Shown: one piece after another, positions 1 through 64,000 of the stretch
Layout: every line of letters begins with the position of its first letter
Numbering within the stretch: position 1 is the stretch's first letter
Assembly: GCF_011759705.1 (NCBI RefSeq)
Contig: NZ_JAAOZF010000001.1
Span: 1,547,152 to 1,611,151 of the forward strand
Length of the DNA: 64,000 nucleotides
Direction of reading: 5' to 3'
Source of the DNA: Microbacterium ulmi
GTDB taxonomy: Bacteria > Actinomycetota > Actinomycetes > Actinomycetales > Microbacteriaceae
Made by a program: the position numbers and the translations under genes
The notes under the pieces: generated by a model
Databases searched by the model: none
Seen by the model: only the letters and a program-made list of their open reading frames with translations
What the model was told of the DNA's origin: nothing

Positions 1-787
1 CCCCCATCTCGTGCAGCTCCTCGGCGCGATGCCGCAGCACGGCGTCGACCGATCCGTCGGCGACGAGCCGCCCCGCCGCGTCGAGCACGACGACGCGGTC
101 GACGAACCCGACGGCGGCATCGAGGTTGTGCTCCACGAGCAGGATCGCCCGGTCGCGCTCCGCGACGAGCTCGGCGAGTGCCGCGTACACCTCCTCGATC
201 CCCTGCGGATCGAGGTTCGCGGTCGGCTCGTCGAGCACGAGCAGCGGCGACCCCATCGCGAGCGCGCACGCGATCGCGAGGCGCTGGCGTCCGCCGCCCG
301 AGAGACGGTCCGGGTTCTCGCCGCGACGCTCCCAGAGCCCGACGCGGCGGAGCGCCCCCTCCGCACGGGCGAGGACGTCGGCCACCGGCATCCGGAGGTT
401 CTCGGGTCCGAACGCGACCTCGTCGAGCAGCGTCCCCGTGACGAGCTGCGCGTCGGGGTCCTGGAAGACCATCGCGACGCGCGTGCTCAGCTCCGACACG
501 GGGGTGACGGATGCCGCGAGCCCGCCGATCTCGACGGTCCCCGTCACGGTCGCGGACACGGCGTGCGGGATGAGCCCGTTGAGCGCGAGGGTCAGCGTCG
601 ACTTCCCCGATCCGCTCGGGCCGAGCAGGAGCACGACCTCGCCCGCCGAGACGTCGAACGACACGGAGGCGGGGGTGGCGGCATCCTCGCCCTCGTGCGT
701 GATCGCGAGCCCGCGCACCCGCAGAAGGGGCGCGCCGGCGCCGTCCGCCGTCGGCGCGGCGGAAGCATCGCGCGCGGGAGCGGTCAC
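1..787 (-). CDS. ECF/ABC transporter ATP-binding protein (partial, C-terminus outside window)
   Basis: The reverse strand reads open from a GTG at 787-785 to the window edge, giving 262 codons. The protein is an ABC ATPase with Walker A GPSGSGKS, a Q-loop (FQDPDAQ), the signature LSGGGRQR, Walker B LLVLDEP and a switch His (LLVEHN). The FQDPDAQ and ANLDPQG context is typical of energy-coupling-factor (EcfA/CbiO) ATPases, which energise uptake through a T component and an S component. The start is chosen because GGGAAG lies about 5 nt upstream of the GTG. It follows the S-component gene on the same strand after 76 bp; the T-component gene would lie beyond the left edge. The substrate is not readable from this subunit. 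A candidate iron box lies just upstream (820-838). Confidence 0.85.
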   Translation of the reverse strand, partial: MTAPARDASAAPTADGAGAPLLRVRGLAITHEGEDAATPASVSFDVSAGEVVLLLGPSGSGKSTLTLALNGLIPHAVSATVTGTVEIGGLAASVTPVSELSTRVAMVFQDPDAQLVTGTLLDEVAFGPENLRMPVADVLARAEGALRRVGLWERRGENPDRLSGGGRQRLAIACALAMGSPLLVLDEPTANLDPQGIEEVYAALAELVAERDRAILLVEHNLDAAVGFVDRVVVLDAAGRLVADGSVDAVLRHRAEELHEMG

Positions 788-819
788 GGTTCTTCCCTCG
801 GGGGTTAGCTGAGTCTCCC

Positions 820-838
820 CTAACTTAGCCGAGCCTTA
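820..838 (-). promoter_or_regulatory. Candidate DtxR/IdeR-type iron box upstream of the ECF ATPase
   Basis: The 19 bp between the S-component stop and the ATPase start contain TTAGCC and CCTTA half-sites. By hand they match the DtxR consensus (TTAGGTTAGSCTAACCTAA) at about 13 of 19 positions. A possible -10 (TAAGTT on the minus strand) overlaps it. If real, the ATPase and the genes beyond the edge would be iron-repressed. The match is imperfect and could be chance. Confidence 0.35.
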
Positions 839-863
839 CCGACCGCGGTGACGGTCCGCGCGA

Positions 864-1415
864 TCAGGCGCCGACGCGGCGGGCGACACCCGCGCGCCGG
901 AGAGCCGCGCCGACCGCGAGGGCGATCGCCGTCCAGAGGACGGGACCGAGCACCGCCAGCACGAGGTAGGCGACCTGGGCCCAGAGCGGCAGTGCAGAGA
1001 GGTGAGCCGCGAACGCGACGACGACCGCCACGACGACGCCGATCACGACCGCCGAGATGAAGAACCGCCACGTCTGCCACACGCGGTAGCGCGTGAGCGC
1101 CGCGACGAGCTCCTGGATGCCGCCAAACAGGATCGCCGTCCCCAGGAACCGGCCCGCCCACCACGGCGCCATCGCGCTCGCGACGAGCGCGGCGAGCACG
1201 TGCGTGAGCAGGGCGACCCACGGCAGGCGCAGGACCTCCTGCGCGATGATGCCCGGGATGACGTGGACGCCGAGCACGAACCCGTAGACCACCGCGAACC
1301 CGGCGATGACCGCGGGGGTGATCCAGCCGGCGACGCCTCCGAGCAGCCCCGTGGCGACGCCGATCGCGGCGCACGTCAGCAGGACGCGGGTCGAGAGGGC
1401 GGTCGGGCGGGCCAC
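864..1415 (-). CDS. ECF transporter S component (YkoE-like membrane protein)
   Basis: This 183-residue protein is almost entirely hydrophobic, with about five to six predicted membrane segments (around residues 8-30, 32-55, 65-85, 92-108, 112-138 and 148-175) and an arginine-rich C-terminus. Size, hydrophobicity and its place just upstream of an ECF ATPase fit a substrate-binding S component. The spacing of segments resembles YkoE-type hydroxymethylpyrimidine/thiamine S components, but the substrate assignment is inference only. The GTG start at 1415 has no Shine-Dalgarno. It lies exactly 6 nt after a TAGGCT -10 box, so the transcript is probably leaderless. A 28-nt perfect palindrome sits over the expected -35 region. 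Confidence 0.75.
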   Translation of the reverse strand: MARPTALSTRVLLTCAAIGVATGLLGGVAGWITPAVIAGFAVVYGFVLGVHVIPGIIAQEVLRLPWVALLTHVLAALVASAMAPWWAGRFLGTAILFGGIQELVAALTRYRVWQTWRFFISAVVIGVVVAVVVAFAAHLSALPLWAQVAYLVLAVLGPVLWTAIALAVGAALRRAGVARRVGA

Positions 1416-1421
1416 GCGTTC

Positions 1422-1427
1422 AGCCTA
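1422..1427 (-). promoter_or_regulatory. -10 box of a probable leaderless promoter (S component)
   Basis: TAGGCT on the minus strand lies 6 nt before the GTG at 1415, and no ribosome-binding site is visible. The same geometry recurs before the genes at 5725, 12931, 18761 and 59969. Confidence 0.6.
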
Positions 1428-1429
1428 GT

Positions 1430-1457
1430 GCGGGCGGATGCCGCGGCATCCGCCCGC
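1430..1457. repeat. 28-nt perfect palindrome built on GGATGCC/GGCATCC arms
   Basis: The 14-nt arm starting GCGGGCGGATGCC is followed by its exact reverse complement with no loop. It lies downstream of the pirin stop (1590) and covers the -35/spacer region of the leaderless promoter at 1422-1427. It could be an operator, a terminator hairpin for pirin, or a palindromic clustering of the genome-wide GGATGCC motif. Confidence 0.7.
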
Positions 1458-1589
1458 GCGACACGACAGAAGGCTTCACCGCGCTCGGCGCGGTCGGCGT
1501 GGTGCGCGGCCGTTGCCGCCGTCCGCTCGCCGCACCGGCGCGGCCGCGGAGCCGGCACCACGAGGACCGCCGCGCGGGCCGTAGGGCCT

Positions 1590-2579
1590 CTAGGTCCGGC
1601 GGCACCTCTGCGTGAGCCGGACACCGGGAAGCGGCGGGGCCGGGATGCGCACGTCGCCGTGTCCCGCGACGCGGCCGAAGCGGGCCGAGCCCGTCTCCCA
1701 CTCCTCGCGGGCCTCCGCGATCTCGTCGTGCGTGCGACCGACGAAGTTCCACCACATGACGAGGTCGTCCTCGAACGGCTCGCCGCCGAGCAGGAAGACC
1801 GTAGCGCCGTCCGCCGACGAGACCTCGATGTGTGTGCGCCGTGCTCCGAGGTACAGCAGGTGCTGCGGCGACAGCGAGAGCGATGCCGCGTCGCCCTCCG
1901 TGTCGACATCGAGCGATCCGTCGACGCCGACGAGGGCGTACTCCCACTCGGGCTGCAGCGGAAGACGGACCCGGCCGCCGCCGGGCACGCGCACCTCGGC
2001 TCCCGCGATGGGCGTGTACACGGTGGCTGGCGAGCTCGCGCCGGCGAAGTCGCCCAGCACGACGACGGCCGCGGCATCCGGGCCTGCTTCGGAAGGCAGG
2101 TCGATCACGGGCAGATCCGTGCGCTGCTCGAAGGCAGGACCGCCGTGCCGACGCGAGTCGGGAAGGGCGACCCACAGCTGCAGCGCGTCGAGAGGCACGG
2201 CATCCTCGCCCACGGAGTACTCGGAGTGCGCGATGCCCGCACCGCTCGTCATGAGGTTCAGCTGCCCGCGCCGCAGCACGACGTCGCTGCCGATCGAGTC
2301 GCGATGCCGGACCTCTCCGACGAAGGGCCAGGTGACGGTCTGCAGGCCGATGTGAGGGTGCGGCTCGACGCGCATGCGCGTGACCTGCGGTCCGAACCGG
2401 TCGAGGAAGCACCATGCGCCGACGGTCGGCAGATCGCGCTGCGGAAGCGCACGGTGCACCTCCATCGCGCGCACGCCGCCGAGGGGCACCTCGCGAGACT
2501 CGAGGAGCATCGCGCGGGGTCCGTCGCACGGATCCGACGCCTCGGCCAGCTCGGTCGCGTCGGCGTCGAGTCGGGTCAT
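1590..2579 (-). CDS. Pirin family protein
   Basis: This 329-residue bicupin protein has the pirin N-terminal cupin (about residues 50-150). The metal-binding pattern reads PHPHIGLQT followed by the later GIAHSEY segment, and a C-terminal cupin covers about 190-300. Pirins are Fe(II)/metal proteins; some have quercetinase activity and others act as redox-sensing partners, so the exact role here is unknown. The ATG at 2579 overlaps the stop of the upstream GNAT gene by 4 bp (ATGA), so the two are translationally coupled. A longer in-frame N-terminal extension exists but is arginine-rich and would lie inside the GNAT gene, so it was discarded. Confidence 0.85.
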   Translation of the reverse strand: MTRLDADATELAEASDPCDGPRAMLLESREVPLGGVRAMEVHRALPQRDLPTVGAWCFLDRFGPQVTRMRVEPHPHIGLQTVTWPFVGEVRHRDSIGSDVVLRRGQLNLMTSGAGIAHSEYSVGEDAVPLDALQLWVALPDSRRHGGPAFEQRTDLPVIDLPSEAGPDAAAVVVLGDFAGASSPATVYTPIAGAEVRVPGGGRVRLPLQPEWEYALVGVDGSLDVDTEGDAASLSLSPQHLLYLGARRTHIEVSSADGATVFLLGGEPFEDDLVMWWNFVGRTHDEIAEAREEWETGSARFGRVAGHGDVRIPAPPLPGVRLTQRCRRT

Positions 2580-2902
2580 CCCACCGGCTTTCCGTCGAGC
2601 GTCGGCCACGCCACCTCGAGCCCCGGCACGGTGTGCTCGCGCAGGTACTTCACGACGACGGGACACAGCGGCACGACGGTCTCGCCCCGCTCCGCGATGT
2701 CGGCGAGCGCCTCCGCGACGAGGATGCCGGCGAGGCCGCGTCCGCGGAAGGCCGGATCGATCTCGGTGTGCGGAAGCACGAGCCGGCCGTGCCCGTCGGT
2801 GTAGAACACGGTGTAGCCCGCGAGGACGTCGCCGACGCGGATCTCGTAGCGGCCCTCCGCGTCATCGCGCTCGACCGTCAGCTCGTCGTCGGTGTCAGGC
2901 AT
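2576..2902 (-). CDS. Small GNAT family N-acetyltransferase (COG2388/NATD1-like)
   Basis: This 108-residue protein carries a compact GNAT fold. The acetyl-CoA-binding segment RGRGLAGILVAEAL lies at about residues 62-75, and the C-terminal VPLCPVVVKYLREH resembles the conserved cysteine/tyrosine end of the short COG2388 family. Substrates of this family are not known. The start at ATG 2902 follows GAGGGG about 7 nt upstream; the arginine-rich upstream extension has no such site. It is the first gene of the GNAT-pirin pair and is divergent from cstA across a 200-bp gap, where TAGGTT on the minus strand is a plausible -10. Confidence 0.75.
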   Translation of the reverse strand: MPDTDDELTVERDDAEGRYEIRVGDVLAGYTVFYTDGHGRLVLPHTEIDPAFRGRGLAGILVAEALADIAERGETVVPLCPVVVKYLREHTVPGLEVAWPTLDGKPVG

Positions 2903-3102
2903 GCGGTATCCCCTCGAGTCGGTGCTGTCGGTTCCCAACCTAGGTCGGCGCCGCCGCGGGCGCCATGGCTCGCGCCGTTCGTCGCAGGCGATGCGCCGTT
3001 CGTCGCACGGATGCCGCACGCGCGGCAAGCCCCCTGCCGGATGCCGCGGCGCCTTCCTAACCTGCCAGGACGCACTGTCGCGTGAACAAGGAGATCACCC
3101 CC

Positions 3103-5385
3103 ATGTCCGATTCCCCTCAGCGTCGAGGGCCGAAGCGAGGCGGCCCGGCCGTCCTCGAACAGGACCCCGCGCTTCCCCCCGTCGCCGTCCCGGCCGACAG
3201 ACTCCAGACCCGCTGGACGCTTCCGAAGATCATCCTGTGGGCGGCGATCGCCGTCCTCGGCGGGATGGCCTGGACGATGATCGCCATCGTCCGCGGCGAG
3301 ACCGTCAACGCCATCTGGTTCGTGTTCGCGGCGGTGTGCACCTACTTCATCGGCTACCGCTTCTACTCGACGGTGATCGAGAAGTACATCACCCGCCCCG
3401 ACGACCGCCGAGCCACCCCCGCCGAGGTCAAGTACGACGGCAAGGACTACGTCCCGACCGACCGTCGCGTGCTCTACGGCCACCACTTCGCCGCGATCGC
3501 CGGCGCGGGCCCGCTCGTCGGTCCCGTCCTCGCCGCGCAGATGGGCTATCTGCCCGGAACGATCTGGATCATCGTCGGCGTCGTGCTCGCGGGCGCCGTG
3601 CAGGACTACACGGTCCTGTTCTTCTCGATGCGCCGCGGCGGCCGCACGATCGGCCAGATGGCGCGCGACGTGCTCGGCAGAGTCGGCGGGACGGCGGCCA
3701 TCATCGCGTCGCTGCTGATCATGCTCATCATCATCGCGATCCTCGCGCTCGTCGTCGTGAACGCGCTCGGCGAGAGCCCGTGGGGCGTGTTCAGCGTCGC
3801 CATGACGATCCCGATCGCCCTGTTCATGGGCGTCTACCTGCGTTTCCTGCGCCCCGGCAAGGTCACCGAGGTCTCGATCATCGGCTTCGTGCTCCTCATC
3901 GCCGCGATCGTCGCCGGCGGCTGGGTCGCCGGCACCGACTGGGGTCAGGCGATCTTCCACCTCGACCGCACGACGATCGCGTGGGGCATCATCATCTACG
4001 GCTTCATCGCCGCCGTGCTCCCCGTGTGGCTCCTGCTCGCGCCGCGCGACTACCTGTCGACCTTCATGAAGATCGGCGTCATCGTGATGCTCGCGGGCGC
4101 GATCGTGCTCGTGCGGCCCGAGATCACGGTGCCGGCGTTCACGGAGTTCGCGGAGACGGGCCTGGGGCCGGTCTTCGCGGGGCCGCTGTTCCCCTTCCTG
4201 TTCGTGACGATCGCGTGCGGTGCCCTCTCGGGCTTCCACGCCCTCATCGCGTCGGGGACGACGCCGAAGCTCATCGAGAAGGAGCGCCAGACGCGCTTCA
4301 TCGGCTACGGCGGCATGCTCATGGAGTCGTTCGTCGCGATCATGGCCCTCGTCGCCGCCGTCTCGATCGACCAGGGCATCTACTTCGCGATGAACGCGTC
4401 GGCCGCCGCGACGGGCGGCACGGTCGAGGGGGCGGTCGCGTTCGTCAACTCGCTCGGCCTCACGGGCGTGCAGATCACACCTGACGTGCTGACCTCGACG
4501 GCCGCGGCCGTCGGCGAGGAGAGCATCATCTCGCGCACGGGCGGCGCCCCCACGCTCGCCCTCGGCCTCGCGCACATCATGCAGCAGGCGCTCGGCGGCA
4601 CGGCGCTCATGGCGTTCTGGTACCACTTCGCGATCATGTTCGAGGCGCTGTTCATCCTGACCGCCGTCGACGCGGGCACCCGGGTCGCGCGCTTCATGCT
4701 GCAGGACTCGATCGGCGCGTGGATCCCGAGGTTCCGCGACGTGTCGTGGCGCCCCGGTGTCTGGATCTGCACGGCGATCATGGTCGCCGGCTGGGGCTGG
4801 ATCCTCATCCTCGGCGTGACCGACCCGCTGGGAGGCATCAACACGTTCTTCCCGCTGTTCGGCATCGCCAACCAGCTGCTGGCGGCGATCGCGCTCGCGG
4901 TCGTGTTCGCGATCGTGGCCAAGCGCGGGCCCTCGTACGTGAAGTGGCTGTGGATCGTGGGTCTGCCCCTCGCGTTCGCGTCGGTCGTGACGATCACGGC
5001 GTCGATGTACAAGATCTTCTCGCCCGTCCCCGCGATCGGCTACTGGGCCAACAACGCCAAGTACGCCGCGGCGCAGGCGGCAGGAGACGACAGTCTCGGG
5101 ACCCCCGAGGTCGTCGCCGCCGTCATCCGCAACACGGCGGTGCAGGGCACGCTCTCGATCATCTTCGTGACGCTCGCGATCGTGGTGATCGTCGTGGCGC
5201 TCGTGGTCGCGGTGAAGGCCATCCGCAGCGGCGTCTCGACGGACGACGAGGATGCCGCCGTCTCCTCGCGGCGCTTCGCCCCCGCGAGCTTCATCTCGAG
5301 CTCCGCCGAGCGCGAGATCGAGAAGCAGTGGGACGACTATCGCGCCGACAACCCCGCGCAGGCGAAGGTCACGGCGGGCCACTGA
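3103..5385 (+). CDS. cstA: Carbon starvation protein A family transporter (CstA)
   Basis: This 760-residue protein has about 16-18 predicted membrane segments. It carries the CstA signature region GPLVGPVLAAQ with AVQDY shortly after (about residues 135-170) and the second CstA domain with its long hydrophobic array. CstA/BtsT proteins are constitutive or starvation-induced importers of pyruvate and/or peptides. The N-terminal 45 residues are polar and variable. The start is ATG 3103 because AAGGAG lies 9 nt upstream; a GTG at 3082 precedes that site and is less likely. The stop overlaps the YbdD start (TGATG). The adjacent LytS/LytTR pair parallels the BtsSR-BtsT pyruvate system of enterobacteria, so pyruvate is the first substrate to consider; this is inference. 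Confidence 0.9.
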   Translation: MSDSPQRRGPKRGGPAVLEQDPALPPVAVPADRLQTRWTLPKIILWAAIAVLGGMAWTMIAIVRGETVNAIWFVFAAVCTYFIGYRFYSTVIEKYITRPDDRRATPAEVKYDGKDYVPTDRRVLYGHHFAAIAGAGPLVGPVLAAQMGYLPGTIWIIVGVVLAGAVQDYTVLFFSMRRGGRTIGQMARDVLGRVGGTAAIIASLLIMLIIIAILALVVVNALGESPWGVFSVAMTIPIALFMGVYLRFLRPGKVTEVSIIGFVLLIAAIVAGGWVAGTDWGQAIFHLDRTTIAWGIIIYGFIAAVLPVWLLLAPRDYLSTFMKIGVIVMLAGAIVLVRPEITVPAFTEFAETGLGPVFAGPLFPFLFVTIACGALSGFHALIASGTTPKLIEKERQTRFIGYGGMLMESFVAIMALVAAVSIDQGIYFAMNASAAATGGTVEGAVAFVNSLGLTGVQITPDVLTSTAAAVGEESIISRTGGAPTLALGLAHIMQQALGGTALMAFWYHFAIMFEALFILTAVDAGTRVARFMLQDSIGAWIPRFRDVSWRPGVWICTAIMVAGWGWILILGVTDPLGGINTFFPLFGIANQLLAAIALAVVFAIVAKRGPSYVKWLWIVGLPLAFASVVTITASMYKIFSPVPAIGYWANNAKYAAAQAAGDDSLGTPEVVAAVIRNTAVQGTLSIIFVTLAIVVIVVALVVAVKAIRSGVSTDDEDAAVSSRRFAPASFISSSAEREIEKQWDDYRADNPAQAKVTAGH

Positions 5386-5672
5386 TGGACGCGACGGTCC
5401 CCACGCCCCCTCCGAACGGCGCCGACGCGCCGCGCGGCTCCTCGGGGCGTGGGGACCGGGCCGCGGCCCGCGCGACGATGTGGAGTCACGCGCTGCGGGC
5501 GGGCCGCGGCATCCGCTGGTATCTCACCTCGCTCATGGGCGACAACGCCTACCGGGCGTACCTCGAGCACCACGCGCTGCACGGCCACGAGGAGCCGCCG
5601 CTCTCGGAGCGCGCGTTCTGGCGCGAGCGCATGGACGATCAGGACCGCAATCCGGGCGTGCGCTGCTGCTGA
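5385..5672 (+). CDS. YbdD/YjiX family protein (CstA partner)
   Basis: This 95-residue protein has the family core, including YLTSLMGDNAYRAYLEHH, then FWRERMDDQD and the terminal RCC. YbdD/YjiX proteins are encoded next to CstA/BtsT transporters and are thought to be small cytoplasmic partners needed for transport. It overlaps the cstA stop by one base. The N-terminal 30 residues are proline- and alanine-rich and not conserved. Confidence 0.85.
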   Translation: MDATVPTPPPNGADAPRGSSGRGDRAAARATMWSHALRAGRGIRWYLTSLMGDNAYRAYLEHHALHGHEEPPLSERAFWRERMDDQDRNPGVRCC

Positions 5673-5712
5673 GCCGTCGGCGCCGGGCTCGGTGCGTCCC
5701 TCCCGGCCGATC

Positions 5713-5718
5713 TAGGCT
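5713..5718 (+). promoter_or_regulatory. -10 box of a probable leaderless promoter (LytS kinase)
   Basis: TAGGCT ends exactly 6 nt before the ATG at 5725, and no Shine-Dalgarno is present. The kinase/regulator pair therefore seems to have its own promoter, separate from cstA. Confidence 0.6.
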
Positions 5719-5724
5719 CTCACC

Positions 5725-6942
5725 ATGCCCGACGCAGCGCTGATCGCAGGAAGCGTCGGCGTCGTCCTCGGCGCCGCGCTGGTCCTCGCCCTCGTGCTCG
5801 CGCGACGACTCGCGATGGGCTCGAAGGACCTCGGCAGCGACGCCGAGCGGGCGACCTATCGCGCGCTGCACGTCGCGGGGCTCGCGGCGGCAGAGCTGCG
5901 CGGAGACGGCGACGACCCCGGCACGCAGCGCGCGGCACGTCATCTGCGGGCGCTGCTGGGTGCGAGCGCCGTCGCGATCGTCGGTCCGGGCAACGACGTC
6001 GCCGTCGATGGCGCGACACCGGATGCCGCGGCCCGCGGCTCGGGGCGGCCCGCCGTCGACGGCATCGAGAGTGCGGCTCGCCGCATCGCCGAGCGCGTGC
6101 GCACCTCGAAGCGCCGGCAGGTCTTCCCTCGACGGCAGCCCGGCGTGCAGGAGGCCGTCGGCGCGCCCATCGTCGTCGACGGCGTCGTCTGGGGCGTGCT
6201 CGTCGCGTTCGCGGACGACGTGCGCGGACCCCTCGTGCGCGCGACGGGAGAGGTCGCGCAGTGGTGCGCCGCGCAGCTCGAGCTCGGAGAGCTCGACGCA
6301 TCGCGCACGGCCCTCGCCGAGGCCGAGCTGCGGGCGCTGCGCGCCCAGATCAGCCCGCACTTCATCTACAACGCCCTCACCGCGATCGCGTCCTTCATCT
6401 CGACGGATCCCGTGCGGGCGCGCGAGCTCGTGCTCGAGTTCGCCGACTTCACGCGGTACTCGTTCCGTCGGCAGGGGGAGTTCACGACGCTTGCGGAGGA
6501 GCTGCGCAGCATCCACTCGTATCTCGAGCTCGAGCGCGCCAGGTTCGGGGAGCGCCTGACGGTGCGACTGCGGATCTCTCCCGAGACGCTTGCGACCGTC
6601 ATCCCCTTCCTGTCGGTGCAGCCCCTCGTCGAGAACGCCGTGCGGCACGGGCTCGAGCCGGGCGAGCGCGGCGGCGTCATCACGATCGCGTCCAACGACG
6701 GCGGCACGCACACCGAGATCACGGTCGAGGACGACGGCGTCGGCATCGACCCCGAGGCCCTGCGCGCTCTGCTCTCGGGCGACGAGGCGACGACGCACGT
6801 GGGCCTGCGCAACGTCGACACGCGCCTGCGGCAGCTGTACGGGACCGGCGGCGGACTCGTCGTGGAGACGAATCGGGGCGCCGGTACCATGGTGCGGATG
6901 CGGGTGCCGAAGTCTCAGCCGCTTCACGAGACGGAATCCTGA
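5725..6942 (+). CDS. LytS/BtsS-type sensor histidine kinase
   Basis: This 405-residue protein has one N-terminal membrane segment (about residues 6-28), a GAF-like sensory region (about 45-190), a His_kinase (LytS/YehU) dimerisation domain and a HATPase domain. The phospho-acceptor is His212 in QISPHFIYN, and the N-box is LVENAVRHG. It lacks the usual multi-span 5TM-LYT sensor, so sensing is probably by the GAF domain. The stop overlaps the start of the LytTR regulator by one base. Position between cstA and a sodium:solute symporter suggests that it controls carboxylate uptake, as in BtsSR/YpdAB. Confidence 0.9.
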   Translation: MPDAALIAGSVGVVLGAALVLALVLARRLAMGSKDLGSDAERATYRALHVAGLAAAELRGDGDDPGTQRAARHLRALLGASAVAIVGPGNDVAVDGATPDAAARGSGRPAVDGIESAARRIAERVRTSKRRQVFPRRQPGVQEAVGAPIVVDGVVWGVLVAFADDVRGPLVRATGEVAQWCAAQLELGELDASRTALAEAELRALRAQISPHFIYNALTAIASFISTDPVRARELVLEFADFTRYSFRRQGEFTTLAEELRSIHSYLELERARFGERLTVRLRISPETLATVIPFLSVQPLVENAVRHGLEPGERGGVITIASNDGGTHTEITVEDDGVGIDPEALRALLSGDEATTHVGLRNVDTRLRQLYGTGGGLVVETNRGAGTMVRMRVPKSQPLHETES

Positions 6943-7700
6943 TGCCCCTCGACGTGCTCGTCGCCGACGACGAAGCCCCCGCACTCGCGGAGCTCGTCGC
7001 CTTCCTCGACCGCGACCCTCGCATCCGTCGCATCCGCCAGGCCTCCAGCGGCGCGGACGCGCTGCGGATCCTCTCGACGGACGCGGTGGATGCCGCGTTC
7101 CTCGACATCCACATGCCGGGGCTCAGCGGCTTCGACCTCGCCCGGGCGCTCGACCGGTTCGTGATACGTCCCATCGTGGTGTTCGTGACGGCCGACGAGG
7201 CGGGCGCCCTCGAGGCGTTCGACGTGCGCGCCGTCGACTACGTCCTCAAGCCCGTGCGGGTCGCACGGCTCGAACAGGCGATCGACCGTGTCGCCGCGGC
7301 CGTGCGATCGCGCGATGCGGAGCCGCTCGCGGCCGGCGAGCAGGATGCCGCGGCCGGCGACGAGACGGTCCCCGTCTCCGTCGGCTCGAGCGTGCGGCTC
7401 GTGCGGCGCAGCGACGTGCGATGGGTGCACGCGGAGGGCGACTACTCGCGCCTGTGGACGACCTCGGGAGTGAGCCACCTCGTGCGGGCCCCCATCTCCG
7501 AGCTCGAGGAGCGGTGGTCCGCCGCGGGGTTCGTGCGCGTGCACCGCTCGTACCTCGTGCATCGCGACGCCGTCACCGAGGTGCGCCTGTCGGGGCCCGC
7601 GCCGGTCGTCGTGCTGTCCGAGATCGAGCTTCCCGTCAGCCGCCGGCTCGTGCCCGCCGTGCGCGAACAGCTCGTGCGGCCCGATCGGGGGCCGCGGTGA
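6942..7700 (+). CDS. LytTR-family response regulator
   Basis: This 252-residue protein has a receiver domain (residues 1-120, phospho-acceptor Asp55 in FLDIHMPG, conserved Lys in VLKPV) and a C-terminal LytTR DNA-binding domain. The latter shows the characteristic VHAEGDYSRL and FVRVHRSYLV motifs. It acts with the overlapping upstream kinase. Targets are probably cstA and/or the downstream symporter operon; this is inferred from position only. Confidence 0.9.
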   Translation: MPLDVLVADDEAPALAELVAFLDRDPRIRRIRQASSGADALRILSTDAVDAAFLDIHMPGLSGFDLARALDRFVIRPIVVFVTADEAGALEAFDVRAVDYVLKPVRVARLEQAIDRVAAAVRSRDAEPLAAGEQDAAAGDETVPVSVGSSVRLVRRSDVRWVHAEGDYSRLWTTSGVSHLVRAPISELEERWSAAGFVRVHRSYLVHRDAVTEVRLSGPAPVVVLSEIELPVSRRLVPAVREQLVRPDRGPR

Positions 7701-7713
7701 GCGGGAGGATGCC

Positions 7714-8124
7714 GTGACCGGGCCCGAGCGGCGGGACGCGGCATCCGGTCCCCCTCCGCGCGTGCGCGTGACAGCCGACCGGCCGGCGACGGCCGTCCCC
7801 GCGGCGACGCGGGGCATCGCACTGCCGGGCGCACCCGTGCAGGAGGCGGGGGCCGTCTTCGTCGGCGGACTCGTGCGATCGCAGCTGCGGCTCGCGCTCG
7901 GGTGCCTGCTGGGCTTCCTGCTCGTCGCGGGCGCCTTCACGGCGGGCATCTTCGTCGTCGCGAGGGCGGGCGACCCCGTCGTCGCAGGAGTTCCGCTCTC
8001 GTGGCTGCTGCAGGCGTACGGGTACTACCCGATCATCCTGTTCTTCGGCGTCGTGTACGCGCGCGGCGCCGCGCGCAACGAGCGGCGGTACCGAGCGCTC
8101 GCCGACGCGGAGCGGGGCGTGTGA
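7714..8124 (+). CDS. Small two-TM membrane protein paired with the sodium:solute symporter
   Basis: This 136-residue protein has a polar proline-rich N-terminus (1-45) and two membrane segments (about 62-85 and 95-115), then a charged tail. It starts at GTG 7714 behind GGGAGG and overlaps the symporter start (TGATG). The arrangement is like the short DUF485-type subunits found directly upstream of acetate/monocarboxylate SSF symporters. I cannot confirm the family from motifs, so the role as an accessory subunit is inference. Confidence 0.6.
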   Translation: MTGPERRDAASGPPPRVRVTADRPATAVPAATRGIALPGAPVQEAGAVFVGGLVRSQLRLALGCLLGFLLVAGAFTAGIFVVARAGDPVVAGVPLSWLLQAYGYYPIILFFGVVYARGAARNERRYRALADAERGV

Positions 8125-9587
8125 TGCCGATCCTCGATCTCGCGGCGATCGGGCTGCTCGTCGTCGCGACAGCCGTGCTCGGCGTCGCGGGCCTGCGCTT
8201 CAGCCGCACGACGAGCGACTTCTTCGTCGCGTCCCGCAGCGTGCGGCCGGTCTGGAACGCGTCGGCCATCAGCGGCGAGTACCTGTCGGCGGGCACCTTC
8301 CTCGGCCTTGCAGGGCTCGTGCTGCTCTCGGGCGCCGAGGGGTTCTGGTTCCCCATCGGGTACGCGGCCGGCTACCTCCTGCTGCTGCTGTTCGTCGCGG
8401 CTCCCCTCCGTCGCAGCGGCGCGTACACGATCCCGGACTTCATCCAGGCCAGGCTCGAGTCGCGTGCGGCGCGGCGGGTCACGAGCCTGCTCGTGCTGGT
8501 CATCGGCTGGCTCTACATCGTGCCGCAGCTGCACGGCGCCTCGCTCGCCCTGGGCGTCGTCGCCGACGTGCAGCCCTGGGTCGGTGCCGTCGTGGTCGCC
8601 GTGCTCGTCGCCGGCATCGTCGCGGCGGGCGGCATGCGCGCCATCACGGCCGTGCAGGCGATGCAGTACTGGCTCAAGCTCACGGCGCTCGCCGTGCCGG
8701 CCGTGCTCATCCTCATGGCGCTGTCGGGCGGCGAGACGTCGTTCGATCCCGCGCTGGTGTTCCCCGCGGAGCGTGGGCCGTCGGGGGCGGACGCCTACGC
8801 CACCGTCTCGCTCATGGCTGCGCTGCTGCTCGGAACGATCGGGCTCCCGCACGTGCTCGTCCGCTTCTACACCTCGCCGGACGGCGGCTCGGCACGGCGC
8901 ACGACGGTGCTCGTGGTGGCGATGATCGGCGTCTTCTACGCCGTCTCGGGAACGCTCGGGCTCATCGCACGGGTCGTCGCCCCCGATCTGGCCGAGCCGG
9001 GCGTCGCCGACACGGTCGTGCTGGCGCTGCCGTCACGCGTCTTCCCCGGGATCCTCGGCGACCTCCTGACGGCGCTCGTCGTCGCGGGCGCGTTCGCGGC
9101 GTTCCTCGCGACATCCTCCGGCCTCGTCGTGTCGCTCGCGGGCGTCGTGAGCCAGGACGTCTTCGACGGCTCCGTGCGCTCCTTCCGGGTCTCGGCGGCG
9201 CTGTGCACCCTCGTGCCGCTCGTCTTCGCGCTCCTCACGGTTCCGGAAGGGCTCGTCTCGAGCGTCGGCACGGTCTTCGTCTTCGCGGCGTCGAGCCTGA
9301 CCCCCGTCATCCTTCTCGGCGTGTGGTGGCGGGGGCTGACGGCGCGCGGCGCCGTCGCCGGGATGCTCGTCGGCGCGCTGTCGTGCGGCGCGGCGCTGCT
9401 GCTGGCGCCGCTCGCCGGCGCCGACTGGTGGGGCGCCGTGATGGCCCAGCCCGCCGCGTGGACGATCCCGCTCGCGACCCTCACGGTGGTCGTCGTGTCG
9501 CTGCTCGACCGCGGCCGCATCCCCGTCCGAACGGAGCGCTATCTCTCCCGGCTGCACGTGCCGGAGCGCGGTCACGGGCAGGTGTGA
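8124..9587 (+). CDS. Sodium:solute symporter (SSF) family transporter, monocarboxylate-like
   Basis: This 487-residue protein has about 13 membrane segments. The SSF core is visible in FFVASRSVRPVWNASA and SGEYLSAGTFLGLAG (residues about 30-65), and GFWFPIGYAAGYLLLL follows. This resembles ActP/MctC-like acetate, pyruvate and propionate symporters. With CstA and a LytS/LytTR pair in the same block, the locus looks like a dual-transporter module for small carboxylates. No operator repeats were recognised. Confidence 0.85.
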   Translation: MPILDLAAIGLLVVATAVLGVAGLRFSRTTSDFFVASRSVRPVWNASAISGEYLSAGTFLGLAGLVLLSGAEGFWFPIGYAAGYLLLLLFVAAPLRRSGAYTIPDFIQARLESRAARRVTSLLVLVIGWLYIVPQLHGASLALGVVADVQPWVGAVVVAVLVAGIVAAGGMRAITAVQAMQYWLKLTALAVPAVLILMALSGGETSFDPALVFPAERGPSGADAYATVSLMAALLLGTIGLPHVLVRFYTSPDGGSARRTTVLVVAMIGVFYAVSGTLGLIARVVAPDLAEPGVADTVVLALPSRVFPGILGDLLTALVVAGAFAAFLATSSGLVVSLAGVVSQDVFDGSVRSFRVSAALCTLVPLVFALLTVPEGLVSSVGTVFVFAASSLTPVILLGVWWRGLTARGAVAGMLVGALSCGAALLLAPLAGADWWGAVMAQPAAWTIPLATLTVVVVSLLDRGRIPVRTERYLSRLHVPERGHGQV

Positions 9588-9703
9588 GAACGCATGCTCG
9601 CGGGATCCTTCCGGAGCACTAAGGTGGCCTCACCACCCCTGAGGGCTCGCGCTTCTCAGGCACCCGGCTGGACACACACCCGCGGCCCACGCAAAGGACA
9701 GGC

Positions 9704-10249
9704 GTGCTCACATCAGATGGGGCTTCGTCGAAGCGCTCGATCCGTTCCGCCGTTCTCCCGGTGGTGGTCTCGGCGGCGCTCGTGATCCCCAACCTGTTCG
9801 TGATCGCCCTCGGAATCGAGGACTTCCCCTTCACGACGGCGCCCATGTTCGCCCACTACGTGGGCCCCGACACGCAGCTCTACACGTTCCGGTTCGAGGG
9901 CGTGCGCGACGGCGTCGCGGAGCCGCTGCCGATCGAGCAGACGAACCGCACCGAGCGGGAGATCATGCGGCAGTTCGCCTCCTGGTACTACCGGCCCATG
10001 ACCGACACCGCGCCCTTCCGCGATCTGGACCCGGCATCGGGCACACCGGAGCAGCTCGCGGCCAGGATGGCGGACTTCTTCGGGCCGATCGCCGACTTCC
10101 TGCGGGACGAGCGCGACATCGACTACGACAGGATCGACGTCTATGTCGACCACGTCGACAATGCGGGCGCGCTCATCTCCACGGCGCAGGTGGGCCACTA
10201 CGACACGTCGACCCGTCGCTACACGCACACCTACGAGGTGACGCGGTGA
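9704..10249 (+). CDS. Membrane-anchored protein of unknown function, partner of the HTTM-like protein
   Basis: This 181-residue protein has one N-terminal membrane segment (about 17-40) followed by a soluble, probably extracytoplasmic region rich in charged and aromatic residues. The segment FPFTTAPMFAHYVGPDTQLY after the anchor is distinctive, but I cannot assign a family. The GTG at 9704 has AAAGGAC 6-7 nt upstream. Its stop overlaps the next gene by 4 bp (GTGA), so the products probably work together. Confidence 0.6.
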   Translation: MLTSDGASSKRSIRSAVLPVVVSAALVIPNLFVIALGIEDFPFTTAPMFAHYVGPDTQLYTFRFEGVRDGVAEPLPIEQTNRTEREIMRQFASWYYRPMTDTAPFRDLDPASGTPEQLAARMADFFGPIADFLRDERDIDYDRIDVYVDHVDNAGALISTAQVGHYDTSTRRYTHTYEVTR

Positions 10250-11358
10250 CCACGAAGGCGGATGCGCGCACCGGCTGGCAGACGGCTCTCACGGCGGCGG
10301 TGCTCAAGGTGCTGCCGCTGCTGTGGGTCGGCAGGCTCAGCTGGATGAGGATCGCCTTGGCGCCGATCTTCGGTCTGTACACGTACCGCCTCGTGAGGGG
10401 CTGGCAGATAGAGCAGCCACAGCTCGCGTACGAGGGCTGGATGCTGCGGCTCGTGCCCGAAAGCCTCCGCGAGTTCCTCTTCACGCACCCGCAGGCGGTC
10501 GGATTCGCCGTGCTCGGTCTCACGGTCCTGAGCGTCGTGGGCCTGGCGACTCGGCCCGCGCTGTTCGTGCTCGCCGCTATCGGACTCTTCGCACGCGCGG
10601 TCGACACCAGCCAGGGCGTCTTCGACCACGAGTCGTCACTGACGACGCAGGTGCTGCTCGTGCTGGCGTTCGCTCCCGGGACGAACGCGGTGTCGCTCGA
10701 GCATGTGATCCGGTGGTGGCGTGCGGGACGCAAGGATCTGTGGGGATACCTCACGGCTCCGTACCGGAAGTGGGGTGTCACGCTCGTCCTGGGCCTGCTC
10801 GCCCTCACGTACACGGCTTCGGGTCTGTCGAAGCTCCGCTTCAGCGGGTTCCGGTGGATGGACGGCGAGACTCTCGGCTTCTACCTCCGAGGACTCACGG
10901 CAGGCAACCAGGTGTACCTGATCGGCGGCGGCCCGACGACCTGGCGCGACGATCTCGGCCTGCAGATGTACACGTACGGGAACTACAGCTACGGAAACTA
11001 CGGCTCCGCCGCCATGGCCGGCATCGTCGACTGGGTGGCGCACACGCCCGCCGTCCTCATCGCGGTGTCGTCCGCGACCGTCCTCCTCGAGATCTCAGGA
11101 TTCCTGCTGTTCATCCCGAGGCTGCGCAGCTTCATGCTGATCGCCTACATCGGCATGCACACCACGATCGGGCTGCTGATGGGCCTCCCGTTCTGGGACT
11201 ACCAGATCATCTGCTTCCTCCTCATCGAGTGGGAGCTGGTGGGCGCGTGGGCCGCGCGGCGGCTGAGCGCCCGACAGGCAGCGCGCGAGAGAGCGCCCGT
11301 CCCCGGGGCGGGCCCATCCGCGTCGATCGACGAGGCCGACCCGCTGAGCAGCCGATGA
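10246..11358 (+). CDS. HTTM-like multi-pass membrane protein
   Basis: This 370-residue protein has about eight to nine hydrophobic segments. Features such as [11 protein letters not shown], the YTASGLSKL segment and the WDYQIICF region near the end recall HTTM-domain proteins, which are distant relatives of vitamin K-dependent gamma-carboxylase. Loops are rich in Trp, Tyr and Asn ([13 protein letters not shown]). Most bacterial members have no known substrate. It is coupled to the upstream anchored protein and followed after 12 bp by an FAD desaturase-like enzyme, suggesting a three-gene redox or membrane-lipid modification unit; this is inference. Confidence 0.65.
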
Positions 11359-11370
11359 CGGGCCCATCGG

Positions 11371-12813
11371 GTGGATGACGCGATCGTGGTCGGCAGCGGG
11401 CCCAACGGCCTGGCAGCCGCCGTGACGCTCGCCCGCGCGGGCCTGCGCGTGCGTGTCCTCGAGCGCGCCGACACGATCGGCGGCGCAGCCCGCACGCTTC
11501 CGCTCACCCTGGACGGCTTCCGCCATGACGTGGGGGCCGCCGTCCACCCGCTGGCCCTCGCATCGCCGTTCTTCCGCGCCTTCCAGCTCGATCGACGCGT
11601 GCGGTTCATCGTGCCCGAGATCTCCTACACGCAGCCGCTCGGCGTCGCGGCCGGCGGCATCGCCTACCGCGACCTCGACCGGACGGCGGAGGAGCTCGGC
11701 AGGGACGGCGCGGCATGGGCGCGCCTTTTCCGTCCGCTCATCCGCGACATCGACGGACTCACCGACTTCACCGCGAACCAGATGCTGCGCTGGCCGCAGG
11801 CTCCTGTCACGGCGCTCCGCTTCGGGCTGCGTGCCCTGGAGCAGGGCGGAGGGCTGTGGAACGCCCGCTTCCGCGAGGACGTCGCACCGGCGCTTCTGAC
11901 CGGCGTGACCGCGCATGGCGTCGGCCGAGTGCCGAGCCTCGCCTCGGCCGCCGTCGGGCTCGTCCTGGCGGCGCACGCGCACGCCCGCGGCTGGCCGGTG
12001 CCGATCGGGGGCTCGCAGTCGATCATCGACGCCCTGGCCGACGACCTGGCCGCGCACGGCGGCGCGGTCGAGACGGGGCAGGAGGTCGTCGATCTGCGCG
12101 ACCTCGCGGGGGCACGGATCCTCGTCGCCGACACGTCGGCGCGTGCACTCGCCCGGATCGGGCGCGGAGTGCTGCCGCCCGCATACGTCCGCAGTCTCGA
12201 GGGGCTGCGCTACGGCGACGGAGTCGCGAAGGTCGACTTCGCGCTCTCCGGCCCCGTGCCGTGGTCGTTCGACGCGGCACGGCACAGCCCGACCGTGCAC
12301 CTCGGCGGCTCCCGCCGTCAGGTGCAGCGTGCGGAGGCCGCGGTGGCCGCGGGCGCGGTCGCGGCGGAGCCGTACGTGCTGGTGAGCCAGCCGACCATCG
12401 TCGATCCGAGCAGGGCGCCGTCGGGACGGCATGTGCTGTGGGCCTACATCCACGTGCCGCACGGGTCGCCGCACGACCCGACGGAAGACGTCACCCGGAT
12501 GGTGGAGGCCGCGGCTCCCGGGTTCCGCGACCTCGTGCTCGCGGGCGTCTCCCACACCGCTCGCGAGCTCGCAGAGACCGATCCCAACCTGATCGGCGGA
12601 GACATCTCGGCCGGCGCCATCACCCTCCCTCAGCTGATCGCGCGGCCGCGGCTCTCGCCGCACCCATGGCGAACCCCCGCGCCGGGCCTCTACCTGGGCT
12701 CGTCCTCGACACCACCGGCCAGCGGCGTGCACGGCCTCGCCGGCTTCTATGCGGCGCGTCTCGCGCTCAAGGACGTGCTCGGACTCCCGGCGCCCGACCT
12801 CGGGCTCGGCTGA
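11371..12813 (+). CDS. FAD-dependent oxidoreductase of the phytoene desaturase/CrtI type
   Basis: This 480-residue protein starts with a Rossmann dinucleotide-binding motif ([12 protein letters not shown]) followed by an acidic end of the second strand (LERADTIGG). The C-terminal FAD-contact region reads [17 protein letters not shown]. This architecture belongs to the NAD(P)/FAD-dependent phytoene-desaturase-like family, many members of which are not carotenoid enzymes. No crt genes are nearby, so a carotenoid role is not supported. The last codons (PAPDLGLG then stop) lie in the first copy of a 35-bp tandem repeat. Confidence 0.8.
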
Positions 12814-12897
12814 GCGGTCGCCCGGCGCCCGACCTCGGGCTCGGCTGAGCGGTCGCCCGGCGCCCGACCTCGGGCTCGGCTGAGCGGTCGCCCGGCG
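12786..12897 (+). repeat. Three-copy 35-bp tandem repeat covering the end of the oxidoreductase gene
   Basis: A 35-bp unit beginning CCCGGCGCCCGACCTCGGG recurs at 12786, 12821 and 12856, with a short fourth start at 12891. Copies appear identical. Each contains the final codons and the TGA of the upstream gene plus a CGACC...GGTCG inverted repeat. It looks like replication slippage of a stop-plus-hairpin unit and may act as a reiterated terminator. Confidence 0.9.
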
Positions 12898-12918
12898 TCG
12901 GCGTCGTCCGAGACACGG

Positions 12919-12924
12919 CAGACT
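12919..12924 (+). promoter_or_regulatory. -10 box of a probable leaderless promoter (DUF3516 helicase)
   Basis: CAGACT ends exactly 6 nt before the GTG at 12931. No Shine-Dalgarno is present. Confidence 0.5.
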
Positions 12925-12930
12925 CGAACC

Positions 12931-15579
12931 GTGACCCTTCTCGACACGATCGCCGCGGCATCCGGGCCCGCCGCCTCGACGCCCGACCCCGACGCGATCT
13001 ACGACGCGTTCGTGGAGTGGGCCGCCGACGCCGGGTTCGCGCTGTATCCCGCGCAGGACGAGGCCGTCATCGAGCTCGTGTCCGGCGCGAACGTCGTCCT
13101 GTCGACGCCGACGGGGACGGGCAAGTCGCTCGTCGCGATCGCGGCGCACGCGGCGTGCGTCGCACAGGGCGGACGCACCTACTACACGGCTCCCATCAAG
13201 GCGCTCGTGAGCGAGAAGTTCTTCGCGCTCGTCGAGATCTTCGGCGCCGAGCGGGTCGGGATGGTGACGGGCGACTCGTCGGTCAACCCCGACGCGCCCA
13301 TCGTGTGCTGCACGGCCGAGATCCTCGCCAACCTCGCGCTGCGCCAGGGCGCGGATGCCGTGGTCGACCAGGTCGTCATGGACGAGTTCCACTACTACGG
13401 CGACCCCGAGCGCGGGTGGGCGTGGCAGGTGCCGCTCCTGCTGCTGCCGCGCGCGCAGTTCCTGCTCATGTCGGCGACCCTCGGCGACGTCGCCGAGATC
13501 GCGGCCGACCTCACCCGGCGGACGGGACGGCCGACCGCCCAGGTGACGGGCGTCGAGCGACCCGTTCCGCTGCACTTCTCCTACGTGCGCGTGCCCGTGC
13601 AGGAGACGCTGGAGCGACTCCTCGAGGAGGGCGAGGCGCCCGTCTACATCGTGCACTTCTCGCAGGCCGCCGCGATGGAGCGGGCCCAGGCGCTCGCCTC
13701 CGTGCGGGTCGCGACGCGGGAGCAGCGCGATGCGATCGCCGACGCGATCGGCGGGTTCCGCTTCACGACCGCGTTCGGCAAGACGCTCTCGCGGCTCGTG
13801 CGGGCCGGCATCGGCATGCATCACGCGGGCATGCTGCCGCGCTACCGCCGGCTCGTCGAGACGCTCGCGCAGCGGGGCCTGCTGCGCGTCATCTGCGGCA
13901 CCGACACGCTCGGCGTCGGCATCAACGTGCCGATCCGGACGGTCGTCGTGGCTGCGCTGTCGAAATACGACGGAACGCGGATGCGGCAGCTCACGGCGCG
14001 CGAGTTCCACCAGGTCGCGGGCCGCGCGGGCCGCGCCGGATTCGACACGTACGGAAACGTCGTCGTGATGGCGCCGGAGTGGGAGATCGAGAACGCGGTC
14101 GCGCTCGCGAAGGCGGGCGACGACCCCGCGAAGCGCAAGAAGATCGTGCGCAAGAAGGCCCCCGTCGGCATCGTGAACTGGGGTGAGGGGTCGTTCGAGC
14201 GGCTCGTCGCGGCCCAGCCCGAGCCGCTCGAGCCGCACCTCCAGCTCACCGCCGCGATGCTCATCAACCTGATCGGCCGCGGCGGAGACGTCTTCGGCAA
14301 CGTGCGGTCGCTCGTCTTCGACAACCACGAGCCGAAGGCGCGGCAGTACGAGCTCGCGCGGCGCGCTCTCGCGATCTTCCGGACGCTCCGCCAGGCCGGG
14401 GTCGTCGAGGTGGTCCCCGCGCCGCATACGTCCGCGCCCTCGGCATCCGTCGTCCGCCTGACCGTCGACCTGCAGCCGAACTTCGCGCTCAACCAGCCGC
14501 TCTCGCCCTTCGCCCTGGCCGCGATCGAGCTGCTCGACCCCGGCGTCGAGCTGGGGCGGGGCACCGGGGTCGGAGGGTCGCGCGAAGCTCGGACGATCGC
14601 GCCCGAATCCTCCGAGGATGCGGCGACTCTCCGGCGAACGGATGCCGCGGCCGCGGCATCCGTCGGCACGGACCACTACGCGCTCGACGTCGTGAGCGTC
14701 ATCGAGGCGACGCTCGACGACCCGCGCGCGATCCTCGGGCAGCAGGAGTTCAAGGCCCGCGGCGAGGCCGTCGCCGCGATGAAGCGCGACGGCATCGAGT
14801 ACGACGAGCGCATGGCGCTGCTCGAGGGGATCACGTATCCGAAGCCTCTCGCCGCGCTGCTCGCGCAGGCGTTCGAGGTGTTCGCTTCGAGCCAGCCGTG
14901 GGTGCGCGACTTCGAGCTGTCGCCCAAGTCGGTCGTGCGCGACATGTTCGAGCGCGCCCTGTCGTTCGGCGAGTTTGTCTCCTTCTACCAGCTCGGCCGC
15001 AGCGAGGGACTCGTCCTCCGCTACCTCAGCGACGCGTATCGCGCGATCCGCCAGACCGTCCCCGCCGAGGCGCGCACCGACGAGCTGCTCGACGTCATCG
15101 AGTGGCTCGGCGAGCTCGTCCGGCAGGTGGACTCTTCGCTCGTGGACGAGTGGTCGGCGCTCGTCGACCCGGTCGGCGATCCGGATGCCCCGGTCGTGCC
15201 GCCCGCGCCGCCCTCCATCCTCACGAACCGCCGAGCCTTCCTCGTGCTCGTGCGCAACGAGCTCTTCCGCCGCGTCCAGCTCGCGGCGCTGCAGGACGAT
15301 GATGCACTCGTCGCCCTTGACCCCGACGTCGACTGGCCCGCCGCCCTCGACTCCTACTACGACGAGCACGACGTGATCCTCACGGGAGGACCCGCGCGAT
15401 CGCCGCAGCTCGTCACGGTCGACGAGACGGATGCCGCGAACGGCATATGGCGCGCCGAGCAGACGATCGACGATCCCGACGGCAACCACGACTGGCGCAT
15501 CCGCGCCGAGGTCGACCTCTCCGCGTCGGAGGAGGAGGGCGCGGCGATCGTGCGGGTGACGGAGGTCGTGCGGCTGTAG
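12931..15579 (+). CDS. DEAD/DEAH-box (Ski2-like) RNA helicase with DUF3516 domain
   Basis: This 882-residue protein has an N-terminal helicase core. It shows Walker A STPTGTGKS, motif II DEFHYYGD, motif III SATLG, motif V GTDTLGVGIN and motif VI QVAGRAGR. A long C-terminal region then matches the DUF3516 architecture typical of actinobacteria. Ski2-like enzymes of this class are predicted to act in RNA metabolism. A low-complexity insertion (about residues 540-585, rich in Gly, Ala and Thr) interrupts the middle. Its coding DNA contains a 26-nt palindrome (14638-14663), suggesting a late insertion in a solvent loop. Confidence 0.85.
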   Translation: MTLLDTIAAASGPAASTPDPDAIYDAFVEWAADAGFALYPAQDEAVIELVSGANVVLSTPTGTGKSLVAIAAHAACVAQGGRTYYTAPIKALVSEKFFALVEIFGAERVGMVTGDSSVNPDAPIVCCTAEILANLALRQGADAVVDQVVMDEFHYYGDPERGWAWQVPLLLLPRAQFLLMSATLGDVAEIAADLTRRTGRPTAQVTGVERPVPLHFSYVRVPVQETLERLLEEGEAPVYIVHFSQAAAMERAQALASVRVATREQRDAIADAIGGFRFTTAFGKTLSRLVRAGIGMHHAGMLPRYRRLVETLAQRGLLRVICGTDTLGVGINVPIRTVVVAALSKYDGTRMRQLTAREFHQVAGRAGRAGFDTYGNVVVMAPEWEIENAVALAKAGDDPAKRKKIVRKKAPVGIVNWGEGSFERLVAAQPEPLEPHLQLTAAMLINLIGRGGDVFGNVRSLVFDNHEPKARQYELARRALAIFRTLRQAGVVEVVPAPHTSAPSASVVRLTVDLQPNFALNQPLSPFALAAIELLDPGVELGRGTGVGGSREARTIAPESSEDAATLRRTDAAAAASVGTDHYALDVVSVIEATLDDPRAILGQQEFKARGEAVAAMKRDGIEYDERMALLEGITYPKPLAALLAQAFEVFASSQPWVRDFELSPKSVVRDMFERALSFGEFVSFYQLGRSEGLVLRYLSDAYRAIRQTVPAEARTDELLDVIEWLGELVRQVDSSLVDEWSALVDPVGDPDAPVVPPAPPSILTNRRAFLVLVRNELFRRVQLAALQDDDALVALDPDVDWPAALDSYYDEHDVILTGGPARSPQLVTVDETDAANGIWRAEQTIDDPDGNHDWRIRAEVDLSASEEEGAAIVRVTEVVRL
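14638..14663. repeat. 26-nt perfect palindrome inside the helicase gene
   Basis: ACGGATGCCGCGG is followed directly by its reverse complement. It encodes an Asp-Ala-Ala-Ala-Ala-Ala-Ser run in a variable insertion. It is built from the same GGATGCC arms as the palindrome at 1430-1457. Confidence 0.7.
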
Positions 15580-15595
15580 CGCTGGTCCGCCGTGT

Positions 15596-15676
15596 CACAG
15601 ACTTCGCAGAGTCGCGCCGGGTTCGCAGAGATTCGGGAGGATGCTGCGCAGCACGCGCGATTCTGCGAAGCCTGTG
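15596..15676. repeat. 81-nt hairpin element with 22-bp stem
   Basis: The arm at 15596-15617 (CACAGACTTCGCAGAGTCGC then GC) pairs with 15655-15676. Twenty positions are Watson-Crick and two are G.U wobbles. The 37-nt apical region carries a further TTCGCAGAG copy and a GCTGCGCAGC self-complementary core. It lies between the helicase stop and the SecA2 promoter. It has no U-tract. It may be a terminator, a structured RNA or a dispersed palindromic repeat. Confidence 0.75.
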
Positions 15677-15700
15677 AGCCGCGGGCGTCGGCAGTGCGCA

Positions 15701-15706
15701 TAGCGT
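15701..15706 (+). promoter_or_regulatory. -10 box of a probable leaderless promoter (SecA2)
   Basis: TAGCGT ends 7 nt before the GTG at 15714. An earlier in-frame GTG at 15705 falls inside this box, which argues for the 15714 start. Confidence 0.45.
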
Positions 15707-15713
15707 GGCATGC

Positions 15714-17945
15714 GTGGGCGCGAAGGACTGGCTGGGCAGGGCGATGGGCCTCGGCGGCGCCGTGTCGTTCGCCCGCTTCGCTCCGGATGCCGCGGACGCG
15801 GCATCCCTCGCCCGCCTCGCCCCGCTCCGCGAGTCCGCGATCCACGCCCTCGGCCTGACGCCTTTCGACGAACAGCTCGCCGCCGTCGCGGCGCTGCTCG
15901 CGGGGCACGCCGTCGAGCTCGACACGGGCGAGGGGAAGACGCTCGTCGGCGCCCTCGCGGCGGCCGCACAGGCGCTCGGCGGCCGGCGCGTGCACGTCTT
16001 GTCGGTCAACGACTACCTCGCGCAGCGCGACGCCGAGTGGATGGGACCGCTCTTCGAGCGACTGGGGGTGAGCGTCGCGTGGGTCGGCCAGCGCACCGCG
16101 CGCGACGAGCGCCGTGCCGCCTATCGCGCCCAGGTCGTCTACGCACCGGTGAGCGAAGTCGGCTATGACGTGCTGCGCGATCGGTTCGCGCAGGATGCCG
16201 CCGACCGCGTCGCGCCCGAGTTCGACGTCGCGATCGTCGACGAGGCCGACGCCGTCATGATCGACGAGGCGATGTCGCCGCTCGTGCTGGCCGGGGCATC
16301 CGATGACGAGGGCGCCGACCTCGCGGCCGCGACCGCGCTCGCGGATCACCTCGAGCCCGGCACCCACTACGAGGTCGACGCGGATCACGCGACGGTGTCG
16401 CTGACGGATGCCGGGCTCGACGCGCTCGAAGCGCGGCTCGGCGGCGTCAATCTCTATGCGGCAGAGCACGCCCCTCTGCTGACGCGCATCAATCTCGCGC
16501 TGCACGCGCGCGTGCTCGTCGTGCGCGACGTCGACTACATCGTCGACGACGGCGTCGTGCGGCTCGTCGACACGGGACGCGGACGCGTCGCGCATCTGCA
16601 GCGCTGGCCCGACGGGCTCCATGCGGCGGTCGAGGCCGCCGAGGGCGTCTCCGCGACGGAGCCCGGCGTCGTCCTCGACCAGCTCACGGTGCAAGACCTG
16701 CTCAGGCAGTACCGCACGCTGTCGGGCATGAGCGGCACGATGGTCGCGGTCGCGGCCGACCTCGCCGAGTTCTACGAGCTGCGCACGGGACGCATCGAGC
16801 CGCACCGCCCGCGCATCCGCGTGGACGAGCCCGATCGGGTCTTCGCCACGAGCGACGAGCGTCGGCCGGCGCTCATCGCCGAGGTGCGAGCGCGGCACGA
16901 GCGCGGCCAGCCCGTGCTCGTCGGGACGCAGAGCGTCGCCGAGTCGGAGGAGCTCGGCGACGCCCTGCGCGCGCAAGGCCTCGATGTGCAGGTGCTCAAC
17001 GCGAAGAACGACGCGCACGAGGCCGAGGTGATCGCCCGCGCGGGCGAGTTCGGCGCCGTCACGATCTCGACGCAGCTCTCGGGCCGCGGCACCGACATCC
17101 GCCTCGGCGGCGCCGACGAGCACGACCACGAGCGGGTCGCCGTCGCCGGGGGGCTCGCCGTGCTCGCGAGCGGGCGCTTCCCGTCGAACAGGCTCGACGC
17201 GCAGCTGCGCGGCCGGGCGGGGCGTCAGGGCGACCCCGGGGCATCCCTCGCCTTCGTGAGCCTCGACGACGACCTCGTGCAGGCGCACGCCCCCGCGCAT
17301 CTCCTCGCGAAGATCGCCCGCCGCGGCGCGACTCTCACCCCGCGCGAGCGCCGTCGCATCGTCGACAGCTGCCAGCGAATCGCCGAGGGCGTGCGCCTCG
17401 ACCGGCATCGGTCAACGTGGGCCTACCATCGTGCGACGGCGCACCAGCGCGAGGCCGTCCTGCGGCATCGCGAAGAGATGCTGACATCGACGGATGCCGC
17501 GCTCGACGTGGTCCGCGAGCGCCGGCCGGCCGAGGTCGAGGCCCTCGAGACCCAGGCGGGGCGGGATGCTGTCGCCGCGACCGCCCGCGGTATCGTGCTC
17601 CACTTCCTCGACGAGCGCTGGCAGGACCACCTCGGCATGCTCGCGGAGGTGCGCGACGGCATCCATCTGCAGGCGCTCGCCGGCAGGAACCCCGCCGACG
17701 AGTTCCACCGCATCGCGTTGCGCGAGTTCGAGGGCGTGGTCGACGGCGCCTTCGCCGACGCCGCGGACGTCGTCTCGCGCCTCGGTCCGGACGACGTCGG
17801 GCGCGACCTCGCCGACCTGGGCCTGCGACGGCCGTCCGCGACGTGGACGTACATGATGAGCGACAACCCGCTCGGCAGCCCGGGAGACCGCCTCGCACGG
17901 GGGCTCGGACGCCAGATGCGCCAGCGGGTGTACCGCATCGAGTGA
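15714..17945 (+). CDS. secA2: Accessory Sec translocase ATPase SecA2
   Basis: This 743-residue SecA-family ATPase has Walker A DTGEGKT (about residue 65), motif II VDEADAVMIDEA, SGMSGT, STQLSGRGTDIRL and RGRAGRQGD in order. It is shorter than housekeeping SecA (about 900 residues or more) and lacks the C-terminal zinc-binding SECA tail, as do actinobacterial SecA2 proteins. SecA2 drives export of a subset of proteins through the SecYEG channel. No SecA2 substrate gene is adjacent. The DNA near residue 25 carries an inverted GGATGCCGCG/CGCGGCATCC pair (15785-15806). Confidence 0.85.
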   Translation: MGAKDWLGRAMGLGGAVSFARFAPDAADAASLARLAPLRESAIHALGLTPFDEQLAAVAALLAGHAVELDTGEGKTLVGALAAAAQALGGRRVHVLSVNDYLAQRDAEWMGPLFERLGVSVAWVGQRTARDERRAAYRAQVVYAPVSEVGYDVLRDRFAQDAADRVAPEFDVAIVDEADAVMIDEAMSPLVLAGASDDEGADLAAATALADHLEPGTHYEVDADHATVSLTDAGLDALEARLGGVNLYAAEHAPLLTRINLALHARVLVVRDVDYIVDDGVVRLVDTGRGRVAHLQRWPDGLHAAVEAAEGVSATEPGVVLDQLTVQDLLRQYRTLSGMSGTMVAVAADLAEFYELRTGRIEPHRPRIRVDEPDRVFATSDERRPALIAEVRARHERGQPVLVGTQSVAESEELGDALRAQGLDVQVLNAKNDAHEAEVIARAGEFGAVTISTQLSGRGTDIRLGGADEHDHERVAVAGGLAVLASGRFPSNRLDAQLRGRAGRQGDPGASLAFVSLDDDLVQAHAPAHLLAKIARRGATLTPRERRRIVDSCQRIAEGVRLDRHRSTWAYHRATAHQREAVLRHREEMLTSTDAALDVVRERRPAEVEALETQAGRDAVAATARGIVLHFLDERWQDHLGMLAEVRDGIHLQALAGRNPADEFHRIALREFEGVVDGAFADAADVVSRLGPDDVGRDLADLGLRRPSATWTYMMSDNPLGSPGDRLARGLGRQMRQRVYRIE

Positions 17946-18005
17946 CGACGCCCCCGAACGTCGCGCGGAGCGTAGCCTGGTGCCACACCGATCCGGAGGT
18001 TCGCG

Positions 18006-18662
18006 ATGGGACTGTGGTTTCGGCGTCGGCGCACCGCCCACCCCTATGCCGCGGTGTCCGACGAAGAGCGGATGTCGCGCTACGTCTATCTGCTGAGCAC
18101 GCTCCCCGCGAGCGTCATCGAGAAGGCGCACGAGTCGGCGTTCAAAGAGCTGCCTGCCGAGACGAGGCGGGAGACGTTCGACCGGCTGCGGCCGTTCATG
18201 TCGGAGGCCGAACGTGCGCAGAAGGCCGAGCCCGCACTCCTCGCGCGCGTGCTGCGGCGTGCGACGGCAGAGGGCCGTGCGCAGGCCGCGGCGGGTGCCG
18301 AGAACGTGCCTCCGCCGGTGGGTCGGGATGCCTCCGGCCTCCTGTCGTCCGACGCACGGCATCCGCTCTGGCCGCTCGACGATCCGAGTCTGATCACCGC
18401 TGTCGCGTTCTCCTTCCTCTCGTCGCAGTCCGTCGCGACCTACTTCTCGGTCGGTGCGGGCTCCATCGCGCTCGCGGGTGAGCCGGCGTGGGTGGGCGAC
18501 CTGGGCTCGTCGGGCTCTGCGGGACTCGACGGCGGGTACGGCGGCTTCGACGGAGGCGGGTTCGGAGGAGGGTTCGACGGAGGCGGGTTCGGAGGAGGCG
18601 GCCTCGACGGAGGCGGGTTCGGAGGGGGCGGCCTCGACGGAGGCGGTGGCGGCTTCGGCTGA
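18006..18662 (+). CDS. Unknown protein with glycine-rich repeat tail
   Basis: This 218-residue protein has a basic N-terminus, a helical charged middle (residues 15-95) and one moderately hydrophobic stretch (about 128-160). The C-terminal 50 residues are almost purely Gly, Phe, Asp and Leu in GGGFGGG(F/L)DG repeats. I recognise no family. The start at ATG 18006 is supported by GGAGG 9 nt upstream, with GTAGCCT further up as a possible -10. The tail DNA is a degenerate purine-rich tandem repeat likely to vary in length between strains. The tail could be a flexible linker or a surface/assembly domain, but no signal peptide is visible. Confidence 0.6.
   Translation: MGLWFRRRRTAHPYAAVSDEERMSRYVYLLSTLPASVIEKAHESAFKELPAETRRETFDRLRPFMSEAERAQKAEPALLARVLRRATAEGRAQAAAGAENVPPPVGRDASGLLSSDARHPLWPLDDPSLITAVAFSFLSSQSVATYFSVGAGSIALAGEPAWVGDLGSSGSAGLDGGYGGFDGGGFGGGFDGGGFGGGGLDGGGFGGGGLDGGGGGFG
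18539..18660 (+). repeat. In-frame glycine-coding tandem repeats
   Basis: Units of about 18-27 bp built on GACGGAGGCGGGTTCGGAGG recur with small changes and encode the glycine-rich tail of the preceding gene. This is typical of slippage-generated repeats. Confidence 0.7.
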
Positions 18663-18748
18663 CGGGAGGCATCCGTTCCTCCACAGCCCGCGAACCGGGC
18701 GACCTGCGCGCGACGGCGCTCGAGGGCGGTCGCGTCGGTGGGCGCGGT

Positions 18749-18754
18749 TAGTGT
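18749..18754 (+). promoter_or_regulatory. -10 box of a probable leaderless promoter (RecQ)
   Basis: TAGTGT ends exactly 6 nt before the GTG at 18761. No ribosome-binding site is visible. Confidence 0.5.
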
Positions 18755-18760
18755 GGTCGG

Positions 18761-20782
18761 GTGACGTCGACTTCGGGCTGGGATGCCGATCCCTACGCAG
18801 ACCTGGTCTGGACTCCCGACGCCCTGGTGCCGCCCGCCGACGCCGACGGGTTCGCGCCGCCGCCGGACGACGGCTGGACGCCTCCGCCGGACGACGGCTG
18901 GACGCCTCCGCCGGACGACGGCGATGGAGGCCCGGCCGCGGCATCCGTCCTCGCATCGTCCGCGCGGGACTTCACGGGCGCCGATCCGCACGTCGTGCTC
19001 CACGAGGTCTACGGGTACGACGCGTTCCGCGGCGACCAGGCCGACATCGTGGCGCACGTCGTGGCCGGCGGCGACGCCGTCGTGCTGATGCCGACGGGCG
19101 GCGGCAAGAGCGTGACGTACCAGGTGCCCGCGCTCGTGCGGCCGGGGACGGGGCTCGTCGTGAGCCCGCTCATCGCCCTCATGCACGACCAGGTCGACGC
19201 GCTGATCGCCAACGGCGTGCGCGCGGCGTACCTCAACTCGACGCAGGCGTCCGGCGAGCGGGCAGCGGTGGAGCGCGCGTATCTGAACGGAGAGCTCGAC
19301 CTCCTGTACGTCGCCCCCGAGCGGCTCAACGTCGGCCAGACGACGGCGCTGCTGCAGCGCGGGCGGCTCAGCGTCATCGCGATCGACGAAGCGCACTGCG
19401 TCTCGCAGTGGGGCCACGACTTCCGTCCCGACTACCTCGGGCTCGGCGATCTCGCCGAGCGGTTCCCCGGCGTTCCGCGCATGGCTCTCACGGCTACCGC
19501 CACGCGCGAGACGCATCGCGAGATCAGCGAACGCCTCCATCTTCCCAGCGCCCGCCACTTCGTCGCGAGCTTCGATCGGCCGAACATCCAGTACCGCATC
19601 GAAGCGAAGGTCGACCCGCGCCGCCAGCTCCTGAGTTTCATCCGCGCGCAGCCCGAGGGATCGGCGGGCATCGTCTACACGCTCAGCCGCAAGTCGGTCG
19701 AGCAGACGGCAGAGTTCCTGCGTGCACAGGGCGTCGACGCCCTGCCGTATCACGCGGGGCTCGATGCCGGCATCCGTGCCGCGAACCAGTCGCGGTTCCT
19801 GCGCGACGACGCCGTCGTCATGGTCGCGACGATCGCGTTCGGCATGGGCATCGACAAGCCCGACGTGCGCTTCGTCGCCCACATCGATCTGCCCAAGTCG
19901 GTCGAGGGGTACTACCAGGAGACGGGTCGCGCGGGCCGCGACGGCGATCCGTCGGTCGCGTGGATGGCGTACGGCCTGGCGGATGTCGTGCAGCAGCGGC
20001 GCTTCATCGACCAGGGCGAGGGCGACCGGGCGTTCAAGCAGCGCATGGGGCAGCACCTCGACGCGATGCTCGCGCTGTGCGAGACGGTGGGATGCCGCCG
20101 CCAGAACCTGCTCGGCTACTTCGGCGAGGCATCCGAGCCGTGCGGAAACTGCGACACGTGCCTCGAAGCCCCTGAGACCTTCGACGGGCTCGTGGCCGCA
20201 CAGAAGCTCATGTCGACGATCGTCCGGCTCCAGCGCGAGCGGGGTCAGGCCTTCGGCGCGGGCCACCTCATCGACATCCTCCGCGGCAGCTCGACCGAGC
20301 GTATCCGCCAGCAGGGCCACGACGCGCTCGCGACGTACGGGCTCGGCGCCGATCTGTCCGAGCAGGACTGGCGCTCCGTCGTGCGGCAGCTGCTCGCCCG
20401 ACGGCTGCTGGTCGCACGCGGCGAGTACGGCACACTCGCGTTGTCCGAGGCATCCGCCGGCGTGCTCAAGGGCGAGACGGCCGTGCCGCTGCGGCGCGAC
20501 AGCATGGGCCGCGCGGCGGCGACGCGCGTGCGCAAGGCGACGGCGAGCGACAGCCTGGATGCCGCCGACCGCGGCCTCTTCGAGGCCTTGCGCGCGTGGC
20601 GGGCCGAGCAGGCGCGCGAGCAGGGCGTGCCCGCGTACATCGTCTTCGGCGACGCGACGCTGCGCGCCCTCGCGGAGCACAGGCCGACGAGCCTCGCCGA
20701 CCTCGACGGCGTCTCGGGCATCGGGGCGAAGAAGCGCGAGGCGTACGGCGAGGCGGTCCTCGCGGTCGTCGCGGCGCACTGA
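18761..20782 (+). CDS. recQ: ATP-dependent DNA helicase RecQ
   Basis: This 673-residue protein shows RecQ motifs in order: motif 0 (YDAFRGDQADIV), Walker A MPTGGGKSVTYQ, motif II DEAHCVSQWGHDFR, TATAT, FGMGIDKPDVRFV and QETGRAGRDG. A RecQ-Ct zinc site follows with Cys residues in ETVGCRRQ and EPCGNCDTC, then a winged helix and a C-terminal HRDC domain (about 595-673). The first 65 residues are an acidic proline-rich extension holding three PPPDDGWT repeats (DNA repeats at 18860-18922), which is not part of the family core. It acts in recombination and replication-fork repair. Confidence 0.95.
   Translation: MTSTSGWDADPYADLVWTPDALVPPADADGFAPPPDDGWTPPPDDGWTPPPDDGDGGPAAASVLASSARDFTGADPHVVLHEVYGYDAFRGDQADIVAHVVAGGDAVVLMPTGGGKSVTYQVPALVRPGTGLVVSPLIALMHDQVDALIANGVRAAYLNSTQASGERAAVERAYLNGELDLLYVAPERLNVGQTTALLQRGRLSVIAIDEAHCVSQWGHDFRPDYLGLGDLAERFPGVPRMALTATATRETHREISERLHLPSARHFVASFDRPNIQYRIEAKVDPRRQLLSFIRAQPEGSAGIVYTLSRKSVEQTAEFLRAQGVDALPYHAGLDAGIRAANQSRFLRDDAVVMVATIAFGMGIDKPDVRFVAHIDLPKSVEGYYQETGRAGRDGDPSVAWMAYGLADVVQQRRFIDQGEGDRAFKQRMGQHLDAMLALCETVGCRRQNLLGYFGEASEPCGNCDTCLEAPETFDGLVAAQKLMSTIVRLQRERGQAFGAGHLIDILRGSSTERIRQQGHDALATYGLGADLSEQDWRSVVRQLLARRLLVARGEYGTLALSEASAGVLKGETAVPLRRDSMGRAAATRVRKATASDSLDAADRGLFEALRAWRAEQAREQGVPAYIVFGDATLRALAEHRPTSLADLDGVSGIGAKKREAYGEAVLAVVAAH
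18860..18922 (+). repeat. 24-bp tandem repeats in the RecQ N-terminal extension
   Basis: Two full copies and one partial copy of a 24-bp unit containing CCGCCGGACGACGGCTGGAC encode PPPDDGWT repeats. Confidence 0.85.
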
Positions 20783-20933
20783 CGCCGCGCCGCGGGCGCT
20801 GCCCGTCGCGGGCGCAAGGCCCGTCGCGGCGGGCGCGGGCCCGTCGCGGGGTGCTGGCCCGTCGCGGGGCGTTGGGCCGTCGCGGGGCGTAGCCGGTTGC
20901 GGTCCCTCGGCTGGTGCTGTTTCGCGCGGCGCC

Positions 20934-21026
20934 GCGCGCGGCGCGGTTCCGTTCCCGCGTTGGCTGTTGTTTCGTGCATCTGCGGCGTATGTATGTGCCG
21001 CGGATGCACCGAACTGGCGCGGTCGG
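20934..21026. repeat. Hairpin repeat, copy 1
   Basis: This is a 93-bp unit. Its hairpin has arms 20974-20986 (GTGCATCTGCGGC) and 20997-21009 (GCCGCGGATGCAC) around the loop GTATGTATGT. The flanks GGTTCCGTTCCCGCGTTGGC and GAACTGGCGCGGTCGG are shared with copies 2 and 3. Confidence 0.85.
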
Positions 21027-21136
21027 GGAGTGCGCCGGAACCCGTGCGCCCCGACCCCGTGCGCACGCCGCGACCAGTCCCCGTAGCCACGCCTTGAGCC
21101 ACCTCGGCTGCTGTTGTTTTGTGCGGCGGCGGCGCG

Positions 21137-21229
21137 GCGCGCGGCGCGGTTCCGTTCCTGCGTTGGCTGTTGTTTGGTGCGGCCGCGGCGTATGTATGTG
21201 CCGCGGATGCACCGAACTGGCGCGGTCGG
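21137..21229. repeat. Hairpin repeat, copy 2
   Basis: Arms are 21177-21189 and 21200-21212 with the identical loop GTATGTATGT. Flanks match copy 1 except for single substitutions. Confidence 0.85.
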
Positions 21230-21317
21230 GTGAGTGACTGGGGGGTCAGTCGCGCTGGGGTCGGCGGCGTCATGCCGGGGTGGTCAGGGCCAGTCCCGTC
21301 GCGGGTTGCCGCGCGCC

Positions 21318-21409
21318 GCGCGCGGCGCGGTTCCGTTCCCGCGTTGGCTGTTGTTTCGTGCAGCCGCGGCGTATGTATGTGCCACGGCTGCACCGAACTG
21401 GCGCGGTCG
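21318..21409. repeat. Hairpin repeat, copy 3
   Basis: Arms are 21358-21370 (GTGCAGCCGCGGC) and 21381-21393 (GCCACGGCTGCAC), with the same loop. Both arms differ from copy 1 in a mutually compensating way (ATCTG/CGGAT against AGCCG/CGGCT). Confidence 0.85.
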
Positions 21410-21589
21410 CGTGCCCGCGCCGTCCCCGCGCCCGCGCCGAGCGCCGAGCGCCGTCCCCGCGCCGAGCGCCGAGCGCCGTCCCCGCGCCCGCGCCCAAACC
21501 CGCGCCCGAACCCGCGCTCGCTCCGAGCGCCGTCCCCGCGCCCAAACCCGCGCCCGCGCCCAAACCCGACAGATCGATACCTATCCGCA

Positions 21590-21595
21590 TAGGCT
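21590..21595 (+). promoter_or_regulatory. Probable -10 box for fhs
   Basis: TAGGCT occurs in CCGCATAGGCTTATCCC, about 38 nt before the fhs ATG. A GGAGGG ribosome-binding site follows at about 21621-21627. Confidence 0.45.
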
Positions 21596-21633
21596 TATCC
21601 CGGCGGGCGACGAGGCCCGACGGAGGGTCGCGC

Positions 21634-23307
21634 ATGAGTCTCAGCAACATCGACATCGCCCAGGCGGCGGTGCTCCAGCCCATCACGTCCATCGCCGGCC
21701 GGCTCGGCATCCCGGATGACGCGCTCGAACAGTACGGCAGGCACAAGGCGAAGGTGGCGCTCCCGTTCCTCGCATCCCTGCGCGATCGACCGCAGGGAAA
21801 GCTCGTCCTGATGACCGCCGTCTCGCCCACCCCGGCGGGCGAGGGGAAGACCACGACGACCGTCGGACTCGGCGACGCGCTGACCCGCATCGGCGAGCGC
21901 GCCATGATCTGCCTGCGCGAGCCCGCACTCGGGCCCGTGTTCGGCATGAAGGGCGGCGCCGCCGGCGGCGGCTACGCGCAGGTCGTGCCCATGGAGGACA
22001 TCAACCTGCACTTCACGGGCGACTTCGCGGCGATCCAGATCGCGACGAACCTGCTCGCGGCGCTGATCGACAACCACATCCAGCAGGGCAACGAGCTCGG
22101 CATCGACGTGCGCCGCATCACGTGGCGGCGTGTGCTCGACGTGAGCGATCGCGCGCTGCGCGACATCGTGCAGGGCCTGGGCGGCGTCTCGAACGGCTAC
22201 CCCCGCGAGTCGGGCTTCGACATCGTCGTCGCGAGCGAGGTCATGGCGATCTTCTGCCTCGCGACGAGCCTGGCCGACCTCAAGGAGCGCCTGGGCCGGA
22301 TCGTCGTCGCCCACACGAGGGACAGGATGCCGATCCGCGCGCGCGATCTGCACGCCCACGGTGCGATGGCCGCGATCCTGCGCGACGCGCTCGCCCCCAA
22401 CCTCGTGCAGACGCTCGAGCACACTCCCGCGTTCGTCCACGGCGGCCCGTTCGCGAACATCGCGCACGGCTGCAACTCCGTCATTGCGACGGACTCCGCG
22501 CTGCGCCTCGCCGACTACGTCGTGACGGAGGCGGGGTTCGGGGCCGACCTCGGCGCGGAGAAGTTCGTCGACATCCTGTGCCGCTCGTCGGGCCTGCGGC
22601 CGAGCGCCGCCGTGATCGTCGCGACGGTCCGGGCGATGAAGTACCACGGGGGAGTGGATGTCGCGGACCTCCCCGTCGAGGACGTGCCGGCGCTCGATCG
22701 CGGCCTCGCGAACCTCGGGCGGCACATCCATACGGTGCGGGAGGTGTTCGGCATCCCGTGCGTCGTCGCGATCAACCAGCGCGCCGAGGACTCGCCCGCC
22801 GAGATCGACGCCCTCATCGCGGGCGCCGCGCGCCTCGGTGTGACCGCGATCCCCGCGCGGCACTACGCCGAGGGCAGCGCGGGCGCGGAAGACCTCGCCC
22901 GCGAGGTCGTGCGGCTGTGCGCAGAGCCCAGCGACCTCCGCTTCACGTACCCCGACGATGCGACGCTGTGGCAGAAGATGAAGGCGATCGCGACGCAGGT
23001 CTACGGCGCCGCCGACATCACGGCGTCGACCGCCGTCCGCACGCAGCTGAAGCGCCTGCAGGACGAGGGGTATGGGCGGCTGCCGGTCTGCGTCGCCAAG
23101 ACGCAGTACTCGTTCTCGACCGACCCGCGACTGCGGGGCGCTCCGCACGGGCACATGGTCGACATCCGCGAGGTGCGTCTCGCCGCAGGAGCGGAGTTCG
23201 TCGTCATGGTGTGCGGCGACATCATGACGATGCCGGGGCTCCCCGCCCGGCCCGCCGCCGAGTCGATCGACGTGACGGACGACGGGCGGATCGTGGGGCT
23301 CTTCTGA
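21634..23307 (+). CDS. fhs: Formate-tetrahydrofolate ligase
   Basis: This 557-residue protein matches the family length (about 555-560). It shows the ATP-binding loop [13 protein letters not shown] (about residues 65-78), [19 protein letters not shown], and conserved [14 protein letters not shown] and AKTQYSFS blocks. It makes 10-formyl-THF from formate, ATP and THF in one-carbon metabolism. It is a single gene with its own promoter, preceded by a repeat-rich region and convergent with the next gene across 28 bp. A G-GGATG...CATCC inverted pair in that gap could be a weak bidirectional terminator. Confidence 0.97.
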
Positions 23308-23335
23308 GACGGATGCCGCCGCCGGGCCGAGAGCG

Positions 23336-24151
23336 TCATCCGACGGGCGGGAAGACGCGCACGCGCTCGACCCGGAACCGGTGGGGCAGCGCCGCGAGAT
23401 CGCGCGTGCCGTCGTCGCGCGGAAGCTCGAACACGTCGAGCATGAGCTGCACGGGGTAGTCGATGCGCTGGTCGACCGTCTTCACCCAGCGGTGGTCGAT
23501 GAAGAACCGCAGGCGATCGGGCGTCCATTCGACGGCATAGTCGTGGAAGTCGGTGAGGTCGCCGTCGACGCGCACCTTCTCCACGTCGAGTCGCAGGCGT
23601 GGATCGTTCTGCGGCTTCACTCCGACGCCCACCCAGCCGCCTTGGTCGTCGAGCTCGGAGCCGAAGATCTCGGCGACGCAGATCTCTCCGCAGTCGTCGG
23701 GGTCCTCCTCGAAGCCGATCGGCCAGAAGGCGACCATCGCGTCGGGATGCCGCACGGCTGCCATCCGCACCTCGATCACGCCGAAGTGCGGCAGCAGCAG
23801 CCGCCGCTCGGGCTGCGCCTCCCGCACGACCAGGCCCGGGCGGAACCGGTGCTGGCCCGTCGTCGAGCCGGCAGGTCCCGACCACTGCCCCGTCTGCAGG
23901 TGCGAGCACCGGATGCCGCCGTCGGACTCGGGCGCCCACGCGGGCGTGTCGGCGTCGATGCGCAGCTCGAGCCCGTCGCGCTCGACGGTGTACCGTGCGG
24001 CGGAGCGCTCCCGTGTCGACCAGTGCGGCGTGTAGTACGGCCACCACAGCGTCTCGTCGAGGACGCCCTCGCCGAAGCGCTCGTCGACGTCGGGCATCCG
24101 TCCCGTGAGGTCGAGAGGAGCGTCCTCTCCTCGCGTCGGGGTTGCAGGCAT
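23336..24151 (-). CDS. Glycoside hydrolase family 16-like protein with altered catalytic motif
   Basis: This 271-residue protein has a GH16-like beta-sandwich pattern: HFGVIEVRM, then MVAFWPIGFE, then GEICVAEIFG, and later DFHDYAVEWTPDRLRFFID. In GH16 enzymes the nucleophile and acid/base Glu flank an Asp in ExDxxE. Here the segment reads EICVAE, so both Glu remain but the Asp is Cys. There is no signal peptide, so it appears cytoplasmic, unlike most GH16 laminarinases or carrageenases. The start at ATG 24151 lacks a clear Shine-Dalgarno. An alternative ATG at 24097 would remove an unconserved N-terminus. Activity may be retained, altered or lost. Confidence 0.7.
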   Translation of the reverse strand: MPATPTRGEDAPLDLTGRMPDVDERFGEGVLDETLWWPYYTPHWSTRERSAARYTVERDGLELRIDADTPAWAPESDGGIRCSHLQTGQWSGPAGSTTGQHRFRPGLVVREAQPERRLLLPHFGVIEVRMAAVRHPDAMVAFWPIGFEEDPDDCGEICVAEIFGSELDDQGGWVGVGVKPQNDPRLRLDVEKVRVDGDLTDFHDYAVEWTPDRLRFFIDHRWVKTVDQRIDYPVQLMLDVFELPRDDGTRDLAALPHRFRVERVRVFPPVG

Positions 24152-24226
24152 CCGTCATCACCGCCGATTCGATGATCCCGCGAACCGAGCGCCTCGTGCA
24201 CCCGTGGGTGCTCGGCTGTCGGGAGG

Positions 24227-24266
24227 GCACAACCCTTGCACGAGACGTGCCCTCGCGAGGTTGTGC
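24227..24266. promoter_or_regulatory. Inverted repeat upstream of the acyl-CoA oxidase gene
   Basis: GCACAACC (24227-24234) and GGTTGTGC (24259-24266) are perfect inverted arms around a 24-bp spacer, in the 208-bp divergent gap between the GH16-like and oxidase genes. They could be paired operator half-sites or a leader hairpin. Confidence 0.4.
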
Positions 24267-24359
24267 GGTACCTCCAGGGCAGTTGGGTGCGTGTTGTGGG
24301 AGATCTACCGTCGAAGGGAACTCTCCTCTTTCACTCATCACAACGGAAGGTGATGTGCA

Positions 24360-26480
24360 ATGACCGACGCCGCTGTCCGTCCCAAGAAGCCCGCCACGAG
24401 CAGGCGCACGCCCGCAGGCGGTGCGCCGACCGCGCCTCACAGCGCCGACGAGGCACGCGCGGCGGAGGCATCCGAGCCCCGCATCGACGTCGCGGCAGTC
24501 ACGGACATGCTGCTCGGCACGTGGGCCTCCACGCGGCGCGAGGCGCGCGAGATGATCAAGGACCCCGCGTTCTGGCGCGTCGACGGGATGCCGGTGCCCG
24601 AGCACCGCGAGCGCGTCCTGTCGCAGCTGCATCTGCTCGTGCAGCACGGCGGCTCGCGCCGCGCGTTCCCGAAGGAGTACGGCGGCCTCGGCGACAACGG
24701 CGCGAACCTCGCGGGGTTCCAGGAGCTGGTGCTGGCCGACCCGAGCCTGCAGATCAAGTCGGGCGTGCAGTGGGGCCTGTTCGGCTCGGCGATCTATCAG
24801 CTCGGCACGAAGAAGCACCACGACCGGTGGCTCGAGCAGCTCATCGACCTGCGCCTCCCCGGCGCCTTCGCGATGACCGAGATCGGGCACGGATCGGATG
24901 TCGCCGCCATCGGCACGACGGCGACCTATGACGCCGAGGCGGAGGAGTTCGTCATCCACACGCCGTTCCGCGGCGCGACGAAGGAGTTCCTGGGCAACGC
25001 CGGCCTGCACGGCAAGGCCGCGACGGTCTTCGCGCAGCTCATCACGGGCGGCGTCAACTACGGCGTGCACTGCTTCTTCGTGCCGATCCGCGACGAGGAA
25101 GGCAACGACCTCCCCGGCATCACGACGGAGGACGACGGCGTCAAGGGCGGCCTCAACGGCATCGACAACGGCCGCATCGCGTTCGACCACGTGCGCATCC
25201 CGCGCGAGAACCTGCTCGACCGCTACGGCGAGGTCGCCGCCGACGGATCGTACTCGAGCGACATCCCGTCTCCCGGCCGCCGCTTCTTCACGATGCTCGG
25301 CGCACTCGTGCAGGGCCGCGTGTCGCTCGACGGCGCCGCGACGACGGGCACGGCGCTCGCCGAGTACATCGCGATCACGTACGCGAACCAGCGCCGCCAG
25401 TTCGACTCGGGCTCTGGCACCGACGAGGTCGTGCTGCTCGACTACGGCAAGCACCAGCGGCGCCTCCTGCCGCGGGTCGCGCAGACGTACGCACAGTTCT
25501 TCGCGCACGACGAGCTGCTCAAGAAGTTCGACGGCGTCTTCAGCGGCGCGAGCGACACCCCCGAGGAGCGCGAAGACCTCGAGACGCTCGCGGCGGCGCT
25601 CAAGCCCCTCTCGACCTGGAACGCCCTCTCGACGATCCAGGAGTGCCGCGAGGCATGCGGCGGCGCGGGCTTCATCGCCGAGAACCGCTTCGTGGGCCTG
25701 CACCAGGACCTCGACGTCTACGTGACGTTCGAGGGCGACAACAACGTCCTGCTGCAGCTCGTCGGGAAGCGGCTGCTGTCCGATTACGCGAAGCAGTTCA
25801 AGGGCAAGGATGCCGCGGCCCTCGCGAAGTTCGCGGTCGGGCAGACGGCGGGCAAGCTCTTCCACGGAGCGGGCCTGCGGCGCCTCGGCCAGGCCGTCAC
25901 AGACTTCGGCTCGACGGCCCGCTCGGTCGAACTGGGCCTGCGGGCCGACCAGCAGCACGACCTGCTCGCCGGCCGCGTGCAGCGGATGGTCGCCGACCTC
26001 GCGGCCGCCCTGCGACCCGCCGGGAAGCTCTCGCCCGCCGAGGCCGCCGCGCTGTTCAACGCGCACCAGGCCGAGCTCATCGAGGCGGCCCGCGCGCACG
26101 GCGAGCTGCTGCAGTGGGAGGCCTTCACCGACGGCGTCAATCACGTCCAGGACGCCGGCACGAAGGAGGTGCTGACGTGGCTGCGCGACCTGTTCGGGCT
26201 CTCGATCATCGAGAGGCACCTCGCCTGGTACCTCATCAGCGGACGCCTCTCGGCGCAGCGCGCGGCATCCGTCTCGCGGTACATCGACCGGCTGTGCGTG
26301 CGGGTGCGACCCCACGCGCAAGACCTCGTCGACGCCTTCGGCTTCGAGCCCGAGCACGTCCGCGCGCCCATCGCGTCGGGTGCCGAGAAGGTGCGCCAGG
26401 ATGACGCGCGCGCGCACTACGCGGCGCTCAACGCGTCCGGCGAGGCGCCCGTGTCGGAGAAGTCGCTCAGGAAGAAGTAG
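24360..26480 (+). CDS. Acyl-CoA oxidase/dehydrogenase family protein
   Basis: This 706-residue protein is longer than acyl-CoA dehydrogenases (about 380-400) and matches the acyl-CoA oxidase (ACOX) layout. It has an alpha-helical N-domain (about 45-170), a beta-domain with FAMTEIGHGSDV and TPFRGATKEFLGNA, then C-terminal helices with ECREACGGAGFI and the catalytic-Glu segment YVTFEGDNNVLLQ. The family oxidises acyl-CoA esters with FAD, passing electrons to O2 or ETF. GGAAGGTGAT precedes the ATG. It is monocistronic, with a strong hairpin after the stop. It marks the left border of the catabolic island. Confidence 0.9.
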   Translation: MTDAAVRPKKPATSRRTPAGGAPTAPHSADEARAAEASEPRIDVAAVTDMLLGTWASTRREAREMIKDPAFWRVDGMPVPEHRERVLSQLHLLVQHGGSRRAFPKEYGGLGDNGANLAGFQELVLADPSLQIKSGVQWGLFGSAIYQLGTKKHHDRWLEQLIDLRLPGAFAMTEIGHGSDVAAIGTTATYDAEAEEFVIHTPFRGATKEFLGNAGLHGKAATVFAQLITGGVNYGVHCFFVPIRDEEGNDLPGITTEDDGVKGGLNGIDNGRIAFDHVRIPRENLLDRYGEVAADGSYSSDIPSPGRRFFTMLGALVQGRVSLDGAATTGTALAEYIAITYANQRRQFDSGSGTDEVVLLDYGKHQRRLLPRVAQTYAQFFAHDELLKKFDGVFSGASDTPEEREDLETLAAALKPLSTWNALSTIQECREACGGAGFIAENRFVGLHQDLDVYVTFEGDNNVLLQLVGKRLLSDYAKQFKGKDAAALAKFAVGQTAGKLFHGAGLRRLGQAVTDFGSTARSVELGLRADQQHDLLAGRVQRMVADLAAALRPAGKLSPAEAAALFNAHQAELIEAARAHGELLQWEAFTDGVNHVQDAGTKEVLTWLRDLFGLSIIERHLAWYLISGRLSAQRAASVSRYIDRLCVRVRPHAQDLVDAFGFEPEHVRAPIASGAEKVRQDDARAHYAALNASGEAPVSEKSLRKK

Positions 26481-26492
26481 CCGCAGGCCTGC

Positions 26493-26521
26493 GGGTGCAG
26501 AGGTGTCCGGCCTCTGCACCC
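26493..26521 (+). terminator. Rho-independent-type hairpin after the acyl-CoA oxidase gene
   Basis: GGGTGCAGAGG (26493-26503) pairs perfectly with CCTCTGCACCC (26511-26521) around a 7-nt loop, 12 nt after the stop. The convergent gene begins its 3' end at 26637, so the hairpin may work from both sides. No U-run follows, which is common in high-G+C actinobacteria. Confidence 0.8.
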
Positions 26522-26636
26522 GATAGACAGCGCGGCGCGGACGTCCGCAGAAGAACCGCCTGCGCACCTGCCACAACGCTCGAGAGAGCCCCTGTTCGGT
26601 GAGTCGATGCTGCGACACCGACGAGGACCAGTGGAC

Positions 26637-28100
26637 TCAGAGCGCCTTTCCCGGGTTGAGGATTCCATTCGGATCCAGCGCCCGCTTCACTCGCCGTTGG
26701 ATCTCCCGGACCTCGAGCGACAGTGCCTCATCGATCCAGGGGAGTTTGGCCAGGCCCACGCCATGCTCGCCCGTAAGCGCCCCTCCCTCGGCCAGCGCGA
26801 ATCGAACCAGTTCGTCCGCGGCCGCCTGCAGCCACGTTCGCGCGTCCTCCTCGGATCCGTACTCCTTCGCAAGAGTCAGAGATGGATGGACGTTGCCGTC
26901 TCCGAGATGCGCGATATGGCTGATTCGGACCTCATGGGAAGCAGCGACCGACCGCGCATGACGGAGGTACCGAGCGAGCGACCGAATCGGGAGCGTCATG
27001 TCTTCTCCGAGCCACCAACGGTCATCCGATCCCACCTGTGGGTCGCCGACACCCTCGACGCCGCTCCCCCGACGCAACTGCATCACGAGCTCGGATTCCG
27101 GTGCACTGAGCCGCCTGCTCGGCCGGACGCCCGGGACCGAGAGGCTCGCAGCGAGGGCCTCGATCTCGGCCGAGGCGCCCGCTCCATCTGTTCTGACGAT
27201 GAGGAGGCCCGCTCCGAGCCGGTCGATGTCCAGGAGCCGGAGCAGTCGCTCGCCGACGACTCCGATCGACTCGCGATCCATCATCTCGAAGGCGGCTGGT
27301 ACGACTCGGCTTCTGGCGACCGCCTCGGCCGCACGCTCGAGCGCCGACTCGTCATCGAAGCAGGCGAGGATCATCTGCTCGTTCCACGGCCTTGGGATCA
27401 GTGCCACGGTCGCTTCGACGATGACACCGAGGGACCCCTCCGATCCCACGATCAAGCCCAGAAGGTCGAGCCCCGTCGCGTTCTTCCGAGTCTTGCCGCC
27501 GAGACATACGACTTCTCCGTCCGCAAGAACGACCCGAACGGCGAGCACGGATCCTCGCGTGGTCCCGTACTTGACGCAACGCAACCCACCCGCATTGGTG
27601 GCGATGTTTCCTCCGACAGTGCTGATGGCGGAGCTTGCCGGGTCCGGGGCGAAGGCAAGGTCGTGCACGGCGACAGCAACGTCGAGACTCTTGTTGATGA
27701 CCCCGGCCTCGACGACAGCAGTGCGTGAGACGGGGTCGATCTCGAGGATCCGGTCCATTCGTGACAGATCCAGCACCACACATCCGTCGACGGCGGCCGC
27801 GCCGCCAGACAAGCCGGTGCCAGCTCCTCTGGGAACCACGGGGATTCGCCACAGGTTCGCGGCTCGAAGCACACGAACGACATCCGAGACGCTTTCGCAC
27901 CGGACGAGTGCTCTCGGTAGGACCGGCGCAACGGTCCAGGCCCGGTCGGTCGAGGCGTCAACGAGCGCGGCGTCGGATGCATCGACACGAAGCGGGGAGA
28001 TGTCGGACAGGAATGCTGTCCAGGCATCCGCGTCGGCCGCTGAGTTCGTCGGCCCAGACGACCCGGCGGCCTCATGTCGCTCCATAGGACGGGGTGTCAC
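26637..28100 (-). CDS. FAD-binding oxidase, GlcD/glycolate-lactate oxidase type
   Basis: This 487-residue protein has an FAD_binding_4 (PCMH) domain with PVVPRGAGTGLSGGA (about 85-100), ISTVGGNIATNAGG and GLIVGSEGSLGVI. A FAD-oxidase C domain follows with AHLGDGNVHPSL and GGALTGEHGVGL. The family oxidises 2-hydroxy acids such as glycolate, D-lactate or D-2-hydroxyglutarate. No iron-sulphur GlcF partner is adjacent. Start choice is between GTG 28100 (4-bp overlap with the GntR stop, GGAGG close by), GTG 28103 and ATG 28085. It is co-transcribed with the GntR regulator at the left end of the catabolic island. Confidence 0.85.
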   Translation of the reverse strand: MTPRPMERHEAAGSSGPTNSAADADAWTAFLSDISPLRVDASDAALVDASTDRAWTVAPVLPRALVRCESVSDVVRVLRAANLWRIPVVPRGAGTGLSGGAAAVDGCVVLDLSRMDRILEIDPVSRTAVVEAGVINKSLDVAVAVHDLAFAPDPASSAISTVGGNIATNAGGLRCVKYGTTRGSVLAVRVVLADGEVVCLGGKTRKNATGLDLLGLIVGSEGSLGVIVEATVALIPRPWNEQMILACFDDESALERAAEAVARSRVVPAAFEMMDRESIGVVGERLLRLLDIDRLGAGLLIVRTDGAGASAEIEALAASLSVPGVRPSRRLSAPESELVMQLRRGSGVEGVGDPQVGSDDRWWLGEDMTLPIRSLARYLRHARSVAASHEVRISHIAHLGDGNVHPSLTLAKEYGSEEDARTWLQAAADELVRFALAEGGALTGEHGVGLAKLPWIDEALSLEVREIQRRVKRALDPNGILNPGKAL

Positions 28101-28768
28101 CACACCTCCGTGAGCATGCGGAGCACTTCATGGCTCACCTTGCGCACGATCTCTCTCGCGAGTTCCTCTGCCATGTCGCCGTCCCTCGCCTCGATCGCAT
28201 CGGCCAGTCGTCGTCGGATTCCGAGAGCGGTGTGGAAGTACTCCCCGTCGGCGCGCATCACCGCGTGGCGGTACCGGTGAAGTCTGTCCAGAAGCGACTG
28301 GTTGGTCACGGCCAGCAACTCATTGCCGCTCATCCTGTCGATGCACACGATCCACTCGTCCGCGAGCACCCCGCGCGTGTTCAGATCGACCGCCTCCGCC
28401 ATCGCGTCTCGAATCCGATGGAGGTCGGCGATACCATCCGGCGTTCCGCGTCTCGCGGCGAGACGAGCGGCCATCCCTGCGATCGCCTCACGCAGCTCAT
28501 AGAGCTCTCGCACCTCGCGCGGACTCGGGAGCGGGGCGACAAAGGTGCCTCGCTTCGGCACCGCTTCGACGAGCCCCTCGAGTGACAGCCGGTGAATCGC
28601 CTCTCGGGCTGGAGTGCGACTCACGCCATGCTGGCGAGCGAGGACGTTCTCGGAGAGGGCCGTGCCGGGAGCGACCTGGCCCGAGAGGATCTCTGCCTTG
28701 AGGAGTTCGTAGATCCGATCTCGCGCGAGATCCGATTCGCCAGCACCAGTGCTTCGCAAAGCGGTCAT
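28097..28768 (-). CDS. GntR family transcriptional regulator (FCD/VanR-type)
   Basis: This 223-residue protein has an N-terminal GntR winged helix (residues 15-78; ENVLARQHGVSRTPAREAI and GLVEAVPKRGTFVAP) and an all-helical FCD effector domain. Many FCD proteins bind a metal through Asp and three His. Here the usual FH after the Asp is replaced (DEWIVCI) and the other His positions look incomplete, so the ligand pocket may be of the metal-free type. It is the only regulator in the island and is the natural candidate to bind the shared promoter elements at 30447, 36142 and 37598. Ligand unknown; an acidic intermediate of the pathway is likely. Confidence 0.9.
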   Translation of the reverse strand: MTALRSTGAGESDLARDRIYELLKAEILSGQVAPGTALSENVLARQHGVSRTPAREAIHRLSLEGLVEAVPKRGTFVAPLPSPREVRELYELREAIAGMAARLAARRGTPDGIADLHRIRDAMAEAVDLNTRGVLADEWIVCIDRMSGNELLAVTNQSLLDRLHRYRHAVMRADGEYFHTALGIRRRLADAIEARDGDMAEELAREIVRKVSHEVLRMLTEVW

Positions 28769-28882
28769 TGTGACCCTGTCGCTCGATGGGGGACGCCGCA
28801 GTCGTGTGTGCCGCCGAAGGGAGGAGGATTCACGCGCTCAGTCCGTATGTGTGCGCCTGCCATGCTACGTGTCGACCGACGG

Positions 28883-30376
28883 CTAGAGGTCATGATTCGT
28901 ATCGATGATGTCGTCCCAGCCCGGCGTCGGGGCATCCTCCGCGTACCGAAGCGACACGGCCTTCGCTCGAGTCACGCCATCGACGGCGATCTGCCCCGAG
29001 GATGTTCCGGAACCGCTGGCTTTGAATCCTCCGAACGGAAGTGCGGGTGACGCGACCTGAGCCGTGTTGCCCCAGATCGATCCGGCCTCGAGTTGATGCG
29101 CCATGCGGAGCATGCGTCCTAGATCTCGTGTCCAGACCTTCGCTGCGAGACCGTACTCCACTCCGTTCGCGATCTCCAGCGCGTCTTGCTCGGTCCTGAA
29201 GGGGATGACCGTGAGCACGGGGCCGAAGATCTCACGTTGAGCGACTTCCGAAGAGGTGTCGGCGTCGAGCACGACGGTGGGGTCGCAATAGTAGCCGGAC
29301 GGCGTGCGTCCCGAGCCGTTCGAGGCCGATCGGACGATGGTGGCGCCATCGCCCTCGGCCCGCTCCAGCAGCCCTGTGATCTGCGCGAACTGCCGCGCCG
29401 ACACGACAGGGCCGATGTGGTTGCTCTCGTCGAGCGGGTCGCCAACCCGAACTCGTGACATACGGGCGAGCAGCTCGGCCACGAAGACGTCCTGGATGTC
29501 CTCGTGGACGAGAAGCCGGGTGCCTGAGCAGCACACTTGTCCAGCGTTGTAGAAGACGCCCCAGGTGGTTCCTCGCACGGCCGCGTCAAGGTCGGCGTCG
29601 GCGAAGACGACATTGGCGGACTTGCCTCCGAGTTCGAGCGTCGTCCGGGCGAACCGGTCAGCGGCGGCGTGCGCGATGCGCCGCCCCGTCGCAACGCTTC
29701 CCGTGAACGTGATCCCCATGATCTCTGCGTGATTCGCCACGAGACCGCCGACATCGCCGCCGCCGACCAAGACGCTTATCAGACCGCGCGGCATGCCGCT
29801 CTGCACCGCAAGCTCGGCGAGCCGGAGTGCGGACAGCGGAGAGTATTCGGACGGCTTCACGACCACCGAGTTGCCGCATGCGATCGCGACGGAGACCTTC
29901 TCGACGAACGCACCGAGTGGTCCGTTCCACGGAAGGATGATGCCGATGACCCCCAGAGGTTCGCGGGTGACGAATGAGAGATGCCCGTTCACCGCGGGAA
30001 TCTGCTGACCAAGGATCTTGTCCGTCATGCCCGCCCAGTACCGGGGCACGGCGGCGATCATGCGTGCCTCCGGTCGCGCGTCCCGGAGGGCGCGTCCCAC
30101 GCTCAGGACGTCGAGCCGCGCGAGCTCATCCGCGTGCTCGAGGATCAGGTCCGCCCAACGATGGAGCGCAGCCGCACGCTCCGCGGGCGTGCGTCGCATC
30201 CACGCGAGCTGCGAGGTCGCCGCGGCGCGCACGGCTGCGTCGACATCGTCCGCGTCCGCTGTGCGAAGCTCATGGACTGGTGCTCCGTCCGACGGGTTCA
30301 CCAGAGTCAGCGCGGGGCCGCCGCCGCCGAACTCGCCGTCGATGTAGGACGCGGCAAACCGCTCGAGACTATCCAT
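28883..30376 (-). CDS. NAD(P)-dependent aldehyde dehydrogenase
   Basis: This 497-residue protein is a canonical ALDH. The segment PWNGPLG (about 149) and KPSEYSP bind the cofactor. FTGSVATG is the nucleotide loop, Glu248 in LELGGKSAN is the general base, Cys282 in GQVCCSG is the nucleophile and EIFGPVLTV is the later core. The length fits betaine-aldehyde or semialdehyde dehydrogenases. AGGGGA lies 8 nt before the ATG. It is transcribed away from the SBP gene across a 158-bp divergent gap with a candidate operator. In the island it probably oxidises an aldehyde released by a ThDP enzyme or by the aminotransferase; this is inference. Confidence 0.92.
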   Translation of the reverse strand: MDSLERFAASYIDGEFGGGGPALTLVNPSDGAPVHELRTADADDVDAAVRAAATSQLAWMRRTPAERAAALHRWADLILEHADELARLDVLSVGRALRDARPEARMIAAVPRYWAGMTDKILGQQIPAVNGHLSFVTREPLGVIGIILPWNGPLGAFVEKVSVAIACGNSVVVKPSEYSPLSALRLAELAVQSGMPRGLISVLVGGGDVGGLVANHAEIMGITFTGSVATGRRIAHAAADRFARTTLELGGKSANVVFADADLDAAVRGTTWGVFYNAGQVCCSGTRLLVHEDIQDVFVAELLARMSRVRVGDPLDESNHIGPVVSARQFAQITGLLERAEGDGATIVRSASNGSGRTPSGYYCDPTVVLDADTSSEVAQREIFGPVLTVIPFRTEQDALEIANGVEYGLAAKVWTRDLGRMLRMAHQLEAGSIWGNTAQVASPALPFGGFKASGSGTSSGQIAVDGVTRAKAVSLRYAEDAPTPGWDDIIDTNHDL

Positions 30377-30446
30377 CTGCTATTCCCCTACTGGCTCGAT
30401 CTTCACGTCTACTTCGCCCAACTCCTAGCACTTTACACGTACACAG

Positions 30447-30463
30447 CTTGTATACTACAGTAC
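30447..30463 (+). promoter_or_regulatory. Candidate promoter/GntR operator in the ALDH-SBP divergent region
   Basis: CTTGTATACTACAGTAC includes a good -10 (TATACT, 30451-30456) and a GTAT...GTAC pattern. It shares CTTGTATNNTA with the promoter at 37598-37620. Position over the -10 suits a repressor site. Confidence 0.45.
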
Positions 30464-30534
30464 GGGTGACCCGACGGAGGGGCCGGGCTCGCGGCTCCTC
30501 CTCACATGCAGTTTCCGGAGTGAGGAGCAGTCCT

Positions 30535-32070
30535 GTGATAGCTCGCAAGAATCTCATCGTCGTGGGGAGCGTCGCCCTGTTGACGATGAGCACCCTCGTA
30601 GCCTGTGCGCCGGCTGCGCCGGAACGAGGCGTCGACACCGACGCCCGTATCGCGATCGCGGAGGGTGTCGAACCCGACACACTCGATCCGATCGGCAGCT
30701 CTCTCTACGTCGTCGACTCCATCGTCTGGTCGACCGTCTACGAGACGCTCGTCACGACAACTGTCGATGGCGCGATCGAGCCCGTGTTGGCGACCGACTG
30801 GAAGCTGTCGGATGACGGACTCACGTATACGTTCTCGCTTCGCGAGGGGGTCACGTTCCATGACGGGAACGACTTCACGGCTGAGGACGTCGTCTACTCG
30901 CTCGAACGGGCGAAGACGGAGGGAATCCCGCTGATCGCACAGCGGCTGGAACCGATCACGTCGATCACCGCTGTCGACGACCTGACGGTGGACATCACGA
31001 TCGCGGCGCCCGACTCCACCTTCATCTACACGCTCGCCGACCCCTCGGGCATCGGTGTCTCGATCCTCGACTCGGAGGCAGACGACCCCGCAGCACATCC
31101 GGTCGGCACCGGTCCGTTCGTCTTCGACGACTACTCGCCGGCCCAGTCGATCACGCTCGTCCGCAACGACGACTACTGGGACCCGGACGAGCTCCCCGCC
31201 TTTCGGACGCTCGACATCCGCTTCATCGAAGAGGATCAGTCGCAGCTGGCGGCCCTCAACGCGGGCGATGTGAAGCTGATCCTCCCCAAAGACGCCTCAA
31301 CCTTGCAGCAGGCACGCTCCGACGGCGCGCTTGAGGTCGAGACATACCCCGGCGCCGGCTACTGGATCAACTTCAGCCGGATCGGGATCACGCAGAATCC
31401 CGACGTCGTGCGCGCGATCGCGCTCTCCATCGACAGGCAGGCGCTCGTCGACGGGGCGTTTCTGGGCGAGGCCGTTCCCGGCTCGACTGCGCACCCGCTC
31501 CTCAGCTTCGGCCTGGGTCCCGACGATCTGCCCAATCACCAGCGTGACGTCACGCTCGCAAAGGAGGTCCTCGCGAAGGCCGGCTTCCCGGACGGCATCG
31601 AGCTGACCGCGACATACTCGACTCAAGCGTTCTCGAACACGTTCTTCGAGATTCTCCAGGCTTCTCTTGCCGATGCTGGAATAACGCTGGATCTGGAGCC
31701 CGTCGAGCAGCAGGTCTGGGCATCGCGCTTCCTTCAGGCGGACTATGACCTATCCGCAACGACACAGGCCTGGTATGCGAACCCTCTGCGCTATGTCCTT
31801 CCGCGCGTCGGGTGGCAGGCGCCCCCGGAGGAGATCGCGCCTGAGCTTCCGGCGTTGCTCGACGCCTTCGGAGCCGCGAAGTCCGACGATGACCGAGCTG
31901 CTGCCTTCCAGGCGATTCAGGAGTTCCAGGCGAACGTCGTGTACCCGTTCATCGGCACAGTCTGGACGAACCAGGCTGCGATCTACAGGGCTGGTACCCT
32001 GCAGGCCATCGATGCGGACGCGCTCGCCATCGGGGCGCGCCGCGACTTCTACCTGTCCATCAAGCCCTGA
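30535..32070 (+). CDS. ABC transporter substrate-binding lipoprotein, SBP family 5
   Basis: This 511-residue protein has a lipoprotein signal peptide (hydrophobic 7-22, lipobox LVAC with Cys24). The family 5 (DppA/OppA) fold follows, including EGVEPDTLDP, ATDWKLSDDGLTYTFSLREGVTFHDG, and AIDRQALVDGAF-like ALSIDRQALVDG. SBP5 proteins bind peptides, nickel, opines or oligosaccharides. The start is GTG 30535 because GAGGAG lies 7 nt upstream; GTG 30520 is possible. It heads a five-gene importer operon with two ATPases and two permeases, which delivers the island's substrate. Confidence 0.92.
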   Translation: MIARKNLIVVGSVALLTMSTLVACAPAAPERGVDTDARIAIAEGVEPDTLDPIGSSLYVVDSIVWSTVYETLVTTTVDGAIEPVLATDWKLSDDGLTYTFSLREGVTFHDGNDFTAEDVVYSLERAKTEGIPLIAQRLEPITSITAVDDLTVDITIAAPDSTFIYTLADPSGIGVSILDSEADDPAAHPVGTGPFVFDDYSPAQSITLVRNDDYWDPDELPAFRTLDIRFIEEDQSQLAALNAGDVKLILPKDASTLQQARSDGALEVETYPGAGYWINFSRIGITQNPDVVRAIALSIDRQALVDGAFLGEAVPGSTAHPLLSFGLGPDDLPNHQRDVTLAKEVLAKAGFPDGIELTATYSTQAFSNTFFEILQASLADAGITLDLEPVEQQVWASRFLQADYDLSATTQAWYANPLRYVLPRVGWQAPPEEIAPELPALLDAFGAAKSDDDRAAAFQAIQEFQANVVYPFIGTVWTNQAAIYRAGTLQAIDADALAIGARRDFYLSIKP

Positions 32071-32129
32071 GCGTGAAGGACGAGCCCGACCGCACCGCTT
32101 CGGCGGCATTCGAGAGGACAAGGCACTAG

Positions 32130-33119
32130 ATGCGACTCGCCCGGCCCACATCGCCATTGCTCGAGGTGGATGCACTGTCGGTGGCGTATGGAGATGCGTC
32201 CGCTGTAGAGCGCGTGACCTTCGATGTGGCGCCGGGCGAAGTCGTAGGCCTCGTCGGGGAGTCAGGCTGTGGCAAGACGACTCTCGGCCTCGCGGTCTTG
32301 AGCCTCCTCCCCGACTCGGCGAAGATCACGTCTGGCACGGTGCGCCTCAACGGCGAGGATCTGGTGTCGGCGACGCCAGAGCGTCTTCGTCAGATCCGGG
32401 GCGGTCAGGCGGCGATGATCTTCCAGAACCCCATGCGTTCGCTGCATCCGGCCCGCACCATCGGCTGGCAGCTGCGGGAGGCATATCAAGTGCATCACAG
32501 GGGCACGAGTCGGGGGACTGCCGACGACCGCGCGGTCGACGTCCTGGAGGACGTCGGGATCCCCGACGCACGCTCCCGCCTCAAGGACTATCCACACCAG
32601 TTCTCGGGTGGGATGCAGCAACGGGTGATGATCGCGATGGCGCTCATCAACGATCCGAAGCTGCTGATCGCGGACGAGCCGACGACAGCACTGGACGTGA
32701 CGATTCAGGCCCAGATCCTCGAGCTCATTCGCGACCTTGCCCGCGACCGTGGGATGGGCGTGCTGCTCGTGACCCACAGTCTCGGCATCGTCTCGTCCCT
32801 GTGCGCGCGAGTCGTCGTCCTGTACGCCGGCCAGGTCGTGGAGCATGGGGCCGTCGCCGACGTGTTCGTGCGCCCGCAGCACCCCTACACTCGCGGACTG
32901 CTGCGGAGCACTCCGAGCGAGTCGGTTCCCCGGCTGTACTCGATCCCGGGGTCTCTGCCCGGGCTGGACATGCGGGCCCGTGACGTCGGATGCCGATTCC
33001 GATCGCGGTGCGACGTCGCCTTCGACGCGTGTTCGGTGGCACCCCCTCTCTTCGAGACGGAGCACGAACACGCGTCTCGCTGCTGGCTCGCGGACTCTGC
33101 GGCGTCTCGGGCATCATGA
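32130..33119 (+). CDS. ABC transporter ATP-binding protein (DppD/OppD-type)
   Basis: This 329-residue ATPase has Walker [11 protein letters not shown]-loop [12 protein letters not shown], signature FSGGMQQR, Walker B LLIADEPT and switch LVTHSLG. The C-terminal oligopeptide/dipeptide extension carries the Cys cluster (GCRFRSRC...C...C) typical of these ATPases, which can hold an Fe-S cluster. The stop overlaps the partner ATPase (ATGA). It powers import through the two permeases downstream. Confidence 0.92.
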
Positions 33120-34129
33120 CGTCGAGGGACAGCCGTCAGCCGCTCATCGCGCTCGAGAAGGTAGACGTGCACTTCTCCGTGAAGCGCGGTCGACGGGGCG
33201 GGAGAGCTCCTCTCGTGGCCGTCGACGATGTCTCACTCGACGTCGTCGAGGGTGAGGTGCTGGGCATTGTCGGCGAGTCCGGCAGCGGCAAGTCGACGCT
33301 GGGACGAACGATGATAGGCCTCCAGAGCCCGACAGCGGGTCGAGTGCGTGTCGGCGGTGTCGAGCTCGATCGCCGGTCGCGCAAGGGGGCAGAGGCTCGT
33401 CGGTTTGGACTTCAGATGGTGTTCCAAGATCCTCTCGGCTCGCTCAATCCCCGGCTGACCGTCGGTCGCTCGCTGGCAGAGCCGTTGCGCAATGCGAGGA
33501 TGCCCCGCGATCGTGTCAGGGCACGGACTCGCGACCTGCTCGATGATGTCGGGCTGCCCTCGAACTACGCCGACCGCTATCCGCATGAGCTCTCGGGCGG
33601 TCAGCAACAGCGAGTCGCCATCGCACGAGCGCTTGCCACCGACCCTCGCGCGATCGTCTTCGACGAGGCGGTGAGCGCTCTGGACGTCTCGACCCAGGCG
33701 CAGGTCGTGAACCTGCTGATCGAGTTGCGTGAGGCGAAGAAGCTGACCTATGTCTTTATCTCGCACGACATCGCGATCGTGAACCACATCAGCACGCGCA
33801 TCGCGGTGATGTATCTCGGGCGGGTGGTCGAGATCGGCGAGGCTGCGCAACTCAATCGAGACGGACTGCATCCGTACACAGTCGCGCTGCGCTCCGCGGT
33901 CCCCGAGGTGGACCCGCGTCTGGAGGCGGAGCGTCGCCGCATACTGCTGGACGGCCCTCTCCCGAGTCCGGTCGATCGACCGAGTGGATGCCGTTTCCAC
34001 ACCCGCTGCCCTGTCGCCCAGCTGGGACGCTGCTCCGTCGATGACCCTGCCCTCCTCGAGACAGCACCTGGTCGGTGGGTGGCCTGTCACTTTCCCGGAA
34101 GTCTGCGCCCGGCCAGTGGACGGCCGTGA
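33116..34129 (+). CDS. ABC transporter ATP-binding protein (DppF/OppF-type)
   Basis: This 337-residue ATPase has Walker A GESGSGKST, Q-loop MVFQDPLGSLNP, signature LSGGQQQR, Walker B AIVFDEAVSALD and switch FISHDIA. It also carries the C-terminal Cys motif (GCRFHTRCPVAQLGRC). Walker B reads DEAVSALD rather than DEPTSALD, a frequent variant in OppF/DppF. The ATG at 33116 overlaps the previous stop; an upstream in-frame extension lies within the DppD gene and is not used. Confidence 0.92.
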   Translation: MTSRDSRQPLIALEKVDVHFSVKRGRRGGRAPLVAVDDVSLDVVEGEVLGIVGESGSGKSTLGRTMIGLQSPTAGRVRVGGVELDRRSRKGAEARRFGLQMVFQDPLGSLNPRLTVGRSLAEPLRNARMPRDRVRARTRDLLDDVGLPSNYADRYPHELSGGQQQRVAIARALATDPRAIVFDEAVSALDVSTQAQVVNLLIELREAKKLTYVFISHDIAIVNHISTRIAVMYLGRVVEIGEAAQLNRDGLHPYTVALRSAVPEVDPRLEAERRRILLDGPLPSPVDRPSGCRFHTRCPVAQLGRCSVDDPALLETAPGRWVACHFPGSLRPASGRP

Positions 34130-34147
34130 TCTGGGGGTCTGTGTGAT

Positions 34148-35092
34148 ATGTGGCTCGTGATTCTGAGACGCACGCTGGAGGCTGTCTCGCTCCTGCTGGA
34201 ACTCTCGTTCCTGATCTTCCTTGTGGGTGCCGTCATCCCGGGGGACGCCGCCCTCGCCGTCGCGGGGCAAGGCGAGGTGCCGCTGGAGAGGCTGAACGAG
34301 CTCCGCGAACAACTCGGGCTGAACGATCCGATCATCGTGCGCTACTGGACCTGGCTGAGCGGGGCACTCACCGGAGATCTCGGGAACTCCGTGGTCAGTC
34401 AGCGCCCGATCTTGGCCGATGTCGCACGTGCATTCCCCGTCACGCTCGAGCTGTCGCTGCTGGGGATGGCCGTGGCGCTGGCCATCGGCCTTCCCGTGGG
34501 CGTGTTCGCTGCCTCGCACGCGGGCAGCGTCGCCGACCGCGTACTCCGAGGTTCGACGCTCCTGTTCCTGTCGCTTCCATCCTTCGTGCTGGCGCTGCTC
34601 CTCATCCTGTCGGCGAGTCGTTTCCTGCCAGCGATCTACTCGTCCTTCTACGTCGGCTTCGCCGAGGACCCCATCGGTCACTTGCGTTCCGTCGCACTGC
34701 CGGCTCTGGCCGTAGGCCTACCTCTGTCGGGCCAGATCGCGCAGATCACGCGGTCTTCCATGGTCGAGGCGGTCCGTGAGCCGTTCGTGCTCACGGCGCG
34801 GGCGAAAGGGCTGAGTCCCCGGCGCATTGAGTACGACCATGCGCTGAGAGTCGCACTGAGCCCGATCGTCACGCTGTCCGGACTTCTGTTCGGATCCCTC
34901 ATCGGCGGGCTGCTTCTCATCGAGCGCATCTTCAACCTCCCGGGGCTCGGTCGCGCGCTCATCAACGCAATCGGAGATCGGGACTTCCAGTTCGTCGTGG
35001 CAGCCACCCTCGTCATAGCGGGCGTGTATGTCGTCGTGAACCTCATCGTCGATCTTCTGTATCCGATCCTCGACCCGAGGCAACGCCGATGA
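34148..35092 (+). CDS. ABC transporter permease (DppB/OppB-type)
   Basis: This 314-residue protein has six predicted membrane segments, with an N-terminal segment and a large first loop (GDAALAVAGQGEVPLE...). The EAA loop region reads EPFVLTARAKGLSPRRIEYDHALR, close to the family consensus. It forms the membrane channel with the next permease, whose start overlaps by 4 bp. Confidence 0.9.
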   Translation: MWLVILRRTLEAVSLLLELSFLIFLVGAVIPGDAALAVAGQGEVPLERLNELREQLGLNDPIIVRYWTWLSGALTGDLGNSVVSQRPILADVARAFPVTLELSLLGMAVALAIGLPVGVFAASHAGSVADRVLRGSTLLFLSLPSFVLALLLILSASRFLPAIYSSFYVGFAEDPIGHLRSVALPALAVGLPLSGQIAQITRSSMVEAVREPFVLTARAKGLSPRRIEYDHALRVALSPIVTLSGLLFGSLIGGLLLIERIFNLPGLGRALINAIGDRDFQFVVAATLVIAGVYVVVNLIVDLLYPILDPRQRR

Positions 35093-35967
35093 CCACACAG
35101 GCAGTTCTCGTTCCCAAGAAGAGTCTTCTCCCGAGCGTGCGGCGTATCCTCGCCAATCGGTCGGGCAGCTTCGGTGCCGCGCTGCTGGGGATCCTCGCGA
35201 TCGTTGCGATCGTGGGCATAGTCACGGGAGATCCCACCTATCAGGACTCGACTGCTCGTCTGCAGCCGCCTTCTCTCGAGCATTGGTTCGGGACCGATCA
35301 GCTCGGGCGCGATCAGTTCGCCAGGGTCGCGAGCGCGATTCCGATCGCGTTCGGACTTCCCCTGACGGCGATCCTTCTCGCGCTCGTGGTCGGAAGCACG
35401 ATCGGCCTCATCGCGGCCTACGCCGGGGGATTCACAGAGCGCTCCCTCATGTGGATCACCGACATCTTCCTCGCCCTTCCTCCGCTCCTTCTTGCGATCG
35501 TCGTCGCGGGGGCATTCGGGCCCGGCGCTCGCAACATGACGATCGCGATAGCGATGATCTTCGTCCCGCGCTTTGCTCGGATGGCTCGAGCCACGACACT
35601 GTCGGTTAAGCACCTGGCATACATCGACGCCGCTCGGTTGGCAGGGTCCAGTGGATTCGGCATTCTCGTCCGGCATGTGCTGCCCAGTGTGTTCCCCAGT
35701 CTGATCGTCGTGACGACCCTGAGCCTGTCGACGGCTCTCCTCGCACAGGCGTCGCTCAGCTTCCTCGGACTCGGAGTGATCCCCCCTGCGGCGGACCTCG
35801 GGAACATGCTCGCCGAGGCGACTCGCTCCATCGGCGTCGCCCCCTGGCTCGCCATCTTTCCGTCTGTCGCGATCGTGCTGCTGATCCTCGGCTTCAACGT
35901 CTTGGGCGATGCCGTACGCGACGTGCTCGACCCGAGGATCTCCTCCATGCCCGGCGCTACGAAGTGA
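35089..35967 (+). CDS. ABC transporter permease (DppC/OppC-type)
   Basis: This 292-residue protein has six predicted membrane segments, the OppC N-terminal domain, and the typical HWFGTDQLGRDQFARV loop (about residues 64-80). The EAA segment AYIDAARLAGSSGFGILVRHVLP follows at about 180-203. It is the last gene of the importer operon. A GGTCGG/CCGACC hairpin 30 nt after the stop could attenuate readthrough. Confidence 0.9.
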   Translation: MTTQAVLVPKKSLLPSVRRILANRSGSFGAALLGILAIVAIVGIVTGDPTYQDSTARLQPPSLEHWFGTDQLGRDQFARVASAIPIAFGLPLTAILLALVVGSTIGLIAAYAGGFTERSLMWITDIFLALPPLLLAIVVAGAFGPGARNMTIAIAMIFVPRFARMARATTLSVKHLAYIDAARLAGSSGFGILVRHVLPSVFPSLIVVTTLSLSTALLAQASLSFLGLGVIPPAADLGNMLAEATRSIGVAPWLAIFPSVAIVLLILGFNVLGDAVRDVLDPRISSMPGATK

Positions 35968-35996
35968 TATTCGGATAGCGGCATCCATGTATTCCT

Positions 35997-36011
35997 GGTC
36001 GGACTCCGACC
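35997..36011 (+). terminator. Weak hairpin after the importer operon
   Basis: GGTCGG and CCGACC flank a 3-nt loop. The stem is short and there is no U-tract. The remainder of the 258-bp gap to the SDR gene holds the promoter at 36128-36156. Confidence 0.3.
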
Positions 36012-36127
36012 GGTCGTTCGCGCTCTGCCTCGGCAGGCGGCACCGGACGGACATCGCCGTTCGATGCCTCCGCAGATGATCCGCCGCTGCTTCGGATGCG
36101 GGGGCGGGCAGTGTGGGCCGAAGAGGG

Positions 36128-36156
36128 TTGACGGCGAGACGTCTTCTTGGGATACT
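36128..36156 (+). promoter_or_regulatory. Promoter of the SDR operon
   Basis: TTGACG (36128-36133) and GATACT (36151-36156) are separated by 17 bp, a good sigma70-type arrangement. The stretch ACGGCGAGAC...TCTTCTTG and the following GTGG..TAC.AG.TGG are shared with the promoter of the ThDP operon at 37584. The common block overlaps and follows the -10, as expected for a repressor operator. Confidence 0.65.
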
Positions 36157-36225
36157 GGTGGCATACAAGCTGGGTGGCAGCTCCGGGAGGTCTCCCTGCG
36201 GACACCACCGGAAGGAGTCGCAGCA

Positions 36226-36984
36226 GTGGCCAAGGATTGGTTGGGGCTCGAGGGCCGGAGGGTGCTCCTGGTTGGCGCAGGCGGTCTCGGCGCCGCCCTC
36301 GTCACCGCATACCTCGAGGTGGGAGCGCGAGTCCTCGTCGTCGATCGGGATCGCGAGCTCCTGAACGAACTCGAGTCGAGGCATGCGGAAACGGACGGGC
36401 TTTCGACTATTGCGGCTGACGTCACCGACCGTGAGACCTGCGTCGACGTGGTGGGGCGTGCATCGCAGGAGCTGGGAGGTCTGGATGTGCTTGTTCATGC
36501 CGTGGGCGTCAACAACCGCGTCTCCATCGACGAGATCGATCCACCCCTCTGGGAGCTGATCATGTCGGTCAACGTGGAGAGCGCGCTCTGGCTGGCTCAG
36601 GCCGCGAGTCGGAGGATGCTCGAAGGCGGCGGAGGGCACATCGTCTTCATCTCGTCCGTGGCAGGGCTGCTCGCACATCGGCATCACGGGGTCTACGCCG
36701 CAAGCAAGGCAGCCCTCAACCAGCTCATGCGGACGATGGCGATCGAGTGGGCGGAGCGGGGGATCGCGGTCAATGCGATCGCGCCGGGCTATACCCTCAC
36801 CCCGCTCACGGCCGACTACTGCGCGATTCCCGGGAACACGGAGAAGCTCGTGTCGCTGATTCCGATGGGGCGCCTCGGCAGACCCGAGGACATCGTGGGG
36901 CCGACGCTCCTGCTGTCGTCGGATCGCGCGGGATTCGTGACCGGGCAGGTGATGTATGTCGATGGAGGACGCACGATCGACTGA
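36226..36984 (+). CDS. Short-chain dehydrogenase/reductase (SDR)
   Basis: This 252-residue classical SDR has a cofactor motif VLLVGAGGLGAAL (here GAGGLGA in place of the usual TGxxxGxG) and DVT after the third strand. Active-site Ser is in FISSVAG, with Tyr and Lys in YAASK and the C-terminal DGGRT. It oxidises or reduces a hydroxyl/keto group with NAD(P). The GTG at 36226 has GGAAGGAG 8 nt upstream; a longer N-terminal frame starts before the promoter and is rejected. It precedes and overlaps the CMD-family gene. Confidence 0.88.
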   Translation: MAKDWLGLEGRRVLLVGAGGLGAALVTAYLEVGARVLVVDRDRELLNELESRHAETDGLSTIAADVTDRETCVDVVGRASQELGGLDVLVHAVGVNNRVSIDEIDPPLWELIMSVNVESALWLAQAASRRMLEGGGGHIVFISSVAGLLAHRHHGVYAASKAALNQLMRTMAIEWAERGIAVNAIAPGYTLTPLTADYCAIPGNTEKLVSLIPMGRLGRPEDIVGPTLLLSSDRAGFVTGQVMYVDGGRTID

Positions 36985-37576
36985 CGTGAGCGGGTACGTC
37001 TCGATCCACCCGAGCGAGCTCGACCCCGATCAGCGAGCGCTCTACGAACGGATCGTAGGTGGCCCACGTGCAGGCTCACCGGCCGGTCTGCTCGCTGCGG
37101 ATGGCCGCCTGCAGGGGCCGTTCGGCCTCATGCTCCTCTCGCCCGAAGTGGGCCACCCGCTGCAGGAGCTCGGTGCGGCGATCAGATTCCGATCTTCACT
37201 CGACGACCTCATGCGCGAGTCCGTCATCCTTGCCGTGGCGGTCGAGCGGAAGTCCGAGTTCGAGTGGCACGTGCACTCGCGGGTGAGCGAAGCGCTCGGC
37301 ATCGATCCGCTGGTGGTCGCCGCGATAGGTCGCCGTGACGACGCTGCGCTTCCCGATCACCTCCGACCCGTTGTGCGAATGGCGCGATCGATAGCGACGC
37401 GCAACTCGATGTCGGAGGTGGCTCTGGCGCGTCACGGACTGGGGGATCGAGCGTTCTTCGAGACACTGGTCACCGCGACGTACTATGCCCTGCTCGCCGA
37501 CCTGCTCCAGTCGTTCGGGGTGGGGCTCCCAGCCGGGGTTCCGGAGCGATTCGCGGGCGGTGACCAGGATTGCTGA
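36956..37576 (+). CDS. Carboxymuconolactone decarboxylase (CMD) family protein
   Basis: This 206-residue protein has a CMD-like helical fold: LRESVILAVAVERKSEFEW-like segment followed by HVHSRVSEALGI (about residues 95-120). It lacks the CxxC pair of AhpD-type peroxidases and has FEWHVH in place, as in the Cys-free branch often encoded beside aromatic or lactone catabolic genes. Catalytic function is uncertain. Starts at 36956, 36962 or GTG 36986 are possible; the first two overlap the SDR gene by about 25 bp, and only 36986 follows a GGAGG (at 17 nt). Confidence 0.75.
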   Translation: MSMEDARSTDVSGYVSIHPSELDPDQRALYERIVGGPRAGSPAGLLAADGRLQGPFGLMLLSPEVGHPLQELGAAIRFRSSLDDLMRESVILAVAVERKSEFEWHVHSRVSEALGIDPLVVAAIGRRDDAALPDHLRPVVRMARSIATRNSMSEVALARHGLGDRAFFETLVTATYYALLADLLQSFGVGLPAGVPERFAGGDQDC

Positions 37577-37583
37577 CGACTCC

Positions 37584-37611
37584 TTGTCACGGCGAGATCT
37601 TCTTGTATGGT
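37584..37611 (+). promoter_or_regulatory. Promoter of the seven-gene ThDP operon
   Basis: TTGTCA (37584-37589) and TATGGT (37606-37611) are 16 bp apart. From 37605 a 24-bp block matches the SDR promoter (from 36150) at 16 of 24 positions, and the upstream ACGGCGAGA and TCTTCTTG are identical. TAGT-GGTGT-ACTA (37611-37623) is a short palindrome of the kind bound by GntR proteins. Confidence 0.65.
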
Positions 37612-37640
37612 AGTGGTGTACTAGTTGGAAGGAAGAGCGA

Positions 37641-39425
37641 GTGAGCAGGCAGACCATCCCTGGGGCATCTCTGCTCACGAGGGCGCTCGAGCGGGAAGGT
37701 GTCGACACGGTCTTCGGCACGGTCGGCCACGGCAACCTCGCTTTCGTCGATGCCCTCATCGACTCCTCGATCAGATACGTCCCCGTGCTGCACGAACAGG
37801 TGGGTGCTCACGCAGCGGACGCGTTCTTCCGGGTGAGCGGCCGAGTGGGTGTCGTCACGACCACGGTGGGCCCGGGATTCACCAACCTGGCGACCGGGCT
37901 GGGCGATGCCCTCCTGGACTCGTCGGCGATGGTTGTCATCGCCGGTGGCATTCCCAGCAGCTACATCGGGCGGGAGCCGCTGCAGGAACTGCGCACGCAC
38001 GCCGATGACCAGCAGACCGAGCTGTTCAGAGGTCTGTCGAAGCGTGTGATCCGTGCATGGAGAGCCGACGACTTGGCGCGGCTGCTGCACGAAGCGGTGG
38101 CGGTCGCGCTGTCCGGCTGCCCGGGTCCCGTGATCCTTCACGTGCCCATGGACTTCTTCTCCACACCGGTCCCGTTGGACTCTCACCTCTCACGCCCCGC
38201 TGCGGCACTGCGCCCTGCCGCCGATCCCACCAGGATCGCCGAGGCCGCTCAGATCATCTCTGAGGCCGAGCGACCGGTGCTCTACGCGGGCGGCGGCGCA
38301 GTTCTCTCCGGTGCGGGGGCGGCGGTCCTGCAGATCGCCGACTCTCTCGGCATCCCGGTCGCCACAACCATGAGCGGTCAGGGGATCATTCCTGAGACCC
38401 ACGAGCGGGCGCTCGGCTTCACGGGGGTGGTGGGCACCCGTCCTGCCAACCGAGCCCTCCGGGAAGCCGACGTCGTGATCGCCGTCGGCACGCGCTTCCC
38501 GGAGATGGACACGAGCTCATGGTCGGCGGACTACTTTGCGGCCTTCCCCCCGGCGCGCCTCGTGCAGATCGACATCGATGCGGCGCAGATCGACAAGGTC
38601 TTCGAGAGCAGCGTCGCGATCCTCAGCGATGCGACCGCGGCATTGAGGAGTCTCCTCGACGCACTCGGCGGCCAGGCGGATGCGTTGCGGGAGGGGTGGC
38701 GCGCCTGGCGCGATCGGCTGGCCGTGAGCCAGCGTGAGTGGGCGGCAGAGCTTGAGCCCATCCGGACCTCCGGCGCCTTTCCGTTCGAGCCGGCGGAGCT
38801 CTTGGCGCAGCTGCGCGAGCAGCTGCCGGCAGATCTCAACCTCGTGACCGGTGTGGGTATCAGGCACCTCGTCGGACAGCACTTCCCGGTGCTCGCACAA
38901 CGCGGCCAGGTGGTCGCGAGCGGGTTCGGGACGATGGGACAGGAGGTCGCGGCAGCGATCGGCGCAGCGATCGGCCGGCCCGATCGGCCCACGGTCGCGA
39001 TCGTGGGGGACGGGGCGATCATGGCCTGCCTGGCGGCACTGCCGAGCGCGGCGCTCGCCGGGATCCACGCAGTGTGGATCGTGCTGAACAACAACGGCTA
39101 TGGCTCGATCGCGATCTACCAGTCGAAGCACTTCAACCGCCACGTCGGGACCTCATTCGACGGAGTGCACGGCGGCGGCGCGAGCGAGTTCGACTATGCG
39201 GCGATCGGCAAGAGCCTCGGAATGCGCTCCACCAAGGTGGGCCGGGCCGACGAGCTCCGCCCCGCACTCGTGCGGGCCCTGGCAGAGCCCGCCCCGTGGC
39301 TCATCGAGGTCCCTGTGACAGAGACTCCACGTGTGCTCGCCTCCGGTCACTGGGTGGTCAACGACATCCTCTCGGGGGCCGCATTCGCCGCCGACGGGAG
39401 TGAGAGGACTGACGTCGATGCGTGA
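37641..39425 (+). CDS. ThDP-dependent enzyme, acetolactate synthase-like (paralogue 1)
   Basis: This 594-residue protein has the three-domain POX fold. The N-terminal PYR domain carries the catalytic Glu in VLHEQVGAHAADA, followed by a central domain. The C-terminal PP domain has GDGAIMACL and, about 25 residues later, NNNGYGSI (the GDG...NN ThDP/Mg site). It is not a close match to IlvB by context (no IlvN, no ilvC). Relatives act as decarboxylases, carboligases or C-C hydrolases (for example IolD), so the reaction is open. GTG 37641 follows GGAAGGAAG. It is the first gene of a tightly packed operon with two phosphotriesterase homologues and a second ThDP enzyme. Confidence 0.85.
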   Translation: MSRQTIPGASLLTRALEREGVDTVFGTVGHGNLAFVDALIDSSIRYVPVLHEQVGAHAADAFFRVSGRVGVVTTTVGPGFTNLATGLGDALLDSSAMVVIAGGIPSSYIGREPLQELRTHADDQQTELFRGLSKRVIRAWRADDLARLLHEAVAVALSGCPGPVILHVPMDFFSTPVPLDSHLSRPAAALRPAADPTRIAEAAQIISEAERPVLYAGGGAVLSGAGAAVLQIADSLGIPVATTMSGQGIIPETHERALGFTGVVGTRPANRALREADVVIAVGTRFPEMDTSSWSADYFAAFPPARLVQIDIDAAQIDKVFESSVAILSDATAALRSLLDALGGQADALREGWRAWRDRLAVSQREWAAELEPIRTSGAFPFEPAELLAQLREQLPADLNLVTGVGIRHLVGQHFPVLAQRGQVVASGFGTMGQEVAAAIGAAIGRPDRPTVAIVGDGAIMACLAALPSAALAGIHAVWIVLNNNGYGSIAIYQSKHFNRHVGTSFDGVHGGGASEFDYAAIGKSLGMRSTKVGRADELRPALVRALAEPAPWLIEVPVTETPRVLASGHWVVNDILSGAAFAADGSERTDVDA

Positions 39426-40323
39426 TGTGATGACCGTCCGAGGGCCCGTACCGGAGACGACGCTCGGGTTCGTGCAACCGCACGAGCACATCTTCTTGGA
39501 CATCTCGTGGGTGAAGTCTCGTTGGGATCTGCCGTTGCTGCACGACATCGAGCAGATGACGGACGAGGTGCGCCGATTCTCGGCAGTAGGCGGCGGGACC
39601 CTCGTCGACCTCACCTGCATGGGGATAGGACGTGATCCCGCACGCCTTCGAGCGGTCTCCGAGGCGGCGGACGTCCACATCGTGATGGGCACGGGCTGGT
39701 ACCGGGCGCCCTACTATCCCCCAGAGATCGAGCGATCGTCCACGGCCTCCCTGGCAGCACTCCTGGTCGACGACATCGCCGGCGGCGTCGATGGCGTCCG
39801 GCCGGGAATCATCGGCGAGATCGGGATGGACAAGCAATGGGTGCAGGGGATCGAAGAACGAGTCATGCGTGCGGCCGCGAGAGCTCAGCGAGCGACCGGG
39901 CTCGCGCTCACGACCCATACGCCTCCCAGCGCAGCCCTGGCCATGTACGAAGTCTTCGCCGAGGAGGGAGTCGATCCCGCCCGGATCGTCTTCGGTCACC
40001 TCGACAACACACTCGAACTCGACTACCTCGTGGCGGTTGCGGAGCTGGGTGCGTACGTGCAGTTCGACCTCATCGGGATCGAAGACATCAACTCCGACGC
40101 TCGGCGAGCCGACATGATCGTGCAGCTCATCCGGAGGGGGCACGCAGACCGACTTCTGCTCTCCTGCGATGTCGGCACGAGGCGGCGTCTCGCAACCAAC
40201 GGCGGGCACGGCTACGGGCACCTGACGACGGGCTTTCTCCCCATGCTGCGTGAGCGGGGAGTCGCGGCGGAGGAGATCGATCGCATCACGCAGACGAATC
40301 CGCAGCGAATGCTCGCGGGATAA
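39418..40323 (+). CDS. Phosphotriesterase/lactonase-family amidohydrolase (paralogue 1)
   Basis: This 301-residue TIM-barrel protein has the PTE-family metal site: HxH in QPHEHIFLD, the bridging carboxylate Glu in GIIGEIGMD, His in TTHTPP and in FGHLD, and Asp in LSCDVGTR. Many PTE homologues are lactonases or esterases rather than organophosphate hydrolases. The ATG at 39418 overlaps the preceding stop by 8 bp. It shares the GIIGEIG and HLD blocks with the second copy two genes downstream. Confidence 0.85.
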   Translation: MRDVMTVRGPVPETTLGFVQPHEHIFLDISWVKSRWDLPLLHDIEQMTDEVRRFSAVGGGTLVDLTCMGIGRDPARLRAVSEAADVHIVMGTGWYRAPYYPPEIERSSTASLAALLVDDIAGGVDGVRPGIIGEIGMDKQWVQGIEERVMRAAARAQRATGLALTTHTPPSAALAMYEVFAEEGVDPARIVFGHLDNTLELDYLVAVAELGAYVQFDLIGIEDINSDARRADMIVQLIRRGHADRLLLSCDVGTRRRLATNGGHGYGHLTTGFLPMLRERGVAAEEIDRITQTNPQRMLAG

Positions 40324-40350
40324 GACCTGGGCAGCAACGAAAGGAACACA

Positions 40351-41214
40351 ATGCGACTTGCACTCTCCGCCGACTCGTCTTGGAACCGTTGGCACCCGAG
40401 CTACGACGAGCTCGGACGACGATGCAGCAGCCTTGCCATCGACGCGCTCGAGCTTGTCTACTACCCGGAGAACGACGGATTCGATACCGCGCCGGAGACG
40501 CTCGCCTCGTACGGGGTGGACATCGTCTGCGTGAATGCGACGGCGAAGCTGCGGCTGATGACCTCACCCGATCCGGGGCCGGCCCAGGAGAACATCTTGC
40601 GTTGCGTCGATCTGGCGGCCGACCACGGCGCCGAGTTCGTCGTGCTCTATCCCGGGCACGTCGCGCGGCAGAAGCCCAAGGAGCGTCTCGAGGTCTTTCG
40701 CCGTCGCATCGAGCCCTGTGTCGAGCGTGCGCTGGAACGGGGAGTCACGCTGCTGCTGGAGAACCACTTCGATCTGCGCGGAGAGGATCCGCACTATACG
40801 GACGTGGTCCGTGACCCAGAGCTCACGGCGGTGTTCCTGGATGCTCTCGGCGCCCCCAACGTGCGTGTGAACTTCGACGCGGGGAACCTGTATGCAGCGG
40901 GTATCGAGCCTTGGCCGTACGCGTATCGTCTGCTCCGCGACTACATCTCCTACGCGCATCTCAAGGACATGGCCTTCTACACAGAGCTGCTGCACGGTCC
41001 GCTCGAGGAGAACGAGACGCTGTCCGACTCGAAGACGGGGACCTTCGTCCCTGTGGCAGTGGGGGACGGGGGAATCAACTACGCCGGTCTCGTGCGCGAG
41101 ATGGCCGAGGACGGCACTGCCCGATTCCTCACGTTCGAGGATCACTCGCTCGAGGCGCGCGCCGACGAGATCTACCGGCGCGGTGTCGACTATGTGCGCC
41201 GAGTGCTGGCCTGA
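40351..41214 (+). CDS. Sugar phosphate isomerase/epimerase-type TIM-barrel protein
   Basis: This 287-residue AP-endonuclease-2-like TIM barrel shows metal-binding residues in the expected order: Glu in LLLENHFD, Asp/Asn in VRVNFDAGNLYAAG, His in YAHLKDMAF, and Glu in LTFEDHSLEA. The family includes inosose dehydratase (IolE/IolI), hydroxypyruvate isomerase and tagatose epimerase. AAAGGAA precedes the ATG. Placed between two PTE-family genes, it probably isomerises or dehydrates a polyhydroxy or keto intermediate; this is inference. Confidence 0.85.
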   Translation: MRLALSADSSWNRWHPSYDELGRRCSSLAIDALELVYYPENDGFDTAPETLASYGVDIVCVNATAKLRLMTSPDPGPAQENILRCVDLAADHGAEFVVLYPGHVARQKPKERLEVFRRRIEPCVERALERGVTLLLENHFDLRGEDPHYTDVVRDPELTAVFLDALGAPNVRVNFDAGNLYAAGIEPWPYAYRLLRDYISYAHLKDMAFYTELLHGPLEENETLSDSKTGTFVPVAVGDGGINYAGLVREMAEDGTARFLTFEDHSLEARADEIYRRGVDYVRRVLA

Positions 41215-41216
41215 CG

Positions 41217-42200
41217 ATGTCCCGCTCTGACGATCGCGTCGTCCGCACCGTGCTGGGAGATGTGCCCGCGGCGACGTGGGGTGTGACGAACATGCATGGA
41301 CATCTCATCGTGGATCTTCGCGGCCCGAGCGGTCACGACCCGCTCTATGAGGACTTCACGTTGACCGATGCCGAGATGGCACCCGAACTCGACGAGTTCG
41401 CGGCGAACGGTGGCTTTGCGCTCGTGGAGCTGACGCCGCGCGGTCTCGGGCGGGATTCGGAGTGGATCCGAGAAGCCGCTGCCCGCACGGGGGTTCACAT
41501 CGTCGCGGGAGCAGGCCTGTACCACGATCGGTTCCATCCTGCGTCCATTGCTCGAGCGAGCGACGACGAGTTGACGGATTGGTTCGTCGAAGAAGTCGAA
41601 GTGGGACTCGATGGCACGAACGTCCGTGCGGGAATCATCGGCGAGATCGGGTCGAACGACGATCGCCTCACGACGGCGGAAGAACGAGTGTTCCGTGCAG
41701 CAGCACGCGCCGGACTTCGTACAGGTGCGGCCGTTTCGACACACACTCACCTCGGTCGGCTGGCAGACGAGCAGCTCGACACGCTCATGGATGAGGGGCT
41801 TGGGCCCGACCGCATCGTGATCGGCCATCTCGACGATGTCGCACACATCGATCTCGATCTGTGCAGTCGCATCGCCGCGCGTGGTGCATATGTGCAGTTC
41901 GATGGTGCAGGGTGCGAGTACTACTCCGAGACCATCGGCTCACAGCTCGCCACCGATGTCGAGCGACTCGAAGCCGTGTCGGCCCTCGCCGACGCGGGCT
42001 TCGCCTCACGAGTCCTGCTTGCGAGCGATGTCTGTCGCAAGCGTCACCTCGTCGCTCGGGGCGGTCCGGGGCTGAGGCACTTCTCTGGGCCGTTCACAGC
42101 GCTGGCCGTCGACCTCCTGGGCGCTGAGCTGGCGCAGACGGTGCTGATCGACAACCCGCGGAACGTGCTCTCGCTGGAACGGCCAACCGGTGGTCACTGA
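41217..42200 (+). CDS. Phosphotriesterase/lactonase-family amidohydrolase (paralogue 2)
   Basis: This 327-residue PTE-family barrel shows the same metal ligands: HxH as NMHGHLIVD, Glu in AGIIGEIGSND, His in STHTHLG and GHLDD, and Asp in LLASDVCRK. It diverges strongly from paralogue 1 outside these blocks, so it is an older duplication or separately recruited. It starts 3 bp after the TIM-barrel stop, and its stop overlaps the second ThDP gene by 11 bp. Confidence 0.85.
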   Translation: MSRSDDRVVRTVLGDVPAATWGVTNMHGHLIVDLRGPSGHDPLYEDFTLTDAEMAPELDEFAANGGFALVELTPRGLGRDSEWIREAAARTGVHIVAGAGLYHDRFHPASIARASDDELTDWFVEEVEVGLDGTNVRAGIIGEIGSNDDRLTTAEERVFRAAARAGLRTGAAVSTHTHLGRLADEQLDTLMDEGLGPDRIVIGHLDDVAHIDLDLCSRIAARGAYVQFDGAGCEYYSETIGSQLATDVERLEAVSALADAGFASRVLLASDVCRKRHLVARGGPGLRHFSGPFTALAVDLLGAELAQTVLIDNPRNVLSLERPTGGH

Positions 42201-43761
42201 CCGCCCGCACGGCGGCGTCGGCGTCGTCGCCGCATTGGAAGACAACGACGTCGACACGGTCTTCGGGATACCCGCCAGCCATGTGATCGAGATCTACGAT
42301 GCCCTCCGGGACTCGCGGATTCGCACGATCGTCGGACGCAACGAGCAGGCCTGCGCATACTCCGCCGACGGATATGCGAGGCGCGCGCGCAGGCCCGGAG
42401 TGACCGCTGTCACGGGGGGACCAGGCCTCGGCAACATCGTCGCGGGACTCCAGACTGCCTGGTCGGACTCTTCGCCGCTCGTCGCGATCACCAGCGATCT
42501 GTCCGCGGAGCTCCGCGCGGCGGGTCGACGCGGCATCCCCCACGAGACTTTCGACTCACGGGGGCTCGCAGCGGCGACCGGAGCTGCGGTGACCACGGCA
42601 GACAGCAGTGGCGAGCTGTACGCTGCCGTCGACGACGCGTTGGCGGCCAGCATGGCACCCCGCAGGGGGCCCGCGGTCGCCCTCCTTGCTCGCGATGCCC
42701 TCGAGTCGGGCTGGACGGCGGCTCCGACGTCGCCGCCCCGCCCACGACGGCAGGCCGATGTGCCCCACGCATTGATCGCGCAGGCGGTGGATGCCTTGAC
42801 GTCAGCCCGTTCCCCGGTGGCGATCGTGGGTCACGGCGTCTTGTGGTCGGATGCTGAGGCGGCGTTGGCCGAGTTTCTCGGCCGCGCAGCCATACCGGCG
42901 ATCACAACCTCTCCCGCAGTGGGCGCTCTCGCCTCGTCGCACCCCTGGTGGGCGGGGACGATGGGGGACCGCTCCGCGAAGGAGCTGATCCAGAGCGCCG
43001 ACCTCGCGCTCGTCATCGGATCGAGTCTGGGCGCGGCGAGTACCGACGACTGGAGATGGGGGATGCCGGCCGCCCTCGTGCACGTGGACGTGGACCCCGA
43101 GGAGTTCGGCCGCAACTACCCAGCCTCGCTGGCAATCCGATGCGATGCGCGACACTTCCTCGAGTCTGCTTCGGGAATGCTCGCACCCGTCGGGGATCGA
43201 CCCGGGCTCGTGGCGGCGAAGCGTCCACGGCATCCCTGGGTCGACGCGCTCGACTCCGCACTTCCGGTGGGACCGACGACCATCGTCGGCGACGTCTCCA
43301 CCACCCTGCGATGGCTCGTTCGCAGCCTCCACGCCAGTCCACGGCGACGGCTGCTCATGCCGTGGAACTCGATGGGTCTGGGGTGGTCATACGCTGCGGC
43401 GATCGGAGCCCAGGTGGCCGCTCCAGAGGATGCGGTTGTGTCGGTGATGGGCGACGGAGGAGCCCTCTTCAGCATCGGCGAGCTCGCCACGGCAGTCGAG
43501 CACGATCTTCCCGTCTGCCTCGTCATCTTCAACAACCGCTCATATGGAGTGATCGCGGAGCTCCAGGACTCCCTCTTCGACGGTGACCGCTTCGGCGTCG
43601 ACCTGAGGACTCCGGACTTCGCAGCCGTGGCAAACGCGTTCGGCGTGCGTTCCTGGAAGGTGGACAGCCCTCGAGGACTGCATGACGCCGTCGCGCAGGC
43701 TACGACGACAAGGTCGCCCTCGCTCATAGAGGTCGCCATCTCACTCGAGGACTTCGTATGA
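42190..43761 (+). CDS. ThDP-dependent decarboxylase-like enzyme (paralogue 2)
   Basis: This 523-residue protein has the POX fold with catalytic Glu in VGRNEQACAYSADGYAR (about residue 52) and a GGPG loop. The PP-domain site reads MGDGGALFS followed by FNNRSYGVI. The length and GDG..NN spacing fit benzoylformate, phenylglyoxylate or indolepyruvate decarboxylase-like enzymes. It starts at GTG 42190 within the previous gene. Having two non-identical ThDP enzymes in one operon suggests two separate C-C cleavage or ligation steps. Confidence 0.82.
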   Translation: MVTDRPHGGVGVVAALEDNDVDTVFGIPASHVIEIYDALRDSRIRTIVGRNEQACAYSADGYARRARRPGVTAVTGGPGLGNIVAGLQTAWSDSSPLVAITSDLSAELRAAGRRGIPHETFDSRGLAAATGAAVTTADSSGELYAAVDDALAASMAPRRGPAVALLARDALESGWTAAPTSPPRPRRQADVPHALIAQAVDALTSARSPVAIVGHGVLWSDAEAALAEFLGRAAIPAITTSPAVGALASSHPWWAGTMGDRSAKELIQSADLALVIGSSLGAASTDDWRWGMPAALVHVDVDPEEFGRNYPASLAIRCDARHFLESASGMLAPVGDRPGLVAAKRPRHPWVDALDSALPVGPTTIVGDVSTTLRWLVRSLHASPRRRLLMPWNSMGLGWSYAAAIGAQVAAPEDAVVSVMGDGGALFSIGELATAVEHDLPVCLVIFNNRSYGVIAELQDSLFDGDRFGVDLRTPDFAAVANAFGVRSWKVDSPRGLHDAVAQATTTRSPSLIEVAISLEDFV

Positions 43762-43798
43762 CCCACGGCCTCGCCGCTATCCCGGTCGGGAGAACAGG

Positions 43799-45121
43799 AT
43801 GACTAACGTGATTGAGCACACTTCCGCGCCCGTCCTCACCACAGAGGTGCCAGGGCCCAGATCACGAGCCGTTTCGGCGGGAGAGCGCGAGTTCCGTGCG
43901 GGGGGTGCCTCTGCTGGATCCCTGTGGTCGGAGCTCTCGATCATCGAGGGGCTCGGCGCCGTCATCAAGGACGCAGACGGCAATCTGCTGATCGACGCGT
44001 GCTCGGGCACGGTCGTGATGAACATCGGCCACGGCAACCAGGAGGTCGCCCATGCGATCGCCGAGCAGGCGGCCACGCTGACGCACTTCTACGACTTCGC
44101 GTCACCCGTCCGACTCGAGTTCTATCAGCGTCTGGCTGCCACGCTTCCCGAGCGCTTGAGGACATTTCTCCTTCTCAACTCCGGCGCGGAGGCGGTCGAG
44201 GCGTCGCTTCGGATCGCTCGGTCGGCGACGGGGCGAATGAATGTCGTCGCGTTCACAGACGCCTATCACGGCCGCACGCTTGGTGCGCTCTCCCTCACGA
44301 CGGGAAGCGCACGGGAGGGGATGGGGCCTCTGCTGCCCGGCGTCGTCCATGTGCCGACGCCGCACCGCTTTCCCGGTGTGCATACGGCGGAAGACCCGTC
44401 TGATGCCTGCGCTCGCTACATGGAGTCGTACCTCGCGCAGGTGCTCACCGGGCCTCCGGCCGCGGTCTACATAGAACCTGTTCAGGGCGCAGGCGGCACG
44501 ATCCCGATACCGACCAGGTTCCTGCAGCACCTGCGTGACTACTGCGACAGAACCGGTGCGCTGCTCGTGTTCGATGAGATTCTCACGGGCGCCGGGCGCA
44601 CGGGGACGATGTGGGCTTTCGAAGGCGTGGGCGTGACACCGGACCTCCTGCTCTCAGGAAAGGGCCTCGCAGGGGGGTTTCCCTTTGGACTCGTCGCCGG
44701 CTCGGCAGCGACGATGACGGCGGGCCCGATCGCCGAGCCGACCCGCAACTCGAGCACGTTCGGCGGCAACCAGATGGCCTCCGCTGCGGGAATCGCGACG
44801 TTGCGGGTGCTGCAGAGCGGTCTCGTCGACAACGCCCGCGAGGTCGGCGGTCGCCTGCTCGAGCGCCTGAAGGAGAGCTTCGCAGCGCATCCTCTCGTTG
44901 CCGATGTCCGCGGCCGCGGGCTCCTGATCGGAGTCGAACTTGCGTCCGGAACAGCGCCGGACCTGCCGCAACGGGTCCTGCGAGCGCTCCTGGCCCGTGG
45001 GGTCGTCATCTCGAGCACCGGTTCGGTCGTGCGGATCACACCGCCTCTCTGCCTCACGCACCAGCAGGCCGATGTGATCGTGTCCGCGATGCGCGACGCC
45101 CTCGACAGTCTGGACGCGTGA
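43799..45121 (+). CDS. Class III PLP-dependent aminotransferase
   Basis: This 440-residue fold-type I enzyme shows NSGAEAVEASLRIAR, TDAYHGRTLG and a PLP Asp in LVFDEILTGAGRTG. The Schiff-base Lys is in LLSGKGLAGG, and STFGGNQMASAAG follows. Relatives include 4-aminobutyrate, ornithine and omega-amino acid:pyruvate aminotransferases. It would convert an omega-amino group to an aldehyde that the island's ALDH could oxidise. GGGAGAACAGG precedes the ATG. Confidence 0.9.
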   Translation: MTNVIEHTSAPVLTTEVPGPRSRAVSAGEREFRAGGASAGSLWSELSIIEGLGAVIKDADGNLLIDACSGTVVMNIGHGNQEVAHAIAEQAATLTHFYDFASPVRLEFYQRLAATLPERLRTFLLLNSGAEAVEASLRIARSATGRMNVVAFTDAYHGRTLGALSLTTGSAREGMGPLLPGVVHVPTPHRFPGVHTAEDPSDACARYMESYLAQVLTGPPAAVYIEPVQGAGGTIPIPTRFLQHLRDYCDRTGALLVFDEILTGAGRTGTMWAFEGVGVTPDLLLSGKGLAGGFPFGLVAGSAATMTAGPIAEPTRNSSTFGGNQMASAAGIATLRVLQSGLVDNAREVGGRLLERLKESFAAHPLVADVRGRGLLIGVELASGTAPDLPQRVLRALLARGVVISSTGSVVRITPPLCLTHQQADVIVSAMRDALDSLDA

Positions 45122-45170
45122 CCAGCCGATTCACGCCCGAAAGCCTCATTCGGCAGAGCGGAGGGACGTC

Positions 45171-46076
45171 ATGCTCGCGGAGATCCAGGACCTGCGGACG
45201 GCGGTGGTAGGTCTCGGCACGATGGGACGCGGCATCGCCCGCATGCTGAGTGCGGCCGGCGCAACGGTGAGCGCCTTCGACCCCGCCGTGCGCACTGCGG
45301 TGGATCTGCGACAGGACGGCATCTCCGGTCCAGAAGTCGGTGCGAGTCTGGAAGCCTGCGTTGCGGACGCGGACATCGTGTTCGAGGCCGTGTTCGAGGA
45401 TCTCGACGTGAAGGAGCGCGTTCTTCGAGCGATTTCGGCGACATCACCTGGCGCAGTGATCGCGTCGAACACCTCAACGTTCCGGCCGACCACTCTCGCC
45501 TCGTTCGTGGATCGACCCGAGCGTCTCCTTGTCGCGCACTTCTTCAATCCGGCGGATCTGATTCCACTCGTGGAGATCGTGCCGCACGCCGCGACCGACG
45601 GCGCCATCGCTGCGGACGTCGTCGACCTCATGCGGAAGCTCGGCAAGCGGCCGGTGCTTCTGCAGGCGGAGACAAGCGGCTTCGTCGCCAACCGGCTGCA
45701 GGCCGCGATGCTTCGCGAGTCGCTCGCGCTGATCGAGGCCGGAGTCATCGATGCAGCGGGCATCGATGCCGTAGTGATGAGTGCGCTGGCGCCTCGGTGG
45801 ACCGTTGCGGGGCCGATCGGCGTAGCCGACCAGGGAGGACTCGACATCTTCGCGGCTGTCTGCGCCGAGATCTTTCCCACTCTCGACAATGCCGAGGTGC
45901 CTCCCGACGTCCTGCTGAACCTCGTCGCGGCCGGCCGGCTGGGCGAGAAGGGCGGGTCGGGATTCTACGAGCACACTGCCGAGAGCGCACAGGCGGCAAG
46001 GCAGCGCCTGGTCGCGATGCTCGCGATCACGGAAGGATGGCGACGGGGCGATCAGACGACTCGGGCGCCCGCATAG
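45171..46076 (+). CDS. 3-hydroxyacyl-CoA dehydrogenase family protein
   Basis: This 301-residue protein has an N-terminal Rossmann motif VVGLGTMGRGIAR and the catalytic His in VAHFFNPADLIPLVE. The C-terminal helical domain includes GFVANRLQAAMLRE. The family includes 3-hydroxybutyryl-CoA, L-gulonate and carnitine dehydrogenases, so a non-CoA hydroxy-acid substrate is possible. GGAGGG lies 6 nt before the ATG. It is the last gene of the island; the next genes return to backbone composition. Confidence 0.87.
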   Translation: MLAEIQDLRTAVVGLGTMGRGIARMLSAAGATVSAFDPAVRTAVDLRQDGISGPEVGASLEACVADADIVFEAVFEDLDVKERVLRAISATSPGAVIASNTSTFRPTTLASFVDRPERLLVAHFFNPADLIPLVEIVPHAATDGAIAADVVDLMRKLGKRPVLLQAETSGFVANRLQAAMLRESLALIEAGVIDAAGIDAVVMSALAPRWTVAGPIGVADQGGLDIFAAVCAEIFPTLDNAEVPPDVLLNLVAAGRLGEKGGSGFYEHTAESAQAARQRLVAMLAITEGWRRGDQTTRAPA

Positions 46077-46226
46077 TCGGTCATCACGCGCCCTTCGAGC
46101 GCGCGCTGCCCGCGTCGTGCGCCGGCATCCACCTGCAGGGGGATGCCGGTGTCCGCGGTTCATGGCACGCTTGACCGTGCGCCGACTCCGGTGCCGCTCC
46201 CGCACCCCACCACCCGGGAAGACCTC

Positions 46227-47954
46227 GTGCTCCTCAGACTCCTCTTCCGCTATCTCAAGACGTATCGCTGGCTGCTGCTCGGCGTGCTCGTCTTCCAGTT
46301 CGCCTCCGCGATGGCGTCGCTCTACCTGCCGCGCCTGAACGCCGACATCATCGACCATGGCGTCACGCGTGGTGATCTCGAGTACATCTGGACCCGCGGT
46401 GCGTTCATGCTCGCGATCGCGCTCGGCCAGATCATCGCCTCGGTCATCGCGACGTACTTCGCCGCGCGGGCCGCGATGGCCGCGGGCCGCGACATCCGGC
46501 GCGACGTCTACGAGAAGGTGAGCGGGTTCTCCGAGCGCGAGGTCTCGCAGTTCGGCGCCGGCTCGCTCATCACGCGCAACACGAACGACGTGCAGCAGGT
46601 GCAGATGCTCGCGATGATGGGCGCCACCATGCTCGTGACGGCGCCGCTGCTCGCGATCGGCGGCGTCATCATGGCGGTGCAGCAGGACGTCGGGCTCAGC
46701 TGGATCATCGCCGTGTCGATCCCGGCGCTGCTCATCTTCGCGATCGTCATCGTGAGCCGCATGGTCCCGCTGTTCCGCACCTACCAGAAGCGCCTCGACG
46801 CCGTGAACCTCGTGATGCGCGAGCAGCTGACGGGCGTCCGCGTCGTGCGTGCGTTCGTGCGGGAGCGCATCGAAGAGGAGCGGTTCCGCGGGACGAACAC
46901 CGACATCATGATCGTCGGGCGCAAGGTCGGCTCGCTGTTCGTGCTGCTGTTCCCCGTCGCGATGCTCGTGCTCAACGTCACGATCGTGGGAGTCATCTGG
47001 TTCGGCGGCATCCGCGTCGACGAGGGCACCGTCCAGATCGGCACGCTCTTCGCCTTCATGCAGTACGTCGGTCAGATCCTCATGGGCGTGCTCATGGCCA
47101 CCTTCATGACGATCATGATCCCGCGCGCCGCCGTGTCGGCCGAGCGCATCGGCGAAGTGCTCGGCAGCGACGCGCTGCTCAAGCGGCCCGACAGCCCTGT
47201 GGGCACGTTCCCGGCACCGGGCGCCGTCGCCCTCGACGACGTCGAGTTCACATATCCCGGCGCCGAGTCGCCCGTGCTGTCGGGCATCACCTTCCGCGCC
47301 GAGCCCGGCGAGACGGTCGCGATCGTCGGCTCGACGGGGTCGGGCAAGACGACGCTCGTCTCGCTCATCCCCCGCCTGTTCGACGTGACGGGAGGCTCCG
47401 TGCAGGTCGCGGGCGTCGACGTTCGGCAGGCCGACCTCGATCTTCTCTGGAAAGGCATCGGCCTCGTGCCGCAGCGCCCCTTCCTGTTCACGGGAACCGT
47501 CGCGTCGAACCTCCGCTTCGGGCGGGAGGACGCGACCGACGACGAACTGTGGCACGCGCTCGAGATCGCGCAGGGCCGTGACTTCGTCGACGAGATGGAG
47601 GGCGGGCTCAACGCCCGCATCGCGCAAGGCGGCACGAACGTCTCGGGCGGACAGCGGCAGCGCCTCGCGATCGCCCGTGCGATCGTGCACCAGCCCGACA
47701 TCCTCGTCTTCGACGACTCGTTCTCGGCGCTCGACCTCACGACCGACGCCCGATTGAGGCAGGCGTTGTGGCGGGAGCTGCCGCACGTCACGAAGATCGT
47801 CGTCGCACAGCGCGTCTCGACGATCACGGATGCCGATCGCATCGTCGTGCTCGACGACGGCCGCATGGTCGGCGTCGGCACGCACGACGAGCTGCTCGCG
47901 TCGAACCAGACCTACCGCGAGATCGTCGAGTCGCAGCTGGGGGTGAACGCATGA
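46227..47954 (+). CDS. ABC exporter half-transporter (permease-ATPase), subunit A
   Basis: This 575-residue fusion has six membrane segments (about 1-320) and a C-terminal ATPase with Walker A GSTGSGKTT, Q-loop VPQRPFLF, signature NVSGGQRQR, Walker B ILVFDDSFSALD and His-less switch AQRVS. The degenerate DD after Walker B and the absent switch His are typical of one half of heterodimeric exporters (TM287/288, MdlA-like). The start at GTG 46227 is supported by GGGAAG 5 nt upstream; an ATG at 46143 would add an unconserved segment. It overlaps the partner gene (ATGA). Confidence 0.88.
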   Translation: MLLRLLFRYLKTYRWLLLGVLVFQFASAMASLYLPRLNADIIDHGVTRGDLEYIWTRGAFMLAIALGQIIASVIATYFAARAAMAAGRDIRRDVYEKVSGFSEREVSQFGAGSLITRNTNDVQQVQMLAMMGATMLVTAPLLAIGGVIMAVQQDVGLSWIIAVSIPALLIFAIVIVSRMVPLFRTYQKRLDAVNLVMREQLTGVRVVRAFVRERIEEERFRGTNTDIMIVGRKVGSLFVLLFPVAMLVLNVTIVGVIWFGGIRVDEGTVQIGTLFAFMQYVGQILMGVLMATFMTIMIPRAAVSAERIGEVLGSDALLKRPDSPVGTFPAPGAVALDDVEFTYPGAESPVLSGITFRAEPGETVAIVGSTGSGKTTLVSLIPRLFDVTGGSVQVAGVDVRQADLDLLWKGIGLVPQRPFLFTGTVASNLRFGREDATDDELWHALEIAQGRDFVDEMEGGLNARIAQGGTNVSGGQRQRLAIARAIVHQPDILVFDDSFSALDLTTDARLRQALWRELPHVTKIVVAQRVSTITDADRIVVLDDGRMVGVGTHDELLASNQTYREIVESQLGVNA

Positions 47955-50056
47955 GCACGACGGAACAGCTGACAGAAGAAGAGCAGCTCGAGCTCGAGCT
48001 CGCCGAGAAGGCCCGTCTCGCGTCCGGCGACTGGGACAGCGTCGCGCCGGGCAAGGCCGCGAACTTCGGCAAGAGCTTCACCCGCATGATCGGGCTCCTC
48101 AAGCCCCACGCCGTCGCCTTCGCGATCGTTTCGCTGCTCGGCGCCGTCGGCGTCGTGCTCGCCGTCATCGCGCCGCGCATCCTCGGCGAGGCGACGAACG
48201 TCATCTTCGAGGGCGTCGTCTCGCTCCAGCTCGGCGACGCGTTCCCCGCGACCGCGACGCAGGCCGAGGTCGTCGAGGCGCTCCGCGCGGCCGGACAGAA
48301 CGAGATCGCGAACATCGTCGGCGCGATCGACAACTTCCGGGTCGGCGAAGGCGTCGACTTCGACAAGCTGCGCATGGTCGTCGTCGGAGTGCTTGCGATC
48401 TACGTCACATCGGCGATCCTCACGTGGATCCAGGGCTACGTCATCAACGTCATCATGGTGCGCACGATGTGGCGTCTGCGTGAATCCGTCGAGGCGAAGA
48501 TCAACCGCCTTCCCCTGTCGTACTTCGACAAGGTGCAGCGCGGCGAACTCATCTCCCGCGTCACGAACGACATCGACAACATCACGCAGACGATGCAGCA
48601 GGCGCTCTCGGGCGCGCTCACATCGGTGCTCACGGTGGTGGGCGTCCTCATCATGATGTTCTCGATCTCGTGGCAGCTCGCCCTCGTGGCCCTCGTGGCA
48701 CTGCCGCTCATGGGCGTCATCTTCGGCGTCATCGGGCCGCGGTCGCAGAAGGCGTTCTCGACGCAGTGGCGCAAGGTGGGCCGGCTCAACGCCCGCGTCG
48801 AGGAGTCGTTCTCCGGTCACGCGCTCGTGCGCGTCTTCGGACGCGAGCAGGACTCGCGCGACAAGTTCCAGGTCGAGAACGACGAGCTGTACGAGGCATC
48901 CTTCAAGGCCCAGTTCCTGTCGGGCATCATCATGCCCGGCATGATGTTCGTCGGATCGCTCACGTACGTGGGAATCGCCGTGCTCGGGGGCCTGATGGTC
49001 GCGGGCGGCAACCTGCGCCTGGGCGACGTCCAGGCGTTCATCCAGTACTCGCAGCAGTTCACGCAGCCCCTCTCGGAGCTCGGCGGCATGGCCGCGGTCG
49101 TGCAGTCGGGCACGGCATCCGCCGAACGCGTCTTCGAGCTGCTCGACGCCGACGAGCAGGATCCGGATGCCGCGGACGCCCCCGCAGTGAAGGACGGCCG
49201 GGGGGTCATCGAGTTCGAGCACGTCGCGTTCTCCTACTCGCCGGAGCACCCGCTCATCCGCGATCTGTCGTTCCGCGTCGAGCCGGGGCAGACCGTCGCG
49301 ATCGTCGGACCGACGGGCGCCGGCAAGACGACGCTCGTGAACCTCCTCATGCGGTTCTACGAGCTCGACTCCGGCCGCATCCTCCTCGACGGACAGGACA
49401 TCGCCGAGCTCACGCGCGACGACGTCCGCTCACGCACGGGCATGGTGCTGCAGGACCCGTGGCTGTTCGCCGGCACGATCCGCGAGAACATCCGCTACGG
49501 CCGGGAGTCGGCGACCGATGAGGAGATCGTGGATGCCGCCAAGGCGACCCGCGTCGACCGGTTCGTGCACTCCCTGCCCGACGGATACGACACGGTCCTC
49601 GACGAGGACGCCTCGAACGTCTCGGCGGGCGAGAAGCAGCTCATCACGATCGCGCGCGCGTTCGTCGCGCAGCCGGCCGTGCTGATCCTCGACGAGGCCA
49701 CGTCGTCGGTCGACACCCGCACGGAGCTGCTGCTGCAGCACGCGATGTCGGCGCTGCGTGAAGGCCGCACGTCGTTCGTCATCGCGCACCGGCTCTCGAC
49801 GATCCGCGACGCCGACCTCATCCTCGTGATGGAGCACGGCGACATCGTCGAGAAGGGCACCCACGAAGAGCTCATCGTGCGCGAGGGCGCCTACTTCCGG
49901 CTCTACCAGTCGCAGTTCGAGCAGGCGGCCGTCGAAGATGAGCGCGAGACGGACGAGCTCTCGGCGGCCGACGTCGAGGCGAACGCCGAAGCGCAGGCCG
50001 AGGCGAACGTCGAGGCGGTCGCACGGTCGGCCGGCGCGGGCGAGGGCCTCGAGTGA
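47951..50056 (+). CDS. ABC exporter half-transporter (permease-ATPase), subunit B
   Basis: This 701-residue fusion has an extra charged N-terminus (1-45) and an insertion after the first membrane helix (about 75-135). It carries the type IV exporter domain and an ATPase with consensus elements: GPTGAGKTT, LQDPWLF, NVSAGEKQL, VLILDEATSSVD and switch IAHRLS. With the catalytic Glu and switch His intact, it would hold the competent ATPase site of the heterodimer. Substrates are commonly drugs or lipids. The Ala/Glu-rich tail (about 660-700) is low complexity. Confidence 0.9.
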   Translation: MSTTEQLTEEEQLELELAEKARLASGDWDSVAPGKAANFGKSFTRMIGLLKPHAVAFAIVSLLGAVGVVLAVIAPRILGEATNVIFEGVVSLQLGDAFPATATQAEVVEALRAAGQNEIANIVGAIDNFRVGEGVDFDKLRMVVVGVLAIYVTSAILTWIQGYVINVIMVRTMWRLRESVEAKINRLPLSYFDKVQRGELISRVTNDIDNITQTMQQALSGALTSVLTVVGVLIMMFSISWQLALVALVALPLMGVIFGVIGPRSQKAFSTQWRKVGRLNARVEESFSGHALVRVFGREQDSRDKFQVENDELYEASFKAQFLSGIIMPGMMFVGSLTYVGIAVLGGLMVAGGNLRLGDVQAFIQYSQQFTQPLSELGGMAAVVQSGTASAERVFELLDADEQDPDAADAPAVKDGRGVIEFEHVAFSYSPEHPLIRDLSFRVEPGQTVAIVGPTGAGKTTLVNLLMRFYELDSGRILLDGQDIAELTRDDVRSRTGMVLQDPWLFAGTIRENIRYGRESATDEEIVDAAKATRVDRFVHSLPDGYDTVLDEDASNVSAGEKQLITIARAFVAQPAVLILDEATSSVDTRTELLLQHAMSALREGRTSFVIAHRLSTIRDADLILVMEHGDIVEKGTHEELIVREGAYFRLYQSQFEQAAVEDERETDELSAADVEANAEAQAEANVEAVARSAGAGEGLE

Positions 50057-50622
50057 CAGATGTCCGGGTGGGCGCCGACGGCATCCCGCGCTGTGCGTGG
50101 GTCGGCGACGACCCGGAGTACACCCGATATCACGACGAGGAATGGGGCCGGCCGCTGCACGGCGACCGGGCGCTGTTCGAGAAGCTCAGCCTCGAGGGGT
50201 TCCAGGCAGGCCTGTCCTGGATCACGATCCTGCGCAAGCGCCCGCGGTTCCGTGAGGCGTTCGCGGGGTTCGAGCCCTCCCTCGTCGCGCGGTTCGACGA
50301 GGTCGACATCGGTCGCCTGCTGGCGGATGCCGGCATCGTCCGCAATCGTCTCAAGATCGAGGCGACGATCTCCAACGCCCGGCTCGTCGAGGCGATGGAT
50401 GAGGGCGACCTCGACGCCCTCATGTGGTCGTTCGCACCGGCGACCTGGCCGCGCCCGGCATCCTTCGCCGACGTCACCGCGACCACGGCCGAGTCCGACG
50501 CGATGAGCAAGGCCCTGCGCAGACGGGGCTTCCGGTTCGTCGGCTCGACGACGATGTACGCGCTCATGCAGTCGGCCGGGATGGTCGACGACCACGTCGA
50601 GGGGTGCTGGCGGGCGGAATAG
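50053..50622 (+). CDS. tag: DNA-3-methyladenine glycosylase I
   Basis: This 189-residue protein has the TagI signature: zinc-binding Cys in IPRCAWVG, His in YHDEEWG, LEGFQAGLSWITILRKR, VGSTTMYALMQSAGMVDDH and the final His/Cys (HVEGC). It removes 3-methyladenine from alkylated DNA. It starts at GTG 50053, overlapping the exporter stop by 4 bp, so it is coupled to the ABC genes. The gene is convergent with the response regulator across 41 bp. Confidence 0.95.
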   Translation: MTDVRVGADGIPRCAWVGDDPEYTRYHDEEWGRPLHGDRALFEKLSLEGFQAGLSWITILRKRPRFREAFAGFEPSLVARFDEVDIGRLLADAGIVRNRLKIEATISNARLVEAMDEGDLDALMWSFAPATWPRPASFADVTATTAESDAMSKALRRRGFRFVGSTTMYALMQSAGMVDDHVEGCWRAE

Positions 50623-50663
50623 ACCGGGCGCGCCCACGCCAGCGAGGCTGCAGGCGGGCCGCC

Positions 50664-51356
50664 TCAGCGCTCGGTCTCGATCGGCCGGGCGCTGCCCTGG
50701 TCCTGGAGGTAGGCCAGCACCGCGGCGACCCGGCGGTGCACGTGCCGCTCGTCCGACAGGCCGAGCTTCGAGAACAGGGAGGACGCGTACTTCTCGATCG
50801 ACGACTCCGACAGGTGCAGCTCCTGAGCGATCGCCCCGTTGGTCCGTCCCTGCGCCATGAGGCCGAGGACGTCGCGCTCGCGCTCGCTCAGCGCGGCCAG
50901 GGGCGACGAGGCCCGTCCGGCGTGAACGAGCGACGCGACGACGACGGGGTCGATCTGCGAGCCGCCCGCGGCGACGGTCTGCACGGCGCCGATCAGGGTG
51001 CTCGGATCGCCGATCCGCTCCTTGAGGAGGTAGGCCATGCCGGCGGTGCCGCTGCGCAGCAGGTCCATCGCGTACGTCGCGTCGTTGTACTGCGACAGCA
51101 CGACGATGCCGATCCCGGGATGTCGCCCCCGGAGGCGGTGCGCGGCCTCGATGCCCTCGGTCCCGTGGGCCGGCGGCATCCGGATGTCGGTGACGACCGC
51201 ATCCGGCAGCTCGCGGTCGACGACCCGCTCCAGCTCTTCGGCGTCGCCCACCACCGCGATCACGTCGATCGCGCCGTCGACGGAGAGCGCCCGGCGCACG
51301 CCCTCGCGCACGAGGTAGTGGTCGTCGGCGACCACGACGCGCAGCCGCGCGGTCAT
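50664..51356 (-). CDS. NarL/LuxR-type response regulator
   Basis: This 230-residue protein has a receiver domain (Asp in VVTDIRMPP, about residue 54; Lys in YLLKERIGD) and a C-terminal LuxR HTH (LSERERDVLGLMAQGRTNGAIAQELHLSESSIEKYASSLFSKL region). The start overlaps the kinase stop by 4 bp. The pair is divergent from the DUF6220/multicopper-oxidase operon across 173 bp, making that operon the likely target. Confidence 0.92.
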   Translation of the reverse strand: MTARLRVVVADDHYLVREGVRRALSVDGAIDVIAVVGDAEELERVVDRELPDAVVTDIRMPPAHGTEGIEAAHRLRGRHPGIGIVVLSQYNDATYAMDLLRSGTAGMAYLLKERIGDPSTLIGAVQTVAAGGSQIDPVVVASLVHAGRASSPLAALSERERDVLGLMAQGRTNGAIAQELHLSESSIEKYASSLFSKLGLSDERHVHRRVAAVLAYLQDQGSARPIETER

Positions 51357-53452
51357 TGCGGGCTCCGCTCGGCGGCGATCGGGAACTCGGCGGTGACCGT
51401 CGTCCCGCCGCCGGGTCGCGAGACCACCTCGAGGCGTCCGCCGAGCGCGGCGACCCGCTCCCGCAGGTTGGCGAGGCCGCTGCCGGTGGCCCGCTCCACG
51501 TCGAAGCCGACTCCGTCGTCGCGCGCGCACACCTCGAGCGCCCGGCCCTCCAGGTGCAGCTCGATCTCGATGCGATGCGCCGAGCCGTGCTTGAGCGTGT
51601 TCGCGAGCGCCTCGGCGAGCGTGAAGTACGCCGCCCCCTCCACTTCGTCCGACAGGCGGATCCCGCGCAGCACGGGATCGGCCCGCACCTCCACCGCGAC
51701 GGGATGCCGGCCCGCCAGCGCCTCCACCGCGGCCAGCAGCCCGTGGTCGCTCAGCACGGAGGGGTGGATCCCCTGGGCGAAGTCGCGCAGGTCGGCGAGC
51801 ACGCGGCGCAGACCCTCCTGCGCCCTCTCGAGGTCTTCGCCGACGGCGTCGCCGCTGCGCCCATACTCCTGCCGCGCCTGCCCCACGAGCCCGATGAGGG
51901 CCGTGAGGTCCTGCTGGACGCCGTCGTGGATGTTCCGCTCGATGCGCCGGCGCTCCTGCTCCTGGGCGCGCGCGAGGCGAGCGCGCGACGTGCGCAGCAG
52001 CGCGGCCTGGTCGGTGAGCTCCTGCTTCAGCCGGACGTTGCGCACCGCCATGCCGGCCTGGCGGGCGAAGGTCTCGATGATCGCCACGTCGGCGCCGCTG
52101 AGATGGCCCGACGTCTTCTGCCCGCACTCGATCATCCCGACGCGTTCGCCGTCGACCTCGATGGGCACCACGAGCGCAGCCGGCGGCTCGCCGTCCGCGG
52201 CACCCGTCCCGCCGTCGCTGCGGAGCAGCCGCACGCGCGCCCAGCGCAGGCCCATGCCGTCTTCGAGCGTGGCGCGCATGCGCGGCAGCAGCGCGTCGAG
52301 GTCGTAGGTGCCCGCGAGCGACTCGCCCAGCCCGACGACGAGCTGCGCCGGATCGGTGCGCGCTCCGAACACCCAACGGTCGGCGAGCCGCTCGAGCCGT
52401 GCACGCACGGGCTGGAACGCGACCGCCGCGACCATCGCGACGGCGACCGCCCAGCCGACGGGCAGCAGGGCGCCTGCGGCGGTGCCGACCGTCGACGCGA
52501 CGATGACGAAGACGACCGCGATCACGGTCCACAGCAGCCCGTAGAGCACCGTCCCCCGGACCACCCGATCCGCGTTGAGGCCGGCCGGCTGCAGCATCCC
52601 GAGCCCGATGGCCACGGCGAAGCCGATGACCACCGCGCCCCAGGCAAGCGAGACGAACACGTCTGCCGCGCCCGTGAGGACCGCCTGCGAGACGAGCGGG
52701 ATGGGCATCAGCGCCACGGGGACGAGGAGCCAGCGCATCGGACGCCGCGCCCGCGCGTCGGCTCTGCGGTATCTGAGGGCGAGCAGCACCGCGCCGACGA
52801 TCACGACGGCAGGACCGGTGACCTCCTGCGCAACGCCGCCGATGCGGGGATCGATCGCGACGAGCGGGTTGGCGAACGGGTTCGGGATCGACTCGTCGCT
52901 CACGTAGAACGGCAGCACGACGGTGGGGCTGCTCGCGATGAGCACGATCGGCACGAGGAGGGCGAGCCACGTGAGGCGCAGCACGACCTGCTCGTACGGG
53001 CGTTGCACGACCCCGTCGGCGAACAGCCCGAGAACCCGTGCGACGGCGATCGCAGGGATCAGGTAGAGGCACTCCTGGGCGAGGTTCCACAGCGCCACCG
53101 TTGCGTCCGGTGCGCTCGCGGCGAGGGCTTCGCGCAGGCCCCAGATCGCGACCTCGAACACCGTCACGAGGGTGGCGAGCGCGAGCCAGGGGACGAGCGG
53201 ATGCTGCGGCCGACGCACGAGGACCACGATGGCCACCGCGACGGTGACGGCGTACATGACCATCCAGGGCAGGAAGTGCCAGAGGTCGGCGGAGAACGCG
53301 GCCACCACGACGACGACCCAGCACGTCGAGGACAGCCCGACGAGCCCCCACGCGATCACGGGGCGCACGGCGCTTCCCGAGCGGGCACCTCCCCGCAGTC
53401 GGAGGCCGGACGCGTCGCCCGGCAGCGCGCTGGTCGTCATGGCACGTCCCAT
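51353..53452 (-). CDS. DesK/NarX-type sensor histidine kinase with multi-span membrane sensor and GAF domain
   Basis: This 699-residue protein has about ten hydrophobic segments in its first 330 residues. A GAF domain follows (about 345-480), then a HisKA_3 dimerisation domain with the phospho-His in ERRRIERNIHDGVQQDL, and a HATPase domain (EALANTLKHG, DDGVGFD, GSGLANLRERV). Start at ATG 53452 is preferred because GAGAGG lies 6 nt upstream; ATG 53440 is possible. Signal unknown. Divergence from a copper oxidase operon makes copper, redox or cell-envelope stress plausible; this is inference. Confidence 0.88.
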   Translation of the reverse strand: MGRAMTTSALPGDASGLRLRGGARSGSAVRPVIAWGLVGLSSTCWVVVVVAAFSADLWHFLPWMVMYAVTVAVAIVVLVRRPQHPLVPWLALATLVTVFEVAIWGLREALAASAPDATVALWNLAQECLYLIPAIAVARVLGLFADGVVQRPYEQVVLRLTWLALLVPIVLIASSPTVVLPFYVSDESIPNPFANPLVAIDPRIGGVAQEVTGPAVVIVGAVLLALRYRRADARARRPMRWLLVPVALMPIPLVSQAVLTGAADVFVSLAWGAVVIGFAVAIGLGMLQPAGLNADRVVRGTVLYGLLWTVIAVVFVIVASTVGTAAGALLPVGWAVAVAMVAAVAFQPVRARLERLADRWVFGARTDPAQLVVGLGESLAGTYDLDALLPRMRATLEDGMGLRWARVRLLRSDGGTGAADGEPPAALVVPIEVDGERVGMIECGQKTSGHLSGADVAIIETFARQAGMAVRNVRLKQELTDQAALLRTSRARLARAQEQERRRIERNIHDGVQQDLTALIGLVGQARQEYGRSGDAVGEDLERAQEGLRRVLADLRDFAQGIHPSVLSDHGLLAAVEALAGRHPVAVEVRADPVLRGIRLSDEVEGAAYFTLAEALANTLKHGSAHRIEIELHLEGRALEVCARDDGVGFDVERATGSGLANLRERVAALGGRLEVVSRPGGGTTVTAEFPIAAERSPQ

Positions 53453-53592
53453 GATGGACCTCTCCCGGGCGCTTGTCGTGGGGCATCCCCATCGATGCCG
53501 TTGTGGATTTCCGCAGTCGAGTGTGCGGCCAGCGGGATGTGCCAGGGCTTCGCACGACCCGTAGCGTGCAGCGCATCGCACCGTGTCCGCCC

Positions 53593-53606
53593 GTGCCGCT
53601 CGGCAC
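53593..53606. promoter_or_regulatory. Short palindrome in the divergent promoter region of the oxidase operon
   Basis: GTGCCGCTCGGCAC is an inverted repeat 19 nt before the DUF6220 gene start. It lies downstream of a possible -10 (TAGCGT at about 53562). It may be an operator or a leader hairpin. Confidence 0.35.
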
Positions 53607-53625
53607 GCTGATCCCGGAGGGTTCC

Positions 53626-54093
53626 ATGCGCAAGGCATTCCTCGTCGTCAACGCGCTGCTGACGCTGTCGCTCATCGCGCAGCTCTACTTCGCGGCGCTC
53701 GGCGTCTTCTCGCCCCCTGAGGACGAGCTGTTCCGGTTCCATGCGATGAACGGACGGTTCATCCTTCCCGTGCTGATCATCGTGTGGATCGTGTTCGGCT
53801 TCATCGCCAGGATCGGCCGGACGAGCATCATCCTGACCTTCGTCGGCCTCGTGCTCCTCGCGCTCCAGACCGGCTACTTCCTCATCGCGGGGGCGATGGG
53901 GGCGACGCCGCCGCCGAACGAGTACACGCCGGGGGCGACTCCGTACGTCCTGGCCCTGCACGGGCTCGGCGGGACGCTCCTGCTGCTGCTCACGGTCTGG
54001 GTGTTCTTCCGCGTGCGGGGCATGGGTCCGCTCGGCCGGTCGTCGGCGGAGACGACGGCGTCCGAGCCGGTCACGTCGACGCCCACGACCTGA
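53626..54093 (+). CDS. DUF6220-like four-TM membrane protein
   Basis: This 155-residue protein has four predicted membrane segments (about 5-25, 42-60, 65-90 and 105-130). His residues occur in the first and last hairpins (FHAMNGR, LALHGLGG). Size and pattern resemble DUF6220 proteins, which may bind haem or quinone; I am not certain of the family. GGAGGG precedes the ATG. It is the first gene of an operon with a membrane-tethered multicopper oxidase. Confidence 0.6.
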   Translation: MRKAFLVVNALLTLSLIAQLYFAALGVFSPPEDELFRFHAMNGRFILPVLIIVWIVFGFIARIGRTSIILTFVGLVLLALQTGYFLIAGAMGATPPPNEYTPGATPYVLALHGLGGTLLLLLTVWVFFRVRGMGPLGRSSAETTASEPVTSTPTT

Positions 54094-54116
54094 CCTCGCG
54101 AGGAAGGGAGGCTCCG

Positions 54117-56111
54117 ATGCGCGCCGTGCTGCTCGGCATCGGATACCTCGTGCTCGCCGCCGCCGGCGCGACGTGCTGGGGACTCGTGCTCGCGAGCTCA
54201 CGTCGCACCGGAGGCGGCGCCTCCAGGGCGCTGGGCCTGCTCGTCCTCGGCGGACTGGCTGCCCTGTCCGGGCGGGGGCTCGTTGCGTGGCTGCTCGCGC
54301 AGCAGGACGTCGGGTTCGCGCAGGAGAAGCTCGCGGTCGGCCTGCCGCTCAGCGCTGCCGCGTCGATCCTCGTGGCTTCGCTGTGGTGGATGCCGCGCCG
54401 CGGCGACGTCGTGACCGCCCGGCGCGACGCGGTCACGGCGGGTGCGCTGGCTGCGGCCGCAGGCGCCGCGGTCGTCGAGATCGTTCTGACGGTCGTCGTC
54501 GGCGCTCCCGTCGGAGCGGCGGCGGCGGTGGCATCCGTCGCCGCCGTCGCGGGCGCGGGAGTCGCGACGGGGCTCGCGCGAGCCGCGCCGTCGCGCGCGG
54601 CGAGGCGCCCGGCCCTCGCCGCGGGGGCCGCCGCGATCGCCGTCGTCGTCGGCGTGGGCCTCGTCGGGTTCGTGAACTCGTTCGGCGCGGGCGCGCTGCA
54701 AGCCGGCGGGTTCGGGCCGGCTGCCGCGCACGGGCACGGCGCCGAGCCCGGCACCTCCCCGCCCACGGGCGATCGCCCCGTCACCGACCTGACCGCGGCT
54801 CCGCACGCGACGGCGGCGGCGGGCGAGACCGTCCAGGTCGTGCTCAGCGCCCAGCGGCAGCGGCTCACCCTGCCGTCCGGGAAGACGGTCGCGGCGTGGA
54901 CGTTCGGCGCGCTCGGCGGCCCCGCGATCGTCGCGCGGGTGGGCGACACGCTCTCGGTCCGCGTGACGAACGTCGACATCGATTCCGGCGCGACCGTGCA
55001 CTGGCATGGCTACCCCGTCGCGAACGCGTTCGATGGAGTCGCCGGAGTGACGCAGGATGCCGTGAGACCCGGCGGCCAGTACCTCGCGGACATCCCGATG
55101 TCGCAGCCGGGCACGTACTGGTATCACACTCATCAGCGCAGCTCGGATGGCGTCGTGCGCGGGCTGTACGGCACTCTCGTCGTGCAGCCCGAGACCGGCC
55201 CCACCGAGGACGTCGACCTCACCCTGCCGGTGCACACCTTCTCGGGATCGGTCGTGCTGGGCACCAGCGACGTGCTCGAGGAGCGAGTGGTCGAAGCCGG
55301 CAGGTCCGTCCGCCTCCGGCTCGTCAACACCGATCAGACCCCGCACACCTTCGCGGTGCGGGGGGCGCCCTTCCGCATCGCGGCGCTCGACGGGATGGAT
55401 GTCGCATCCCGCTCCCTGCGTGACAGGTCGGTCGTCGTCGCCGCGGGTGGCCGGGTCGACGTCGTGCTCGTGATGCCCGACGCCGCCGTGCGGGTCGGCG
55501 TCGCGAGTGCACGGAAGGCGGGCATCGCCCTGCTGCCGCGCGCGGGCGCGGACGTGCCTGCGCTCTCGATCCCCGCGACGGCGTTCGACCCCCTCTCGGA
55601 TCTCGGGCCAGCGCTCGCCGACAGCGCCCCGCGGTCGGCCGCGGATGCCGCGATCGACGCCGCGCTGCACGGCGACGGCTTCGACGTGGAGCGGACGCTC
55701 ATCCTCGACCGTCTTCCGCGCATCGTCCAGGGAGCGCCGAACTATGCGTACACCGTCGACGGGCGGGTGTATCCCCACATCGAGCCGACGATCGTCGACG
55801 CAGGCGACGTGGTCCGCCTCCGGTTCGTGAATCGGAGCTCCGAGACGCATCCGATGCACCCGCACGGGCACGCCGTGAGGGTGCTGTCGGTCGACGGCCG
55901 GATGCCGGAGCAGCCGCTGTGGCTCGACACGTTCGACGTCGGCCCGGGCGAGGTATGGGAGGTCGCGCTGTACGCCGACAACCCGGGCATCTGGATGGAC
56001 CATTGCCACAACCTCGAGCACGCGGCGCTCGGCATGGTGACGCACCTCGCCTACCGGGGCGTGTCGTCGCCGTTCGAGCACGGGGGACCGGCGGGCAATC
56101 AGCCGGAGTGA
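54117..56111 (+). CDS. Membrane-anchored multicopper oxidase
   Basis: This 664-residue protein has about six to seven N-terminal membrane segments (1-205), a histidine-containing linker (AAAHGHGAEPG) and a laccase-like multicopper oxidase. Copper ligands are visible as HWHG (His295-297), HTHQ (His337-339), HPMHPHGH (from His578) and HCHNLEHAALGM (from His629, with the type 1 Met). All four copper-site motifs are intact. A multi-span anchor ahead of an MCO is unusual compared with soluble CueO or laccase. AGGAAGGGAG precedes the ATG. It probably oxidises copper, metals or phenolics at the outer face of the membrane. Confidence 0.9.
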   Translation: MRAVLLGIGYLVLAAAGATCWGLVLASSRRTGGGASRALGLLVLGGLAALSGRGLVAWLLAQQDVGFAQEKLAVGLPLSAAASILVASLWWMPRRGDVVTARRDAVTAGALAAAAGAAVVEIVLTVVVGAPVGAAAAVASVAAVAGAGVATGLARAAPSRAARRPALAAGAAAIAVVVGVGLVGFVNSFGAGALQAGGFGPAAAHGHGAEPGTSPPTGDRPVTDLTAAPHATAAAGETVQVVLSAQRQRLTLPSGKTVAAWTFGALGGPAIVARVGDTLSVRVTNVDIDSGATVHWHGYPVANAFDGVAGVTQDAVRPGGQYLADIPMSQPGTYWYHTHQRSSDGVVRGLYGTLVVQPETGPTEDVDLTLPVHTFSGSVVLGTSDVLEERVVEAGRSVRLRLVNTDQTPHTFAVRGAPFRIAALDGMDVASRSLRDRSVVVAAGGRVDVVLVMPDAAVRVGVASARKAGIALLPRAGADVPALSIPATAFDPLSDLGPALADSAPRSAADAAIDAALHGDGFDVERTLILDRLPRIVQGAPNYAYTVDGRVYPHIEPTIVDAGDVVRLRFVNRSSETHPMHPHGHAVRVLSVDGRMPEQPLWLDTFDVGPGEVWEVALYADNPGIWMDHCHNLEHAALGMVTHLAYRGVSSPFEHGGPAGNQPE

Positions 56112-56118
56112 GGGGATC

Positions 56119-56715
56119 ATGCCGGAGCAGCTGCGCATCTGGACGGGGCTCGCGGGAGCCATGCTCGCCGCGGCGGGCATCGTGCTCGTCCTCTTCTTCG
56201 TGCTCGCGATGCCGTTCGGGGTGGCCCGCGCGCAGTGGGCCTGGCTGGGCCCCGTCAACGACTGGCTCTCCGTGCTCGCGGCGGGTCCGTGGATCGTCGC
56301 GACCCTCCTGCTCGCGCAGCGTGCCCGCATGACGGGCGCGTGGTGGATCTTCACGGGCGCCGTCGTCATCGGAATCGTCGCGATGACGATCGTGACGGTC
56401 CTCATGCTCGCGGGCCGGGCGACGCTTGCCGTGCAGTACGTCGCGGCGGTGCCGACGATCGCGCTCGCGATCCTCTGGGCGGTGTTCGCGACCCGCCTCG
56501 CGGTCGGGCGGGCGTTCGTCCCGCCGTGGATCGCCGTGCTCGCCGTCGTGCTCGCGACGGCGTTCGTGATCGCGTTCGTGCTGATCGGCGCGTCGTCCGC
56601 TCTGCCCCAGGGACCTGGTCGCACGGCGCTCTGGCTCGTCGGCGGTGCCGTGGGACTCGTCGTCTACGTCGGCTACCCGGCGCTGTGGCTGTGCATCGCG
56701 TCGACGGCCCGCTGA
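56119..56715 (+). CDS. Six-TM membrane protein of unknown function in the oxidase operon
   Basis: This 198-residue protein is composed almost entirely of six hydrophobic segments (about 10-32, 45-65, 72-97, 103-125, 133-160 and 168-192). It has no recognised motif. GAGGGGATC directly precedes the ATG, 7 bp after the oxidase stop, so it is co-transcribed. It may be a subunit for the membrane part of the oxidase or an electron-transfer partner; this is inference. Confidence 0.6.
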   Translation: MPEQLRIWTGLAGAMLAAAGIVLVLFFVLAMPFGVARAQWAWLGPVNDWLSVLAAGPWIVATLLLAQRARMTGAWWIFTGAVVIGIVAMTIVTVLMLAGRATLAVQYVAAVPTIALAILWAVFATRLAVGRAFVPPWIAVLAVVLATAFVIAFVLIGASSALPQGPGRTALWLVGGAVGLVVYVGYPALWLCIASTAR

Positions 56716-56838
56716 CGCCGCAGGGCGGCGCGGGCGTGGATGCCGCGGCCCGGCCGTCGCGCTGAGCGTCCGTGCGCCAGGCGGTCGCGGAATAACGCGG
56801 CATCCCGAGCCGTTCCGGAAGACGTGGATTACGGACAC

Positions 56839-59073
56839 ATGCTCGAGTTCGGAGCCTTCATCACCCCGTCGGCGGCGAACCCGCAGTCCCCGGTGGCGCT
56901 CGCACAGGTGGCCGAGGCGTCCGGTCTCGATCTCGTCACGTTCCAGGACCACCCGTATCAGCCGGCGTTCCTCGACACGTGGACGCTCATGACCTACGTC
57001 GCCGCCCAGACGCAGACGATCCGCGTGGCCCCGAACGTGCTCAACCTGCCGCTGCGCCCGCCTGCCGTCGTCGCGCGGTCGGCTGCGAGCCTCGACCTGC
57101 TCTCCGGCGGGCGCTTCAGTCTCGGCATCGGCGCAGGCGGCTTCTGGGACGCCATCGCGGCGATGGGCGGCACGCGCCTCACACCGGGCCAGGCCGTGAC
57201 GGCGCTCGACGAGGCGATCGACGTCATCCGCGCTCTCTGGGACACCGACGAGCGCGGCGGCGTGTTCACCGAGGGCCGCCACCATCGCGTGACCGGCGCG
57301 AAGCGCGGCCCGCGGCCGGCGCACGACATCCCGATCTGGATCGGCGCCTACAAGCCCCGCATGCTCGCCCTCACAGGACGCAAGGGCGACGGGTGGCTGC
57401 CGTCGCTGCCGTACCTGCAGCCCGGCGACCTCGCGAAGGGCAATGCCGCGATCGACGAGGCCGCCATCTCCGTCGGCCGCGACGTCCGCGAGATCCAGCG
57501 TCTGCTCAACGTCGGGGCGCCGCAGACCGACGTCACGACGTGGATCGAGCAGCTCGCGAGCCTCGCGCTCGACGACGGCATCGGCACGTTCATCGTCATG
57601 GGCGACGACCCGCGGGTTCTCCAGCAGCTCGGCCAGGATGTCGCGCCCGCCGTGCGCGAGCTCGTCGCACGCGAGCGCGGCGTCCGCGGCACGAGCGCGG
57701 GTCCGGTCCGCAGCGCGATCGCGCTGGCCCGTCGCCGCGACGGGATCGCGTACGACGACGTCCCCGTGGGCCTGCGCACGATCGAGCCCGGCGACTTCGA
57801 GTACGCCGATGTCCGCTCGACCTACATGCGCGGCGGCGCGCCGGGAATCGTGCTGCAGCCCGACTCGCCCGCGCAGGTCGCCGAGGCCGTCGCGTTCGGG
57901 CGGCGGCATCCTGAACTGCCCCTCGCGGTGCGCAGCGGCGGCCACGGCGTGAGCGGCCGCAGCACGAACGACGGCGGCATCGTCATCGACGTGCGGCGTC
58001 TCAACGCGATCGAGGTGCTCGACGAGGACCGCCGTCTCGTGCGGATCGGCCCCGGCGCGCGCTGGATGGAGGTCGCGGCGGCCCTCGGCGAGCACGGCTG
58101 GGCCCTCACATCGGGCGACTACGGCGGGGTCGGCGTCGGCGGTCTCGCGACGGCGGGCGGCATCGGCTTCCTCGCCCGCGAGCACGGCCTCACGATCGAC
58201 CACATGGTCGCGGCCGAGCTCGTGCTCGCCGACGGGTCGATCGTGCGGACGGATGCCGAGACCCGCCCCGACCTGTTCTGGGCCGTCCGCGGCGCCGGGG
58301 CGAACGTCGGCATCGTGACGGCGTTCGAGTTCGTCGTCGACGAGGTCGGCGATGTCGGCTGGGCGCAGCTCGCGTTCGACGCGACGGATGCCGAGGCCTT
58401 CCTCGAGGGCTACGGGCGCATCATGGAATCGGCGCCGCGCGACCTCACGGCATTCCTCATCATGGGCGCCGCGCGCCCCGGGCAGCCGCGCATCGCCCAG
58501 CTCATGGCCATGATCGACTCCGACGACCCCGACACGATCATCGAGCGCCTGCAGCCGTTCGCCGAGCTCGCGCCGCTCGTGCAGCAGTCCGTGACCGTGA
58601 CGACGTATCCGCGGGTCATGGCCAACGCCGACCTCGGTCCGCAGCACGGCTCGGGCGAGCCGCACGCGCGCTCCGCGCTCCTCGAGCACATCACGCCCGC
58701 GTTCGCGCGCGACGCCGTCGCGATGCTCGACGCGGGCGGGTCGTACTTCCTGCAGTTCCGCGCGGTGGGCGGCGCGGTCGCCGACGTCCCCGAGGACGAG
58801 ACGGCGTACTCCACCCGGTCCGCGAACTTCTCGGTCATCGCGTTCGGCGCGAACCCCGACCGGCTCGACGCGACCTGGGAGCCCGTCCGCGGGCACGCGC
58901 GGGGCATGTACCTGAGCTTCGAGACGTCGCTGCGTCCCGAGCGGATCACGGAGGCGTTCCCGCTGCACAAGCTCGAGCGCCTGCGCGCGATCAAGGCGGA
59001 GGTCGACCCCGACGGCGTCTTCGCCGACAACTTCTCCGTGACGCAGTGCGAAGAGGTCGAGGCCGCGGCCTGA
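56839..59073 (+). CDS. Natural fusion: LLM-class flavin-dependent oxidoreductase plus berberine-bridge-type FAD oxidoreductase
   Basis: This 744-residue protein has two enzymes in one chain. Residues 1-about 300 are a luciferase-like (LLM, FMN/F420-type) barrel with MLEFGAFITP, GGRFSLGIGAGGFWD and IPIWIGAYKPRML. After a linker (about 300-345), residues 345-744 form a PCMH-type FAD domain with LAVRSGGHGVSGRS (His369, the usual 8-alpha-FAD attachment) and VGVGGLATAGGIGFLAREHG. The C-terminal BBE-like end is DPDGVFADNFSV. The second covalent Cys of bicovalent BBE enzymes is absent (SGDYGG in its place). Separate genes are the norm for both families. The frame is uninterrupted, so it is not a sequencing artefact. 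Confidence 0.85.
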   Translation: MLEFGAFITPSAANPQSPVALAQVAEASGLDLVTFQDHPYQPAFLDTWTLMTYVAAQTQTIRVAPNVLNLPLRPPAVVARSAASLDLLSGGRFSLGIGAGGFWDAIAAMGGTRLTPGQAVTALDEAIDVIRALWDTDERGGVFTEGRHHRVTGAKRGPRPAHDIPIWIGAYKPRMLALTGRKGDGWLPSLPYLQPGDLAKGNAAIDEAAISVGRDVREIQRLLNVGAPQTDVTTWIEQLASLALDDGIGTFIVMGDDPRVLQQLGQDVAPAVRELVARERGVRGTSAGPVRSAIALARRRDGIAYDDVPVGLRTIEPGDFEYADVRSTYMRGGAPGIVLQPDSPAQVAEAVAFGRRHPELPLAVRSGGHGVSGRSTNDGGIVIDVRRLNAIEVLDEDRRLVRIGPGARWMEVAAALGEHGWALTSGDYGGVGVGGLATAGGIGFLAREHGLTIDHMVAAELVLADGSIVRTDAETRPDLFWAVRGAGANVGIVTAFEFVVDEVGDVGWAQLAFDATDAEAFLEGYGRIMESAPRDLTAFLIMGAARPGQPRIAQLMAMIDSDDPDTIIERLQPFAELAPLVQQSVTVTTYPRVMANADLGPQHGSGEPHARSALLEHITPAFARDAVAMLDAGGSYFLQFRAVGGAVADVPEDETAYSTRSANFSVIAFGANPDRLDATWEPVRGHARGMYLSFETSLRPERITEAFPLHKLERLRAIKAEVDPDGVFADNFSVTQCEEVEAAA

Positions 59074-59100
59074 GTCCGCCCGGACGTCCTGGCACCGCAT

Positions 59101-59165
59101 CCGCTGCTGTTTCGCGCACCCGCGCCGCACAGATGCGCCGCGGGTGCACAGTTCAGGAGCGGTCG
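59101..59165. repeat. Diverged fourth copy of the hairpin repeat
   Basis: GCTGTTTCGCGCACCCGCG (from 59104) and CCGCGGGTGCAC (59138-59149) form a hairpin in the same context as the three copies at 20934-21409, with GCGGTCG at the right end. Stem bases differ but pairing is mostly kept. The rest of the 176-bp gap to the VapB gene holds nothing else recognised. Confidence 0.6.
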
Positions 59166-59249
59166 TGGGGCCGCCGTTGGCGCGAGGCGATGCGACGCCA
59201 AGCGGATGCGGCTGTTGACCGGTGATGAGTGATGCGTGATGCTTGATGC

Positions 59250-59477
59250 ATGCGGACGACACTGACGATCGACGACGACGTCCTCGCGGCAGCCAAGCAG
59301 TTCGCCGACTCGCGGGGGATCACGCTGGGGGAGGCGATCTCGCAGCTGGCGCGAGCGACGCTGACGGAGAGGCGCCGATTCGGGATGCGCAACGGGATCA
59401 TGCTGCTGCCGACCTCTCCCGACGCCGCACGTGCCACTGTCGAGGACGTCACGGCGCTGCAGGACGACGCGTCGTGA
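59250..59477 (+). CDS. VapB-type antitoxin
   Basis: This 75-residue protein has an N-terminal ribbon-helix-helix pattern (MRTTLTIDDDVLAAAKQFAD, then GITLGEAISQLAR). A C-terminal tail follows that would wrap the toxin. It overlaps the PIN-domain gene by 4 bp (GTGA), the usual antitoxin-first order with autoregulation. No clear Shine-Dalgarno precedes the ATG. Confidence 0.85.
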   Translation: MRTTLTIDDDVLAAAKQFADSRGITLGEAISQLARATLTERRRFGMRNGIMLLPTSPDAARATVEDVTALQDDAS

Positions 59478-59902
59478 CCACGCACCTCCTCGACGTCAAC
59501 GCCGTGATCGCCCTGATCGATCCGCTCCACGTCCACCACGACCGTGCGCATCGCTGGTTCGCAGCGCGCGGTTCCGCACCGTGGCACACGAGCCCGACGG
59601 TGCAGAACGGCGTCGTCCGGGTCGTGAGTCATCCGAACTATCCGAACACGCAGCCCGCGCCCGTGGTTCTCGCAAGCCTCGCGAGCCTCGTGGCCCGCGA
59701 GGACCACGTGTTCCTCGCGGATGCCGTGAGCCTGCTCGACGCGTCGGTGCACACCGAGCGGCTGCTCGCGAGCTCGCAGGTGACCGACACCTACCTGCTG
59801 CACCTCGCGGCCTCCAACGACGCGCTGCTCGCGACCTTCGACACCCGCATCGTCACGACCGCCGTGCCGTCGGGGTCGGACGTCGTGTTCGCGATCCCCT
59901 GA
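59474..59902 (+). CDS. VapC-type PIN-domain ribonuclease toxin
   Basis: This 142-residue PIN protein has the first acidic residue in HLLDVNAVIALID and later acids in VTDTYLLHLA and LATFDTRI. The second position reads SPTVQNGVVRVVSHPNY, where the canonical Glu is Asn/Gln. This QNG variant occurs in a distinct VapC subgroup and does not by itself indicate inactivity. It cleaves RNA when free of VapB. Confidence 0.87.
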   Translation: MTTHLLDVNAVIALIDPLHVHHDRAHRWFAARGSAPWHTSPTVQNGVVRVVSHPNYPNTQPAPVVLASLASLVAREDHVFLADAVSLLDASVHTERLLASSQVTDTYLLHLAASNDALLATFDTRIVTTAVPSGSDVVFAIP

Positions 59903-59913
59903 GCGCGAGCGGC

Positions 59914-59929
59914 GGATGCCGCGGCATCC
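59914..59929 (+). terminator. Palindromic hairpin after vapC
   Basis: GGATGCC and GGCATCC are separated by GC, 12 nt after the VapC stop and before the next promoter. It can form a terminator-like stem and is also a clustered pair of the backbone motif GGATGCC. Confidence 0.5.
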
Positions 59930-59956
59930 CACGAGCGCGGTGTCTGTGTCCCACGG

Positions 59957-59962
59957 CAGACT
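59957..59962 (+). promoter_or_regulatory. -10 box of a probable leaderless promoter (UvrA-like gene)
   Basis: CAGACT ends exactly 6 nt before the ATG at 59969, and no ribosome-binding site is present. Confidence 0.5.
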
Positions 59963-59968
59963 GGGCTC

Positions 59969-62317
<2,349 letters not shown>

Positions 62318-62391
62318 CGCGGCGAGGCGGGTCGGTTCGTCGGCGAGGGGTGCGGGACGGCGCCGACGAGGCGAGTCCGAACCCCCTCGCC

Positions 62392-62435
62392 GCGGCGCCC
62401 TTTCCACCGGGAAGCGGCGCCCTTTCCACCGGGAA
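62392..62435 (+). repeat. Two perfect tandem copies of a 22-bp unit upstream of the surface-protein gene
   Basis: GCGGCGCCCTTTCCACCGGG plus AA occurs at 62392-62413 and 62414-62435 without change. Each copy carries TTCC...GGAA half-sites. They lie 24 bp before a TAGGCT -10 (62459-62464) and could be operator copies. Confidence 0.75.
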
Positions 62436-62458
62436 AAGGAGCGATCGCGACTTCCGGT

Positions 62459-62480
62459 TAGGCTGAAACGGCCATAGTCT
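62459..62480 (+). promoter_or_regulatory. Promoter region of the Ig-like surface-protein gene
   Basis: Two -10-like boxes, TAGGCT (62459-62464) and TAGTCT (62475-62480), precede the ATG at 62547. The 5' leader is about 65 nt. Confidence 0.45.
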
Positions 62481-62546
62481 TGCGCATCCCCTGCTCAGCG
62501 GGGATGCCGCCGCACGTTCCGAATCGCGTCTTGGGGGCACGACCGC

Positions 62547-64000
62547 ATGAAGTCCTTCGCGTGGCTGCGGTCGCGCCCGCGAACGATCGCGTCCGCGGGC
62601 ATCGTCACGGCGTCCGCCGTCGCGATCACGACGATGGCCTTCGTCTATCAGGGACTCCCCACGACCGAGGTCGATCTGCACGACGGCGGAGTGTGGGTCA
62701 CGAAGAGCTCGAGTCTGCTCGTCGGGCACTTCAACCACGAGTCGAAGGTGCTCGACGGCGGTCTGCGGACCACGACGGACGACTACGACATCCTGCAGTC
62801 CGGAGACACGATCCTCCTCGTCGACCGGACGGGCGCGCAGCTGACGGTCGTCGACCCCGCCACCGTCGTGCTCACCGACTCGGCCGACCTTCCGGCATCC
62901 GCCGTCGTCGCGCTCGGCGGCCCGACCGTCGCCGTGCTCGACCCCGACTCGGGCGAGCTGTGGATCACGCCCGCGGACGGGGTCGCCGCCTTCGAGGTGC
63001 AGGGATCCGATCCCGTCGCGACCCTCGGCCCGGGTGCGGATGTCGCGGTCGGCCTCGACGGGACGGTGCACGCCGTGTCGCGGGAGGATGCCGAGATCCT
63101 CACGATCCCCGTCGACCAGGGCGAGCCGGGAGACATCTCCCGCCGCCAGATCGGCGACGACCCCGGCGAGGTGTCCATCACGGCCGTGGGCGCCACCGGC
63201 GTCGCGCTCGATCGGGCCGACGGCACGCTCTACACGTCGGACGGCGCCGCGCTCGCCGTCGCGGGCGCCGACACGGCGGTTCTGCAGCAGCCGTCCGCGG
63301 CGGCCGACGCCGTCACGCTGTCGACCGTCTCGTCGATCGTGCGGGTGCCGTTCGACGGTGCGGAGCCGACGGTGCTCAGCTCGGGCGCGCAGGGCGTCCC
63401 TGCCGCTCCCGTGTGGCTGCAGGGCTGCGCCTACGGTGCATGGTCGCAGTCCGCGAAGCTCGTGCGCGACTGCCTCGGCGAAGACCTCGACCTCACGACG
63501 GATGTCGAGGGGGCCGAGGACTCGACACTCCGCTTCCGCGTCAACCGCGACGTCGTCGTGCTCAACGACATCGTCGGCGGTGCCGCCTGGATGGCCAGCG
63601 ACAGCATGCAGCGGGTCGACAACTGGAACGACGTGACGCCTCCCGAGGGCGACACGGAGGAGGACGAGCAGACGACGGAGGAATCCGTCGAGACGACGCT
63701 TCCCGAGCGGTCGGAGCAGAACACCCAGCCGATCGCGAACGACGACGAGTTCGGCGTGCGGCCGGGGCGCACGACGCTGCTGCCCGTCCTCGACAACGAC
63801 AGCGACGCCGACGGAGACGTGCTCGATGCCACCGTGGTCGACGGCGGTCCTTCCCTCGGAGCCGCGCAGCCCGTCAACAACGGCGCGGCGCTCCAGATCG
63901 CCGTGCCGGACGACGCCAAGGGCGGCGACACCTTCCGATACCGGGTCGACGACGGCCGCGGCGGGCAGGCCGAGGCATCCGTCCGTCTCGACGTGCACGG
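62547..64000 (+). CDS. Large Ig-like/repeat surface protein (N-terminal part)
   Basis: The frame is open from ATG 62547 to the window end, giving 484 codons. It begins with a positively charged N-terminus and a single membrane segment (about 15-35). A beta-rich region of WD/NHL-like short strands follows (about 45-340), then an acidic linker of Glu/Thr/Asp (about 365-395) and the start of an Ig-like/cadherin-like domain (IANDDEFGVRPGRTTLLPVL, VLDNDSDADGD). Actinobacterial proteins of this type are often more than 1500 residues and precede MoxR-ATPase and DUF58 genes; those would be outside this window. It is probably envelope-anchored. Confidence 0.75.
   Translation, partial: MKSFAWLRSRPRTIASAGIVTASAVAITTMAFVYQGLPTTEVDLHDGGVWVTKSSSLLVGHFNHESKVLDGGLRTTTDDYDILQSGDTILLVDRTGAQLTVVDPATVVLTDSADLPASAVVALGGPTVAVLDPDSGELWITPADGVAAFEVQGSDPVATLGPGADVAVGLDGTVHAVSREDAEILTIPVDQGEPGDISRRQIGDDPGEVSITAVGATGVALDRADGTLYTSDGAALAVAGADTAVLQQPSAAADAVTLSTVSSIVRVPFDGAEPTVLSSGAQGVPAAPVWLQGCAYGAWSQSAKLVRDCLGEDLDLTTDVEGAEDSTLRFRVNRDVVVLNDIVGGAAWMASDSMQRVDNWNDVTPPEGDTEEDEQTTEESVETTLPERSEQNTQPIANDDEFGVRPGRTTLLPVLDNDSDADGDVLDATVVDGGPSLGAAQPVNNGAALQIAVPDDAKGGDTFRYRVDDGRGGQAEASVRLDVH

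Follow-up and report, generated by a model that had tools for sequence, protein, structure and literature searches.

Our results suggest that the repeated hairpins in this stretch of the Microbacterium ulmi genome (the window, all 64,000 nucleotides of it) are scattered copies of a palindrome that bounds a gene for an uncharacterised nuclease-like protein, and that palindrome and gene belong to a so far undescribed selfish element. In the reading that we consider probable, the window hairpins are dispersed, locally amplified palindromes of a REPtron-like selfish system, whose AbiEi-Vsr protein would bind, cut and mobilise them. As judged from sequence, a palindrome-nuclease-palindrome cassette is present in M. 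ulmi and in other Actinomycetes, and lineages differ in the sequence of the palindrome. Elements resembling REPs are usually associated with tyrosine transposases of the RAYT type; in the present case, the place of the RAYT is taken by a nuclease-like protein unrelated to it. Among the papers listed by our searches of an open library, no title or abstract opening described these palindromes or AbiEi-Vsr proteins located between palindromes.

The window hairpins are copies of a 70-bp palindrome

The original prediction described three hairpin copies with 13-bp arms around an invariant loop and a distant, diverged fourth copy. All four were recovered:

20957-21026, no strand assigned: palindromic element copy w1, the 70-bp core of the in-register repeat 20926-21027 (covariance-model E 1.3e-13; fold)
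21160-21229, no strand assigned: palindromic element copy w2, with one mismatch and one G-T wobble in the inner stem
21341-21410, no strand assigned: palindromic element copy w3, from the repeat alignment and the covariance model
59097-59166, no strand assigned: diverged palindromic element copy w4, from the covariance model, ~24 nt past the stop codon of the upstream gene (our own ORF caller)
20783-21633, no strand assigned: expanded intergenic region of ~850 bp between the genes for RecQ helicase and formate-tetrahydrofolate ligase

The first three copies align in register as 102-nt repeats (20926-21027, 21129-21230 and 21310-21411; 100, 94 and 92% identity to the first), with 13-nt arms and the invariant loop GTATGTATGT; the full unit, an imperfect palindrome of ~70 bp, is wider than these arms. 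Copy w4 was the top-scoring palindrome of the window in a palindrome scan. Allowing at most three mismatches, the stem pattern matched the window seven times (at the four copies, three being hit on both strands); the expectation from 100 dinucleotide shuffles was 0.00. The predicted folds of copies 1 and 4 are much more stable than those of shuffled sequences (z -4.56 and -4.28, respectively). The element had also been predicted to be neither a CRISPR nor a known riboswitch, and we rejected both assignments: 102-nt copies starting 203 and 181 nt apart, with further palindromes dispersed, are not regular short repeats with unique spacers, and the window has no match to any Rfam RNA family at gathering thresholds.

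The remainder of the expanded intergenic region, at 20785-20900 and 21410-21570, is also full of short repeats of the GCCCGTCGCGG and CCCGCGCC types. Directly past the fourth copy lies a 75-aa ORF (59250-59477) with a weak DUF6364 match below cut-off, overlapped by a PIN-domain ORF (59474-59902); together, the two look like a toxin-antitoxin pair.

Copies in the genome, the genus and beyond

A search for further copies, which the original prediction had proposed, was positive at both levels. A covariance model built from 19 M. ulmi copies (R1) located 22 places in the 3.5-Mb genome (E≤1), in clusters and singles: arrays at 201, 1541, 1568 (the window triplet), 2442 and 2444 kb, the rest being single copies. 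The copy at C2:601508-601577, on contig 2, forms an almost perfect palindrome, and a stretch of 390 bp in the 201-kb array is 88.7% identical to part of the array next to the nuclease gene, 2.2 Mb away. Within the genus, 26 of 119 genomes have an R1 match (E≤0.01). A genus-wide covariance model (R2) detected the element in 32 of 299 genomes and 20 of 85 genera of the family (E≤1e-4), and in 4 of 296 genomes sampled across the class, two of the four being outside the family. Named carriers confirmed with R2 include Microbacterium sp. SYP-A9085, M. fluvii, M. murale and M. arabinogalactanolyticum, as well as two Agreia genomes, one of them with a weak match (E 0.005). Searching contigs with an exact pattern returned 50 stretches. 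Ten of these match R2 (E≤0.01), all from Microbacterium, Agreia or Microbacteriaceae; the other 40 have no R2 match at this threshold and look like chance.

The recQ-fhs pair is separated by only ~90-115 bp, without an R2 element, in two other genomes (G016 and G012), as opposed to ~850 bp in the window, which shows that the M. ulmi interval has expanded. Regular arrays were seen elsewhere too: five copies form a ~166-bp array in genome G046 (L175, 1495-2228), and three or four copies lie ~140-235 bp apart in L143, L147 and L149. In G663, a 2.3-Mb genome from a different family within the class, R2 has two places (L239 and L241; four matches on two strands) with CTGGCGCA units.

Palindromes bound a nuclease-like gene

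In several genomes, palindromes ~1140 bp apart enclose the same type of gene, ~0.95 kb long and encoding a product of ~317 aa. A motif scan placed the M. ulmi gene at C1:2443187-2444134, between the element arrays at 2442 and 2444 kb and ~0.87 Mb from the window triplet; in Microbacterium sp. SYP-A9085, elements likewise lie on both sides of the gene. Relatives of the nuclease are widespread: a profile found them in 111 of 119 genus genomes (E≤1e-15), often several in each, and a wider profile in 175 of 246 class genomes and 85 of 103 genera (E≤1e-12), the palindromes having been examined at only ~100 of these genes. Since the nuclease profile A5 was derived from genes adjacent to elements, counts are also given without the seeds.

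We examined 30 and a further 40 nuclease loci among the matches listed in the genus profile search. R2 elements (E≤0.1) occur at 21 of the 30 best loci, 16 of them having elements on both sides, as compared to none of 29 recQ loci. In the 20 fetched loci of clade A, delineated by a protein tree (L275-L288 and L290-L295), R2 elements are present on both sides in 15, on one side in two and on neither in three; omitting the five profile seeds (n=15) leaves 10, two and three. The three loci without an R2 match (L281, L285 and L286) score only 7-10 with a palindrome finder that uses no family sequence.

At a threshold score of at least 11, this finder detected palindromes on both sides of the gene in 20/30 and 22/40 nuclease loci. 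The controls reached this score in 5 of 29 cases for recQ, where only the downstream side was used, and in 2.3% of 600 shuffles. Two of the 29 recQ flanks score as high as 24 and 27, so strong palindromes occur elsewhere too. Speaking against the selfish-system reading, 28 of the 70 nuclease loci fall below score 11 on one or both sides; for one of these (L338), the script had no flank to score on the downstream side. Paired palindromes also occur in other nuclease clades, where their sequence is quite different. Outside the family, paired palindromes were found at 8 of 21 nuclease loci and not at the remaining 13, a count without a control at that flank length. Four loci were read in Tsukamurella tyrosinosolvens, where the genes are annotated as AbiEi family antitoxin domain-containing, DUF559 or hypothetical protein. 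Two have near-identical copies on either side (59 nt at 94.9% and 55 nt at 89.1% identity); of the other two, one has repeated G-rich words and one is without a clear palindrome.

Elsewhere in the genus, other palindromic or tandem repeats lie downstream of recQ (L246-L274, e.g. L249, L258 and L267). These may be dispersed palindromes of other nuclease clades.

The presence of the element and that of the gene are associated. A close nuclease was found in 14 of 26 genomes with elements and in 8 of 93 without (p 2e-6), and in 8 of 20 versus 8 of 93 once the six seed genomes are set aside (p 0.0013); the E-value cut used for a close nuclease also admits two clade B genes (L289 and L296). Two groups of genomes count against the selfish-system reading: the 12 of 26 element-bearing genomes without a close nuclease and the 8 with a close nuclease that have no R1 element.

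A second nuclease gene of M. ulmi (G000, C1:2107821-2108780, locus L338) has an in-frame stop, which also counts against the selfish-system reading. It is flanked by other repeated words, of the GGTGGACTCGGCG type; these are not enriched in the window (14 matches versus 9.23 expected).

A common four-unit layout and lineage-specific dialects

Despite their divergent sequences, palindromes of different nuclease clades have an internal feature in common. A direct repeat at 19-bp spacing is present inside the arms, both of clade A palindromes and of those from the other clades taken together (self-identity at shift 19 of 0.495 and 0.529, respectively; 0.519 overall, against 0.25-0.33 at other shifts). 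The best shift was 19 in 99 arms and 20 in 17, making up 116 of the 123 arms that score at least 7, a score reached by 9 of 184 shuffled arms. Each palindrome is typically built from a pair of direct units at 19-bp spacing and, after it, the same pair in inverted orientation.

Palindromes on either side of one gene are more alike than those of different loci (k-mer similarity 0.347 versus 0.050), and the locus's own partner is the best match in 25 of the 40 loci having both. Across loci, palindromes are also the more similar the closer the proteins are in sequence (Mantel 0.474, 0 of 999 permutations, n=49). Copies dispersed at unlinked loci mostly show the dialect of the palindromes that flank their own genome's nuclease. 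Among 13 genomes, the best match of 44 of 51 dispersed copies (from 11 genomes) was the nuclease flank of their own genome; five of the remaining copies rank it second and two fifth. Window copies w1, w3 and w4 rank the palindromes flanking the M. ulmi nuclease first. The 51 copies were picked by hand from 141 places after thinning tandem copies, w2 being among those left out, and the test is biased in favour of M. ulmi, which contributed five flank palindromes where the other genomes contributed one or two.

Dispersed copies lie mostly past stop codons

Most copies are located shortly past stop codons, in many cases between convergent genes. According to our own ORF caller, 104 intergenic regions with elements comprise 51 convergent, 42 tandem and 11 divergent ones, as compared to 12, 47 and 21 among 80 neighbouring regions without an element (Fisher p 1e-6 for convergent). 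The element starts within 60 nt past a stop codon in 72 of the 93 convergent or tandem regions, and in single tandem cases it is nearer the upstream stop in 29 of 38. These counts derive from 141 places, leaving out a cut-off match (L156:1-57), three places inside ORFs and four at locus edges; the loci had been chosen for holding elements, and the comparison regions are their neighbours.

Such a placement fits a bidirectional 3'-end hairpin. It is also what gives substance to the strongest of the alternative explanations, namely that the hairpins are selected by the host as bidirectional terminators or stabilisers of mRNA 3' ends, that the cassette merely uses them as insulation, and that copies arise by ordinary recombination. 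The convergent excess and the proximity to upstream stop codons speak for this explanation. However, no T tract was seen in the window copies, and the family is confined to 26 of the 119 genus genomes at the R1 threshold. Moreover, terminators need neither a 19-bp layout, nor dialects that go with nuclease clade and genome, nor paired placement around one gene family. We therefore regard this explanation as unlikely, and prefer the selfish-system reading, under which copies would persist chiefly past stop codons and between convergent genes because a bidirectional hairpin there is harmless or provides a useful transcript end.

The nuclease genes themselves occupy few sites. Four neighbouring genes were checked: IMPDH, CNNM/CorC, TerC and the response regulator. 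Fifteen of the 20 fetched clade A nucleases lie between IMP-dehydrogenase-family and CNNM/CorC-family genes, and three lie between TerC-family and response-regulator genes. A single conserved site for 15 of 20 means that vertical inheritance explains much of the distribution. The IMPDH/CorC-family site holds the nuclease in 16 fetched loci, while in genome G003 the same site has a palindrome without the nuclease and in G012 a palindrome beside a GNAT acetyltransferase gene, again without the nuclease. Thus, palindrome and gene can part company.

An AbiEi-like head joined to a Vsr-like nuclease domain

Ten of the proteins align over most of their length, and towards the C-terminus they share acidic and basic residues that do not vary; the invariant positions include E205, D237, E248 and K254. 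Neither Pfam nor NCBIfam names a family for the nuclease (NCBIfam gave one irrelevant match, E 0.11), and a search of the PDB by sequence returned nothing. We rejected PF18741 as the nuclease domain, as it is absent from the Pfam matches. The AlphaFold model is confident (pLDDT 91.8). In this predicted structure, residues 6-197 match the AbiEi antitoxin and residues 7-215 match Rv2827c, while residues 200-312 match the homing endonuclease I-Bth0305I, NGO0050 and Vsr. The AbiEi match (6y8q) has a Foldseek E-value of 3e-4 and a VIA Z of 9.6 (rmsd 7.6). The C-terminal domain scores Z 8.0 against I-Bth0305I (3r3p; rmsd 2.7, 94 residues aligned), 7.2 against 3hrl and 6.2 against 1vsr, Z values that are middling. 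PADLOC AbiEi profiles match the N-terminus in all three proteins searched (best E 1.1e-6, 1.6e-12 and 4.4e-10), and Pfam AbiEi_4 matches (E≤0.1) only 10 of 34. The simplest reading of this predicted architecture is an AbiEi-type head that would bind the palindrome, joined to a homing-type nuclease that would cut it.

The antitoxin AbiEi is a repressor of its own promoter, where it binds to an inverted repeat (PMC3985639). This offers a second alternative: the palindromes might be operators of a nuclease-fused AbiEi-type autorepressor working in defence, with dispersed copies as decoys or passengers. The AbiEi profile matches speak for it, as does the location of the upstream palindrome, which ends ~90-220 nt before the nuclease start codon. 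Yet palindromes are about as frequent downstream of the gene (22/30 and 27/40 loci) as upstream (24/30 and 27/40), and by itself this explanation leaves 22 places in one genome unaccounted for. On balance, we find operators improbable, more so than host-selected 3'-end hairpins.

The cassette resembles AbiE type IV toxin-antitoxin systems in the N-terminal fold and in the profile matches, and AbiEi is known to bind an inverted repeat (PMC3985639). It differs in the added nuclease domain, in palindromes both flanking and dispersed, and in size: with palindromes ~1.1-1.2 kb apart around a ~0.95-kb gene, the unit is too short to hold an AbiEii toxin gene as well. With I-Bth0305I/Vsr homing endonucleases it shares the C-terminal fold and a single free-standing gene found at few conserved sites; here, in contrast, no intron, intein or phage setting was seen, and the predicted nuclease is fused to an AbiEi-like domain and bounded by long palindromes. 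The M. ulmi nuclease has no tblastn match in plasmids or phages, and we accordingly rejected either as its vehicle; two other family members match five and two plasmid records.

Compensatory changes appear across genomes

The original prediction held that the arms covary among the window copies and that the structure is therefore maintained. The first claim fails for copy 2, which pairs GGCCG with CGGAT (one mismatch and one G-T wobble); the second stands across the genus and not inside the M. ulmi genome. In 19 aligned M. ulmi copies, 74.3% of cells are paired (74.9% in shuffles), the covariation score is 0.098 (0.108 in shuffles) and six pairs have changed on both sides (7.6 in shuffles). 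We therefore rejected own-genome covariation as evidence for structure; the relaxed pairing in the M. ulmi arrays counts against the selfish-system reading. Compensatory changes become visible only once other genomes are added. In a genus alignment of 30 rows (A3: 23 of the 27 loci L063-L089 and seven M. ulmi copies, L075, L082, L086 and L087 having been left out by eye), both sides change in 25 of 31 pairs, and the covariation score is 0.435, compared to 0.185 (sd 0.013) for shuffled alignments and no more than 0.122 for slid versions.

Because the rows of A3 were picked by a model that rewards pairing, we also ran a half-site sequence search with four free bases, ignoring pairing. It gave 62 matches in 119 genomes versus 11 for the reversed pattern. 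In 27 of the 52 contexts with fetched DNA, the other arm's GC...GC frame is present, and 81 of the 108 free bases in these are complementary, as compared to 34 of 100 in the remaining 25; the 27 are not independent, since some copies are counted on both strands and two genomes contribute several copies each. This search, blind to pairing, supports strong genus-wide covariation.

Pairing could also be kept by a mutational process, the correction of quasi-palindromes by template switching, rather than by selection or a partner protein. In keeping with such a process, lineages differ in both arms at once, and the inner and outer words of an arm correspond to each other; still, it would not leave M. 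ulmi copies paired no better than shuffles, and it explains neither the placement around the nuclease nor the dialect match at unlinked loci. We give it slightly less weight than the operator explanation.

A proposed REPtron-like system with a different partner protein

REPtrons are described with many of the features seen here: short extragenic palindromes, inverted doublets, dispersed copies, a single palindrome-flanked gene, and a preference for convergent and unidirectional contexts (PMC3116915, PMC3733652). The elements thus have the REP character that the original prediction had envisaged, being dispersed extragenic palindromes found mainly in convergent and unidirectional contexts. The REP-associated transposase that it proposed to look for did not turn up: RAYT/Y1 (PF01797) is absent from the M. 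ulmi genome and from 26 genus genomes, 16 of them with elements, in a search that was positive in 5 of 14 control genomes. REPs are defined by a GTAG or CGTC tetranucleotide tag at one end (PMC3733652); such a word, on either strand within 8 nt of the end, occurs in only 8 of the 30 A3 rows and is not conserved. We therefore rejected RAYT/Y1-mobilised REPs and, on account of the missing transposase and tag, do not class the system as a REPtron in spite of its layout. For the same two reasons, classical REP or REPIN elements moved by a RAYT now lost or encoded elsewhere are a very remote prospect, even if dispersion and 3'-end placement are as in REPs (PMC3733652). The present system further differs from REPtrons in its partner, an unrelated protein of the AbiEi-Vsr-like type, and in the direct repeat of 19-bp spacing within each arm. 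MITEs and IS ends, too, are non-autonomous inverted-repeat DNA dispersed in intergenic space; that class is defined by target-site duplication and transposase-related ends, whereas here the palindrome itself is the end and no transposase was identified.

For the selfish system that we favour, a plausible course of events would be as follows. The AbiEi-like N-terminal domain would bind the four palindrome units, and the Vsr-like domain would cut at or near them. Break repair or some other copying step might then spread the palindrome, alone or with the gene, much as has been proposed for RAYTs and REPINs, or as homing endonucleases spread their genes. The system may even be class-wide, a selfish family of Actinomycetes in which an AbiEi head and a Vsr-like nuclease recognise and cut a lineage-specific, four-unit, 19-bp-spaced palindrome, so that either the whole element or the palindrome alone is copied into gene 3' ends, REPtron-like and of an origin independent of tyrosine transposases; this broader proposal is a serious possibility that we put forward tentatively. 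If it is true, many genes annotated as AbiEi antitoxin-domain or DUF559 would belong to the family. Should the nuclease indeed cut the palindrome, genes now labelled antitoxin, DUF559 or hypothetical would make up a family of mobile elements that carry their own recognition code, and the dialects would offer natural specificity pairs for testing DNA reading by AbiEi-type proteins and the spread of palindromes in bacteria.

Short motifs were also noticed between the upstream palindrome and the nuclease start (e.g. L278, L300 and L302), with TCCTCC(A/C)CAG at about -85 and TTGTCCAC at about -58. TCC[AC]CAG occurs 0.507 times per nuclease upstream region versus 0.010 per 250 nt in recQ loci, and TGTCCAC 0.232 times versus 0.005. 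Both resemble actinobacterial DnaA boxes.
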